In this document: positions 1 to 64,000 of the stretch, piece after piece
Layout: each line of letters begins with the position of its first letter
Numbering within the stretch: the stretch's first letter is position 1
Made by a program: the position numbers and the translations under genes
The notes under the pieces: model-generated
The model's input: only the letters and a program-made list of their open reading frames with translations
Databases searched by the model: none
Told to the model about the DNA's origin: nothing
NCBI GenBank assembly: GCA_911728435.2
Contig: OU452216.1
Coordinates: forward strand, 1,667,981-1,731,980
Source: Apoderus coryli
Lineage: Eukaryota; Arthropoda; Insecta; Coleoptera; Attelabidae
Direction: 5' to 3'
DNA length: 64,000 nucleotides

Positions 1-929
1 CATTTAAAGACACTCGTAGAAAAATAATGTTTACAGCTCTAAATTCACCGATGAGCATCTTAAATGTTTTAAGTTAGTTAACTTAAGGGCGCAATATTAC
101 ACATTTGCTGACGACACAGTCTTACTATAAATATAGTGAAACTAACATGTACGAATTGGAAACATTGGTAAACGACGATCTGTCTACATATTTTGGATGG
201 CTATTGAATAATAAATTAGAAATAGATATTAACAAGACAAAGTACATGTTATTCAAGTAAGAAAATTAAAATATTCGAAATCCGATAGTATTTCTCAATG
301 GCGTCTATTTGGAAAAAGTTTCTTCAATTAAGTACCTACTTGGGGTTGATAATAGATGATATCCTACAGTGGAAAGATCATGTAGAATATATAACAAACA
401 AGATTACTCCAATGATAGGTGCAATATTTAGATGAGAAAATTACCTTCCAGAGAAAAGTAAAATGAATATATATATAACGCATTCTTTTTATCACATTTG
501 AGATACTTGTTGCCTGTATGGGGTACATGTGGTAGAATACTTTTTCACAAAATCGAGGTTTTACAAAATAGGATAATAAAAATACTTTTTAACTTTGAAC
601 GGCTTGCCCACACTACTACTATATACAGCACAATTAATCTGATTCCACTTGAGAACATTCTTAAGATTGAACCAAGTAAATATATCTATAGAGTAGTAAA
701 TAAAACACAGAAGTCAAATACACAAATTAGGTTTGCTCATAATGTTCACAGTCAATACACTCGAACGAGACAAAATATTTACCACGCCAATGTTAGAACT
801 AATAAAGGGTTATATGATCCCATTTACCAAGCATCAAGTATCTATAATAGTTTGCCCATGGAGTTAAGAGCAGCGAAAGCGTTTAGAGCTTTCAAAAAGA
901 TGTTGAGGACCGGCCTCGCCCCTATGTGA
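1..929 (+). pseudogene. Non-LTR retrotransposon reverse transcriptase remnant
   Basis: Decayed 3' part of a LINE reverse transcriptase. Around position 110 the frame reads F-A-D-D-T-V-L, the catalytic YADD-type motif, followed by a stretch like NKLEIDINKTKYMLF. An open stretch from about 498 to 929 carries the typical C-terminal thumb region (LPVWGT, LQNRIIKILF, LIPLENILKIEPSKY, IYNSLPMELR). Stops and frame changes between about 260 and 500 separate the two parts, so it is not functional. It resembles the CR1/Jockey group; the exact clade is not resolved. The 5' part lies outside the window. Confidence 0.8.
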
Positions 930-1068
930 GTTGCCTCTACCTCCTGCTTGTTGCCGTTTTCATTTTATCATTTTTTCTTTTTTTATCCAACATTTTCGGT
1001 TTTTTTGGTATTGTCATGATTATCTGTATGAATCGTATTACTTTTTTTTTGGTTTTGTTATTTTTGTA

Positions 1069-3673
1069 TACAGGGTTATTCACGATTTATGGCGCGGAAT
1101 ATTGTGGACAAACTACGTGACTTTCAAAAAGTTTCATTTGTTGGACGTATGGGCATCTACTATGGCTACTTTTTTAAATTGGTTTAGTATTATACAGGGT
1201 GTCCCAAATAGCCTAAAACTATCAAAGTTATGTGTTTTTAAATGGAATGCCCTGTATATTATTGCACTTTTAGATCCTCTGATCAAATTAAGTGTCTGTT
1301 TCATTAAGGTTTATAATACCTAAACCTTAAGGTTTTTTAAATAAATTTAATTTTCTCAAAATCTAGCCTCATTTTCATCTTTCAGATACTTAGGAACTAT
1401 TAAAGTCATGTTAGCGAAATGAACACTAAGGTGTAAAAATAGATCATATTTGATATTCCATTTGCAATCTTATACAGGGTGTCCAAAAATTAAAACTACT
1501 CAAATAAGAACTTTAAGTTGCTATAACTTCATTAATGTAAATGGAACGTCATATTTCTGAGCTTACCTATCAATGTACTTACTAATTACCTGTCGAATGG
1601 TATTAGGGTGTACTATAGCTAAGTCTGCGCGTTTTGGAAGAAAACTCCAAATAATTGTTTTGTACACCATTTGGTGTTTTTAAATAAACGTTTTAATATA
1701 TCTTAGTAGGCTATGGAATCAGAAATGTCAAATGATCTACAATTATTATAAAAGTCCTTATGAATTATTCTTAATTATGCATAAACAGCATTAATGGAAA
1801 TAAAATAGCACTGATAAATCTCTACCAAAATATTCATAACATGTGTTCGAAATGTTGACCGTCCATTTCCAGACACTTCGATATTCGTTTTTGAAAACTA
1901 CGGCTAACTCTGGTCAACATTTGTGGGGTAACAGTTTGAAATGCATCTCTTATGCGTATTTTCATATCGTGTGGTGTTGTTGGAGGCGTCTTGTAGACAA
2001 TTCCTTTCACGTATCCCCATAAAAAGAAATCCGGAGGAGTTAAATCGGGAGATCTGGGAGGCCAATTTTGAAATCCATTTCTTCCAATCCACCTGTTTTG
2101 AAAATTGGTATCCAAAAATTGCCGAACCTCGTGATGATAATGAGGCGGAGCTCCATCTAATTGAAACCACATGGTTTTTCTCCTGTTTAAAGGAATTTCT
2201 TCTAATAATACAGGAAGTTGGTGTAGTAGAAAATCGAGAAACATCATACCATTTAAAGATCCCTCAAAAAATAGGGTCCTATTAAATATGGGCCGAATGT
2301 TCCACCCCACACATTAATGGACCACCTATTTTGATTGCTGATGATTCTGTATTCATGGGGATTTGAGTCAGAAGAATAATGGTAGTTGTGTCTGTTCACG
2401 AGGCCATTGTTCTGAAATGTACATTCGTCACTAAATAACACATTATTAAAAAAATGTTTCATTTGCTGCCACTTTATCTAACACCCACATGCAAAATTCA
2501 ATTCTATTGTCAAAATCATTTCCATAAAGCTCTTGACAAAGCTGAATTTTATAAGCATGAAATCTATGTTTTTTTAGGCACTCGTGAAATACTTGCCTGA
2601 CTAATATTGGTGTTGTCGGATATGTGATTTTGACTAATATTAGGATTTTCGATAACTGAACCAACTATAGCAAAAATAGTTTCTTCATTTTCGGTGACAG
2701 GTTTTCTTTTCACGTATTTCTTGTAGCTAACACTTCCAGTTTCCTTAAACTGATTTAATAGTCTCTCAAAAGCAGCTAGTCTTGGATGTTTTCGTATGGG
2801 AAACCTTTCAGCATAAACTCGAGAAGCCAATAAAGAATTTTGATGACATTCTCCAAGGATCAATATCATATCAATACGTTCTTCTTTTGAATAAATAATC
2901 TTCATTTTAACAAAACAACACCAAAACTAACAATTGTACATCAATAATAACACTAGTAAAGCATGAACAGTACATTAAATTGACAGATAAAATAATTTAT
3001 TTGACATTTCTGATTCCATAGGCGACTAGATACATTAAAACATTTATTTAAAAACACCAAATGGTGTACAAATCAATTATTTGGCGTTTTCTGCCAAAAC
3101 CCATAGACTTAGCTATAGTACACCCTAATACCATTCGACAGGTAATTAGTAAGTACATTGATAGGTAAGCTCAGAAATATGACGTTCTATTTACATTAAT
3201 GAAGTTATAGCAACTTAAAGTTCTTATTCGAGTAGTTTTAATTTTTGGACACCCTGTATAAGATTGCAAGTTTATTGCAAATGGAGTATCAAATGTGATC
3301 TATTTTTACACTTTAGTGTTCATTTCGTCAACATGACTTTAATAGTTCCTAAGTATTTGAAAGATGAAAATGAGGCTAGATTTTGAGAAAATTCAATTTA
3401 TTTAAAAAACCTTAAGGTTTAGGTATTATAAACCTTAATAAAACAGACACTTAATTTGATCAGAGGATCTAAAAGTGCAATAATATACAGGGCATTCCAT
3501 TTAAAAAAACATAACTTTGATACTTTTATGTTATTTGGGACACCCTGTATAATACTAAACCAATTTTAAAAAGTAGCCATAGTAGATGCCCACATGTCCA
3601 ACAAATGAAACTTTTTAAAAATCACGTAGTTTGTCCACAATATTCCGCGCCATAAATCGTGAATAACCCTGTA
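1069..3673 (-). mobile_element. Tc1/mariner-type transposon with long, concentric inverted repeats
   Basis: Both ends read TACAGGGTTATTC inward and are flanked by TA. Inverted arms of about 660-675 bp (1069-1733 and 2998-3673) match closely. Inside each arm further TACAGGGTGT starts occur at matching places: 1193 pairs with 3549 and 1473 pairs with 3258, so three nested pairs of ends exist. The centre holds a broken transposase on the minus strand. Inference: either successive insertions of related elements, or growth of the termini by capture. Confidence 0.85.
1834..2905 (-). pseudogene. Tc1/mariner-family transposase, frameshifted
   Basis: Reading from 2905 down: an N-terminal helix-turn-helix region (YSKEERIDMILILGE, ERFPIRKHP, ETGSVSYKKY; the DUF4817-type N-terminus common in insect elements), then a middle part (HRFHAYKIQLCQELY), then the DDE-type core. 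First catalytic D in VLFSDECTF, second in QLDGAPPHY, third in SPDLTPPDFFLWG, with 41 residues between the second and third, hence DD41D-like. The parts lie in different frames, with breaks near 2570-2600, 2455 (an A/T run) and 2280-2310. About 350 residues in total, normal for the family, but dead. Confidence 0.85.
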
Positions 3674-5356
3674 TATGCATAAATATTATTCAGCATATTA
3701 TGATGATTTGTGTATAGGTGTGAGCACTGTTGATTTGGTTCTGTAAACCTATTCTTGAGACCAGTGTTGCCTTCAAACACTGTTTAAAGAATTTTGTAAC
3801 TATGTGTTTGTAAAACAGGAAGTATTTGAATAAATATTTGATAATTGGTACAAGTAAAATTGATCCACAACTACAAACTATTGTCTCATCTCATTAGTGT
3901 TTTTTTGTTTTACTGTGATTAGTAAGATTCATTTCAATTATTTGTTAGTTATTAATATGCTTAAGCTTAGATAATTAAGTTAAGTTTTACCTTGCAACTA
4001 AATAAGACAGAGTAAATATCATTTTCAGTTTTCTTCATCAAATGTATAAAAAAATGACAAAATATTACTATTTGACGTGACGAATCTTATTGTAAACAAA
4101 ACTGAAGACATAACGGATACATTTAATTTGACGCGAATGCTCAAAATGTCTACTTTGTGGGCAAGAAATGTATCGATATATTCGATTCAATCTCAATCTC
4201 AATTTCTTTTTTTTTTTTTTGAGCTATTGCCTCTAGGACTAGGTCTATTGGCCGCTTATCGAATTTGTAAATGAAAAATAATTTCACTAAGTTTGAACCA
4301 AAATGTAAAAAGTCATTAATTTTCATTTGGAACAGATTCCTACCTCTGTTGGCCTTATAGTCTTGGGCGTTTATATCGCCAGGATTCTTCACAGTCTTGT
4401 GGCACTATTGCACTCTCCAACCATCGAATTAATAAACGAACACGTATTTATTATTGCATTTATTTTTTGAAAAATCAATATATAAATATAATAACATAAC
4501 TAATTATTACTATTATTATTAAAAAAACATTCCTAAATAAAGTTGATCAATCAGTCTTGGAAGAACAACTAATTATCTATTAATAAACTAGCTAATTACA
4601 AATATTGTACTAATTAAAAACTAAATAATGAAACGGCATCTAATAAACTATGACGAACCAACAGTTTTATCCAACGGCTTCTTAAAATTCTCAATAAACT
4701 TAATAATTTGGCTTCGGTAGCGCATTAGTCAACAATTCCTCTTGTTCGCTTTTCTGATATTTTACAAAATCGTTAGTTCTGAATGGTGATTTTGTAACTG
4801 CGTCCGTTCCGCTGTTAAATTCGTTTTAGCTTCTAAAAGTCGTTCTTTCTCTTAACTTAATTGGCATAATTGAAATTATTTTTTTTTTATATTTTCGAAA
4901 ATCAAAACTAAAGAAATTAATTTATGTCTGGCGAATTGAGAGTTTAAGAAAATGCACTTGATAGAAAAATGGATTGATTAATTTGTTGTAAACATTCTAA
5001 ACTAAAAAATCACATTGTTTCTTGCTCGTAATAGTAGTAAGCGCTTGCAATAATTTAAAAAATACGCTTTGAACGACTTGGTGGTATAATTAGAAAGGGG
5101 AAAACACCGAATTCAAGCTTTTAGTCTTAAACAATGGTTGAATTAAAATAAAAAAAACCAAGACATATACAAAGTGTTTCCGACTTAAATGTACGTATGC
5201 CAAATCATTGCGTTAAGTGACGTTTGTAATCTTTAACATTTATAACAAATTAATAATGATCCTCACATACACATGCAAAAACAACAAGACGTCGACCACA
5301 AGAAGTACTGTCGACAGAAACATCTCCGCTGTGATTGTGTGTATTATGGTTCTAAC
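3674..5356. other. AT-rich stretch, no gene recognised
   Basis: No coding region, RNA gene or paired terminal repeat is recognised. It should contain intron and possibly further 3' exons of the minus-strand PHF21-like gene, but I could not find an acceptor in the right phase followed by a PHF21-like C-terminus. A poly-T run lies at 4206-4220. An apparent exon near 4340-4400 was examined and rejected. Confidence 0.5.
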
Positions 5357-5536
5357 CTGAAACGTCTGCTGTTGTCACATATGAAACACTTATACCAGAT
5401 GGGACATTTCTTACGCCAACAGTAAGTTTATCCTTTCCAATACAACGTGGACAATGTCGTGGTGTGTGGGTTAGTGGCGGATTATCGCAGCTAGTGTGGA
5501 ATGCATTCGTACAGCTCTCGCATTTGGATAAAACAC
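5357..5536 (-). CDS. PHF21A/BHC80-like protein, exon 3 (second half of PHD finger)
   Basis: Bounded by acceptor tttgtttttag before 5536 and donor gttagaacc after 5357. It enters in phase 1, joining the last base of the 6669-7347 exon, and leaves in phase 1, so at least one further exon is needed. It encodes residues about 310-369: the second zinc pair C315/C318, H323, C326 and the last pair C338/C341, giving C-x2-C-x12-C-x2-C-x4-H-x2-C-x11-C-x2-C across the splice junction. This is a C4HC3 PHD finger. In the PHF21 family this finger reads unmethylated H3K4 in LSD1-CoREST type complexes; that role is family knowledge. The following coiled coil expected for the family is not in the window. Confidence 0.85.
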
Positions 5537-5943
5537 CTAAAAACAAATTATTATAAGGCTATTAACATAAATGCGGTGTGTGAAATTGAAGATAGCGCAG
5601 GATATATTAGAAAATTGACGTTTTCAAAAAATTGGTATACCCACATAGCTCTAAAACCAGAATCAGCTAAAAATGATTTACGAAATATCGTTGGTTATTA
5701 ATTGTGTGTAATGTTATTTGAAGATAGGTCAAAGTATTTAGATACATCTTGAAAATTTTTCAGATACAAATCGTATAATATTGAAGGTTGCTTAAATTGT
5801 TTTTAGTGCTAGTGCCGGAAAAATGTACATACATATCAATCTATAAAACTAACTCAGCCATAGCTTCTCGCTTGATTTACTCTGTTACTGATATCAAGAT
5901 ACTTAGAGAGTATAAATGAATATATCCCCAAAAATAAATAATA

Positions 5944-6331
5944 GGTGACAACAAAATATTTCTGGCGACATCTAGTGTGATCAGTCAATATGGCCGGTGA
6001 AACACAGTTCACAAACGATGGCCGGACAAGAAGTAACAACTCCATTAAATCATATTGCCAACACTAGATACGCCCGAATTCCCTGGCGGGAGGCTTTATT
6101 TACGAATTGCTTCTTACATAAAGTAACAAGACTTTTAAATATGTTGGAAATTTGTTTCACATTACCATGCTTTCACCAGACGGGCCGTGGAAATTTGTGT
6201 CACACTGCCTGTCGATCACCACTGATGAATTGTGGATCAACGAAACGGCACGTCTGATGAAAGCATGGTAGTGTGAAACAAATTTCCAGCATAACTAAAA
6301 GTCTTGTTACTTTATGTACCAAGCAATTTGT
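5944..6331. mobile_element. Hammerhead-bearing short retroelement, family A, head-to-head copy
   Basis: Left part (about 5944-6188) is family A sequence on the minus strand and ends within the 3' half of a hammerhead motif; the right part (6189-6331) is on the plus strand with a full but damaged motif at 6217-6260. Both arms share the stretch around GCATGGTAGTGTGAAAC and the CTTGTTACTTTATGTA segment. The 12-mer AAATAAATAATA occurs on both sides (5932-5943 and 6332-6343) and may be the target duplication, although AT-richness and overlap with the element's own AAATAAA make this uncertain. It sits in the second intron of the PHF21-like gene. Confidence 0.6.
6217..6260 (+). ncRNA. Hammerhead ribozyme motif, family A, damaged
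   Basis: Core CTGATGA (6222-6228) and GAAA (6242-6245) are intact and the cleavage triplet is GTC ending at 6254. Stem II is ATTG with CAAC, losing the first G-C pair but keeping two U-A pairs and one G-C. Stem I CACCA with TGATG has one mismatch. Probably inactive. Confidence 0.65.
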
Positions 6332-6668
6332 AAATAAATAATACGGTCTCTCGTTTTATTTATGACACATCCTTTTATTAAAATTGGTGGACAACGCTAT
6401 TTGGAGATAGCTCTATATAAATGAACATAATATTTTGAAACCTAAGCTGGTCAAGATAATTTGGTGGAATTATAACTAATTCAAGCAAATCAAAGAATAA
6501 TAATTGATGAATATCTCATAGATATTTATCATAGATTGGCTGTTTAGTATATTAACTACCTGCGGTGTAGGATCGCTACTCAGTAAAGTAGGATTACAGG
6601 ATTAAATATTATGCTTGCCAGTCTCATTCTCCTCAATCTACATACATAGAAAAATCAAAGAAACTTAC

Positions 6669-7347
6669 CAGGTTGCTTGCTTATAACGCACATCTTACAA
6701 TCTGCCGAACTACTACCAGGTTCGATAATCAATCCACTCGGTAAATTCTGAAGGTTCGTGAATGACGTATACAATGATTTCGCGTTATCATTAACAGCAG
6801 TAGGACCTTCCAAAACACCCTCTGCTTTAACCATAGCGCTGTTACCGCTACCGTGTGTTTTTAGTGATCTAGATGGCTTTGCTGTCAAACTACTAGCTGG
6901 GGATGGAGGTGATTGAGATTTCTGACGTTTTCGTGTGGCTTGACGCTTATTTGCTGAGGAGATTGTACGCTTACGTTTCTGACATTTGTTAGAACTCACT
7001 AGTTGTGTATTCAAATCCCTTTCTTTTCGATACGCGTATTTTGGATTGGCGGTACTTCGACGTTTTCTCCCATCCCGTTTCTTTTCCATCTCCTTTTCGA
7101 TCTCCTTGAATTCCTCATGCGGGACCAGTCCAAGAAAACCCAGAAACTTCACCTGCGTAATATCGTGTGGCAACACTGGTTGACGCTCTGGTTGCGGTAT
7201 TGGAGTTATTGAATTTCGGCCACTTGCAATTTCAGTAGCACTTTTAACAATTTTAGCTTTTCCTTTTTTTTGGATGTTTCTGGATTTCGATCTTTCCTTC
7301 TTAATATCGTCATTGTCGGCTTCAACTTTGGATTTCTGATACAGCCC
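6669..7347 (-). CDS. PHF21A/BHC80-like protein, exon 2
   Basis: Acceptor acattttag precedes 7347 (enters in phase 0) and donor gtaagtttct follows 6669 (leaves in phase 1). The 679-base exon is open throughout and encodes residues 84-309: a basic, low-complexity region; the segment FLGFLGLVPHEEF (about 151-163) followed by an acidic/basic helix; the motif RKRRSTANPKY (about 177-187), which I recognise from PHF21A/BHC80; a lysine/arginine-rich nuclear-type stretch; a serine-rich linker; and the first zinc pair of the PHD finger, C300 and C303. Correct joining of the finger across the next intron supports the model. Nuclear chromatin protein by family membership. The 5' boundary comes from the splice consensus, since no methionine is needed here. 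Confidence 0.85.
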
Positions 7348-9050
7348 CTAAAATGTTGTCAAATTTATTGGATTAATAGAGCAGAATAATAGTAAAATCG
7401 GTACAAAAATAATAATTATTGTGGACGTTATCCATTAGAATAGAAAGTTGTCACAGAAACCAGTGCTGTTGATTGTTGGACGTAGGTACGTAATCAAGAA
7501 GCGCTCTTATTGCATATTGATAAGTCAGAATTTACAATTGTATGAAAATGTTTGCAATCAAAGTTTTCAAAGTCAGTTTTAAAATGAGAAATAGTGGAAG
7601 ATGAAAAATTAGGGAATCCCTTCAGAAAATTACAGCTTCATGGAACCTTATGTACATTTCAGACCTGACCAGGGATTTAATAAATTGGATTAATCTTCGA
7701 GAATCAATAAAGTGTTTCAAAGCTACCTACTGCTTTTATTTAAGCCCGTAGACAAATATCGTACTACGAAAAAACCAACTGCTATTTCTATATATTAGTT
7801 TTGGATGAATCCGTAGAATTTGTGTTGTTTTTAATTCAAATAAATTTCCTTTTAGTGAGATTCAATTATACAAGAAGTGTGAATAAGTTTTCGTAGGTAC
7901 CAACAGAGCCTAACGTATAAACAGTCAGCCTTAAAATTGTATACCTAGGTATAGGTATAAAATAGATAAATTGCAATACATCCTTAATTTATAATAATAA
8001 AACCATTATTGTTATAATTTATAGTAATTAAAATTATTGTATTTTATAAAAATATTTAAAATTAAAAAATCCCGCCATATTGTCTTCTTCCGAGAATAAA
8101 ACAACAAGTAGTATCTATAAGATTTCATTGCAAGACATGATAACGACATTTTTATGAATAAAAAGGATACCGTAAGAATTGTATTTTATATTATAATCAA
8201 GAGCCGAAAGAATAAAATTTAATTAAATCATCTGGGTCATCAAGTTTGAAATCTTCTTCGTATCTCGAAGGATTCTGACGTGTAAAAACCACTTTAAAAA
8301 TAATATTGCAGGGTAAGTTATGTCACGTGACACATGTCTATAGGTATATCCAAGTTTTTAATATGTAGTTGTCTTAATTTTTAACTTTTTTTTAAGACAT
8401 TTGAATGACTCAAAGTAATTAATAAATTAATTCATAATTATTAAAAAATAATATTTTCCACTCCGCTTGATGTAATTTTGTATTACCTATATTTTTAGCT
8501 TATACCTACTTATTACACAAGAACAACTTCAAAAAGTACTTTATTGCTTAAAATTATTAGGTAGAACGAAAACTGAAAACCTGATGATATGTTAATAATA
8601 AAATATATCATATGATAGATACCCAAACATATTCTGATGCCGCAATAATAAAATACGCATCTATGACAAGTATTGATTATTATTTGCCCATTTATTTCTT
8701 TCTCAGTACAACATTTTATTCTGTACGCGGTTTTTTAAATTTAGTTGAAATTTTTGTGCTTTTTGAAGTTATTAAAAATCGCCTTTCTCACATGAATGTT
8801 TTACGCACAATAATTGTGAGTAGTGACGAAAGAATTTTTTTGCAAAACCTGCTACTCTGCATTCAATCAGTTAAGTGCCGAACTATAGCGATTTCTCTTG
8901 AATAATTTTAAATAACAGCTAAAAACTTGTTTAAACCATATATTCTAATTCTTTGAGAGAATAATGGTTAGTAACGTGAAGGTTTATCAAGCAATATCTG
9001 ATTATTTTCACAAATGATGAACAAATATTACAAATTTTTATGAAACTTAC
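7348..9050 (-). other. Intron 1 of the PHF21-like gene, nothing recognised
   Basis: AT-rich, with gtaagtttca at the donor end (9050) and acattttag at the acceptor end (7348). A 97-codon open frame at 8612-8905 on the plus strand has no recognisable features and is taken as chance. No terminal repeats were found. Confidence 0.6.
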
Positions 9051-9299
9051 CCTATTTTCGCCATCAAAATCATCCAAAAATGCTAATTCGTCCCCAAACA
9101 ATTCGTCTGGTGAATTTCTTCGTGACCTTCTCAATCTTGCTTGTCTCACAGGATTTTTTCTGACTATATCCGTCATTGCTGCATTTTTCTTCTTGTTCTC
9201 TGATTTATTCATTTGCTTTGGGATACTTTTGATATCTAACGTATTTTGTGTAGCAAATGAATGTAAAGGCAGCACTAAAGGTATCGGTGTATTACTCAT
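9051..9299 (-). CDS. PHF21A/BHC80-like protein, first coding exon
   Basis: Starts at the ATG at 9299-9297 and runs 83 codons to donor GG/gtaagtttc at 9050, leaving in phase 0, which fits the next exon's start. The encoded N-terminus has a short hydrophobic lead (MSNTPIPLVLPLHSF), then a basic stretch with KNPVRQARLRRSRRNS, then an acidic patch (DELFGDELAFLDDFDG). No signal peptide or membrane segment is convincing; the basic stretch suits a nuclear protein. I chose this ATG because it is the first in the open frame and the exon joins in phase with the next. Further upstream non-coding exons cannot be excluded. Confidence 0.75.
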
Positions 9300-9987
9300 T
9301 ATTATTATTCTTTAACACTTTAGATTTTAAACTGCTTAACAGTTAATGTTTTTGAAAATGTCTGGATATAACGATTCTATATTTTATAAAAATATATATA
9401 CAGGTCGGTACGTTGTTTCTATAATACTGAAATTTGGCAGATACAACCACAATATTTATTAGTTTCACAGGTAACAAGAGTATATGGGTTGGGTAAGTAC
9501 CTAAATGTAACTTACATATAATCTCATACAAATTTGGCAGGTCAGATGGCATCAAATAGAGATTAAGGAAAAGGTTTAATTTTATGAATAGGTTTAGGTA
9601 GATATTGTTATGTTATTTAACTATCTCTTTCCTATAGGTAAAAGTTAGGTAGTTACCATGGTCGGGCCATAGATATAAAACAGCAAAGTTGATTTTATAT
9701 CCAGGCCAAAAAATGGGGCACGAGCCATTTGGACAATGGGGCACGAGCCCCCATAGTCAAATAGCTATGACGGCGGAGCCCCAATAGTGATTTTGGTATT
9801 TATGTATACTCATCCCCAGTTTCACAGCAAATGTTTTCGTTAAGAACAATTAATTAGAGCTCTATACTTGGAACCACCTGAAACAATAATTTTCAGAGTT
9901 CTTTAAAGGTATAAAATTATTTTTCACCATTCGGAGTTTTTCGGGACTTTACGAAGATTCAAACCTATTTACGGTCTAATATGACAC
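9300..9987. other. Region upstream of the PHF21-like gene
   Basis: Expected to hold the 5' UTR and promoter of the minus-strand gene; no TATA box or other site is clear enough to call. The phrase GGGGCACGAGCC occurs twice at about 9715-9750, and a related GAGCCCCCATAGT segment recurs at about 11176, beyond the next fold-back repeat. Confidence 0.4.
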
Positions 9988-10733
9988 AGCAAAGACTGAG
10001 CCGTTTTCGAAAATTCTTGGAAAAACGATTTTTTGCGATTTATTTTTGACATTATTTTTCTCGATATAAAAAAATAAAAAGTATTTTCTCATTGTTACTT
10101 TTTGAGGAGAAAAAGACAGGGTTTACAAATTTTCACTACGACGTTCCGTTTTTGAAAACCCATCATCAACTTGTTATTTTTTTCATTACAGCCCTGGATT
10201 TTTTATTGTGAAATTTAAAGGCATTTTCAATTAAAAATAGACGGTATAGTACACGTAATGGTGTAAACAAGTTTCCAGTGTTTTTAGCTCTTATTTAAAA
10301 TTATTCAAGAAAAATCGCCATAGTTTGGTACCTACTTATTTTGCGTAAAACATTCATCTGAGAAAGGCGTTTTTTATTAACCTCAAAAAGCAAAAAAAAT
10401 TTCAACACCTAAAAACACTGAAAACTTGTTTAAACCATTGCATCTGATATACCACCTATTTTTGAATTGAAAATGGCTTTAAATTGTACAATAAAAAATC
10501 CAGGGCCGTATTGAAAAAAAAAACAAGTTAATGATGATTTTTAAAAACGAGACGTCGTCATAGTGAAAATTTGTGGACGCTATCTTTTTCTCCTCAAAAA
10601 GTAACAATAAAAAAGGGCTGGATATAAAAACATGAAATTTTTATATCTGAAAAAATAATGTCAGAAATATATAAAAACAAAATCCCAGAAAATTATTTTT
10701 TTAAAAAATTCTCGAAAACGGCTAAAGTTACTT
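9988..10733. repeat. Fold-back (palindromic) repeat
   Basis: Arms of about 325 bp (9988-10310 and 10400-10733) are inverted copies: the left starts near GAGCCGTTTTCGA and the right ends near TCGAAAACGGCTAAAG. Both contain CTCAAAAAGTAACAAT/ATTGTTACTTTTTGAG and CCAGGGC-type segments. No coding capacity; MITE-like. The terminal bases are not defined precisely. Confidence 0.7.
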
Positions 10734-11566
10734 TACTTTTGAAAACACCATTTAAAAAGTGTTTAAATTGTGTAATTTTGTGTATAACTCCTATTGATTC
10801 CAATGCTATCCAATTCTTATCTTGGACGCAGTGTATATTATATAGTTTATATTGACATATTATGTTACTATTGTAGTATAGGTATGATTATTAAGGTTTA
10901 AAACTAAAACTGTAATTAGAGTTTTTTTGCTTTTGTCATTTTTAGGCATGGTTTTTATTATTTTCGTTTTTTGTATTTATGAAAGATTTTAATTTATTGA
11001 GTTTTCTTTCGGGTACAAAAATATTGAGTTCCCATTTATTTATTTTTATATTAAACTTTTGTTTTTTTTTTATGCTAATTTATTTATGTTAATTTTATTG
11101 TTTTCTAATGTACCTGCTCTGTAATTGGATTTGTTTTTGGCCAGGTAGATGTAATCCAAAAAAATATATGATATAGCCCTGAGCCCCCATAGTAATTTTG
11201 AAGTTACGGCGCCCCTGCATGCTATTACATGTTTTGATCTGTTGGTTTTTAAATATTTTATTACCCTGGCTAGCTTATGATATTGATGAACTATCCTTTC
11301 GAGTGTTATTGCATCAACACTATCGGTAGCAGGTACTACTTTTATTACTGTTATGGTAAATCTACCTAATGTGAATAACAAGGGTGATTCATTCTGAGTG
11401 GGCTATTGAAAATTTTTCGGAACTACAAAAGGTAGGTGGTACCAATGTTTATGAAGCTTAAGGGTTCGGCATTATATTACCATACTCTGTTAAATGTACC
11501 TAATATGAATAAATATGTTATGTCGGTAGATTTTTATGGTATTTCCAATTTGGTCATAATGACCTA
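10734..11566. other. AT-rich intergenic stretch
   Basis: No gene, RNA gene or terminal repeat recognised apart from the GAGCCCCCATAGT segment near 11176, shared with about 9745. Confidence 0.5.
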
Positions 11567-12105
11567 TACCGGGTGTCCCACCCGGAAGGGATTCGATCGA
11601 TTATGGAGAAACTCCACTGTGGAACAATCTGAAAATCTGGTGTGGTACTTAGATCGACAGGACCAATTCGCCTAAAATGTTTTCAAGAATCTAGCACTTC
11701 CGGTTATACCGGATATAGGTGTCAACTTCCATATTTCAAATACGACCCTATATAAATTAATTTTTTTTTGGATTCTCCTTGTAATTTTAAACATATTCCA
11801 TACATAATATGTTATACCTATCGCCTGTCGTTTTCGAAATATTTGAAATTTTATGTCAAAAATGACGTTTTCAGAATAAAGAATAACAATTTTTTATTAT
11901 ATGGAAGCTAAATAATTTACATAGGGTCGCATTTGAAATAAGGAAGTTGACACCCATTTCCGGTATAACCGGAAGTGCTAGAATTTTGAAAACATTTTAG
12001 CCGAATTGCTTCTGTCGACTTAAGTACTACACCAGATTTTCAGATTCGTCCACACTGTAGTTTCTCCATAATCGATCGAATCCCTTCCCGGTGGGACACC
12101 CGGTA
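11567..12105. mobile_element. MITE with TACCGGGTGTCCCACC ends
   Basis: Terminal inverted repeats start TACCGGGTGTCCCACC and are flanked by TA on both sides. Arms of about 200 bp match (for example ATTCGATCGATTATGGAG on the left and its complement on the right), as do the interior ACCGGAAGTGCTAG-type segments. No open frame. A half copy of the same family lies at 23581-23885. The TA target suggests Tc1/mariner mobilisation. Confidence 0.85.
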
Positions 12106-12200
12106 TATGAATGTGGACTGTGGAAATCGTTTGTACAGGTCAATATTTTGTGTTAAGTTGCCGATTTTTGCCACAAGAAATAAACAAACAGGGTGACCTA

Positions 12201-12470
12201 TACAGGGCGTCCCAAAAAATGGCTCCTAGTATGACCATTTTGAATTTAAATTTTCGAAAATCAAATCACATATTTAAATTCAAATTATTTATTAACTAAA
12301 CATAATATAACAAACCAAAAACATTTAAATTTACAAAGGCAAGTGTCGAAATGTTCACCATTTTGATCAATGCATTCGTGCAAACGGCGAATAAAAGCTC
12401 CGGCGTGCTTGTGTATGCGATTCTCTAATTTGGTGCGTCACGACGGATGCCACGGAGTTTTATGAGAAAA
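12201..12470 (-). pseudogene. Tc1/mariner-type transposase C-terminus with one terminal repeat
   Basis: A TACAGGGCGTCCC terminus at 12201 is followed by about 130 bases and then, on the minus strand (about 12460-12335), a frame reading ENRIHKHAGAFIRRLHECID then QNGEHFDTCL. This is the usual C-terminal end of insect mariner-type transposases (compare CLEMDGQHFEHML in the element at 1834-2905). The catalytic part and the other end are missing. Confidence 0.7.
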
Positions 12471-13734
12471 CTAGATATACAGGCTGTTTCATAATATGTG
12501 AGATGCAGGATGTGAGAGCTTGTCCAAAAATTGAAAAAAAAAAATTCTATTAACTAAGCCTCTAAAATGCACCATTTTCGAGATATTGAAAAAAAAAACC
12601 GTTTTTTGCGGATATTTCCGGAACCATTTATCGTACAGAAAACAGCTTTTGTAAGCATTTTCTACCCATAATAAGCTATGTTTTGGGCAAGAACGTTTTT
12701 TTTTTAAATTCATAATTGGTGAAGATTTTGAAGGAGTGGTGGGTGTTTTTCTCGCCTAATTACTACGCCACTGGAAAAAGTACGGTTTTAAGATACTCAT
12801 TTGAACCGCCAATGTTTTCTACACAAAAAAGGTACTCTTGGTCATAAGCTCTAAAGTTGGCCGTTTTCGAGGAAAATCAACTTGTCAAAAAACATGGTCA
12901 ATTTTTTTAAATAATTTTAATTTTTTCTACTAATTAAACGTCATAATTGCAAAATTTAATCTTATGTACCACCTTCGTACTACATTGACAAACGATCACA
13001 AATATATCCTGACACTACATTTTATGAATAAGCACATTCACATAGAGATAGCGAAGCATTTATTCGGCATGGATCTCTAATTGAATCCACATAGACATTC
13101 TCTGTTCATAATAAAGTTGTTTCGTTGTTCGCCTTTCGGCGCCATTTAATGGGAAAATTTCAAGCATGGACGGCGAATACACGAACGTGTATATTATACT
13201 TTCCAACGAATATTTTAATTACGCCACACTGGTGGGATAATTAATTATGCAATCGGCCGCTGTGTTTTATTCTTATTTTCTTTCTCGTGGATAATATGCA
13301 AGTTTGCGGCCAAGAGTACGCGAGTTGATGAATTATGAGCGATGAAGTATTTTTTAGTAAGGCTGATGGTGAAAATATTTTTGTATTCTTTTACATTTTT
13401 TAATATTCAAGTTGCTTTGAAATTTGCATAAGCTTATAAGCGCTTAAAGATTTTCTCGTAGTTATACAGCATGTTTTATAAAAAAAAGTTCAAGCTTACA
13501 CAGACATATAAGTACAGACATAGTTTTTCATGTTTTTTTATTATTAAATTTGCACATCTACTTCTTTCTAGAAAAAGAGCTCAAGACAGCAGGTGGCTGG
13601 CAGTAGATATGTTATAGGCACTGTGATTTTTTAATATCAGCGACTTTTAAATGTGACGCGATAAATAAATAAAGCTTTATTCCCAACCCACTTACATTCA
13701 TTTTCAAAGGAAATTAATTAAGTTTACGAGGGTG
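12471..13734. other. Repeat-like AT-rich stretch, no gene
   Basis: No coding region recognised. Around 12480-12720 the text has the character of a transposon end (tatacaggctgtttcataat, then ACCATTTTCGAGATATTG), but no inverted partner was found. The remainder shows nothing I can name. Confidence 0.4.
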
Positions 13735-13975
13735 CGTTTTCAATTCCGCGGAATATAGGATAAGGGTAGAAAAAGTGATCAATAACTTCTTCTATAAAAG
13801 TATCCTCGTTAGTTTCTAATTTTATTACAGCTTTTTCAATCGATATTTTGGCCATATTACTTAATCGCGCCTGCCCTATGTGCTATGTCGTACGTAAGTT
13901 TTAATTCTTTTAAGTGCAGAAAATCTCCTTTCGGCAGAAGCTGACGTTACTGGTAATACATTGATATCATCAAGT
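13735..13975 (-). pseudogene. hAT-family transposase, C-terminal dimerisation region remnant
   Basis: On the minus strand, about 13975-13900 reads INVLPVTSASAERRFSALKR then IKTYVRHS. The next frame continues QARLSNMAKISIEKAVIKL to IFRGIENAPS and a stop. The block PVTSASAERRFSALKRIKT is the hallmark of the hAT dimerisation domain. One frame change and a stop break it; the rest of the element is not seen. Confidence 0.75.
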
Positions 13976-14182
13976 ACCTAATGTAAAATTTTCCGACATA
14001 AGAGATTGTAGTTCATTATGGTAAAAAAAAAGTAACATTTTCTGTGAATTACCACAGATTTCCTTGCAATTTTCATTCATTTTTTAACAGTAAAATAAAC
14101 TGTTGCCCTCGAATAGTTCTCCATATTAAATTGTAAAGTAATAATTTTATGACTTTTTTGTCATTTATCTAAAATTTATATA

Positions 14183-15205
14183 TACAGGGTGTTAGTAAAT
14201 AAGTGCGACAAACTTCAGGAGGTAATTCTGCATGAAAAAATAATGACAGTTTGCTATATATACACATGTCCGCAAATGCTTCGTTTTCTGCTGAGATTTA
14301 GTTAAAGTTTTTCTTAAAAACTGAAGATTTATTGATTGCTCTGAAACCGGTGGAGATATAGAAATGAAATTTACTGGGTGTTAAGAGGTAGTTATTGCGC
14401 ATTTTTTGACATGCAATTAAGAATTTTATGTTCATCAGTGGCGCGCATACAGGTAATGATCTCAATTTTTTTGAAGGTACGCCACTGGGATTTTTCAAAT
14501 TAAAAATCATTTTGGAATTCCTCGTTCAATTTGTGATAAAAAATCTCTCTTGCTTTTTTATCGTAGGGGGCATTTGTGCACAAAAATAAAACATCTCGCC
14601 GCGACGCTAGTAGGCTACTGTCAACATTCTGTTATACGAATATTTCAACGAAATGTCAAATTAGCGTTTCTTTATAATAATATTTGTTATTTTCTCTTAT
14701 TGTTTTGGTTTAATGTTTATTGTATTAGATAGTTTTTGATAATGTATTAAATAAATGAAAAATACGGGGTAAGATGTTTTATTTTTTTGCATAAAGACGA
14801 TGCCCCCTACGATAAAATAGCAAGAGAGCAGAGATTTTTTATCACAAATTGAACGAGGAATTGCAAAATGATTTTTTATTTGAAAAATTCCAGTGGCGTA
14901 CCATTTTTTTCTTTAAAATAATTGAGATAATTACCCGTATGCGCGCCACTGATGAACACAAAATTCTTAATTGCTTGCCAAAAAATTTGCAATGACTACC
15001 TCTTAAAATTCACTAAATTTCATTTGCATATCTCCACCGGTTTCAGAGCAATCAATAAATCTTCAGTTTTTAAGAAAAATTTTAACATCCCGTATCTCAG
15101 AGGAGGAACAATTTGCGGGTAGATGTTTATATAGCAAACTGTCATTATTTTTTCATGCAGAATTACCCCCTAAAGTTTGTCGCACTAATTTACTAACACC
15201 CTGTA
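14183..15205. repeat. Palindromic element with TACAGGGTGTTAGTAAAT ends
   Basis: Termini TACAGGGTGTTAGTAAAT at 14183 and its complement ending at 15205, with arms of about 390 bp (to ~14570 and from ~14800) enclosing a ~220 bp spacer. No transposase. The CAGGGTGT terminus is shared with the other long palindromes here, suggesting related mariner-mobilised non-autonomous elements. Confidence 0.85.
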
Positions 15206-16644
15206 TATTTTTTGTTTTAGACGTCAGCTATTTTTTTTTAAATATCGGGTTTTGTTCCTTTTTCTTCTCTTTGTAGGCACTATTTATACGTACATATTTT
15301 ATATTTCAGATCTTCTAGGCCAAGTTCTTGTACGCAATATAGTTGTTTTTTTTTTTATTATAACATTTGTTTTCCCCCTTTTCTACTATTTACGAACGCC
15401 AATGTAAACAAAATTGTTATGCTGCATGTTGTAGGTTATCTTATATATATAATTAGCCAATTTTTCGTTCTTGGCCCTTTTTTACACTATTTTTGAACGC
15501 CTGTGTGAACCAGTTCATTTATGTAACATTTTTTATGTTATATTCTATCAGAACTATGAAAAATTATTCCGTATTTCGAATAAGTTGAGGAAGTATATAT
15601 TTTGACCCCTTTTACACTATTTACGAACGCCTATGAAAGTTATTTATGACACATTTTATTGGTTATATTCTATCAAAGCTATAAATAACTAGTTACTATT
15701 TCTTCTATGTTTAAGAAATACGTTTTTTTTTTAATATTTTTTAACCCATGTTACACTATTTTCGAACGCCAATGTGGTCTCATATTTTATGTTCAATATT
15801 TTAGGTTATATTCAACTAAATGGGTCAAAAATTATGCAGTACCTATTTCGGATAAGTTCATATCATAACTAGTCAATATTTTTGCTACTTTTAAGAAATA
15901 CGGTTGTTTCTAACCTTTTTACCCCATTTTACACTTTTTTCAAATGTCAATGTGGTCTAATTGTTTAGGTTACATATTTTAGCTTATATTTAATTAAAAA
16001 CAAATAAAAATTATTCAATATTTCGGATAAGTTTAAGAACTATGATTTTTTTAATTTTTGAACCCTCTTTTAAACACCTTGCCTACGCTCTATGTTAATC
16101 ACCACCTATAAATCCTGTAGTATTTTCGTACCAAATGTGATTAAAATCCGTTAAGTGGTTTTTGAGTTATCACGAATACAATTTTTTGCTGACCCTTTTA
16201 TAGAATTTTCACGGACGCCTAAGGTACATTAATTTGTGTCGTGTACTTTTAACACCAATTCAAGTAGTTACATATAAAAATTTTAACAATTTATTTTTTT
16301 ATTATTTTACTCGCTTTTCTACTATTTACGGACGCCTATGCAAATAAAAATTTTATGTGGAGTTTTGTATATCAAAACAATATATAATTAGCCAATTTTT
16401 CTGGTATATTTGGGAAACCTTTTTTTTTCGTTTTTGACCCTTTTTTTTAGACTATTTTAGAACGCCTGTGTGAACCAATTCTTTTATGGAATATTTTTTA
16501 GCTTATATTGTATCATAACTATGAAAAATTACTCCATATTTCGAATAAGTTTAGGAAATATATATTTTTTATAGTAGGAAATAAAACGTCAGACTCCACG
16601 AAATCAGTTTAATACATTACACTTAATGTGTTATGTCGATTAAA

Positions 16645-16690
16645 GCACCAAACATGTTTCGAAGCTCACTAGCTTCATCATCAGTGGTAA
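16645..16690 (-). ncRNA. Hammerhead-like motif, family C, intact core
   Basis: Minus strand: ACCA, CTGATGA, then T, stem II GAAGC/GCTTC around a six-base loop, GAAA, CATG, TT, TGGT. Stem I ACCA pairs with TGGT; stem III is the self-complementary CATG; the cleavage triplet would be GTT. One extra base separates CTGATGA from stem II compared with the minimal consensus, which may weaken folding. Confidence 0.6.
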
Positions 16691-17000
16691 CATTTAGTAG
16701 AGAAACTGTATTTTGTAAGTATTACATTAGTATGTAGTATATTTGTTTATATATTTTTGTTTAGTCAAAAGATTAGTTGCTGCGTAGAAACCAACCATAT
16801 AAATTAAAATAAAAATTTTTATAAAATTCAATCTCTTTAAAATGATCAAAAAGAAAAAGAAAAACAGCAATATGCAATAACGTAAAATTTAATTTCATTA
16901 GTAATAATAAGAATTTTCCTCGAGGTGACTTCGACGCATTACTCTTAATATAATCATACTAATGTAATACTTACAAAATACAGTTTCTCTACTAAATGTT

Positions 17001-17043
17001 ACCACTGATGATGAAGCTAGTGAGCTTCCAAACATGTTTGGTG
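17001..17043 (+). ncRNA. Hammerhead-like motif, family C, core mutated
   Basis: Same organisation as the motif at 16645-16690 but GAAA reads CAAA (C at 17029), changing an invariant core G. Stems I and II are intact. Expected inactive. Confidence 0.6.
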
Positions 17044-17680
17044 CTTTAATCGACATAACACATTAAGTGTAATGTATTAAACTGATTTCGTGGAGTCTGA
17101 CGTTTTATTTCCTACTACAATACATTCACTCCACTTCAGAATGGACTACTTCTTTAAAATATATTTTTTATTTTTTGACCCCATTTCCACTATTTACGAA
17201 CGCCTATGAAAGTAAGTTATTTGTGACACATTTTATAGGTTATATTCTATCAAAGCTATAAATAACTAGTTAATATTTCTGCTAGTTTTAAGAAATACGT
17301 TTTTTTTAAATCTTTTTTACCCCGTTTTACACTATTTTCGAACGCCAATGTGGTCTAATAACTTATGTTCATTATTTTAGGTTATATTCAATTAAATGCG
17401 TAAAAAATTATGCAGTATTTCGGAAAAGTTTAAGAACTATGAATTTTTTAAATTTTTGAACCCTCTTTTAAACCTCTTGCCTATGCTCAATGTTTCCCAA
17501 AATCTAATCAGCTCCTTGCCATGTCCAATAGTATCGCATCGACTTTCGCGTCACTAGATAAGTGATTTTTCTTAAACGAGCGACTGGAAAAGCACTATTA
17601 CTATTTATCCACAGACGCCACATACCTACTGCCTATTTCGTACGTTGGGGTATAAAATATTTGCAATAAATGTCTGTAAT

Positions 17681-18220
17681 AATATATATAAATGTATTGA
17701 AATTATTGCAAGCCGTAACAGAAGTGAACACTTCCAATGAAATCCAAAGACTAAAATAACAATAAGTACCTCGCCGAGGGACAAAATTACCTGATTTTAG
17801 AAATTATAACAAATACACAATCCGGTCCTTTTACATTTACGGAAGGCATTCTCGGGTTTTATGATGAGCAACATCGGAATAGAACTTAGTAAATACCATT
17901 TATCCTGAAGTCCACTATACGAATATTATAATATATTATCCGTTTGACCAGATCGGCTATAAAACTTTTAAAGGATCATCAATAAACTGTCCCTTTTTGT
18001 TAGACACGTGCGTATAATATATAATGGAATTCAAGAAAAATGGTTTTGACTAAGTTGTATTCCGATATTGCCCATCATAAAACCCAAGAAGGCCTACCAT
18101 AAATGTAAAATGACCGGATTGTATATGTATTATAATTTCTGAAAGCAGGTAATTGTATCCCTCGGCCAAATGGAAGTGTTCACTTGGGTTTGCAATAATT
18201 TTAAAACATTTATATATTAT
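17681..18220. repeat. Fold-back repeat next to the pogo element
   Basis: Inverted arms (about 17681-17890 and 18050-18220) include ATGTAAAAGGACCGG-type and TCATAAAACCC segments in opposite orientation. The spacer contains GACCAGATCGGCTATAAAAC at about 17946, repeated at about 21014 on the far side of the pogo insertion. No coding capacity. Confidence 0.65.
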
Positions 18221-18233
18221 TAGGGGAGAAATG

Positions 18234-18470
18234 GGTAATGGCGGTCACTTAAGCTAAATTCAAAATTAAAAGCGAAAAAAAAAACAAAATGTTTATTCTC
18301 TTTGGTAAAAAAATACAACACAGTACTGCTTTATTCAAGTAAATACTAATAGGAACTTTAACTCTAATATTAATATTCAAAAACATTATTCAAAAAAAAA
18401 AAGTACTTTGACCGCGATTGTCACTCTTTCGGGTATTACCGGTCACACATGTGGCTATTGCCGGTTACAC
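18234..18470. promoter_or_regulatory. Left subterminal repeat cluster of the pogo element
   Basis: Contains GGTAATGGCGGTCAC, GACCGCGATTGTCAC, GTATTACCGGTCACAC and GCTATTGCCGGTTACAC, variants of the motif repeated at the right end. Inferred transposase-binding sites. Confidence 0.6.
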
Positions 18471-20414
18471 GCAATGATCACAAATATATCCTACTGGAGT
18501 ATCTTTTCCTGAACATTCGGCGTGTACCCATAGTCCACAAATACTACATCTATACCACAATTCATTGTCTGCACCATAGTCATCACAAATGGTACATAAT
18601 GTTAATACTTCATTATTTTCATTATCACTGCAGACATCACTCATTACAATATCAGATTCTGATGATGAGGATACTGTCGTTCTCGCATTTTTTGTCTTTT
18701 GTTTACTTAACATCTTGCTACTACATTTTTGGTTAATATCTTTTGTACAATCACTCTCTTCTGGTGAATTGAATACCTTTTTCTTAGCTTCTTGAATTCC
18801 TTTAAATTTATTCTTTTTGATTTTATCATTTTGCAATCTTGCTCTTTTCTTTTCTTCTTTTTTTTCCATCTCCTCTTTTAGTGGGGTGGAAGTTAAAACA
18901 GCAGCATGTTGTTTGGGTCGAGCTTTAGTATTTGCCCGTTTAATATGTTTTTTAGGTATTGGAAGTAGTTCGTCAACACTTAGGTTAAGGATAGAAGTAG
19001 ACTGTCTCGAGGTAGACGGAATGGCCAACAATTGCTCCACACTTTTTGTATCAGTGCTGGGCAGTATATGAACGGAAGGTTCATCAGTTAAAGCAATTGA
19101 CAACGGTTCACGGTTGGTCTCTTTCGAGAGGATATTAGTAATTCCAGAAAGACCTGGGGTAGATAATTCCATTGCAGAGTTAGCACTATCGATAACCACG
19201 AATTCGTCTTCTTCATTTAAAGCTTCGGCTGCTAGAAAATCTTCATCCTTGAAAACGAAAGGATCAATCGGATATATCCCGGTCGCCTTAAAACCTGCTT
19301 CAGCTTTTGCTATAGATGCTGCATGTGAAAACGCTTTTCGGAAAAGTGATGCGACTTCGTAAGGAGTAATTTTGTCTCCTGCATTAGATTTCATATAATT
19401 GTTACACTCACTTCTGTAGAATGTCTTTAGGGGTCCATAAAAGGAAACATCCAAAGGCTGTGTTCGGTGGGACGTGTGGGGTGGTATTGATAACATTATA
19501 ATGTGATTTTCTCGGCAATACTCATAGGCTGCAAGGGAAACATGGCTACTGTGGTTATCCAAAATTAATAAAATCTTGTCATCTACGGAGGGTTTTGAGA
19601 TCTTTACAAAATGCGCAAGCCATTGTACAAAAAGTTCCTATGTGATCCAGCCGTTTTTGGAACATTTGTATATAGCACCAGGGGGTCCATCTTTTTCCAG
19701 TAGGGGTGAATGTCGCTGTCGGGGTAAAATAAACATTGGAGGTATAAAATTACCGACTGCACTCATTGCACATACTGCCGTAATATTCCGACCTCTTTCC
19801 CAGCTAGTCATTGCTCCTACTCTTTTTTGGCCTTTTCTGGATAGAATTTTATCTGGTTCCTGCACTGTTGAAACACCCGTTTCATCCACATTGTAAATGT
19901 TTCTGGGCGAACAATTATATCTTTCCATAACTTCTTGCAACAGTTTAAAGAAGCGGTCAATTTCAACTTTATTGAATGCTGTTGCTCTGTTTAAGCTAGT
20001 AGCTTCTGCCTTACGGACTGATAGGTGATTTCGGTTTAGAAACCCTTTAAGCCACTCACGACCCGCCAGTTTTAAAGCCTTATTAAAGTTATGTTTTACA
20101 TTGTTAGTTTCGGCATATTCATAGGCCATGCGCCTAACTTCTTTTTCTGTGCATTCATAAAAAATAGAAGCTAGATATTTTATTCTATTTGCCATTTCCA
20201 GTTCTTGATCTTTAGTAAACACCGATTTTCTGCCCATAAGCGGAGTATTATAAACTTTTCTGTGCAGTCTTTCTTGTAATGTTGAAAAAGGAATTCCGCA
20301 ACGTTTTGCTGCCTGTCGAATGGAAAGTCCTTCTTCATGTAACTGTTTGGCTTTATTGAGTGATTCGACGGACCATTGTGTCTTTTTGGGTTTTCCAATT
20401 CTTTGTTTTGGCAT
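18465..20414 (-). pseudogene. Pogo/Tigger transposase with C-terminal PHD finger, one premature stop
   Basis: Begins MPKQRIGKPKKTQWSV at 20414 and would run 649 codons to 18465. Order: Psq-type helix-turn-helix (GLSIRQAAKRCGIPFSTLQE, about 30-50); CENP-B/Tc5-type second DNA-binding region (about 65-140); DDE_1 core with D in IYNVDETG, D in LLILDNHSSH and D in RTQPLDVSFYGPLK; a long serine/lysine-rich tail with KKHIKRANTKARPKQ; then a C4HC3 PHD finger (CTIC, CSIC, WVHAEC, CDHC) ending at the stop. The only break is TAG between GWIT and ELFVQW (near 19638), a one-base nonsense change in an otherwise open frame, so inactivation is recent. Active relatives elsewhere in the genome are likely. C-terminal PHD fusion is unusual compared with classic pogo proteins. 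Confidence 0.9.
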
Positions 20415-20444
20415 CTGAAAAAAAATAATACTTTAGCTTAAGCA

Positions 20445-20838
20445 AGTGACAAATGCCGGTCACTTGACCGGCATTGCACATAACCTACGTTCATTGTTTA
20501 AAAAAATAAATAAAAAAATCTACCTGTTCTTATAGCTTTATTTTGTGTATAATAGTATAGTACAAGCCATTATCTTATTTTAAAAATATATGCGTTATCA
20601 AATTATATTAAATGTAGTACTTACAGCTTATTTTTAATATCGACAATATTAGAAGAAACTTCGTGAATATCTCAATACCGTCACTTCACTATGAACGCAA
20701 GATGTAGACTGAACAAGCAGTTACATATGTTTCAAGGACATTACGACGGATGTATTTAGCCGCCAGGGTTGCAAAATCTAAACTTATTTACGAAAAGAAA
20801 GAGGTGACCGGCATTACCAACTGACCGGCATTGCCCAG
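20445..20838. promoter_or_regulatory. Right subterminal repeat cluster of the pogo element
   Basis: Copies at 20451-20463 (AAATGCCGGTCAC), 20464-20479 (TTGACCGGCATTGCAC), 20803-20817 (GTGACCGGCATTACC) and 20821-20836 (CTGACCGGCATTGCCC). The first two lie head to head, and the cluster could also serve as the transposase promoter since the reading frame starts at 20414. Confidence 0.6.
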
Positions 20839-20848
20839 TTTTCCCCTA

Positions 20849-21187
20849 CAGACCTGTAGCATATTTGCATTTTTTACCTGGTGATATTCTACACAATAAA
20901 GATTAAACCAGGTAATTTATTACAGTTGATAAGCCAGAACCATTTTTCGTGAAAACAACTATTCTTATTTGGAGGGTATTGAGAAAGAGAGATTATTATC
21001 TTCTATTATCCGATTGACCAGATCGGCTATAAAACTTTTTAATTCTAAATAACATCACTAAACACTCTAAATCCTTCTAAATGGCTTATTTGCGCTTAAT
21101 TTAATTTCTTTTTACTAATAAAATTTGATTTTGAATTATAAGAGAGCAAACAGCATTTTGGTATACATGTAATTGTACTATATATAT
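20849..21187. other. Short repeat-containing spacer
   Basis: Contains a hairpin at about 20877-20913 (ACCTGGT and ACCAGGT) and GACCAGATCGGCTATAAAAC, also found at about 17946, suggesting the pogo element landed in or next to a repeat. No gene. Confidence 0.5.
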
Positions 21188-22268
21188 ACAGATGAAATTT
21201 TGTCTGCGATAATATAACAATGTGAACTCTCTTTTATTCATAAATTGACAGATGCGGTGTTGCCGCTTTTTACGTAGCTGATACCAACTTTGAAATGGAA
21301 CACCCTGTATTTTATTATATTTTTGAATACTGCTCATAAATCTTAGTATATTTGGTATAATAAGGTATATCTTTATCTGTTACCGATTTTGAGATTTTAA
21401 TTATTTTGTGTTTTTATGCTAAAACGGGGTATAATTTAAAAATCAATATTTTTGTTCTGGGTCAAGCCAAGCGACTGTTATTTTCAAAAACGTTTCTCAA
21501 GGCCGTAGAATTGATAACACTTGATAGCCTATAAATATACAGGGTGTTCACAGAATTGCAATATTTTTAATACAAAAAATACAACTCGAATTTTTTCAAA
21601 TGGAACACCCTGTATTTTTTATCTCAATCGATTGACTGTTAAATTCCCTATAAAAAGATATAACATAATATGCCTATACCTATCTCTAATAGATTTTTAA
21701 ATATAACTCAATTTACCAGTAGGCCATGACACCTAATATGTCAAAATATTGACATAATCAAAATAATTATTCATTGTTATATCTTTTTATAGGGAGTTTA
21801 ATTGTCAATCCATTGAGATAAAAAATGTACAGGGTTTTCCTTTTGAAAAAATCGATTTTGTTGTATTTAAAATGTGCAATTTTTTTGAATACCCTGTATA
21901 ATTATAGGCTATCAAGTGTTATCAATTACGCAACTCTAATGTCTTGAGAAACGTTTTTGAAAATATCAGTCGCTTGGCTTGACCCGGTACAAAAATATAT
22001 ATTTTTAAATTATACCCGGCTTTAGCATAAAAATCACAAAATAATTAAAATCGTTAAAACGGTAACAGATAAAAATATACCTTATTATATCAAATATACA
22101 CAGAATTATGAGCACTATTCAAAAATATAATAAAATACAGGGTGTTCTATTTGAAATTTCAAAGTTGGTATCAGCTACGATCTACGTATAGAAGTGGCAA
22201 CACCGCATCTGTCAATTTATCACTAAAAGAGAGTTCACTTGTTACATTATCGCAAACAAATGAAAGAT
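21188..22268. repeat. One-kilobase palindrome with several nested CAGGGTGT termini
   Basis: Arms of about 520 bp pair from TTTGTCTGCGATAATAT on the left to ATTATCGCAAACAAATG on the right. Inside the arms, ACACCCTGTATTT at about 21300 pairs with AAATACAGGGTGTTC at about 22133, and TACAGGGTGTTC at 21539 pairs with GAATACCCTGTATAA at 21890. Same concentric architecture as 1069-3673 but without transposase. Confidence 0.8.
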
Positions 22269-22439
22269 ATTATTATGAACATTAATGCGCCTTGCATTGC
22301 GGAAAATAATAATAACAAAAGAACGACCGAACTTATAATAAGTAACAAAAAAACAATAATAGAAACAAATTAAGGGGTGGACGCGGCACATATAATTTAG
22401 TAAATAAAAATCATTTGTAATAAATTCAATATTAAAAAA

Positions 22440-22700
22440 GCAGTATGGTGCAAACTGGCCATGTTCCTTATTTCCACAGAGAGGCGCTGGCGTGGTAGCT
22501 AAGTTGACAGCAGTCAGTAGTTGTGAGGTGATAATAATTATTAAGGGTGAGCGTTCCTTCGGGAATTTCTCAGAGCAGTCTCAAGCACAGTAAATAAGTA
22601 AACACTAAACACTCGTAATTCGTAATAGAAATAATCAGCATCAGCTGATAGTGACTGGTTAAAAAATTTGAATTGTTCAATCGAATCAGAATAATTAATT
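22440..22700 (+). promoter_or_regulatory. Probable 5' region of the coiled-coil protein gene
   Basis: Less AT-rich than its surroundings (AGAGAGGCGCTGGCGTGG near 22479) and directly upstream of the first coding exon. A TCAGT initiator-like sequence occurs near 22514. An in-frame TAA at 22692-22694 precedes the ATG. No TATA box is convincing, so the start of transcription is a guess. Confidence 0.4.
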
Positions 22701-22788
22701 ATGGATTCAATCAACTGCATAAAAAATATAACCGATATAATTAATGCACGAAACAGAAGTCTCGTCGAACATACGGGGAAAATTCAAG
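22701..22788 (+). CDS. Coiled-coil protein, first coding exon (1 of 8)
   Basis: ATG at 22701 with an in-frame stop just upstream; donor gtaggt at 22789; leaves in phase 1 after 29 codons. The eight exons (22701-22788, 29803-29929, 37915-38410, 39563-39602, 41260-41801, 50869-51132, 61041-61107, 62039-62157) all have AG/GT borders and their phases agree, giving 580 residues. Plan: helical, heptad-rich N-terminal half (about 1-235), a low-complexity polar middle, and short aromatic motifs near the C-terminus. I do not recognise the family with confidence. The layout recalls synaptonemal-complex-type proteins such as SIX6OS1, but that is only an impression. No signal peptide or membrane span; intracellular. 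Confidence 0.7.
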
Positions 22789-23580
22789 GTAGGTTTGAAT
22801 AATAATACTTATATGCAAGTACCTAGGTTTATATATTTTGTGTTGCTGTAAAATAGACTATTATACAACGCCATTCTACCAAAGCGTATGTTGTGGGAAC
22901 GTAAGGTAGGAGGTAGGTAGGTGTAAGTATCTTTAAGAATTTATTGCGACTTAAATTAGGTGGTGTATCTGTATAGTGGTGGATAGTAATAATAACATAA
23001 TAAATGTAACACTCGACATGATACCCACCATAGTAGAAGCAAAGACAAAATATGTATTTATCTTTGATAGAAGTAAGGTAAACATTCACATAGTTACATA
23101 TCATACCATGGTACCTACATTATTATATATTCCGCATAATATGTTATTAATTGTTCATCGAATTGTGATGTTAGTTTTCCAACATCTTTGACATTATTTT
23201 CGTTGTGGATGTAGGAAAGTTCTAAAGTATATTTTCTGTTTTAAGTTGTATTTAAGGTCTGGTATATACCTACTACATACGCATAAACATAATAATTATT
23301 ATATTCATAATTACTAGTATATTCTTTAAGAAGTATATAACGAGGACTATTATTCATAAAAATTAAAATTATTTAAATAATTATAATTTTTTGGGGACGG
23401 ACTAGCCCGAATAACTTTAGGTGTCCCGTTAGGGAATTTGGCGCTCCTATTACTTGAAAATACCTACCATACATTTCTAGCGATTGATTTATGTGCCCAT
23501 TAACGCCCAGATTTTTTTGTTTAATGCTTGAAAACATATTAAAGCTGGAAAAATATCCTAAATTTTTTTTTTGAGTCATA

Positions 23581-23885
23581 TACCGGGTTTCGATCGATTA
23601 CGGAGAAACTACCCTGTGGAACAATCTGAAAATCTGGTGTATTACTTAGGTCGACGGCGCCAATTCGGCTAAAATGTTTCCAATAATCTAGTACTTTCGG
23701 TTATACCAGAAGTTGGTGTCAACTTCCTTATCTTAAATAGGATCCTAAATAAATTATATATTTTTTAGATTCTACTTGTAATTCTAAAGATAGTTCATGT
23801 GCAGTTTTCGAAATATTTGAAATTTTATGTCAAACATCACGTTTGCAGATTAAAGAATAATTACAATTTTTTATGCTTTTATAGT
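23581..23885. repeat. Half copy of the TACCGGG MITE
   Basis: Begins TACCGGGTTTCGATCGATTA and follows the left arm of the MITE at 11567-12105 (AATCTGAAAATCTGGTGT, then TTCCGGTTATACC-type text), ending where that element's centre begins. The second arm is missing. Confidence 0.75.
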
Positions 23886-24229
23886 TTAATTTGTTGGGAT
23901 ATCCTAGTAGTTATAGAGCTTTCTGCGCCTATCTATATTCTTTAATACATAATAATAAGTACAGGGTATTTGAAAAAGAGGGTATCAAATCAAATTGTCA
24001 AACTTTTTAAATGGCAACCCCCAATTTTTAGATATTTTTTATTTTTTGCATCAAAAATAAGGGCAAGTTTATGAAAGGATGTCTATTCCACAAATTTATA
24101 GTTTTTAAAATATTGACAATTTTACATTTTTCTATTACAATAGTGATAGGACTTTGAACTTTAATTGATTTTAGTTCGCCATGATGGCTTTAAAAAGCAA
24201 ATACATATGACACTTGTGAAAAAATTATC

Positions 24230-24780
24230 CAAAATATTGAATAATTTGTTATTGGTTTAATAGAGTAGGTATAACATAGAATATGTACCATAAAAAAATT
24301 ACATCACATTGGCATTCGAAACAGTATAAAAAGGGTTAAAAACTTTAAAAAAAATATAATTCCTAAACTGAGTAGAAATATTGACTTGGAATCAAATTAA
24401 AAACATAATTCTTATATATTATTGGAAATATGGAATAATTTTATAGTTGTGATAGAAAATAACCTAAAAACTGTCACATAGCAGAATTGGTTCACATAGG
24501 TATTCACAAATAGTGTAAAAAGGGGTCAAAAATGAAAAAAAAAATTTTCTAAAACTAAAAATTGGCTAAGTAATTATATATAGTTTTGATATAGGATAAC
24601 CTACAAAATGCAGCATAAAGAAAATACTTGTTCACATAGGCGTTCATAAATAGTAGAAAATGGTCAAAAAATTAGACTGTAAAAATCTTTTTTTTTATGT
24701 AGTTGATTTGGTATTCAAAATGCACGCCAAAAAATATATGTCCCATAGGCAAGAAATAGTTGCTTCTACAATAAATAACA
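24230..24780 (-). repeat. Dispersed fragment of the GAACGCC tandem-repeat family
   Basis: On the minus strand shows the same markers as 15300-17540: GGCATTCGAAACAGTAT, AGGTATTCACAAATAGTG and AGGCGTTCATAAATAG at spacings of about 130-150 bp. Confidence 0.65.
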
Positions 24781-25504
24781 TATTTTATTTGGAAATATAT
24801 AGCTTGTCACCAAGAGCATTACCGAAAAGGTAACTGACATAAATATTACTTTTACACTTTTTCTTAGCAATTTATATTGACTTCAAAATAAATTTTTAAG
24901 AAATTTTATTTTTATTGCTATATAAACCTCTGTTAAAGTGTTCTCTCTATGATCCAAAAAGAATTTTTCAAATCGATATTTGGAGTCTGATCAAACAGCC
25001 TTAAATATTGAGAGCTATTCGTCTCTCGAAGGGAACAGTTTATTTTTACTATCAATAAAATCTCTATACGCATCTAACAAAAATAAAATCACATTCAAAA
25101 TACCCTGTAGAATGTTGTATTTAAGAGATATTAGTTTGTTCAATTGCAGCCATGTGACAGTTGTAGATAAAAGTATAACCAAATAAAAATTCATTTAGTA
25201 AATTTCTAGGACCCAAATTAAATTGACGATCGTGTACGTGTTTTGTATTAGAATTAGATATACAGGGTGGTAATGAATCACCCCTAGAGAAAATTAATGT
25301 ATAAGGTAAATGCACCAATAATCGACACTTTAAGAAATAAAACTTTTTCAAATGCATTTACAACAATGTTATTTGGTTAGATTTTATAAATGCTTTGGTC
25401 AATAAACTTGCTAGATATTACTGTAAATACCTCAATCTTAAAATTAAAGTATTATTGAAGTATTTATAATTTTATCAATTTTTTTTTGTACATAAGAATT
25501 TGAC

Positions 25505-25575
25505 CCAATTTTCGACACCCAAATTTCACGATGTTCCAATAGTCGTCACTTATTTTTTTCTAATGGTCGACACCC
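25505..25575. promoter_or_regulatory. Left subterminal GTCGACAC repeats
   Basis: Copies: CCAATTTTCGACACCC (25505), CCAATAGTCGTCAC (25536) and AATGGTCGACACCC (25562), in the same direction as the terminal copy at 25314. Inferred transposase-binding sites. Confidence 0.6.
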
Positions 25576-25731
25576 TGCTGGAAGAAAGTTATAAAAGAAA
25601 AGACATTGTTAAAACTATAAAAATCTTATATTCCATGAAATAGCAAAGTATACAGGGTAAAGTATTATCTAGCAGCATCTAAGAACATGTAAACAACTAA
25701 ATCTACAAGATGATTTACATTTCTTTAACAT

Positions 25732-26629
25732 TTAATGAATGGGGAAACTTGATCTTTCACCAGTACCTACAACATTAGGGTGTTTAACTTTAATTTTAAT
25801 TTGTTTTAAATATACCAAAAATACATCTTTTTCTTTTATGATAAATGATTTTTTTGCCGCATCTATGCTTCTGAGGCCTGTTATTTCAATTTCTTCGGCT
25901 GAGTTAATTTTGTGGATAACACATAGGTATATAAAATTAGAGACCATTCTTTTGCCACCTTTATATTCGACCAATATAAAGTCACCTTCTTTCAGACCAT
26001 TCAATAACTTCACTTCACACACCTCTTCTTCTTCGTCACTCCTTTCATTCAGATACATCAGACTCAGGAAAAGATATTTCAGATGCGTCGGATTCAGAGG
26101 ACTCGTCCGAGGACTTATTTTGAATTAGCTTTTGCTTTTTCTGTTATCTCAACTTTTTGGCTTCTAGCTCTGTCATTTTTGTTTCACTGGATTTTTTCCT
26201 TGCCTCTTTCTGTTTTTCAACCTCTATTTTCTGATTTTATTTTTTCTTGTAGTACTTGAGCACTTGTGGTGATGTTACTACTGCCGGAAGTTTTTCCCGT
26301 TTATGCGTAGATTTCACAGCGTCCTTTTTTTCTGGCCATAAGAGTATTCTTTGGTGAAATTCTTTGGCTAGTTTCCGTGCACTACTAATAAATGACTCCT
26401 TGCTTACTGGAAATCCTGCTCTTGTCATACCTAGCACCCAATCAATCAAAGCAGTTTCCTGTTTAGGGCTAAAAGTGCTTGCTGGTTCCCTTGCCCTTAT
26501 GCTTGTCCATAAGTGTGATTCTGAGAATCCCATGAGTTCGAGCCGCTGCCTTGTATGATATTCCTCTATTAACATCTGCAAGACTAACATATTAGCTTCA
26601 GTGTAGTTACGAAGCTTTTTGGAAGGCAT
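25732..26629 (-). pseudogene. Truncated pogo/Tigger transposase (N-terminus joined to C-terminal tail)
   Basis: From 26629 to about 26240 the frame encodes MPSKKLRNYTEANMLVLQML, then SPKQETALIDWVLGMTRAGF then PVSKESFISSARKLAKEF, the CENP-B/Tc5-type DNA-binding part. A lysine-rich stretch with stops follows (about 26240-26060). The segment from 26058 to 25732 (EGDFILVEYKGGKR, EIEITGLRS, KEKDVFLVYLKQI) matches the usual C-terminal tail of Tigger-like proteins. All three catalytic aspartates are absent, so the deletion removed the DDE domain. If translated, the product could bind the terminal repeats but not cut. Confidence 0.75.
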
Positions 26630-26674
26630 TTTCTAAAACAATACCAAAAAGGTTTTCGATAGCAATTATTTGTT

Positions 26675-26886
26675 CCAGTAGTCGACACCTGGATGCGCCA
26701 TTGTTCGACACCCATGTCGAATATTGGAGCGCGGATTGATATTAACGAAGTTTGCATTGCAATTTGCTACTAAGGTTTATAACTGTCAAACTTTATATAA
26801 AAAAACCATTAAACCAATGTTCCTATAATTGACACTGTGTCGAATTTAGGAACATCGCTGTTTCTAGCACCCAAAAGTCGACATCC
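26675..26886. promoter_or_regulatory. Right subterminal GTCGACAC repeat cluster
   Basis: Copies near 26675 (CCAGTAGTCGACACC), 26698 (CCATTGTTCGACACCC), 26715 (reverse, TGTCGAATATTGG), 26822 (CCTATAATTGACAC), 26837 (reverse, GTGTCGAATTTAGG) and 26870 (CCCAAAAGTCGACATCC). They lie just upstream of the truncated transposase start at 26629. Confidence 0.65.
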
Positions 26887-27339
26887 CATGCTACTCGAAA
26901 TTTGTAATATCTAATTTTAAATAAAGCACACTGTATTGTTAATTTGGGTTTCTAAACTTCACTTGATCTTAAATAATTACTCAAAAATACCCTATTACCT
27001 TACAAACTATTATTTTATAATACTTACCCCTTAAAGTTTTGAAAAAAATTCGTACACGAAACCACCTGTTACCGGTAACATATTAATGTTAATGCGATAA
27101 TAAACGCTGTGGCGCATTGTTCGGCGAATTTTTGAGTACGCACGAAGCGGTATACAACAACGGAACGGGAGAAAGCGCGGGTAATACAAAAAACATAACC
27201 GTTTGGCTATTTTTAAAGTTTGAAATTCGATGTGTCGACTACTGGTGCCGTGTCGACTATTGGTGCGATTACCGATTACGAAATCATCAATTAATTAATG
27301 ATAATTTTAAAAAATAGTCCATACTGTGAAGTTAATTAA

Positions 27340-27420
27340 TAGAAATTTATAATCAGTATCCAAACAATTTTCGGAACTTAAACCAGCTTCATCATCAGTT
27401 GCAAAAAGAGAAACTTATAA
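27340..27420 (-). repeat. Penelope-like terminal-repeat fragment with decayed hammerhead-like motif
   Basis: Minus strand: CTGATGA, then TGAAGCTGG, then GTTCC, GAAA, ATTG, TT. The core words are kept, but stem I does not pair and stem II is interrupted. Same family type as the motifs at 16645 and 49375. Confidence 0.5.
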
Positions 27421-27510
27421 ATTTAATGTTCCAGAAATTTCCATTGAGGTCACCTCTATTTAAATAAAATCAAAAACTAACATTATTATGTTATTCAATT
27501 TTTCTTTTTA

Positions 27511-29128
27511 TACAGGGTGTCCGGAAATGACGTGTGCAACGGATTAGCACAAATTCTTTGGCCGAAAATATGATGATTTAGGTCAACTTACTATATACAA
27601 AATTGCGTGGTTTGGGCACTAGAGGGCTTTAAATGTGAATATTTTTTTACGTTTTTTCAAATAATTCGAAAAATATTTGATAGATTTAATCACAGATTTA
27701 GAAACTTTTCTAGATCTGTGGATTTAATTCATTTTTTAGATACACGTTTGCACCAAACTACAGTTATTTATTGAAGAAACTCCAATTTCTAGAATTACAG
27801 GGTGTTTAAAAGCTTATAGTCACAATAACTTATCTACCCATATTTTTTGTAACCCTCGTATAATCAATACCAGTTTTTTTCTGTGAATAGTTCATTTTAT
27901 TTAGAAACTATTTACTCTCTGACAAAATTTTAGTTTGTCAAACAGTTTACAAGTAACAAAATATTTTCTAAATCCCTACATGCCTGAATCAGTACTTAAT
28001 AATTATTGTAACTTAGCACAAAGTATTTATTAAAAGATGGTTATGAGTACTTTGACAAATACAAAAAGATGATATTATTGTAATTTCATTTAACCTGATT
28101 TGCGTTTAGAATTTCGTCTTTTTCTTCAGGCTTGCAGCGATTTAGAAAATATTTTTTTCTAGGACTGTCTTTAAATGCCTTTATTATATGTTCAATCATG
28201 ATTTGAAAATGTAGTGCTGTTTTTCATTTATCCGTGCGTAATCATATTTCCCACTAGTTTCCTAGCAACTAGTGGGAAATATTATTACGCACGGATAAAA
28301 TTACCTGGTAATGACAAAAGTAGCGGCGGGCATGAAAAATCACCATAGCAACGCCGAAAATACAAACACCAAATTGACAGTTTTGGTATTTATAATTAAT
28401 AATAATTATAATTAAGTATTTCGCTAACTTCAAAACACATAAACAGTGATAGTGAATATAGTTTAACACCACCTAGTCAATTTAATACTTCTAATTTATC
28501 CTATTTAGGCTTCGACGTTAACAGGGGTAAGTTTCGAAAAACAAATATTTTCTTAAAAATTGTGTTAAATTTATTCAAAAGCATTAAAACAGTCGTAGAA
28601 AAAGTATAGTGTGAAACTCACATGAAATGACCATTTCCTACTCGTATGATTTGCAGCACTCGTCTGCGGCTCATGCTGCAAACGATCATACTCGTAGGAA
28701 ATATATGTCATTTCATGTTCGTTGCACAATATACTATTTTATCTCTAAACTGTTTGACAAACTAAAATTTTGTAAGAAAGTAAATAGTTTCTAAATAAAA
28801 TGAACTATTCACAGAAAAAAACTGGTATTGATTATACGAAAGTTACAAAAAACTATGGGTAGATAAGTTATTGTGACTAAGCTTTTAAACACCTTGTAAT
28901 TGGAGTTTCTTCAATAAAAAACAGTAGTTTATTGGTGCAAACGTGTATCTAAAAATGAATTAAATCTATCAAATATTTTTCGATTTATTTGAAAAAACGT
29001 ACAAAAAATATTCACTTTTAAAGCCCTCTAGTGCCCAAACCACGCAATTTTGTATATAGATAAGTTGACCAAAATCATAATATTTTCGGCCAAGGAATGT
29101 TGTACACGTCATTTCCGTACACCCTGTA
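27511..29128. repeat. Long palindromic element with TACAGGGTGTCCGGAAATGA ends
   Basis: Termini TACAGGGTGTCCGGAAATGA and its complement; arms of about 450 and 390 bp (27511-27965, 28742-29128). The spacer contains two further hairpins: 28230-28297 (around TTTCCCACTAGTT/AACTAGTGGGAAA) and 28621-28719 (around TCCTACTCGTATGAT/ATCATACTCGTAGGA). A piece of the second recurs at about 63430-63475. No transposase. Confidence 0.85.
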
Positions 29129-29410
29129 TATCATTATGGTTAATCGATTTTTATTAAATCAATTTATTATTGTCTGATCACTTAATTTATGGCATTGGAC
29201 ACAATTTTATTCATGCTGACTCCATAATGAATGCTGACGACTTTAAAATTAGTAAAATACTATCTTCAGTCTTAGATTGTGTTAAACTCCCTCTTAAATC
29301 TTATTTTACTCCTGCTATATCAATCGACTTAGTATAATCGATGAGTAGAACCTTTGGCGTAGAACACTAAACTGACAATCGTTTTACCACTTCACCAAAA
29401 CACTTCTTTT

Positions 29411-29457
29411 AAATCTCGACGCGCGTTTCGCTAACAATGTTAGCATCCTCAGGAAAG
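29411..29457 (-). ncRNA. Hammerhead ribozyme motif, family B (left copy)
   Basis: Minus strand: stem I TTTC/GAGA (one G-U pair), CTGAGGA (fits CUGANGA), one extra T, stem II GCTAAC/GTTAGC with a three-base loop, GAAA, stem III CGCGCG (self-complementary), cleavage triplet GTC at 29420-29418. All core bases present. Short stem III suggests folding as a dimer, as described for Penelope and schistosome hammerheads. Confidence 0.75.
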
Positions 29458-29483
29458 AATTAAAACAACAACAAGTTTTAATT

Positions 29484-29528
29484 CTCTCCTGAGGATGCTA
29501 ACATTGTTAGCGAAACGCGCGTCGAGAT
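29484..29528 (+). ncRNA. Hammerhead ribozyme motif, family B (right copy)
   Basis: Stem I TCTC (29485-29488) with GAGA (29524-29527), core CTGAGGA (29489-29495), one extra T, stem II GCTAAC/GTTAGC, GAAA (29512-29515), CGCGCG, cleavage after TC at 29523. Perfect pairing in every stem; the extra base before stem II is the only departure from the minimal consensus. Confidence 0.78.
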
Positions 29529-29802
29529 TTAAAAGAAGTGTTTTGGTGAAGTGGTAAAACGATTGTCAATCGACTTAGTCCCAATATTAAGTAGAATGTC
29601 GAAGGAGAATGTCTTGTCAAAGCTTAGCGATAAAAATATGACATTTGGGAATCATATAGAAAATGTGGTCCAGAAGGCATGTAGAAATGTTAGGCTTTAT
29701 TTATAGAAATGCTGAAATCGTCAAGACTGAAACATGTTTCAGATCTATAATATATTACAGTCTTGTAGGATATAATAAAATAATGTATTTACATATTTCT
29801 AG

Positions 29803-29929
29803 GTTTGAAAAGTTCCTGTAAATGGCTGGAGAGCGAAATTAGTCGAAATAAGTTGGATAATTTACGAACCGATCAAACCATCGAATTCATTGAGAAGCAA
29901 CTGCACAACATTAAACCATGTATACAAGT
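29803..29929 (+). CDS. Coiled-coil protein, exon 2 of 8
   Basis: Acceptor atatttctag before 29803; enters in phase 1 and leaves in phase 2 at donor gtatgtataag. Encodes residues 30-72 (LKSSCKWLESEISRNKLDN and onward), charged and helical. The donor choice (CAAGT/gtatgt rather than CAA/gtgtat) is set by the phase needed for the next exon. Confidence 0.7.
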
Positions 29930-30301
29930 GTATGTATAAGATTAGTAGTTACTAATATTTATATAGGCTGTCCGGTGAAGTTTGTGACATAAATCTGGAA
30001 GCGGATTGGGGAGCTCCTAATAAGTATAGTTTGTGATCTACCTAAACCAAATTTCTCCTAACGAATATTTACCCCCAAAGTTCTACGCAACAATTTACAT
30101 CTTCGATTCTAACTTTTGAACCGACATGTATAATTTGATGAATATTTCAGATTTATTGTTACCAATTTTTTTTATTTACACAGTGTCACATAGAAAGTAC
30201 GTATCATATGAGAATTATTTTTCCTTAGCATTTAATTAAACTTTTAATTATGCCATCTGGTTTGGCTTTAAAAATGATGCCTAATGACATCATCATCACT
30301 C
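29930..30301 (+). other. Start of intron 2, no gene
   Basis: AT-rich; a single transposon-end-like TATAGGCTGTCCGGTGAAG at about 29963 lacks a partner. Nothing else recognised. Confidence 0.5.
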
Positions 30302-31068
30302 GCTAGCGACTATGAATTAGTCCAACTCAGGGATTTCTGTTGTTTACCGGCTGTTGCAGGTGCGATGTACCACAGATGCGTTTGGATGCTCTCTCCTCGC
30401 ATCCACATGTCGTCGCGCTGCTCTTCAAAGACTTTATGGTCCTCGTAAATGGTATGCGTCCATATCGGTCGATCGTTCGCGATCTGCTCCCAGTTGTTCT
30501 TCACATCTAAGCCATCCTTGTACCTCTTTTGGTGTCCTTCCTGATTTCATGAGCCGACCTTAAGCTGTGAATAAAGTATTCTCTTCGGAAGGCCTTCCGT
30601 TGGCATGCGGATTACGTGACCAGTCCATGGCAGCTGGTGCCTGACAATCGCCTCAGTGCTAGTTGTTTCAGGTTATCATCGATACTTGTGTTCGCCGCGA
30701 GAATGCTGCCGGGGTAAGAGAAACTCTCTCAAATTCCATGGGCCTTTATAAGTATAGGCACGTGAAACTCGCGCTCGTGTTTAATATGATTTTTTTCGGT
30801 CGCATATTTGTATTTTGATCTGTGGTTTGCGCGAGTTTTGAGATGTAGTTGTGGACTTGATTTTGCGTATCTTTATTTACTCAAATGTGTTAAGTAACCT
30901 GTTGATTTTGTACTTTTAATTAGTGTATAAACTGTTAAATTCCCATATCATTCTGTATCTGTAGGTACTGTAGGTACTACATTTTTTTTGTATATTCCGT
31001 TTTTACAATAAATCGGCTTTGCATTGATTGATTTATATTTGGGACTTAGTGAGTTGCTACAAAATATT

Positions 31069-32136
31069 ATGTCCTGCAAGTTATGTGGCCAGAAATTGGG
31101 TAAGACCAATTTTCGTATACAGTGTGCTGGTGCTTGTCAGTTATGGGTACACTTGACATGTGCAGGATATAAAAAGGAGGATGTAACTGGACCTAAAAAG
31201 CATGATGTGTCCTGGATATGTAAACAATGTCAAGTGAAAGGAGGATCATCTGCTAATTGCCAGCTATCTGAGGATGATGACGAACCTTCTTTGATGTACA
31301 GAACTGACATACGGGATCCTTCTCCTAGCAGAAATAGAAGGAAATCTGCCCTCTTGTTTCCCAAGGACAAGACTCCTGTCGCTGCTCGTGTCGACCAGTG
31401 TGGCTCATGTGGTGTTCCGCAGGAGACTCAACTTGCTGCAATCAACAATCTGCAGGAGGTAATTGGACGTCTTTCTAAAAAGTTTGAAAGCTTTGAGGAA
31501 TCGCTTGATTTTCACAACCGTGGGGTGGAGGAAATACGTAGTACCTTAAAGCAGATTTTGGTGGAGAATAAATCATTAAAGAAAGAAAACGAACAATTGA
31601 AGAGAAGTGTAAATGCCTTGCAAACTGAAGTGAACGCTATCCAAAAGGTAATATCTAATCAGAAGGACGTTGAGAGGAGAAGTAATAACATAATCATTAG
31701 AGGATTGCATCAGGAAGGTTCTTCGGAAAAGGAGGAAGTGACAAAACTCCTCAGCGGTTTGGGTGTACCAACATCTGAGCAGAGTAAGCTAATTGTTAAA
31801 AAGCTTCCTGGTCGTTCGGGTACTAGGCCTTTACTTGTAACATTTGGTGATAGCAAAGCAAAGAGTAGTGTTATGGAAAAACGTAGGCGAATAGGTGATT
31901 TGAACTCAGTAGAGTTGCAATTGCCTGGACCAGGGCGAAGAATTTATATTAATGAAGATATGTCTAAGGAATCAAGGGATTTGTTTTACAGAGCGCGTCA
32001 GCTGAGGGAGTCCGGATACAAGTACGTTTGGTATAAAGATGGCCATATTTTCTGTCGGAAAAATGAAACGGCAAGAATAGCTAGACTGGAAAGCCTTGAG
32101 CAGATAGAAGTTCTGAAGGGTGATGTTAGTGAATAA
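31069..32136 (+). CDS. LINE ORF1 protein with PHD-like zinc finger and coiled coil
   Basis: ATG at 31069 (MSCKLCGQK) and an intact 355-codon frame. Residues 3-50 form a PHD-type finger: CKLC, CAGAC, WVHLTC, WICKQC. A heptad-rich coiled coil follows at about 125-205 (EEIRSTLKQILVENKSLKKE), then an RRM-like region (RRSNNIIIRGLHQEG, about 205-300) and a basic C-terminus (YKYVWYKDGHIFCRKNE). In CR1-group LINEs, ORF1 products are nucleic-acid chaperones that package the RNA. The reading frame is open while ORF2 is broken, so this copy cannot move by itself but could still make ORF1 protein if transcribed. Confidence 0.85.
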   Translation: MSCKLCGQKLGKTNFRIQCAGACQLWVHLTCAGYKKEDVTGPKKHDVSWICKQCQVKGGSSANCQLSEDDDEPSLMYRTDIRDPSPSRNRRKSALLFPKDKTPVAARVDQCGSCGVPQETQLAAINNLQEVIGRLSKKFESFEESLDFHNRGVEEIRSTLKQILVENKSLKKENEQLKRSVNALQTEVNAIQKVISNQKDVERRSNNIIIRGLHQEGSSEKEEVTKLLSGLGVPTSEQSKLIVKKLPGRSGTRPLLVTFGDSKAKSSVMEKRRRIGDLNSVELQLPGPGRRIYINEDMSKESRDLFYRARQLRESGYKYVWYKDGHIFCRKNETARIARLESLEQIEVLKGDVSE

Positions 32137-32248
32137 TTTGTGTCCTTTTAGTTTTATTGAATATGTATTGCTTCTTGGTTCATGTAATATTGTTTATTTA
32201 CATATTTAACTATATTTAAGTTTTGACAAATTAAAGTTTAGTTTCACA

Positions 32249-33396
32249 ATGGATGCATTTAATGTTGTTCATTTAAACATCAGATCATTATTGCCTAAGT
32301 TTGAACAATTTAAGTCTTATGTTTTAGATAATAGTTTCGACATTATTGGGCTCTCTGAGACTTGGCTAGACGAACGCACATTGGATGACTATCTGATTAT
32401 TAATGGCTACAATTTTGTACGACACGACCGTGGTCGCTGTCGAGGTGGTGGAGTATTGCTGTACGTAAGGAAGTCTATCAATTTTACTCAAGTTTTGAAT
32501 TTTGATAATGACCATGCTGAACAAATTTGGATTAAATTTAAATTCGGTATGGTTAAAAATATTTTGTGTTTGTTATACCGACCTCCAGGCTCAACGGGGA
32601 TGGGGGAGTTTTTTTCTGAATTTGAAGGAAATATTTGTAGAGGTCTAGTTGACTGTAATCAGTTAATATCTATGGGGGATTTTAACATTAATGTTTTAGA
32701 CATGCACTGTGGCTACTCCCGACGCGACGTTTTCTCTCTCTTCTTAGTGACTATGGCTTGACTCAGATTGTTGATGAGCCAACTAGGCATGGTCTAACTA
32801 CGGCATCGCTATTATATTTGATTATATGTTCTGATAATACATATGTTTCTTCTGTTGAAGTTGAGCATGATATTAATTTGTCTGACCATCTTCCGGTAAG
32901 ATGTGCATTCAGGACCAAACTTTCGAAGCCTAAGCCGTTTTCCTACACTTTTCGAGATTTTCGCTACTTTGACCAGTATCTTTTTTACAATGATTTAATG
33001 AATATGCCTTTCCATAATATTTTTTATATAAATAACATAGACATGAAGGTTGCATTATTCAATCAGTACCTCTTAGAAGTTTTCGATCGGTATGCTCCCT
33101 TAAAAACTGTAAGAATCTCCAAGAAGAAGGCTCCTTGGCTTTCACAAAATATTAAGGATTTGCAAAGGCAAAGGGAAAAAGCGTTAGCTAAATATAGAAG
33201 AAGTCGTTCTGTTGCGGATTGGGATGCGTACAAAAGAATAAGGAACTTGGTGTCATGTGAAGTAAGTAGTGCAAAGAGGCGATATTTGGAGAGTAGTATT
33301 CGTCGAAATAGCTCCAGCCAAAATTGGAAACTGTTGAGGGAGTTGGATATATACAGCAGGGACAAAACAACTATTCCATCTACCTTGGGTATGTAA
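32249..33396 (+). pseudogene. LINE ORF2, endonuclease part, one frameshift
   Basis: Starts MDAFNVVHLNIRSLLPKF at ATG 32249. Apurinic-type endonuclease motifs: HLNIRSL, IIGLSETWL, RGGGVLLYVRK, LLYRPPGS, ISMGDFNIN, then after a break near 32735-32760, LSDHLPVRCAF. The first frame ends in a stop at 32761 and the protein continues in the next frame from about 32740. The linker to the reverse transcriptase (KKKAPWLSQNIKDLQRQREK) follows to 33396. Confidence 0.85.
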
Positions 33397-33459
33397 TGTA
33401 GATAACATAAATGACTTTTTCCTTGATATATCTAATAGTTCCCCTGATCGCGAAACACT

Positions 33460-35058
33460 TTTTATTTATCGAATAGATTTGATTCTGACATTAGTTTCGA
33501 GTTCAGACTGGCGACTTTTGAAGACGTACTTAATGCTTTGCTCAAGATTAAGTCTAATGCTATTGGACATGATAAAATTAATGCCGACATGCTTGTGCGT
33601 TCCTGTCCTTTTATTGTTCCCATCATACTACATCTGGTCAATTTCTCTATAGAAACGAAGAACTTTCCATCGAGTTGGAGGCGAGCGAATGTTATTCCTA
33701 TCCCTAAGTGCAGGAATCCGTCGGCTTTGAAGGATCTAAGACCTATTAGTATACTTCCTGCTATCTCCAAGGTATATGAGAGAATTTTGCACGATCAAAT
33801 GAGGAAATACATTGATGAGAATGGCTTGCTCCCGGAAGTCCAGTCAGGTTTTCGTAAGGGACACAGTTGTTCAACGGCCTTGTTAAAGGTGTTGGATGAT
33901 GCTCTGCTTGCGGCTGATCATGGTCGGCTAACAGCCTTGGTACTGTTGGATTTTTCTAAAGCATTTGATCGGGTCGATCACGATTTAATGTTGGCGATAA
34001 TGTATTATCTTGGCTTTGGAGAGTCTGCTTTGGCATTGCTTGGTTCCTATCTTCATGATAGATATCAGGCTGTGGTTTTGGATGGCAAGGTCTCGCAGAG
34101 CAGGAGATTAAAGTGTGGTGTGCCTCAGGGTTCGATTCTTGGGCCAATGCTGTTCTCCTTGTATACTTCACAATTCGTAAAGAGATTGAGATATTGCTCA
34201 GCTCATTTATATGCTGACGATACTCAAGTATATATGTCCTTTAGGCCGACGGATATTGCTCAAAGTTGTGAGCATGTGAATTACGATTTGCGGAGTCTTG
34301 TGGAACTATCTAAGAATCACTGCCTTACTATAAATCCAGACAAGACACAGCTGTTGCTATTGGGAACGCATCAGGCCAGAATTGCTGCTTCCACCGTGCT
34401 GAAACTTAATCTGGATGGTGTTGATTTGAAATGTCAAACTGTTAAAAGCTTGGGAATATTAATTGACGCTGATTTGCGGTTTAGGGAACATGTAGGTGCC
34501 TGCATCAAAAAAGCGTTCTGCAACCTGAAGATGATATACAGTCAACGACTTTTATTGAACCAGTCCACCCGGAAAATGCTTTGTGATAGTCTGGTTCTAT
34601 CACACTTTAATTTTGGCGATGTCGTTTATGGGCCCTGCCTACTTGGTGCCGATGAGCATAGGATTCAGCTCATGCAGAATTCTTGTGTGCGTTTAATAAC
34701 TGGCATTCGAGCGAGGGATCGTGGAGTGAGCGCTAAGATTATTGAACTGAGATGGATGAGAATGGAACAGAGGAGACTTCTACATCTACTTGTTTTGTAC
34801 AATAAAATTGTGCATTCGAAGACTCCTCTATACTTATTCAATAAAATTGAGTATGGAGGTCGTGGTCATTCTATATATACTCGCAATAGTCACGTTATTA
34901 CTCCGCCACTACATAGCACTGCATTATTTGAGAGGTCGTTTAGTTACAGTATCTCACGATTGTACAACGCATTGCCTGTTGAAGTGGCGTGTTTGTCTGG
35001 TCAACGTTTCGGGGCCTCAGTTCGAGACTTAATTATTAATAATAGTATCACATTTTAG
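33460..35058 (+). pseudogene. LINE ORF2, reverse transcriptase part
   Basis: Continuous frame from about 33460 to the stop at 35058; the frame differs from the endonuclease part, with a break between 33396 and 33460. Reverse transcriptase motifs in order: LRPISILPAISKVYERIL, SGFRKGHSC, ALVLLDFSKAFDRVDH, CGVPQGSILGPMLFSLY, HLYADDTQVYMS (catalytic YADD) and SLGILIDADLRFREHVG. The C-terminal region (LYNALPVEV) is typical of CR1/Jockey-group LINEs. Confidence 0.9.
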
Positions 35059-36479
35059 TAAGTAATTAGTGTAGTATTTTCATTTTCATATTTTGTTTTT
35101 GTTGGGTATATTTTATATTTTAATTTTTATTAAGTCATAATTGTTTTTTTGTTTTCGTTTTTTATAGGGTTTGTTTAGTTTAGATTAGCCTCAACTTCGC
35201 CTTTTGTGTAATTAACTTCCCACAATAAAGTCATTATTATTATTATTATTATTATGTTCTGAAGTCTGTCTCTGTTAACTCGAATATGTGGTGGGATCGC
35301 CACAGTGTTTGGTGCAGGCTGGTAGAGAATCTGTGTTTTCATTATAATGATTAGATCTGAATATATTCAGATCAAGACTCTTGTATGCGCTGTTAAATGC
35401 ATTTAGTATATAGGTATTGAAGATCATCTTCTGTATCAGCTAAGACTACATTGTCATTCGCGTATGGAAGGAAGCTGAATGACTGATGTGGATACGATCT
35501 TCGTCCCAGCTGGAAGTCTACGAAGGTTGAAGAGTCAGCCGCCATCAAATCTGCAGACGATCTCTATTCCCCCGGTTCATTCTTAACAAGTTGGACCACA
35601 AACACCAAAAACAAGGTCGGTGCAATGACACAACCCTGCTTCACACCAGTTATTGGAAAGGTCTCTCCCCGTCCGCAGCTGATGGGAAATGCTGCTTTCA
35701 TATTATCCTAAAGGAGTCGAAGTATCCGGATGAATTTCCGGCGACATCCGTTGAGCTTCAATATCCTCCACAGAGCCTCACGGTTAGTGGGGTCGAACGC
35801 CTTGACAAGGTCATATATCGATCACATTGTGTTTCCGGCAAGCACCCTTCCGAGAATGGGAGAAGAAGATTGGACACAATTCTTCCAAGAACATTTCAGG
35901 CGATGGAGAGGAGAAAGATACCACGATAGTCTCCACATACGGACCTATCCTCCTTTTATTTAAATATAGTGTCAATTGAGACATCTCGCATTTCAGCAGG
36001 CACGGTTTCGGTTCCTTCTTTAAAAAGCTCAGGAAGATGCCATTAGCCAGCTGATTTAGGGTTTTAAGTTACCGAATAGTTCTTTCAACTTCTTGCAGTG
36101 CAGGTACATCTCGCAAGTGTTGTTGGGTTGGTCTATGTGGCAACCGAGTGTTGAATTGTCGACATTAGTGTCACTCTTTAGGACTTCCTGAAACTGTTCC
36201 TTCCACCGGGAACATATTGACGTGCAATCCCTTAAAAGACGGGAACCATCCCTGGTTTGCAGTGGGTTGAGGCTCTGTGGAGAGGGGCCTTAGTGGCATG
36301 GTAGGAAGCTCTGAAGTAGCATCCGGACATTCTTAGTTTGCGACGACAAATCATCAACCTCTTATTTATGTCAGATGGTATGATAGTTCGTCCAAATAAC
36401 TAATTAGGTAGTTTTTAATGGCAAATTCGACACTATGTATACGGGGTTGATTGTTCCCCGATCGAAGAGCTATGTGCAT

Positions 36480-37445
36480 TCTTAGTAGCATTCCGAAGCT
36501 CTTTGAAAATCTTGTCACTGGCACCTGCCTTGAGTCCATCTATTATAGACGAGCAATATGGTTTTCAATCCGGTAAATCCACAGAGCCCAATTTTCTCGA
36601 GTTCACGGACTTCTTGTCGGCGTTAGAAAGGGGTGATCAAATTCATACATTATATACCGACTTCTCCAAGGCTTTTGATCGCATCAACCACGGTCTTCTC
36701 GTTCATAAGCTGGCAGGTGCCGGGGGACAGATTCCTTGCTTTCCTGGTTGGAGAGCTACCTGTCAAGTATGACTCAGGTTATCCGACTGATGAGTTTTGT
36801 TCTAGGCCGGTGAAAGTCACTTCCGGTGTTCCTGGAGGTTCCTACTTGGGCCCATAATTGTTCAACCTATTTGTTAATGACATAGAGCAATGCTTTCCAT
36901 ATATACATCGCTTGTCAGACCTCATCAAGAGTACCCATCTATGGTTTGGAGCCCCTTCTATGTCTGTCATGTGCTCATATCGAGAGGACTCAAGCACCGT
37001 TTCCACCTGACCATGTCTACAATTAGGATGCACTGATGGAGGAGATGAGATTGAAGACGTTGGGATCGCGTAGGAGCGTGAGAGACCTTAGCATCTTTTA
37101 CAAAATCATTAATTCATCTATCTTGCTCTCACAGATTGGGCTCCATGTTCTTCTGAGAGCTGTTAGGGCGACTCATGTATTTCGTGAAGTATATTACCGA
37201 ACAAATTATGCCAGGGGAGCTTTATCCTAGGGCATGTCGTTTGGCCAGTCAATGTTCAAGTCTGGAACTAGACTTTTTCTCTCCGACTAACGAGTTCCTG
37301 GGGAGGCGGCTTTTAATATCAGATTTTCACAACTGCTCTGCCATCAGTATTGAGCATTGGTTTGGTGATTGTCATGCTTACTTTTTTTTTTTATTTTCGT
37401 ATTGTAATAATGGATTTGGCCCTTGAATAAATAAATAAATTAAAT
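36480..37445 (+). pseudogene. LINE reverse-transcriptase fragment with AAATAAAT tail
   Basis: QYGFQSGKSTEPNFLEFTDF and then HTLYTDFSKAFDRINHGLL show reverse-transcriptase motifs; VKVTSGVPGGSYLGP lies in a second frame and the remainder is scrambled. Ends with GAATAAATAAATAAAT at about 37423. Not functional. Confidence 0.75.
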
Positions 37446-37914
37446 TACCAGACAATTCAATTAACTGTCATAATAAAATAAAAACACTGACAGTAAGAGT
37501 TTTGTTTTTTTCATGACATACTACGACAGTTTGAAATTTGTTTGAATTGCAGTTGCTTAAAGAATTTTAATGTTTTACTGGCAAACGATGTGTCGAACGA
37601 AGAAAAGTGAGGAGTAAATTGAAACAACAGTGGCGTACCATTTTTTTAATTGCTCGAAGATGTGGTCGTACGCACTCCACTGGTAGAAGTAAAATAATAT
37701 TTTTTACGTAGAAAGGTGTATCTTTGTAATGAAGCATTTATCGAATATAGTTTGTATTACAAACTGATATTATTTTATGGTTCTTTGTCTGCTTCATAAG
37801 TTTCCGTTTTCAAAACTTAACCACCCGGTATACCCCACACGGTACCGAACTGTATCGCAGTATCAGTATTTTCGGTTATTTCCATCATAAATCTAACATG
37901 AACGTTTATTACAG
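37446..37914 (+). other. End of intron 2, no gene
   Basis: AT-rich with no recognisable element; ends in acceptor tttattacag. Confidence 0.5.
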
Positions 37915-38410
37915 TGTGCAGAATATGGTAAATGAGATGGAAAGCAGTCTGAATCCTCTACAAGAATATCATAAATGTGTATTGAAAGATGTTGATGCAA
38001 TAAATGAATTGAACATCAACATGGATGAAGAATATACGAATTTCTATAATCAAATTAAGGCAGATCTTGTCGCCTCAACACCGCTTTACAACGATTACCA
38101 TTTGAAAGAAAATGAGCTTAAGGTTATGAAATTCGAAGAAGAGTTCCTGACAGCGAAAATTGGCGTAAAGAAACGCCAGCGAATGCAATCAAAGGACATC
38201 AATGAGAAGTTAGTTTATCATCGTTGTATTAATTTGGCTCGCTACTGCCTTGTTCAAAAAGAAATTGAGGCTGTGGATAAGGAATTAAAGGAAGTCGAAA
38301 AAGAAGAACTTAAGATTATTAGAGAAATGCAGATGAAAGATGCCAAGAAAAGGAAGGAGAATGAACGTATGTCCGGTTTTGGAAAATTTGTTATGCCGCA
38401 GTTAGAGGAG
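37915..38410 (+). CDS. Coiled-coil protein, exon 3 of 8
   Basis: Acceptor tttattacag before 37915, donor gtaagattc at 38411; enters in phase 2, leaves in phase 0. Encodes residues 73-237, the main helical part: VNEMESSLNPLQEYH, NFYNQIKADLVASTPLYN, INLARYCLVQKEIEAVDKEL, then a dense run of E and K (KELKEVEKEELKIIREM). No catalytic motif. This exon carries most of the evidence that the protein is a coiled-coil, probably oligomeric, structural protein. Confidence 0.8.
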
Positions 38411-39562
38411 GTAAGATTCATATGGCTTCATAAAAAACATTACTACTACTACTGCTGCTACTACTGAGGAGACGAAAGGAAGTTGAAACCGTATCGACAG
38501 AGCATATCTTCCCGAGAAGACGTGGGTATTAAAGTTTAATATTAGAAAACAAAATTGGAAAAAATTTCTTATGAAACAGAGGGTTATTGATCTGATTTCG
38601 ATCTTTCTTGTTTTAATCAGTATGACAAACTAGCAATAGAGCTTTGGTGTTTAGATTGTTTGTATTTCACAAAAGACACTAACGAACTTAGGCTTGTTTT
38701 GCCTTCTCAGAGAGCCATCTTTCTAATATTCCATAATTCGTTCTATTGAAATCTCGATATCTTTCAACACTGAAGAGATATCAAAAATGTCTTCAAATTG
38801 TTTTTTTTTTCTATAAAACACTAAAATGTCACATAGGTACCTACTTAGCAAAAAAATTACGAAATCTCGATAGCCTTTAACTTCGAAAAAAAAATGAGTA
38901 TTTTGTTTTACAGCTTAGCTTTAGTTTTACAGCTATAGCTAAAAATCTAATCATTTGTCTTTAATACCCCAACTACGCATGGCTCTATCTCTTCTGGTTA
39001 TTAAAAGATTTGTCTTTGACATGAAGGCAAAAATCGGTCCGGTGCGTTTCATTTGTCCAGCAGTTTATTTAGAAAATTGCCAGTTCTCAAAAATTTTCTT
39101 ATGTTACCCCTGTGACACATCATTGGACTCAAGACGATTGCAGTAACTCAAAAGTGTCCTAAAAATAGAGGTTGCAATTTGAAACAAACATGACTTAGAT
39201 GGATCAAATACGTAGCCTACAAAATTGCAAAACATAAATCAAAACTGATGTGTCTCGGCTTTTCTTTTAAAATTGTGCCTATTTGAAAATAATAGCTCGT
39301 TCCGTTACTTTACGGACACCCTGTATAGGGAGTTACATGAAAGGATTGTCAGATCAGTGCACCTGTCTAGGTCAGAGGGAGTGTAAGCACTAAATACATT
39401 TGACAAGATAGTATCTCGTGCTAGTATAAGCTCTTCGTTGGGTTGACTGATGAGTTGTGGATCAACGAAACGGAGGTGGCTCACTTTGCACTTCAAAAAT
39501 ATAGACTATAGTAATATTTTACGTAATTTTGGTCATTTATGTTTTCAAAATTGTATTTTCAG
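38411..39562 (+). other. Intron 3
   Basis: Contains a lone ACGGACACCCTGTATAGG transposon end at about 39312 and the family A hammerhead remnant at 39447-39480; otherwise nothing is seen. Confidence 0.5.
39447..39480 (+). ncRNA. Hammerhead ribozyme remnant, family A
   Basis: CTGATGA (39447-39453), stem II GTTG/CAAC perfectly paired around TGGAT, GAAA (39467-39470), then CGGAGGTGG: the stem III/GTC segment is shortened and stem I is lost. Upstream CGTGCTAGTATAAGCTCT is shared with family A sequence at about 61485 and 49712. Confidence 0.6.
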
Positions 39563-39602
39563 ATTCAGAATAAGGATTGTGCGCCAGAAAATGATACAAA
39601 TG
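39563..39602 (+). CDS. Coiled-coil protein, exon 4 of 8
   Basis: A 40-base exon: acceptor ttgtattttcag, donor gtaagttttc. Enters in phase 0 and leaves in phase 1, encoding IQNKDCAPENDTN. The size is small but both borders are strong and the phase is needed to connect exons 3 and 5. Confidence 0.65.
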
Positions 39603-40081
39603 GTAAGTTTTCTTAAATAATAATAATAGCCATTAATTAGCTCGAATGGAGGGTCGCTGCAACAAAGAGTACTTTTTGTAAAGACACTTTTCGTGTTCTA
39701 GCAAGAGTAGTAGTTGCGTATAACTAGGTATGCGCTGCTTGTGGCACCAGTTTTTAGCTCTCCATATCATAGACAGGATTTTTACGAATCGGAATATTCA
39801 AGAAGTAATAAATAACTAACCAGAATTCGCGCTTATCTCATTTTTTCATATGAGGGTGGGTAGCATTTTGCATAACAGGGCTTAATTGGATTGTTATAAA
39901 GTTGATACTGAGAATCCAGGGGCGTCATGGAATCTGCATTACTTTTTTTTAAATTAGTAACTAAAATTGAAAATTGTTAATGACACACACTGTATGTGTG
40001 CATTAATAACCATCATTACATGATCGTTGATCGTTGCATAATAAATATACCAATTTTTTCACCGGAAATACGTGTTTTATA

Positions 40082-40572
40082 TACAATGTGTCCACTGATA
40101 GAGTTTGGAAGAGGAAAAACTTTTTTATTTGTAGATTTAGGAAAAAAAGTCTTTCTTTATAAAAACGTCTGTTTGTGTCGAAACTCAATTTCAAATACCA
40201 AATTTACGATTACTGTACAGGGTATATCAACAATAAAATTTTTATGGATTTTGTTCTTTTTTATTTTATTATTTTAATAGTACCTAACTATGAAATTAAT
40301 CACTTTCAGAAAAAGGTTTATTGTTTTTTTTTGCACAATTGGTGTAATACATCACGGTTTTGAAAATATTTTCATAAAATTTAAAAAAAAACAAAAAAAT
40401 CTTAAACATTAAAAATGTTATTTTTGATATACCCTGTATAGTAATCGTAAATTTGGTATTCGAAATTGTAGTTTCGACACAAGCAGGCGTTTTTATAGCG
40501 AATTACTTTTTCTTCTAAATCTACAAATAAAAAGTTTTTCCTCTTCCAAACTCTATCCGTGAACACATTGTA
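40082..40572. repeat. Palindromic MITE with TACAATGTGTCC ends
   Basis: TACAATGTGTCCACTGATAG at the left, complement at the right end (CACATTGTA to 40572). Arms of ~150 bp share AGAGTTTGGAAGAGGAAAAA and ACAAATTTACG-type text. A second, internal pair of ends, TACAGGGTATATCAA at 40217 and its complement at about 40425-40438, repeats the concentric design. Confidence 0.8.
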
Positions 40573-40579
40573 TATATAT

Positions 40580-40840
40580 TGCCCAAACATACGAGAAAAT
40601 TGGCTAATTATATATTATAGTTTTGATATAAGATAACCTACAAAATGCAGCATATAAAAACTTGTTTACATAGGCGTTCATAAATAGTAGGAAAAGGGTA
40701 AAAAAATTAGACTGTAAAAATGATATTTAGCCTTTTAAATAGTTGAATTGGTGTTAAAAATACAAAAAATGTATGTACCATAGGCGTCGATGAAAGCAAA
40801 TCAGTCAATTTGATGAAGGGTTCTTTAGAATGCATTATTT
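40580..40840 (-). repeat. Fragment of the GAACGCC tandem-repeat family
   Basis: Contains AGGCGTTCATAAATAGTAGG and GGCTAATTATATATTATAG, the complement of the monomers at 15361 and 16307. Confidence 0.6.
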
Positions 40841-40857
40841 ATAATTTAATATTATTT

Positions 40858-40900
40858 TACCACTGATGATGGGTATGTGTGTCCTCGAGACATGTCTGGC
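40858..40900 (+). ncRNA. Hammerhead-like motif, Penelope-type, core mutated
   Basis: ACCA, CTGATGA (40863-40869), GG..CC stem II, GAGA in place of GAAA, CATG, TC, TGGC. Three pairs remain in stem I and the triplet is GTC. The core change predicts no activity. Downstream AATTTAATAAATTC may be the end of the terminal repeat. Confidence 0.55.
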
Positions 40901-41259
40901 CTGACGTGTAATTTAATAAATTCAATTTGTGCATTCAGACTTTCATTTCAATTTCAAAATAATTTTATTGTTATTTGCTACTAAATAAACTATTATCTCC
41001 GAGGCACGAATTGTGCCTCATATTTATTTAAGTGTAAAAGTAATATTTTTGTGCTTTTTTTGTCACTTACCTTTCACGTAATACATTTAAATTTCAAAAT
41101 TATATCATTCCACTGGAAAATACAAATCAAATCATTAACAAATGTTAAATTCACCGCCTACTAGAACAATTGAATTTATCTCTAAATTCTACCACCTTTG
41201 AGCCTTTTTCGATCCTTAATTCTGCTGAACTAGTGACTGTATAATTTTAAAATTTTCAG

Positions 41260-41801
41260 ACAAACAAGCAAATGAAAAACGATTCCTTAAAACTAGTGAC
41301 GATAGTGGTTCGTCCAGTAAAGTTCGCATATTACAAAACCAAAATATTTCGATTGATATACCAAATAAGTTTGTGAAACTGAATGTTGAATCAAACACGA
41401 TGTCCGTTTTACAAAGCGAACACAAAAAATCCTTATCAGAAAAAGCTAATCGCTTAAAGGGATTCCAATTAATGAAGAGCAAATTTTTAAAACCGAAATT
41501 GCGCTCGAATTCTTCTAAAACGTGTATGTCTTGTAACTCAACTCAAAATTCACAAACTGATATTAATGATTCAAATATGGTACAAAATGAAGAAGTTGAA
41601 CACCATGTGGACATGAGTGTAGTCGAAGAGATGCCAAACGTAATGAGTCAAATGGATGGTGATCAAAATAATCGCTCTTCTCAAGGATCTCAGTTTAAAG
41701 CAATTGATAGTAATTGCCGCCAATTCTCAGATGACATTGTTTTGGATGAGAACAAAACAATGACTGTTTCTCAGAAGGAGATGCCAACAATAGCGAATAA
41801 T
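41260..41801 (+). CDS. Coiled-coil protein, exon 5 of 8
   Basis: Acceptor aaaattttcag before 41260, donor gtaagtatg at 41802; enters in phase 1, leaves in phase 0. Encodes residues 252-431, polar and rich in S, N, Q and K (KANRLKGFQLMKSKFLKPK, SSKTCMSCNSTQNSQTD, DMSVVEEMPNVMSQMDGDQ), predicted disordered. No domain is recognised. The reading frame is open for the full 542 bases although this class of composition diverges fast, which supports a real exon. Confidence 0.75.
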
Positions 41802-42084
41802 GTAAGTATGTGTAACCACTATATTTTATTTAAACACCTTTAACTTAACATAAACACAAAACCCAACCTAGGAGTTGTAGGGCGTTACCTCCGGTTTTTA
41901 ATTAGCTTATAAAATAAATGGAAATAAATCCCTTGGGATCTATTCTCGAATCACGATTATAGCATGTTGCATGTGTTCGAAGGGTGGTTAGTTTTATGCC
42001 CTCTGAAGATTACTTTGCTCTCCCTTGAATGGCTGAGAGCAGCGGGAATGCTTTGTTAGGATAGTAATAACCCGATCACCAGAC
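41802..42084 (+). other. Start of intron 5
   Basis: No gene or repeat recognised before the LINE tail at 42085. Confidence 0.5.
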
Positions 42085-42750
42085 GGGGTTATAATAATAA
42101 TAATAATAATTGCTTTATTGCTCAACAGAAAATCCATTTAGAGAGCAATCTTAAAAAATTACTTAATCTTAATAATAACAATACAAATAAACCGAAACAG
42201 AAAGAAAGAAACATCATAGGTAAATTCAACTTAAATGTGCATTCAAAACACCTAAAACAGTAATTAAGTGATCCAAAAAAATATCACTCTCATCGCTTAT
42301 AAAGTTATATGTCTGACACATTGTGTAGACAGGCGACTTCATCAACAAATTGGTCCTAGGGCAGTCGTTATAAAATAAATTAGAAGATCTCGAATTTTGC
42401 CTTGGTACCAAAAAATACAACTTTTGCAAGAGTTCAGCGCAATCAATCTTACTATGCAATATATTAAAAAGGAATTTTACTGCATGAATTTTTCGTCTTA
42501 ATTCTAAACTTTGTATTTGACATCTTGTTAACAAGATGTCATACTCTATTCCTCTTTCTGGATATGATCCATCAGTTTTGAAACATAAGTATTTTAAGAA
42601 CTTACGCTGAACTCTCTCAACAGAAACATTGTAACAGTTATAATATGGAAACCATATTAAAGAGCAGTATTCCAGCTTTGACCTGACATAAGCATAGTAT
42701 AAGGTTTTTATTGTACCCATATTCTCAAAAGATCTGGAATTTCTCACAAT
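42085..42750 (-). pseudogene. 5'-truncated LINE copy (C-terminus of reverse transcriptase and tail)
   Basis: Minus-strand frame 42747-42226: MGTIKTLYYAYVRSKLEYCS then LIWFPYYNCY, VQRKFLKYLCFKTDGSYP, LELRRKIHAVKFLFNILHSK. This is the C-terminal region of a CR1/Jockey-type reverse transcriptase. The 3' end reads CTGTTGAGCAATAAAGC followed by (ATT)n, identical to the tail of the copy at 46314-47275. Confidence 0.8.
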
Positions 42751-42753
42751 GTA

Positions 42754-42774
42754 GCCATAATAATAATAATAATA
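42754..42774. repeat. (TAA)n tract at the 5' border of the Dong-type LINE
   Basis: TAATAATAATAATAATAAT-type run directly before the LINE start; the matching run is at 46314-46335. Confidence 0.8.
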
Positions 42775-43212
42775 ATGGCGAGGAAGGCAAGGGAGGCAGC
42801 TTCCTCGTCGGGTACAACTCGAATATGCTACTGCTACCCAAACTCAGAGAAAAAGAACAAATCATCTCTCCGACAGAGCTTCCGAGGCCGAGGGTGACCA
42901 TACCGGAGAAATCCAAAATGGACCTAAGAGCCAAACATCAGTTGATACGGAAAATGCACCGGAAAATAGAAAGAGAAAATATTGGACTAGAGAGGAAATG
43001 AGAGAGGGGTTGTGGTGCTTTTCGTATAAAAGAGCTACTTCTGTCGATAACTATAAAGAAGTGTATGAACTATGGAGATCTAGAAACCCTAACACCAGAT
43101 TAAATATAGAAGAGAGAAAAAACTACCCAATCAGAAAAATTCAAGAGCAAGAGGAGAACAAGGAAAAACAAGACAAGAAGACGATAGTTTACGAGACACA
43201 GAACAGAGAAAT

Positions 43213-45244
43213 GTGGGCACAGAACAAGTACAAATACGAAATGTAAATGCGCACAATGAACAAACAACAAATAACTATGATGCGAATCACGAACAAGACC
43301 TCGTTGAAGATCAGGATAGCCTGGACCTAAAAATAGAAATAAGAGCAGAATTTGAAGATATTCGGTTAAAATCTTTGTGTGATAGAGATAAGCTGCCTAA
43401 AATTCCTATGTATTTTATGGGAAAAATAAATGTTATAAACAAAGTAGTTGAAGATATCCTACAAGAAGAATCACTTAATATAACCGACCTGAATAACCTT
43501 ATCTATGCCGCGGCCATAACATTCTATAACAAATACTTGCGATCAAAATATACAAATAAGTCAAAAACAAAGCGCCACAGGGAGCCCCCTTGGAAATTCC
43601 GACTGCAGAACAAACTCAACAATACGAGAAAAACTTTGTCAAGATTAACAGACATTAAAAGAAGAGGATTACATTTTCAACATAACAACATATTAAAAAT
43701 AGAGAACATAACGAACAGAACTGATCTAAACCAACGGATTGAAGAACTTAAACAAAAAATCACAGCCACTTCTGCTAGGATACGAAGGATAGACAACTCG
43801 CAAAAGCAATACTTGCAAAACCAAATGTATAAAAATATTGCAAACAGCGGAAGAATAATTGATAATAACAAAATTCCAACAAAGATTGATCTCGAGCACT
43901 TTTGGGGAGGAATATTAGAGGATGAAACCACAATAAAAATGCAAAATGGATAAAACGACATAACCAACAAAGAAAGATTATATCCCCAATGCAATGGGAA
44001 CCAATTGCTCTCGGGGAATTACAAAGCAGCTTAAAAAATTGTCAGGACTGGAAAGCGCCAGGACCAAACTTTTGGTTGAAAAAACTTACTAGCTCTCACG
44101 AACATTTGACAAGAGTGTACAATAACCTTACAGAGAATCATAACTTAATACCGGACTGGCTGACCTCGGAAAAGACTATATTACTCCCCAAAAACGAAGA
44201 CACAGAAAATGCGAAAAACTACAGACCGGTAACATGTCTTAACACGATGTACAAAAACCTAACGTCAATAATAACAAAAAGATTATATAAACATATTGAG
44301 ATCAACAAACTGTTACCTCCCGAATAAAAAGGATGTCGTCAGAGAGTTCAGGGATGTAAGGACCAAATACTTCTTTCAAATATGATTTCTCTCGACTGTA
44401 AAACGAAGAAAAAGAATCTAAGTGTGGCCTGGATCGATTACCAAAAGTGCCTCACAGCTGGATAATCGAGGCTCTGGATATGATAGGAATACATCCCATT
44501 GCACGAGAATTACTAATACAAACAATGAAAATGTGGAAAACAAAAATAGTCATAAACACACCACTAAAAACGATTGAGACACGAACAATACATATAAAAA
44601 AGGGAATCTATCAGGGAGACTCCTTGTCACCCCTGCTGTTTTGTGTTGCGCTGATTCCGTTATCTAACGAAATAAGAGAGTCCAAATTTGGGTACCTATT
44701 GCAAGGGCTAACGAACAAAGTCCATCACCTTCTCTTTATGGACGATTTAAAACTTTTTGGAAAGAACGAAACTGAACTTAATACTCTTTTAAAAATTGTC
44801 GAGAAATTTAGCAGAGATATCAATATGCAGTTTGGCTTGGAGAAATGTGCTAGAATTCAATTCCAGCGTGGCAAAATAACAAAAACTGCCAATCAAACAC
44901 CAATACTGATTCGCTCATTAGAAGAGAGTGATACGTACAAATATTTAGGTATGAACGAAAGAGAAGGTATAGATCAAGAGCTAATGAAAGAAAAAGTGTC
45001 GAAGGAATATTTCAAAAGGTTAAGGAAAATATTAGAAACGCATTTATCTTCAAAGAACAAGGCTGAAACTATCAACAGCCTTGCAATTCCTTTGCTGCAA
45101 TATGGGTTTGGATTGAGTACATGGAAAGTAGAAGAACTTCGCAATTTGGATAGGAAAACTAGAAAACCAAATTCAATTATCACCATCCAAGATCTGACGT
45201 TGATAGAATATACATCCCTAGAAACGAAGGAGGGGGAGGACTAA
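43213..45244 (+). pseudogene. Dong/R4-type reverse transcriptase, frameshifted
   Basis: Segments in order: LKSLCDRDKLPKIPMYFMGK, NDW-type fingers region (43213-43953); GELQSSLKNCQDWKAPGPNF and DWLTSEKTILLPKNEDTENA then KNYRPVTCLNTMYKNLTSI (43989-44327); then AWIDYQKCLTAGWIIEAL, KKGIYQGDSLSPLLFCVALI, HHLLFMDDLKLFGKNE (44400-45244). The catalytic box is FMDD rather than YADD; R4-group enzymes vary here. Breaks near 43950, 44330 and 44430. Confidence 0.85.
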
Positions 45245-45276
45245 CCCAGATAGAAGGTGCATAGAAAACGGCCATT

Positions 45277-46243
45277 GTGTCCCTTAATAAATACTTGCAC
45301 AACGAAAACTTAGACAAATATCAGAAAATAATACAAAAGTTTGATGAAGCTCGGCCCACAGGAAAATCAATCTCAAAAACAGCGGAAAAGATTATGAAGG
45401 AACTACAGCTAGAGAATGAGCCCACCATCGCAACACAACTGATTAAAAATAAATTACAACAAATATGAATTGAAAAATGGAAATCTAAAAATATGCATGG
45501 ACAACACAAACGAGAAACAGAAAAAGATTACGTAAATAAAAGAATAACATGGGAATGGCTACGAAGGGGACAACTTAAGGTAGAAACCGAGGGGCTGCTT
45601 GTTGCTGCACAAGATCAATCACTAGCTACAAACTATATCAAAAGAAATATATTCAGAAGCACGCAGGACGCTACTTGTAGATTGTGCAAAGAATTCGATG
45701 AAACGGTAGAACATATAACATCAGGATGTCCAATATTAGCAGCTCGAGAATATATTAACAGGCACAATAAAGTAGCAACGCAATTACACTACAATATTTG
45801 CAAAAGTCTAAACGTGCCCATGGAGACAAATTTATGGTATAAACATATTCCAAAAGCGGTTATGACATCTACCGATGAACCAACAACAATATTATGGGAT
45901 CAACCTATAACAACTGACAGAACAATTAGCAGCAACATACCGGATATTACAATCAAAACAAAAGATTTGTGCCAAATCATAGACGTGTCCATACCGGCTG
46001 ACAGGAATATATAGTAAAAAAAGAAGCGGAAAAAATCAATAAATACAGGGATCTTGAAATTGAGATTAAAAGAATGTGGAAGCTAAAAACTAGAATTGTG
46101 CCTGTTGTTGTGGGAGCCACTGGATCGGTCTCCTCTTCATTTGCGAAACACCTATCGGAAATACCTGGCAATCATTCACCCTACGACTTGCAAAAAACGA
46201 CAGTATTGGGAACTGCTCATATACTACGTAAAGTACTTACCTA
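45277..46243 (+). pseudogene. Dong/R4-type LINE C-terminus: CCHC finger and restriction-like endonuclease
   Basis: After a spacer helix (ENLDKYQKIIQKFDEARP), the frame 45493-46014 carries the finger CRLCKEFDETVEHITSGC and the endonuclease entry PDITIKTKDLCQIIDVSIPA (PD..D-type active site). A frame change near 46014 is followed by AEKINKYRDLEIEIKRMW and VPVVVGATGSVSSS, ending at TAA 46241-46243. This region cuts target DNA in R2/R4 LINEs. Confidence 0.85.
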
Positions 46244-46313
46244 ACGGCTACTTACCCTTGGAAGTTGGATAATTTCCCGGTAAATAGTTTCACACCAGTG
46301 TAAAACACTGAGA

Positions 46314-47275
46314 AAATAATAATAATAATAATGCTTTATTGCTCAACAGTATTACCATTTACAGAGCAACAATATCTCAAATAATCATAATGTGCATACA
46401 CATACATAATCAAACACTTGCGTCACAATCACTGAGAAATACATACCCAACTGAATATAATAGCGCCTTAATAAAGGTAAATAAAGACTCACACTTTTAT
46501 GCTTAAAAATAATAATAATAATAATCAATTAAATCAAATTCACACTCACAATGCATGCCTTCTCAAGATTGGTACAGCAGCCGAAACAATACCACCAAGT
46601 GAATCATGATTGATATCAGAAACACTAGATATGCGGTTAAATACATCACACATATTAAATACAGGAGATCTACAATACAAGACCTAGATGCACTCAATTA
46701 TGTTATTTATATGTATATCGAATGAAACAAGCTTATCAAAGGTCACACCAAGATCCTTAATGGACTCTGGACGATTTAAAATCGTCTCACCAATCGTATA
46801 CTCGAAATGAATGGCTGATTTTTTTTTGGTATATGACATACCTTTACACCTGGAAGAGTTCAAGTTCAGTCTGTTTTCCTCACACCAGCATTGAACCAAA
46901 TCCATATCACGCTGCAAACGATTACAATCGTCAAAATTATTAACGGAATTAAATATTTTCATATCGTCCGCAAAGAGCATTCTCTGACAATTCAGTAGTC
47001 CGGCTAAGTCATTTATAAAAATTAAAAACAATAATGGGCCCAGATTCGACCCTTGCGGAACACCAGATGACATATGGTATCTTGACGATTTATATCCATT
47101 ATGGAGAACATATTGGGATCTATTAGTGATATAGGAATGGATTAGCGAAACAGATCCAGCTCCAAGCCCAAACACAGTAAGCTAGTTCAACAGAACCACG
47201 TGATTTATTCTGTCAAATGCTTTGGCAAAGTCCGTGTAAATCACATCGACCTGCCCTCCTTCATTGACAGTTATT
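46314..47275 (-). pseudogene. LINE copy with reverse-transcriptase core, tail split by the Dong-type element
   Basis: Minus strand from 47275: DVIYTDFAKAFDRINHVVL, then SGVPQGSNLGPLLFLIFIND, MLFADDMKIFNSVNN (catalytic ADD), KDLGVTFDKLVSFDIHIN; a stop after HVVLLN. After a deletion the 3' end reads CTGTTGAGCAATAAAGC plus (ATT)n at 46335-46314. Same family as 42085-42750. Confidence 0.8.
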
Positions 47276-48175
47276 GATAGTACAGTGCCTAAGCTGTAAT
47301 TTTAATAATAATGCCACTAGACGAAGTACCTGCGACAATATTATTAATACCACAGCACTGGTACTATTTTTGGTTAAGGAACACTGTTAGGAAGAGTAGT
47401 TTCACTCCCCTACTAGACATAAAGGTGACTTGTGCAACAGTGGTGGATTTTACGAAGATTTAAATTGCGAGAGAATGTTTGATTTAAAATTGAAAAACAC
47501 TGTTTTCTTAAAAATATATTTATATTACGTAAGTGTTAAACTTAATGAGGATGATCTAACTACAATTCTAAAACTTTTTCATAAAAACCTTTTTTTCCTA
47601 TCTTAAATAAATGGTGCAGGAGCGGAAGAATATTGGTTTGTAAAATGTTTTCTAAGTTTCTTATGAATGGTCTGATTTTAATAAAATTAGGCTCAGTATA
47701 AAGGTGATGATTGACAGTATCAAAAAAGTATTGGTGATTATATTTATTTTTATACATATCCGATAGATAGAGCTATACAACAATGTTTCTGATTTTGTCA
47801 ATTTGCTTAGAAAGAAATCAAATGGCACTATTAGCACAGTTTAATATACAGTTACTTCACTTCGTGTCGGAACGTTTTATCTCTCTGTCGACAAAGCAAT
47901 TCGCCGCACTTGTAATTGTGGTATAGTATCTTATAGTATATATATAGATTTAGTATAACATAGTAGCGGGCCAGAATGTGGCTGGGATTGCGACGAGTCG
48001 ATGTCGTTTTTAGCGTCTACTGAACCTTCTTATCTATAGTTATTATTCTATGCTATTAGTATTCACTAGATGGAAAGAGCATATAAAAATAAAGAAATCA
48101 GTGAGAACCGGGAGTCTCTATCTTTTTCCTGTCCATGTAAATGACTGAATATATTTTTGCCTAAAGCAAAGACCG

Positions 48176-48517
48176 TCAATGATCAACATCTCTATCCATG
48201 TAACTCCGCAACCCGTTCCTAAAATTATCAATATCTTCGTCAAAAAAAATCAATTCTCTATGTATGTCATACAAATTGGTCCATCGGCATGCTCCGTCGA
48301 CAGGCGCCCTTCCTTCATAGTTGGTTCGATGAAATGGAACCTCGAATAAGTAACTATTGTGAGAATTAAATTGGGGGACTCGAATATTTATCGTTGTCAG
48401 AAGATGAGGACAATCAACTAATGCATTCAGCAATTTGAAAATAAATATCTGACCCGCGCAAACTCTGCGAGTGAGGAGCGATTGCAAGTCGAAGGTGGAG
48501 AAGTATACTATGATCAA
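48176..48517 (-). pseudogene. LINE reverse transcriptase C-terminal fragment
   Basis: QSLLTRRVCAGQIFIFKLLN, ALVDCPHLLTTINIRVPQ, VPFHRTNYEGRAPVDGACRW and then TNLYDIHRELIFF match the end of CR1/Jockey-type ORF2 proteins. Only ~110 residues remain. Confidence 0.7.
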
Positions 48518-48639
48518 AACCCCTCACAGGGAAGTGACCATTAACCTTGGAGAATAAATATTTTTAATGTCAAATATAATTAATATATTTGTCAAATTAG
48601 TCTGGATTTATTTTTTTTTTGTGATACATTTGGTTTTTC

Positions 48640-48985
48640 TGAACTACAAAAGCCAGCCCAACGAAGAAGCATTTGATTTGTTGGCGGTTATTTCGAGTGC
48701 TTCAAAAATGCTTTGATGCTTTGCAAGGATCCCTGCGCTTAGATATCCGCAAAGGCGATCCTATAAAAATGTGTTTATAAGATTGGCAAATCGTTTACGA
48801 ACGTGTGGAAGTATTCGGCGACCATTCCAAAGAAGGAGTTGTACCGGTTTCTCGGAAATAAATGTTGTTAATATTCTGAGATATATCCAAGTTAAGTCAC
48901 ATACCCGCATTAGAGAAATAGTGCAATCAGAGCAGAGTTTCACACAGAATAGTTCACAAAATTTTAAAAGATCACAAAATAAATA
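48640..48985 (+). pseudogene. Mariner-type transposase N-terminus (DUF4817-like) fragment
   Basis: FIRLANRLRTCGSIRRPFQR, FSEINVVNILRYIQVKSHTR and IREI are the helix-turn-helix region of insect mariner-type transposases. The frame ends at 48985; the catalytic part is absent. Confidence 0.7.
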
Positions 48986-49256
48986 GATCCACAGACTAAT
49001 TTAACAAATATATGGATTATATTTGACATTGACATTAACTTCGTTGCCATAACAACATGAGTGTTTTTTAATCACAACCCACTATTCATTTTATACGAAT
49101 TTCTGAATGTTAAATTTAGGCAAAAATATATTCAGTCATTTACATGGACAGAAAAAGGATAGAGACTTCCGGTTTTCACTGTTTTTTTTTCATTTTCTTT
49201 CCATCTAGTGAATACTAATAGTGCGATTTCATTTCTTTCTAAGCAAATTGACAAAC

Positions 49257-49500
49257 TAAAGAAGTAGTCCATATCGAAGTGGAGTAGAATGATTCAATAC
49301 TCTTGAAATAAAAGTCGACCTCCACACAATAACTTTTAATAAATATTTCTAACAAATTACATTTGTCGACATACATGCTTCGCAGCACCGGGCTGCATCA
49401 TCAGTGGTTATCAAAGGTTCTTACGAAAAGCTATATTTTTTTTATTATTAGTACATATTTTTATTATTTATGGAAAAAATCATTAACTCACTCTGTGAAA
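49257..49500 (-). repeat. Penelope-type terminal-repeat fragment with hammerhead-like motif
   Basis: Starts AAAGAAGTAGTCCAT and GAAGTGGAGTAGAATG, the same extension found (inverted) at the right end of the 16573-17158 insertion. At about 49370-49420 (minus): ACCA, CTGATGA, GCAGC/GCTGC stem II, GAAG instead of GAAA, CATG, TA. Stem I pairs poorly; expected inactive. Confidence 0.6.
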
Positions 49501-49554
49501 AAAGTTTATAATTATTTGGTCACAAAAAATGTTTATCTAAATTAAGTATTATAT

Positions 49555-49932
49555 AAGAATTGCTTGTTACATAAAGCAACAAGACTTTAAGTTATGTTGG
49601 AAATTTATTTCACACTACCATGCTTCCACCAGACGGCCGTTTCGTCGATCCACGACTCATCAGTGGTGATCGGCAGGCAGTGTGACCTAAATTTCCAACA
49701 TTTACAGAGAGCTTATACTAGCACGAGAATTAATTGAGAGAAAGATGTTTGTGGCGACACCTAGCGTGAACAGGCAATATGCCGGGTGAAACACAGTTCA
49801 CTAACGATGGCCGGATAAGAAGTAACAACTCCATTATATCCTATTGCCAACACTAGATGCGCCCGAATCCCCTAGCAGGGAGGCTTTATTTAAGAATTGC
49901 TTGTTACATAAAGCAACAAGACTTTATTAGTT
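49555..49932 (-). mobile_element. Retrozyme-like element, family A, ~337-bp unit in 1.1 tandem copies
   Basis: Flanked by AGTATTATAT at 49545-49554 and 49933-49942. The segment GAATTGCTTGTTACATAAAG occurs at 49557 and again at 49894, a direct repeat with a 337-bp step, so the element is a little more than one unit of a tandem. It contains one complete hammerhead at 49626-49668. No coding capacity. The uninterrupted opposite arm of the palindrome (about 50255-50280, ATATAATACTTC) shows the empty site. This matches the layout of retrozymes and other hammerhead retroelements copied from circular or multimeric RNA. Confidence 0.8.
49626..49668 (-). ncRNA. Canonical type I hammerhead ribozyme
   Basis: Minus strand, in order: stem I CACCA (49668-49664); core CTGATGA (49663-49657); stem II GTCG, loop TGGAT, CGAC; core GAAA (49643-49640); stem III CGGCCG (self-complementary); TC with cleavage predicted after 49632; stem I TGGTG. 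All invariant bases are present and all stems pair without mismatch, with the preferred GTC triplet and no extra base before stem II. The short stem III suggests activity as a dimer or in multimeric transcripts. Confidence 0.88.
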
Positions 49933-50540
49933 AGTATTATATGTTAAGGCTTTACAAATTTTAAAAGATCAAAACTCATATTATTCATAATACAAGTCTT
50001 TATAATACTCATAATGTTCTTTTTGAAAATCATTGAAAAACTTTAAATTTCGTCAAAATTATTGTTAACCGATTGCACTCTCACACAGCAAATTATTTAT
50101 TATTATTATTATTATTGCTGTGTGAGAGTGCAATCCGTTAACAATAATTTTGACGAAATTTAAAGTTTTTCAATGATTTACAAAAAGAAAATTATTATTA
50201 TCATAAAGACTTATATTATGAATAATATGAGTTTTGATCTTTTAAAATTTTTAATGCCTAAACATATAATACTTCATTTTAACTAAAAATTTATCACCTT
50301 TATACTGAGCCTAATTTTATTAAAATCAGACCATCCATAAGAAAGTTAGAAAACTTTTTACAAACCAACATTCTTCGACTCACTATTGCACTATTTATTT
50401 AAGATAGGAAAAAAGGTTTTTATGAAAAAGTTTTAGAATTATAGTTAGATCATTCTCAGTAAGTTTAACACTTACGTAATATAAGTATATTTTTAAGTAA
50501 ACGGTGTTTTTCAATTTAGAGTTAGATATACGCTCTCTAG

Positions 50541-50868
50541 CCTGTATTTTAGGAAACTAAAATTATTTTCCAGCGATGTCATAGCCACTTTGTTAATAAA
50601 ACAAATCCCTGAAATTAAATGCCCAGTAGTTTCGGAAATATGATATTGGAAAAGTTTTGTATATTTTCTATTTTCACTAATAACGATTCACAATAATTAT
50701 TATATCGATAATTCTGGACTTTTTGGGATTCCACAAGAAATTACATTTTAAAATGTATCAAATTCTCTAACATCAGCAATAAGTAGTATTATTTTACAAG
50801 CACGGAATAGTACTACCTGCATACAAATTTGTTAGAATATACCTATTTGATATAAATTAAATTTTCAG
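50541..50868 (+). other. End of intron 5, no gene
   Basis: AT-rich; ends in acceptor aaattttcag. Nothing else recognised. Confidence 0.5.
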
Positions 50869-51132
50869 GAGTCGGAGATTCAATTACAACCTGTTGACTT
50901 GAATGTGAAATTGCAACCAACAGAGTCAAAGTTTTTTAAAGCCATGAATATCGGTATCAACGACAAAGTAGACAGTCTATCTCAGAAAACTGAAAATCAG
51001 CCAATATTTAAGCCACCAGAAACCGGTAATACTCAGACACCACGTTCAGAAGATCCAAACTCGGTTTTTAGATTTGGCTTCGGTTTTATGGATTCATTGT
51101 TTCAATCTAGACAAACAAATATCGATGCAGCG
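50869..51132 (+). CDS. Coiled-coil protein, exon 6 of 8
   Basis: Acceptor aaattttcag, donor gtaagtggc; 88 whole codons, phase 0 on both sides, residues 432-519. Contains TESKFFKAMNIGINDKVDSL, then the aromatic motif FRFGFGFMDSLFQSR (about 495-510). With SFLSETFG and SIFGIRN further on, it belongs to a series of short F-rich motifs that might be docking sites. Confidence 0.75.
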
Positions 51133-51214
51133 GTAAGTGGCTGTGTTTACTTGCTGTACCAGCGATTTATATTATATGAAAAACTTTTATTATTGGGGCT
51201 CGTTTAACAAAACA

Positions 51215-51460
51215 AGACGCTTATAATCGATCAATAGAAGCTTTGGCGTAGAACAATAAACTAAAACACGTTTTACCACTTCACCAAAACACTTTTATAT
51301 TCTCGACGCGCGTTTCGCTAACAATGTTAAAATCCTCAGGGGCGAATTCAAACTAAACAGCGTCCATCTTATATACTAGGTATACCAGGGCGACGAGCTC
51401 TAATATTGGTCGCCTCGCTACCAATGAGAGTGCGGTACGTCACAATATATTAAAGAACAC
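51215..51460 (-). repeat. Penelope-type terminal repeat, family B fragment
   Basis: Shares the extension ATAATCGAT..TTTGGCGTAGAAC and the arm with the insertion at 29334-29565, then continues into text matching 60280-60410 in the opposite direction (CAGGGCGAC, GTCGCCTCGCTAC). Confidence 0.7.
51301..51343 (-). ncRNA. Hammerhead motif, family B, stems damaged
   Basis: CTGAGGA (51339-51333), GAAA, CGCGCG and GTC are intact, but stem II reads TTTAAC/GTTAGC and stem I loses its pairing partner (CCCC against GAGA). Probably weak or inactive. Confidence 0.6.
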
Positions 51461-52079
51461 AAAATACTATTAGCACTGCTAATATACAAACAGCTCTTCT
51501 CTTTTTCGGTTTGCGTCGATACCCTCGCGCAAGCTCTATGCTCCGCCCGTTAGAGGAAAAGATGTCTGACGTGCACTCGGGTATAACTTATTGTAGGCTT
51601 AGCCGTCATAGTCGTGCTATTTGTGTGTATGGAAACACACATACGCACAAATAACACGACGTTTGTGATTTGAACATGGTGTTTTATTTTTGATTTTAAA
51701 ACTAATAATAATAATAAGTAAAATGAGTGACAAAAAACCATCAGAACATTATTTAAGAATTAGAAAATTACACTTTGAAAACAATCAATGGAAATTTTAA
51801 TAATGCCAACAAAAATAAACTAATAATATGGAGACATTTGCAACATGTAAGGCCCTTTTATTCGTACAAAATATAGGTATTATAATAATTTATTTTATTG
51901 TAATATACGTAGGTGAAAGTACATTTTTATTTTGGTTTTTTTTTTCATTTACTTTTTTTTGTGTTAGTGAAAAATTAATTTCTCTTTTATTATAACATAA
52001 TACTGAAATTTTACAATCTCCTTCAAAATATGAGTATTCAGTAAATCGGTTGAGTGTATTTGAACTTGAAAGTGAAATG
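51461..52079 (+). other. Part of intron 6, no gene
   Basis: No element recognised; a short hairpin GTGTATGGAAACACACATAC lies at about 51624. Confidence 0.45.
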
Positions 52080-52329
52080 CACATTTCAAATTAAAGATTC
52101 ATTTTAGAGTCAAATTGAAAATTGGCAATAATGAAATATCTTACGGTATTAGAATGTTTAGTTATTAAAAATAAATCTTCAAAATTAACAGAAACGACAC
52201 ACACTGTGCTCCAGTATGGTAAATACCATAATTTGAATTGATTTACAGGGCCGGATTTAAAAACCTGGCATATCTGGTTCATCCCAATAATTCCACCCGT
52301 AATAGACAGAAAACAGATAAAAAATGTTT

Positions 52330-52850
52330 GTAATAACCTAGTTTTCTTATTTGTTTGAGGAAAACTCATGTGTCTGATTATTTTAATCGGAATGAAATGA
52401 ACAAGCCAGGGAATTATTGATTCATAAAATAAATAACAACAACTCAACAATAAAACAGTTTTAACAATGTCGAACAATATGGACCACAGTAAAAAACAAT
52501 TTAATGAACATTTCGATTATAAAAGATGTTCAAAATAAAATCCATCTGTCTCAATACATTTTTCTTGACGGATGTTCATATGTGTAATGGACTTTCTGAT
52601 TGTGATTCATTTCTGATAATATTGCAACCATGAATAATTCTGTTAATGAGTTGTTGCCGCGTATTTATATTTTCCTCGTAGATCAACTCTTTTAATCGCC
52701 CCCAAATGTAATAATCAACAGTGTTATAGTCTGGGGATTTTGGTCGCCATGGAATAGGACCCCCGGTTTCCTTAAATGGTATGTAAATACTGAGGTACAG
52801 CAACGGCAAAATGAGGTGATGCAAAATAACAAAACTAGGTTATTACAAAA
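52330..52850 (-). pseudogene. Mariner-type element remnant with transposase C-terminus
   Basis: Short inverted ends TGTAATAACCTAGTTTT (52336) and AAAACTAGGTTATTACA (about 52832-52848). The minus-strand frame 52824-52576 includes GPIPWRPKSPDYNTVDYYIW then GRLKELIYEENINTRQQLIN, the third catalytic D region and C-terminus of a mariner-type transposase. The rest is deleted. Same family as the palindromic copy at 63480-64000. Confidence 0.75.
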
Positions 52851-54097
52851 AAAAATTATCTGTTTTCTCCCAAGTAACAAAATATAGTTCTAGAAAGGTT
52901 GTATATTGGTGCTAGAACCACTTTATGGATTTTGTTTACATATGCCATTAGGTATAAAACAACCTCCTCTAGCCGGCTACACAAACTCCTGGTGACCAAA
53001 AGGGCCCACGCTACAGAACCTCCTCCTAACCTAAAAGTTGTCGACAATTCAGATCCTTAAGGTTCAATATTGAATATTTGTGCAGCTATAATATAACCTT
53101 TATATATCCTTACTAGCCAATATAAAACTGAATTATAACCCATGAATCACAGGTTTAAAGTTCTAATTTAGCCACTAAAAGGTTCTAACTAGCTCCTTGC
53201 GAATTATCAACTACAACCTATTAGTAAAGAGTTGATCTGCGGAAAGCAGTCTTAAAACTATTAAGTAAAATATATTACTATTATTACTATTATATTACTA
53301 TTAAGTAAAATATATTACAGACAGAATTTTTGGATTAGTTGGTTAATATACGGTATTATTTCTAGTTAAATAACTCTTTGGTAGGTAATATTGTAATGGT
53401 AAATTATGATAATTATTTATCATTCAATATACGTGATATAAAACTGCATGAAATAGCGGACACAAATTGCTGATTTTAATGCACCTTCTATTTTACTGTC
53501 AAAATCTTATATAAAAGTAGCATAAAATTCATGGGCTATCGATATTATTAGTATAAATATTTTTTTTAGTTATATTTAAAATACAAGGGAAATATTTTGT
53601 TTTTAAAAGTAGTCGAAATTCTAATATACGGACACATATGAATATAAAATTATGAAAAAATGTGTTTCCCGAACCTAAAACTACGCAGAATTACCTATAT
53701 TTTCAAAAATATTTTGTTATTTAACTATGTCATAATCTTAAAATGGCCGATAGGAAACAAATGCTTATAAGCTTTTGAAATAACCAAAATATAACCTAAG
53801 TTGCTTGAAGGTCTGAAAATATGCTAAAATATAACATTAAGATCAAATTCGTAACCTAAATAATGCTAAATAACACTTTCCAGAACTAATAATTGCCTTT
53901 ATACAACTCGAGCTTAAAAGTGGCACCATCGCAACTTTCTAACGACCTGTTTAGTATTGTTTTGGATATGTAGTTGTGATCACATGCCAGCTTTTATTCA
54001 TATTTATTATACAGTGTGTCTTTTAATTGAAACGGTAAGTACAAAGTAATAATCGCTGATAAGCTGAAAATGTTCCTAGTTTTCTTGTTCTAATAAG

Positions 54098-54358
54098 ATG
54101 CAAGCAATGTGGGAAAATAGGGGAATATTATCATGGCCTCCAAGATCCGAAGCTGGAAAAGTCCATGACGAATTATCTGTACCTGGTTGGAAAACATATA
54201 CCTGCATAGTTAAAAGAATGTTTTCTTCGTACAAGGATGCTTGTGGAGAGCAGGAAAGAATGCAAGATCTTGCTGATACGGATGGAGAAAGTGATAGTGT
54301 TGGTAGTTACCAACCTACCTCTGATCCAGCAGATTTCAATAATTTGCGACACCTGTAA
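54098..54358 (+). pseudogene. Second ORF of the CCCAAGTAAC transposon, C-terminal fragment
   Basis: Encodes GWKTYTCIVKRMFSSYKDAC, then an acidic tail (DLADTDGESDSVGSYQPTS). This recalls the short accessory proteins found with CDAPARAF-type transposases in insects (W-K-x-Y-x-C-x-V, then acidic S/D-rich tail). Function unknown; the 5' part is missing. Confidence 0.5.
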
Positions 54359-54529
54359 ATTGAAATTGAATGTAAAAAAAACTACTTTTTCTCTTTATGT
54401 CAAATAGACACTATGTTTTTCAAATGAAGAAAGCTTGAGCGACGCTTTAAATATTTAACTGCTTTTTTAAACTTTGTTACAAAATTGATGCAAGTATATA
54501 ATATAGCGACACAAAAGATCCTCCTTCAT

Positions 54530-54867
54530 ATTAGCTGTAGGATGTTATATATATTTTTTGTATGCTTCCAACATTCTCACCTTTCATAAATGCCCTTGCT
54601 GGTGAATCACATATAAAACATTTAAGGGATACATTTCCTTTATATTTTCCAACGCAGATGCCATCTTTCAGAACTACCAGAAGCTCTTCAACAAATTTTG
54701 ACAAATATTCATTAATGTCATTAGGCTTGCCAATCACCATTGGTTTAGTATTTAGTTCATTTATGTTGAAGAGAATAGGCCAAAATTCAAACTTGGAAGA
54801 TGTAAAAATCGGAAGACCATCAATATTTATATTAATCGAAATATTTAAATTTGTTTTTGTATTTTGA
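54530..54867 (-). pseudogene. CDAPARAF-type transposase fragment
   Basis: Minus frame: NININIDGLPIFTSSKFEFW, PILFNINELNTKPMVIGKP, NDINEYLSKFVEELLVVLKD, then CFICDSPARAFMKG and a stop soon after. The INIDGLP...WPIL...NEYL...CDSPARAF series is the conserved N-terminal half of a transposase family common in insects (Transposase_21/CMC-like by resemblance). The zinc-binding and downstream parts are absent. Confidence 0.65.
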
Positions 54868-56720
54868 TAACACTATTTAATACATTTTTGTAAACCATTG
54901 TGCCAGTACCTCCCTCCAGCAATTTCATCAACTTCAATTTTTGTATCCGGTGTAGCCAATAAGGTTCGAGGTTCGAATTGAAATTTGATTAACCTGCTCA
55001 TTAGAAATTCGTTGAAAGTTCTGTCACACCTTTCTTTTAAAATTTCCACTACGAACTAGCTTTTCGTGAGACATTCTGTATAGATTCAGGAGACGTTGAT
55101 GTTACCTTCTGTCTAGGCGAAAACGAGACTAAAAGATAATTTTTGTGACCAAATAGATTTTAAATAAGGGAAGTAGTATTGAGTTATGCCAGAAAGCTTA
55201 TTTAGTAACCTATAACGCATCGCTTCAACTAAATAGTCTTTAATCAGTTTTAAAATGGGCTACATGGTTATGGAAAAGTTGTTTAAATGACTTAAAGGCA
55301 CAAAAAATGCGAAGTTATAATTAGGTTCTAAACTAGCAGCAAAAAAAACTTATAAGTCTTATTTTGGCATTTAAGTGACTAAAATTTTAAAGTCTTCCTC
55401 CTTAAAGAAATGTTACTTGGGCTGTTACGGGTGGAAAAAGTTACATACAGGGTGAATTATTGGGATGAACCAGATATGCCAGGTTTTTAAATCCGGCCCT
55501 GTAAATCAATTCAAATTATGGTATTTACCATACTGGAGAACAGTCGTTTCTGTTTATTTTGAAGATTTATTTTTAATAACTAAACATTATTATACAGTAA
55601 GATATTTCATTATTGGCAATTTTCAATTTGACTCTAAAATGAATCTTTAGTTTAAAATGAATCTTTAATTGGAAATGTGAGGTGAGCTCTAACTGTCTAC
55701 TTATGCCCTCTAAAAAAATTATATCAGATTTTAGAAAAATCATATACAGGGTGAAGTGTTGAATATGAAGTAGTCCCACAAATTTTCTCGAATACGGACC
55801 TGGATTTTTTCAATTCTGAATATGTCAATTAGTGGCCAGACAACAATACACACTTTTATAAAAAAATGAGATACATCGGGTTAATCATTGAAAAGATATG
55901 ACGAATCATTGTTTTGGAGACATTTTTTAATGGTCATTTGATAAGCCCCTAACGTGCCTCTACTTGTGGTAGAAGTATGTACAGTTCCTCATGGCTCACC
56001 CTGTATCATCGTGGAGGGCTCGATTGCTGATGTACCATGACGTTCCTACTATTGCTCTTAAAGTTTTTGATTGGAATCTTTGTACTATTTTAATTCTAGT
56101 TGGTTTTGCACAACCCCAAAGTTGAATGATGTGTGTCCAAATTGGCTTTAACATTACTTTGTATAATAGAAGTTTATTTGTGGTAGATAATTTTGATTTT
56201 CGGCCCATCAGCCAGTATATTTGCTTATATTTGATACCTAGCTAGCTTCTCTTTTTGTATGTGTTTTTCTCGGGTTAGACTTCTATCCCGGTGTAGTCCT
56301 AGGTTCTAGTCAGTCAGTCAGTTTTGACAGGAATTTGTGATCCATCAATCGTGACGGGTGGACAATTATTGTGACAGGTTATGAAAGTTACTTGGATTCA
56401 TTTAGAGTGTTTGAGCTTGATTCTCCATTTTCTTACCATGTGTTCAATTGGTTTAGGTGTGTTTGCATGTTCCTCGAAGAAGAAATTGGGTCTCTGTGGA
56501 CAGGAAGGATCGCAACATCGTCTGCAAACGCCTCTAATATTGTTTGTTCTGACTGGGGTAGATCGTTGGTATATACGAGATAAAGTAATGGTCCAAGTAC
56601 ACCTTCTTGGGGAACGCCGGATTGTACAGGATAGTGGGTGGATATAGCTTCATTGTGTTTAACTGAGTAGTGCCTTTCACTTAAGTCTGATTTTAGTATT
56701 ATGTAGTAGTTGTTGTTTAA

Positions 56721-57814
56721 CGCTTTGACGCCTAGTGGTTTCACTGCGAAACCACTAAAATACGAATGTTTATTTAAAGCGCTGACGGTTTCAGAGTGAT
56801 ACCACCGTTAATCACGTGCTCTAGGGAGTCGATCCTATTGGTGCTGAGCATTTGACGCATGTTAATATAGGATATTCTTCACTTTGTTCACGATTCACAG
56901 GTGGTGTACACCGCGTGCTGTTGTGTGCAACTATTTATTGTTCTTTTGGATGTTCTTGCATAATGGCAGGTCCGGATAATGTCTAATTATTACGTAAATG
57001 GTCAGTTGAAGGTTTTGTGAGGCTCATTACAATTATTTATTAGCATTTCACGTGGTATTTTGTTCAAAAATGTAGCTGGTTTCATCTCGAAACCAGTAGG
57101 CAGATAACGCAATATTTTTTTCAGAAAAGTAAAATATGCAAAATTCTTTTGACATGCTGCTCTGATGAACTTTTCAGGCTTATTGATGATATACCATCCG
57201 ATATAACCGACCTTAGTGAAAACGAGGAAGATGAGCAAGTTGAAACACCAGATAACGCTCATAAAATAATTTATTTGATATTATGAACTTACTTATTGAT
57301 GTTGAAGATGATGTCGAAATGTTCGACGAAAACGATGGATGGGAGAGTGAGGATGATATTCCACTTTCAGCTATCAAAGAGAGGAAAATGTCTCAAAATA
57401 CTATTTGGACAAAATCCTCTGAATATATTATAAAAAGTTTAAAAACATTCAACGAAGATACCCGACTAAATATTGATGAATCTTTGGAACCCCCGAGAGA
57501 CATTTTTTGGTTTATGTCTAAATCAAAAGAAAAACTGTTTGTTGGAATATCACAAGAGCTATATCCGGAAGCGCAGTTTAGAAATTCAATCTTAGTATAA
57601 GCTTTCTTTAATATATTTTATTTTGTGTTTTGTAATATTTTGTGCAATGACTAATGGCCTACTGGTTTCACTGTAAAACCCCCTTCTAATATCCATTTTC
57701 GAAAACGGAAATTTTTTTTAGTTACTTTACTGTACAATATTTTCATCTTGTTTACACATTTCGTTTAACAAAAATTGCTTAAAAACGGTTAAAAAAAACT
57801 CCGGCGTCAAAGGG
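56721..57814 (+). mobile_element. piggyBac-like element in a TTAA site
   Basis: TTAA at 56717-56720 and 57815-57818. Left end CGCTTTGACGCC, right end GGCGTCAAAGGG: an imperfect inverted repeat of the CCCTTTGACGCC type. Subterminal hairpins are made of GTGGTTTCACTGCGAAACCA at 56738, CTGGTTTCATCTCGAAACCA at about 57071 and a half copy at about 57661. Only the N-terminal part of the transposase remains, so it is non-autonomous. Confidence 0.85.
57180..57600 (+). pseudogene. piggyBac transposase N-terminus, frameshifted
   Basis: LIDDIPSDITDLSENEEDEQ opens in one frame; after a shift near 57275, LIDVEDDVEMFDENDGWES, EDDIPLSAIKERKM, W-x-K and FNEDTRLNIDESLEPPRDIF then WFM follow to a stop at 57600. 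Acidic N-terminus followed by DDIPLS is typical of piggyBac transposases. The DDD catalytic domain and cysteine-rich tail are deleted. Confidence 0.75.
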
Positions 57815-58261
57815 TTAACACATGTTTTATTTTATAAAGCAGACCTTCATGCCAGACAACATTTTTTCCCAGAATGCAAATTAATAATTTGGTATTACGA
57901 TTGCTAAGTCGTGTTCATCTTGGATTCTTTTATGTAATAATATTTTGAATATTTTGGGCTGCTGGTAATAGACTGATCGGCCTGAATGATGTTTCTTGTG
58001 GTGGCTTGCCATTTTTGTGAATCATTATTATGTGTGAATATTTCCAGATGATTGGGGAAATAAATACTCATAGCATTTGGTTGTAAATTGTCGTCAGAAA
58101 CACTATAGCTTTTTTAGGCTGTTTCTTAAGTATTTGAGGAGTTATCAAATCATCCGGGTGCCTTCCTATTATTTAATTTTCGTATTTCTTCCTTGACTTC
58201 ATCTGGGCTTGTGGGTCGGATTGGTGGTTTTGTGACATTCTTTATTACCCTTAGTAAACCA

Positions 58262-58480
58262 TTCTTATTATTAATATAATAATATAATAATAATGCCTTT
58301 ATTTTTTGACAAAAAAAAACAGAAAATGTATAATTCTATATCTTAATGTACCAAAAAATTGTCAAAAAAAGGGGGAAGTTCACACGGAGTGTGCTCTACC
58401 ACTTAACCCCAATATAAGTAAGCATTTTTATTTACTTTCTTGTCCATCTGTTAGTTTTAAAATACTAGTGTAAAATATTT
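58262..58480 (-). repeat. LINE 3' end fragment with (TAA)n tail
   Basis: (TAA)n at 58265-58293, then GCCTTTATTTTTTGAC. Read on the minus strand it is a LINE 3' UTR with AATAAAGGC and an (ATT)n tail. No coding part. Confidence 0.55.
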
Positions 58481-58994
58481 ATATAATATAGTAATTTGTA
58501 ATATAAAATTATTTTAGGTTATAATTTGAAACAAAAAAAAAATATGTAGCCAACCTAAAAGTTTAGGGTTTAGCGATGGTTTTCGATGGTGAATATAAAA
58601 TTTGACTAACTGACGCAGTTTTATCGGACTGATAAATAACAGTCTGACATGTCACATTTTGTTGATATATGAACAATTAACTTTTATAAATCACTCATTA
58701 ATCTTTTGGTAAGATTACAGACAACAACATTCCTTATATCGTAATTACTATGACCTTCATTTTATAAATCGCGCTTTGTCAGCCTACACGAGCTCTTTTA
58801 ATATATATAAACATGTAACTTTATTACTTTTCAAAATTAGTAGTATTACTATTAACTCCAAATACAAACCTAATTTTATTGTAATATTACATTATAGATT
58901 GAAAAAATATAATTCAATTAACTTTAAAATTATTTACTACGGTATTGCCAGGCAATTTTACTTCAATAAGTACCGAATAGTTGACTGTTCCCCT

Positions 58995-59491
58995 TTATGC
59001 GGCAGAAAAACCAACACTTTTGCTCGAATTTTCTTGTACATAGATTAATGAAATTCCCCCTAAATAAAAACTGTTTCGATACAGAGAAATATATAATTAA
59101 AATGGTGGCTATAGCCAATGGTTATGATGAGAATTTCGTTGATAAACTAATTAGAAAATATAAGCTTAAAAATGCACTTCATAATGCCACAACTTTTCGA
59201 GAAAGTCAAGATAGTTCTAAATTAATTTCGATTCCATATCTTCCAAAATTCATCCGCGATTTAATTAAGATATTTAATGCTTTTGGTCTTAAAACTGTTT
59301 TTCAATCTGCTACACGTCTATAGGCAATCTGTTGGGTAATCCAAAAGAAGTAAAGATGACGGAATCTGGCATTTATGAAATTAATTGTAAGGATTGTGAC
59401 AAAGTTTATATAGGTGTAGGTAGCAGAATATATGCTTGTAAATAGTCATAGTGTAGAGTCTAGTAACTTAAGATTGTTGAAGTGGGCAATT
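58995..59491 (+). pseudogene. Penelope-like reverse transcriptase/GIY-YIG fusion, broken
   Basis: Frame 58997-59322: NCFDTEKYIIKMVAIANGYD, FVDKLIRKYKLKNALHNATT, SIPYLPKFIRDLIKIFNAFG, the thumb and linker typical of Penelope proteins. After a frame change at about 59325: LGNPKEVKMTESGIYEINCK then DCDKVYIGV, holding GIY and YIG. Then SSNLRLLKWAIIDIW leads to the insertion point; beyond it (60189 on) ETCESLEIIKNNSKALNKNK is the usual C-terminal end. The nuclease arginine and glutamate region is degraded. Confidence 0.78.
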
Positions 59492-59626
59492 ATAGATATT
59501 TGGCCATATTTTTCTTGAACCTTATTATTCAGTTCTTTAATTGGTCGATTTTCTTGGGAATGAGGTTCAGATGAGACTAGTTTTTGAAATAAATATTGTG
59601 TATTTATTTCATGTTACATTCTTTTT

Positions 59627-59670
59627 GGTATACAACGTTTCGACAACATTACGTTGTCTTCTTCAGGCAA
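59627..59670 (-). ncRNA. Hammerhead-like motif, family D (left copy)
   Basis: Minus strand: CTGAAGA (59666-59660), one extra A, stem II GACAAC/GTTGTC with loop GTAAT, GAAA, CGTTG, TA. Core words intact, but I see no good stem I (TTGC against TACC). Confidence 0.5.
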
Positions 59671-60038
59671 CAGAACCTTTTTTCAAATTTCTTGAAAAAT
59701 ATTAAATGTTCTACTATAACATAAAACAAAAACATGTACCAAAGAACTTTTTCAAAAACACAGGTAACCAACAAGACAATTCATGAGTTTTACAATTACA
59801 ATCACAATATTTTAAATAGAATAAAAAACAATAATTTAATAAAATATACTTTACAACATCTTTTCACTGAAACCAGTTATTAATATATACCAGAAATGCA
59901 AATTATTTCTGTTCAGTATTGGGAATTGTTTAAAATATCTATCACTACATTTAAAAAGTTCTTTGTTTGAGTACATGTTTTTGTTTTATGTTAGTAAAAC
60001 ATTTAATATGTTTTTAGAAATTTGAAAAAAAGGTTATG

Positions 60039-60078
60039 TTGCCTGAAGAAGACAACGTAATGTTGTCAAAACGTTGCA
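60039..60078 (+). ncRNA. Hammerhead-like motif, family D (right copy), core mutated
   Basis: CTGAAGA (60043-60049), stem II GACAAC/GTTGTC intact, but AAAA replaces GAAA at 60068-60071. Confidence 0.5.
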
Positions 60079-60417
60079 TACCAAAAACAATGTGACATAA
60101 AATAAATACACAATATTTATTTCAAAAACTAGTTTCATCTGAACCTCATTCCCAAGAAAATCGACCAATTAAAAAAATAGATATTTGGAAACTTGTGAAA
60201 GTTTAGAAATTATTAAAAATAATTCAAAAGCACTAAACAAAAATAAGAGACCAATAGTATTTTGCATTCTTTAGTTTGTAAGTAATCAATATATTGTGAC
60301 GTATGTACCGCCCTCTCAATTGTAGCGAGGCGACCAATTACAGCGCCTCGCCCTGGTATGTAAGTACCTAGTATACCTATAAGGTGGACGGTGTTTAGTG
60401 TTAGTTTAGTTTTAATT

Positions 60418-60461
60418 ATCTCATGAGGATGCTAACAGTGTGAGCGAAACGCGCATCGAGA
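60418..60461 (+). ncRNA. Hammerhead motif in the Penelope 3' repeat, family B, mutated
   Basis: TCTC, then ATGAGGA where CTGAGGA is expected, stem II GCTAAC/GTGAGC with one mismatch, GAAA, CGCGCA, TC, GAGA. It matches the motifs at 29411 and 29484 apart from these changes. Confidence 0.6.
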
Positions 60462-60536
60462 ATAAAAAAGTGTTTTGGTGAAGTGGTAAAACGTGTTTTA
60501 GTTTAACGCTAGAAATTGTCTGTCAGACCTTTTACT

Positions 60537-60579
60537 ATCACCAGACTGCGTTTCGTTGATTCACGACTCATGGGTGGTG
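60537..60579 (-). ncRNA. Hammerhead ribozyme motif, family A, core mutated
   Basis: Minus strand: CACCA, CCCATGA (for CTGATGA), GTCG/CAAC with one C-A mismatch, GAAA, CGCAG, TC, TGGTG. Stem I is intact. Confidence 0.6.
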
Positions 60580-61040
60580 ATCGGTCAGGAGTTGACAGAC
60601 AAACACTCGATTTAGATGTGGTATGTATCCCCAGATGGATACGCGTTGTAAAATAATGTGTTTGGCTACATCTACTAGTTAACTGGTGAATAGCCATTCA
60701 CTATAACGGGTGGACAGGGAGCCACTTACCCCATTAGGTCCCATTACCCACACAATAGTCGCGTTCATATTCCCCTGTAGTTATTTGGGCTTGTTTAACA
60801 AAACCTATTTTTGGACATTTGCTAATTGCGCCGGCAGATATTTACACCCCAAACCGATCTGAACTCCTCAAGCTAGTGGAAAGTGCAGGCTGCAGTAAAA
60901 CCGGGGACTTTTGTCGAACGGACTCTTTCAAAAAGATAATAATAATTATGAATTTGCTCTATTTGGTCATATAACATGAGATTAAAGTTGGCTTTCGAAT
61001 ATCTATGTAGTTTACCTGATATTTCAAATATGTATTTCAG
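60580..61040 (+). other. End of intron 6
   Basis: To about 60785 this is a divergent continuation of family A (CCCATTAGGTCCCATTACCC, compare the CAACTCCATTAAATCC segment at 61345). The rest shows nothing. Confidence 0.45.
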
Positions 61041-61107
61041 ATCGAGACAACAAACAACGGCATGATGTTAGATGGAGCTGAGGCTAACATGGTTAGTCCT
61101 TCAGATG
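61041..61107 (+). CDS. Coiled-coil protein, exon 7 of 8
   Basis: Acceptor gtatttcag, donor gtaagtaat; enters in phase 0, leaves in phase 1. Encodes IETTNNGMMLDGAEANMVSP then SD, polar. Short, but both borders and the phase are consistent. Confidence 0.65.
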
Positions 61108-61319
61108 GTAAGTAATAATTTAACAACAATTTGTTGCGTATTGTCTACTTCCGCACTGTGTACGTACCAGAAAAAAAAGTGTTAGATTATCAATTAGATA
61201 TTGAGGATCAGCAGTTCAAGTTGATCCGCCCGAACCTTCCACTGCGATAACCGAAGGCTCTGTTGGGGCTCACACCTATTTATAGTTCACCCAGCTGCTC
61301 AATCTTCTTAATGCAGTCT

Positions 61320-61990
61320 ATTATTAGCCAACCGATAGAGGTAACAACTCCATTAAATCCTATTGGCAACACTAGAAATGCCGAATTGCACAACGGAAGG
61401 CTTTATTGACGAATAAGAGCTTATACTGGCACTAGATACCAAATGACCACAAGATGTCATCACATACATCTTGGTGTCGTTCGTGCTAGTATAAGCTCTA
61501 TTCGTAAATGTTGGAAATTTGAATCACATTGCCTGCGGATTAGTGATATGCAACTTGGATACTAACACCTATCGGTATCGAATGGATACTTGAGTTCAAT
61601 GTATCTGATACCTACTTTGGATATGGATACTTATGACAAAAAGAACATAAACATTACCATATTTAAAGAAAAAATATCAAAAATAACTATAATTCTAGTT
61701 TCAGCCTAAGAAACATTTTGCAGATCCTTTGTAGGAAAGTACATTTTGCTTTATTTGTTTCAATTAATTTAACACGCAACCACACTGCACTTTTCTTATG
61801 TTGCAAAGAACAATTCATCGTTAATTGAAAATATAGCGTGCCTGACTCCAATTCTATTATACTTTTTGCACTACTGTCAATCACCACTGATGAGTTGTTG
61901 TGGATCATCGAAACGGCTCGTCTGGTGGGAGCATGGTAGTGTGAAGCAAATTTCCAACATAACTTAAAGTCTTGTTACATTATGTAACAA
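61320..61990. repeat. Family A hammerhead repeat mosaic in intron 7
   Basis: Contains AACAACTCCATTAAATCCTA at about 61349 (minus-oriented family A), a palindrome around GCTTATACTGGCACTAG / CGTGCTAGTATAAGCTCT (61430-61505), and a plus-oriented 3' part after the hammerhead at 61882 ending with TTATGTAACAAGCAATTCG. Confidence 0.6.
61882..61928 (+). ncRNA. Hammerhead ribozyme motif, family A, nearly intact
   Basis: CACCA (61882-61886), CTGATGA (61887-61893), a lengthened stem II GTTG...CATC with one mismatch, GAAA (61910-61913), CGGCTCG (two pairs, three-base loop), TC, TGGTGG. Core, triplet and stem I are intact; stem II is the weak point. Confidence 0.68.
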
Positions 61991-62038
61991 GCAATTCGTA
62001 TCTATTATTACTTATGAATATATTTTTATTAATTTCAG

Positions 62039-62157
62039 TGGAATATCCAGCAAGTCCAGAGATGAGTTTTTTGTCGGAGACTTTTGGCGATAACTCGGAT
62101 ACGGCTAGGCCATCCATTTTCGGAATACGTAATAGTAATTTCACATTCTTTCATTAG
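62039..62157 (+). CDS. Coiled-coil protein, last exon (8 of 8)
   Basis: Acceptor ttaatttcag before 62039; enters in phase 1; stop TAG at 62155-62157. Encodes the C-terminal 38 residues: YPASPEMSFLSETFGDNS, ARPSIFGIRNSNFTFFH. Ending in an aromatic motif, together with the FGFGF motif of exon 6, suggests conserved contact sites, though the partner is unknown. Confidence 0.75.
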
Positions 62158-62291
62158 GTAGGTGGCTGTGGAAATTAGACATTGTTGGTTTTTTTGGTTA
62201 TTTTGATTTTCTCTACTTGTTAAAATATTTATTGAAACAAAAATATCGTTATTTGTTGTTTTAAAAATAAGTTGTGTTACATATTGAATTC

Positions 62292-62297
62292 AATAAA
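62292..62297 (+). terminator. Polyadenylation signal of the coiled-coil protein gene
   Basis: AATAAA about 135 bases after the stop codon, followed by a second AATAAA-like ATAAATTT; no competing signal between the stop and here. Confidence 0.6.
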
Positions 62298-62599
62298 ATA
62301 AATTTGAATCTAGTTTTAGTTTGATTTTGATCTAAATACACAGATATGTGACAGAATTTTGCTACCAAATAGTAGGCAGCTATAATTCTTCTATAAGTCT
62401 AGTTTGTGAATGGTATAAAGTGGTCCTTTAACCCCAAATAATTTACGTAAATAGCTCTAAAACCGGCTAGCCTATAAATTCAATTTCATGAATTGCTTTA
62501 AAAAATGTATACAGTGCTTTCACTTTAGAACTTGTCACCCAGAATAATTCGTCATCTAAAGTAGACACGATTAAATTAGAAGACAAAAAAATCGGAAAA
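62298..62599. other. Downstream flank, no gene
   Basis: AT-rich sequence with no recognisable gene or repeat. Confidence 0.5.
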
Positions 62600-63105
62600 T
62601 TATTGTATTAAATGCTCAAAGTGAGCTTTATTATTTGTCCAGATAGTAATGCCGGAACTTTCGTAATGTTTCTCGAGATATCTATCCATAGGCGCGAGTT
62701 ATTCTAGTTTTGAAGCCATCAATGTATTCTAGTGGAGTTAAATCTGGAGGTCACCCTTGAGCACCTGTTCTTCCAACTCATTTGCGAGGAAACGTTTTAT
62801 CCAGCCTAATACGAAGAGCGTAATGAGTAGGAGCTCCGTCTTGTTGGATATGCAAATTGTCTTTATCCAGCATAAGGTTTCCGTATTCAACGGTCTGGTT
62901 TTCTAGCGACTTACTCTATTCTTTAAAAGTTCTAAATAGGGGGTGCAAATTTGCGATAAAATTCATCAGTGGTTTCATTTGTCACTTATATCGTTCAAAT
63001 ATGTCCAGTTACATAGTAAGATTTGCCTGATACGAAGCTCTTTTGGTGTGATTCCTCTTTGACAAGTAGGGAAATAAGGAGCCGTGGACGATAATAATTA
63101 TCCTC
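62600..63105 (-). pseudogene. Mariner-type transposase remnant
   Basis: Minus strand reads IQQDGAPTHYALRIRLDKTF, PRKWVGRTGAQG, PPDLTPLEYIDGFKTRI and ETLRKFRHYY: second catalytic D, spacer and third catalytic position, with E (LEY) rather than D and a lost residue before PPDL. Several stops; no terminal repeats found. Confidence 0.7.
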
Positions 63106-63107
63106 AG

Positions 63108-63440
63108 CTACCAATGGTTCACAATACATAAAACAAGATCGAGCAAATGACCATGTTGGTTAAACCCTCGGTTATGTTGTGTAAGGTCAAAGAATGAGAT
63201 AAAGTTTTGAATTAATTCAAGATGAGGATTAGTAGTATCAGCTGACAATTTTACTTCGTAGTGCACATTAAAGTCTCCCATAATCAATATTTTTGAAGAT
63301 AAAATGTTTGAAAGGTTTTCAAAGCACTCGAATAATATGCTATATTGGTCAACATTTACATTCGGTGGGATGCATACACAGAAACAATAAAAGGAGTAAT
63401 TACACGTATAAATTTTGCATCCAATAATGTCATACTCGTA
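63108..63440 (-). pseudogene. LINE endonuclease fragment
   Basis: Minus frame: CIPPNVNVDQYSILFECFEN, SKILIMGDFNVHYEV, FFDLTQHNRGFNQHGHLLDL. The GDFN and NQHGHLLDL motifs are those of the apurinic-type endonuclease in CR1/Jockey LINEs. Its 5' side is replaced near 63430-63475 by a piece of the hairpin seen at 28675-28735. Confidence 0.75.
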
Positions 63441-63479
63441 GGAAATATATGTCATTTCATGTTCGTTGCACAATATACG

Positions 63480-64000
63480 ATTGTAATAATCTAGTTTTCT
63501 TATTTGTTTGAGGAAAACTCATGTGTCTAATTATTTTAATCGGAATGAAATGAACAAGCCAGGGAAATGTTTATTCATAAATTAAGAAATAAAATATAAA
63601 CAATAACCAAACAATAAAACAGTTTTAACAATGTGGAACAAAGTAAAAAGCAATTTAATAAACATTACGATTATAAAAGATGTTCAAAATGCAATACATC
63701 TGCCTTAATACACTTTTCTTGACGAATGTTTAAATGTGTAATGGACTTTCTGATTGTCAGTGGGTCATTTCTGGTAATATTGCAACAGTGAATAATTCTG
63801 TTAATGAGCTGTTGTGTTTTATAATCGTAATGTTTATTAAATTGTTTTCTACTTTGTTCCACATTTTTAAAACTGTTTTATTGTTTGGTTATTGTTTTTT
63901 ATTTTATTTCTTAATTTATGAATAAATATTTCCCTGGCTTGTTAATTTCATATAGATTACAATAATTAGACACATGAGTTTTCCTCAAACAAACATTTTT
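63480..64000. repeat. Palindromic derivative of the mariner remnant family, reaching the window end
   Basis: Arms 63490-63720 and 63820-64000 are inverted copies (AGTTTTCTTATTTGTTTGAG near the left, TTTTCCTCAAACAAAC at the right end). A short transposase C-terminal stretch (KTQQLINRIIHCCNITRNDP) remains between them on the minus strand. Same family as 52330-52850; the right end may lie outside the window. Confidence 0.7.

Follow-up and report, generated by a model that had tools for sequence, protein, structure and literature searches.

The window analysed here, a stretch of 64,000 nucleotides from the beetle Apoderus coryli, contains at 49555–49932 an element made up of one 337-bp unit and a repeat of its first 41 bp (378 bp in total, approximately 1.12 units; Table 1). 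The original prediction had described a non-coding element that repeats its own start after 337 bp and carries one ribozyme per unit, and this description was borne out: the longest open frame spans 48 amino acids, a direct repeat (49549–49589 and 49886–49926) recurs at a spacing of 337 with 98% identity, and a single type I hammerhead was identified in the unit. The target duplication that had also been proposed was found as the same 10-bp sequence, AGTATTATAT, on both sides, and the limits of the element are exact. As had likewise been claimed, the element was inserted into an arm of an older palindrome and the other arm provides an empty site: the arms at 49933–50091 and 50115–50273 are 94% complementary, and when the insert was removed and one duplication kept, the sequence aligned with the other arm without a break through AAGTATTATATGTT. 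The hammerhead is encoded on the minus strand, and the 3′ end of the RNA therefore lies at 49555. The GC content of the unit is 43.6%.

Table 1. Features of the focal locus and related pieces elsewhere in the window (window coordinates)
Feature	Position	Strand	Remarks
Focal retrozyme copy	49555..49932	-	378 bp, one-armed; RNA direction 49932 -> 49555
Left target duplication	49545..49554		AGTATTATAT, 10 bp
Right target duplication	49933..49942		AGTATTATAT, 10 bp
Terminal repeat, first copy	49555..49589	-	49555 = RNA 3′ end
Terminal repeat, second copy	49892..49926	-	337 bp beyond first copy
Type I hammerhead ribozyme	49626..49669	-	RF00163; cleavage predicted from alignment between 49632 and 49631
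Long hairpin around ribozyme	49594..49701	-	Stem I arms 49594-49619 and 49676-49701
Start site 2, unit positions ~155-164	49728..49737	-	Window position by arithmetic
Remainder of older palindrome	49943..50292		Right arm carries uninterrupted site
Older copy A	5944..6331	+	Antisense arm then sense arm; ribozyme core at 6222
Older copy CB	61327..62000	+	Two-armed; 10-bp duplication TCTATTATTA
Copy D, diverged second subfamily	60516..60815	-	Degenerate hammerhead; limits approximate
Fragment E	39414..39473	+	Partial hammerhead
Head-to-head PLE end piece	29334..29565		Exact 14-bp duplication TCAATCGACTTAGT

When the whole window was searched with Rfam, the focal hammerhead matched RF00163 with 32.3 bits (E = 4e-4), slightly below the gathering score of 34 for this family, and at gathering score no family passed in the search for the focal hammerhead. 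RF00163 scored above the cut-off in L002 (37.4 bits) and L003 (34.4 bits). The hairpin surrounding the ribozyme gave a folding z of −7.8. Units were numbered along the RNA, with position 1 directly after GCAATTCTT and the ribozyme cut after position 260.

Metazoan non-LTR retrozymes (Cervera and de la Pena 2020, PMC7229834) are described as small (170–400) non-coding tandem repeats with one type I hammerhead per unit, low GC content, and target duplications of more than 4 bp. The element shares with them a tandem non-coding unit (here 337 bp), the type I hammerhead, a GC content below 50%, and a duplication longer than 4 bp, and it is a metazoan retrozyme of this known kind. Plant LTR retrozymes (PMC4918200), which are hammerhead RNA elements thought to move through circular RNA, differ from it in their LTR-like repeats, 4-bp duplications, and type III ribozyme, whereas the family described here has a type I ribozyme, no LTR, and duplications of 12–14 bp. 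Scans of a viral collection for the unit gave no matches with two DNA patterns, and a third pattern matched one contig over 14 bases, which was set aside as chance.

Four further pieces of the family, designated A, CB, D, and E, are located in the window. Copy A is flanked by the 12-bp duplication AAATAAATAATA and has one end at each of the two fixed sites that are described below for the genomic copies. Copy CB has one end at site 1 and the other at neither fixed site. Reading by eye showed an interruption of this copy at 61541–61873, a hAT-like insert that ends in short TAGTG motifs and is flanked by diverged duplications of 8 bp (CTGCGGAT and CTGTCAAT). A duplication apparent inside copy CB was dropped after this nested insert had been recognized. 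A second-subfamily locus elsewhere in the genome, L074, has 78% identity to copy D over 161 nt. Its arms are inverted, and AAC precedes its 13-bp duplication, AATTAGATTTATG; its ends match both start sites, as judged by eye on this single second-subfamily locus.

The 428-Mb assembly (129 contigs) was searched with the 378-bp element as query, which resulted in at least 187 blast matches. Forty regions were fetched, of which 37 (L036–L072) are young copies of the focal family; L073, a composite, and L074 and L075, which belong to the second subfamily, were left out of the tally of edges. Thirty of the 37 regions are head-to-head double arrays, in which an antisense arm precedes a sense arm and the RNA 3′ ends face outward; the other seven contain a single orientation only. 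The arrangement in 1.1 tandem copies that had been predicted thus holds for the focal copy but not as the typical form of the family. Nor do the copies elsewhere turn out to be a longer coding element, the observation that was to count against the original prediction: in the fetched regions, they repeat the 337-bp unit, with arms that reach 8.7 units and many short copies of 0.3–2 units per arm. Among 27 of the 30 two-armed loci, together with copy A, arms span 21–2945 bp and 42 of 56 exceed one unit.

The outer ends of these arrays are fixed. Of the 30 two-armed copies, 27 have an outer end at site 1 (positions 1–8 of the unit) and the other at site 2 (positions 150–164), and none has two site-2 ends. 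The exceptions are L040, which has two site-1 ends but whose flanks are themselves an inverted repeat, and L049 and L070, each with one outer end away from both sites. Exact duplications of 12–14 bp flank 26 of the 27 rule-following copies, the duplication of L063 being 6 bp only, and when ends were mismatched across loci, 0 of 150 pairings scored as high as these 26 true ones. Each of the seven one-armed copies ends at a site (five at site 1, two at site 2), with no convincing duplication found for the one-armed L056, L068, and L069. The focal copy would accordingly be a one-armed product of insertion, with 49555 as the probable reverse-transcription start, site 1; site 2, which forms an outer end in its two-armed sister copies, is unused in it. 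In a ring, sites 1 and 2 are predicted to be unpaired (0.81 and 0.96, versus 0.40 overall; 28 of 40 distinct units) and fall in A/U-rich patches predicted to be single-stranded.

L072 was rejected as an independent insertion, since it has 2.6 kb in common with the focal locus at 97% and is thus a duplicate of that locus; it was kept out of the motif counts. The palindrome and the retrozyme (window 49526–50292) lie in the stretch that is duplicated, as L072, on the same contig. L036 and L038 are inserted at the same point of one repeated sequence (99.8% identity over 2061 bp) and have the same 14-bp duplication but opposite array orientations. These represent either two hits on one palindromic site or a rearrangement; a palindromic target would allow the opposite orientations.

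For the motif counts, targets were oriented with site 1 on the right, and L038 (target shared with L036) and L063 (6-bp duplication) were left out. The trinucleotide AAC directly precedes the duplication at 15 of 29 loci, against a background of 0.024. At 9 of 29, GTT begins at the far edge or up to 3 nt inside it (background 0.060), and the target resembles a loosely palindromic AAC^N12^GTT. The duplications are 90% A+T. Microhomology between the target and the RNA beyond the start site averages 2.9 nt at site 1 (0.9 when shuffled; 28 loci, L051 left out) and 3.0 nt at site 2 (1.35 when shuffled; 25 loci, WIN_A and one-armed copies left out).

A candidate source of the insertion machinery is resident in the same genome. 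Of 1260 candidate GIY-YIG matches, 150 were scored, with open frames of up to 774 amino acids. An RVT_1 domain was found in L100 and a GIY-YIG domain in L077, which are different copies; the closest database relative has both domains, and among named relatives of the reverse transcriptase, the five best are from beetles. Judged by this domain content and by the structure of its ends, the resident element is probably a Penelope-like element (PLE). Eighteen pairs of matches lying a few kb apart in minus-then-plus order were chosen by eye, so that the head-to-head form of these pairs is selected rather than measured, and the edges of 13 were examined. In 12 of the 13, the arms end 17–24 nt (site a) and 53–57 nt (site b) beyond a common anchor; in L076, the remaining pair, one arm ends at site a and the other is shortened. 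Exact duplications of 12–14 bp flank every one of the 13 pairs. The dinucleotide AC before or GT after the duplication is present at 10 of 26 PLE boundaries (background 0.034, P = 7e-9) and at 21 of 58 retrozyme boundaries (background 0.045, P = 3e-14). The two elements differ in the A+T content of their duplications (75% for the PLE versus 90% for the retrozyme), in microhomology with the RNA (approximately 1 nt versus approximately 3 nt; L076 left out), and in the spacing of the start sites (approximately 35 nt versus approximately half a unit). The PLE end contains a hammerhead-like motif with a weak Rfam score (18.3 bits, E = 1.3).

Comparison of the focal unit with 25 PLE loci and three PLE pieces from the window gave no common sequence at an E of 1, and a 3′ tail common to the focal unit and the PLE was rejected because 610 of 1000 shuffles reach its score. 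Besides the PLE piece listed in Table 1, two more PLE end fragments are located in the window at 51171–51460 (−) and 60288–60505 (+). The former continues past the positions at which PLE ends normally lie and reaches GTCTTGTTTTGTTAAACGAGC, a sequence that likewise terminates subfamily D retrozymes. A stretch of 21 nt is common to subfamily D and one window PLE fragment (20 of 21 positions, 0 of 1000 shuffles); GTCTTGTTTTGTTAAACGAGC is either shared PLE sequence or a fusion.

Studies of PLEs in other animals provide the frame for interpreting these ends. On AT-rich DNA, the purified lizard PLE protein (PAc, PMC11167929) cleaves both strands and extends them, with synthesis beginning at two neighboring positions inside the RNA; the stretch between these positions constitutes the genomic "tail." No difference in start site between the strands is reported for this protein, and it can dispense with cut RNA ends. 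Rotifer PLEs have inverted head-to-head ends, an optional tail, and duplications that are mostly 8–10 bp (PMC3846280), as compared with 12–14 bp here. PLEs and the retrozyme are alike in their head-to-head ends, two start sites, AT-rich targets, short duplications, and hammerhead-like motif, but PLEs encode a reverse transcriptase and an endonuclease and the retrozyme encodes neither. Unlike the lizard PLE as described in PMC11167929, each retrozyme insertion takes one of each site.

Because the retrozyme and the resident PLE share two end sites, duplications of 12–14 bp, and AC/GT boundaries, we favor, at a probability of roughly 80%, the reading that a non-autonomous retrozyme RNA, either a 337-nt ring or an uncut multimer, was inserted by the resident PLE machinery. 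The retrozyme thus works like a PLE at insertion yet is not a PLE, having no open frame of more than 48 amino acids. Counted against this reading were the missing sequence match between the focal unit and the PLE, the differences in A+T content and microhomology, the contrast with the lizard PLE in the use of start sites, the choice of PLE pairs by their head-to-head form, and the exceptions to the rules (L040, L049, L070 with its two divergent units, L063, L056/L068/L069, and the 10-bp duplication of the focal copy). In the proposed mechanism, transcripts would self-cleave at the hammerhead and the monomers would be ligated into rings, by analogy with known retrozymes. The PLE protein, with its reverse transcriptase and GIY-YIG endonuclease, would then cut both strands at AT-rich sites with a stagger of 12–14 nt and a boundary preference of AC^/^GT, the cut positions being deduced from the duplications. 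The two 3′ ends would prime on one RNA, at site 1 (~337/1) and site 2 (~158), as the outer ends suggest; each cDNA would travel a variable distance round the ring, and the two cDNA ends would join in the middle to give a head-to-head double array. Priming by a single end would leave a one-armed copy, of which the focal 1.12-unit element would be an example.

The nature of the template was examined by comparing 98 full units from 36 loci (L040, L073–L075, and the window copies were left out), of which 97 keep the ribozyme core. The mean number of differences is 0.53 between units within one arm of a locus (104 pairs) and 0.32 between units of opposite arms of a locus (119 pairs, 93 identical), as compared with 5.66 between loci (4530 pairs, 233 identical); L070 is exceptional in that two of its units differ by 12. 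When one opposite-arm pair was taken from each of 12 loci, the mean was 0.5 versus 4.9 for shuffled pairs, and 0 of 10,000 shuffles reached the observed mean. By arithmetic, the longest arms that a monomer cut by its ribozyme could support are 77 nt for site 1 and approximately 235 nt for site 2. The site-1 arms are at least 151 nt in all 28 two-armed loci measured, and the site-2 arms exceed 235 nt in 22 of the 28. The inner junctions are spread almost evenly over the unit (KS p = 0.21); 4 of 56 fall within 6 nt of the ribozyme cut, where 2.2 would be expected, and the inner ends of paired arms are mostly at differing unit positions. Within a locus, the longer one arm is, the longer the other tends to be (Spearman 0.47, p = 0.012, 28 two-armed loci), as if the two syntheses were coupled. 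Arms beyond the ceiling for a cut monomer and near-uniform inner junctions fit a ring or an uncut multimer, and the claim of the original prediction that a circular or multimeric RNA was reverse transcribed is strongly supported, with all 28 site-1 arms beyond the 77-nt limit.

Between these two templates, the ring is favored by the intact ribozyme core, by the differing inner ends, and by the expression of known metazoan retrozymes as rings (PMC7229834). We propose, with moderate confidence, that one ring bridges both 3′ overhangs, each DNA end priming at a different start site, about half a ring apart, and both syntheses proceeding by rolling circle; retrozymes would in that case be parasites of PLEs. 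The same PLE-type two-sided insertion could instead have copied a linear template, namely a long multimer that was transcribed from an array already present and left uncut. Tandem arrays are available as possible sources of such multimers and the lizard PLE uses unprocessed RNA in vitro (PMC11167929), but with the core kept in nearly all units multimers should be cut, arms extend to 8.7 units, and paired inner ends usually differ rather than meeting at one RNA 5′ end; we regard this template as rather unlikely.

In L1-type twin priming, the second priming point is not fixed. Ordinary target-primed insertion by an L1-type LINE, with occasional twin priming, would provide for target duplications and for one-armed and 5′-inverted copies; a LINE is present in the window, and the 15-bp duplications of sea anemone repeats were likened to those of LINEs in a 2016 paper (PMC4918200). 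This origin is nevertheless highly improbable for the family described here, as the second end is fixed in 27 of the 30 two-armed copies, the inverted form makes up 30 of the 37 regions, the copy ends examined have no poly(A) tail, and the resident PLE is a better match in its two sites, duplications, and boundaries. If arrays had instead grown after insertion through unequal exchange and gene conversion, the identity of units would be uninformative on the template. Near-identity of units within a locus would be expected from such growth, but such units must have been inserted first to account for the constant outer ends, the exact duplications, and the numerous short copies, and the identity extends across opposite arms, leaving this explanation with very little probability. 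Snap-back of a self-primed cDNA, with the second arm copied from the first, would yield inverted arms and has been proposed for the inverted ends of rotifer PLEs (PMC3846280), but it predicts like outer ends, which occur only in L040, where the flanks are also inverted, and it was rejected for the retrozyme family, with a probability close to nil, because the outer ends are unlike in 27 of 30 copies.

Insertion of retrozyme RNA by PLE machinery bears on a matter that has so far been a guess, namely the route of animal retrozymes into DNA and the enzyme that they use. No partner enzyme for metazoan retrozymes is identified in the available text of PMC7229834; PLEs were named as candidate partners in papers from 2020, and according to a 2020 review there is no conserved motif from which the partner could be deduced. 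The present genome offers dozens of young insertions with readable ends and a PLE with the same signature, and the two-site signature makes the partner question answerable by one in vitro assay. The two-handed reaction could also account for the inverted ends of PLEs, which have been a puzzle: if a single ring does bridge the two overhangs, the head-to-head ends and the "tail" of PLEs would reflect the same reaction. Head-to-head double arrays and two fixed outer ends set the family apart from metazoan retrozymes as presented in PMC7229834. Neither head-to-head retrozyme arrays nor paired start sites are described in the available portions of PMC7229834, PMC7761336, PMC11167929, PMC3846280, PMC4918200, and PMC8490949; priority of the description is not certain, with supplements and most subscription papers lying outside the search.

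The window contains several other features. LINE-type frames at 31012–35058 encode a PHD together with a Baculo_FP-like domain, an endonuclease/exonuclease/phosphatase domain, and RVT_1. Further RVT_1 frames are located at 44402–45244 (+) and 46684–47181 (−), within a region (42226–47181) in which the strand is strongly A-rich around 42–46 kb. A DDE_1 transposase with a Psq-type helix-turn-helix is encoded at 18465–20432 (−), and a weak DDE_3 match, below its cut-off, was found at 1834–2313 (−). A frame at 6658–7347 (−) resembles PHD finger 21A and has two database matches, from the beetles Cylas and Asbolus.
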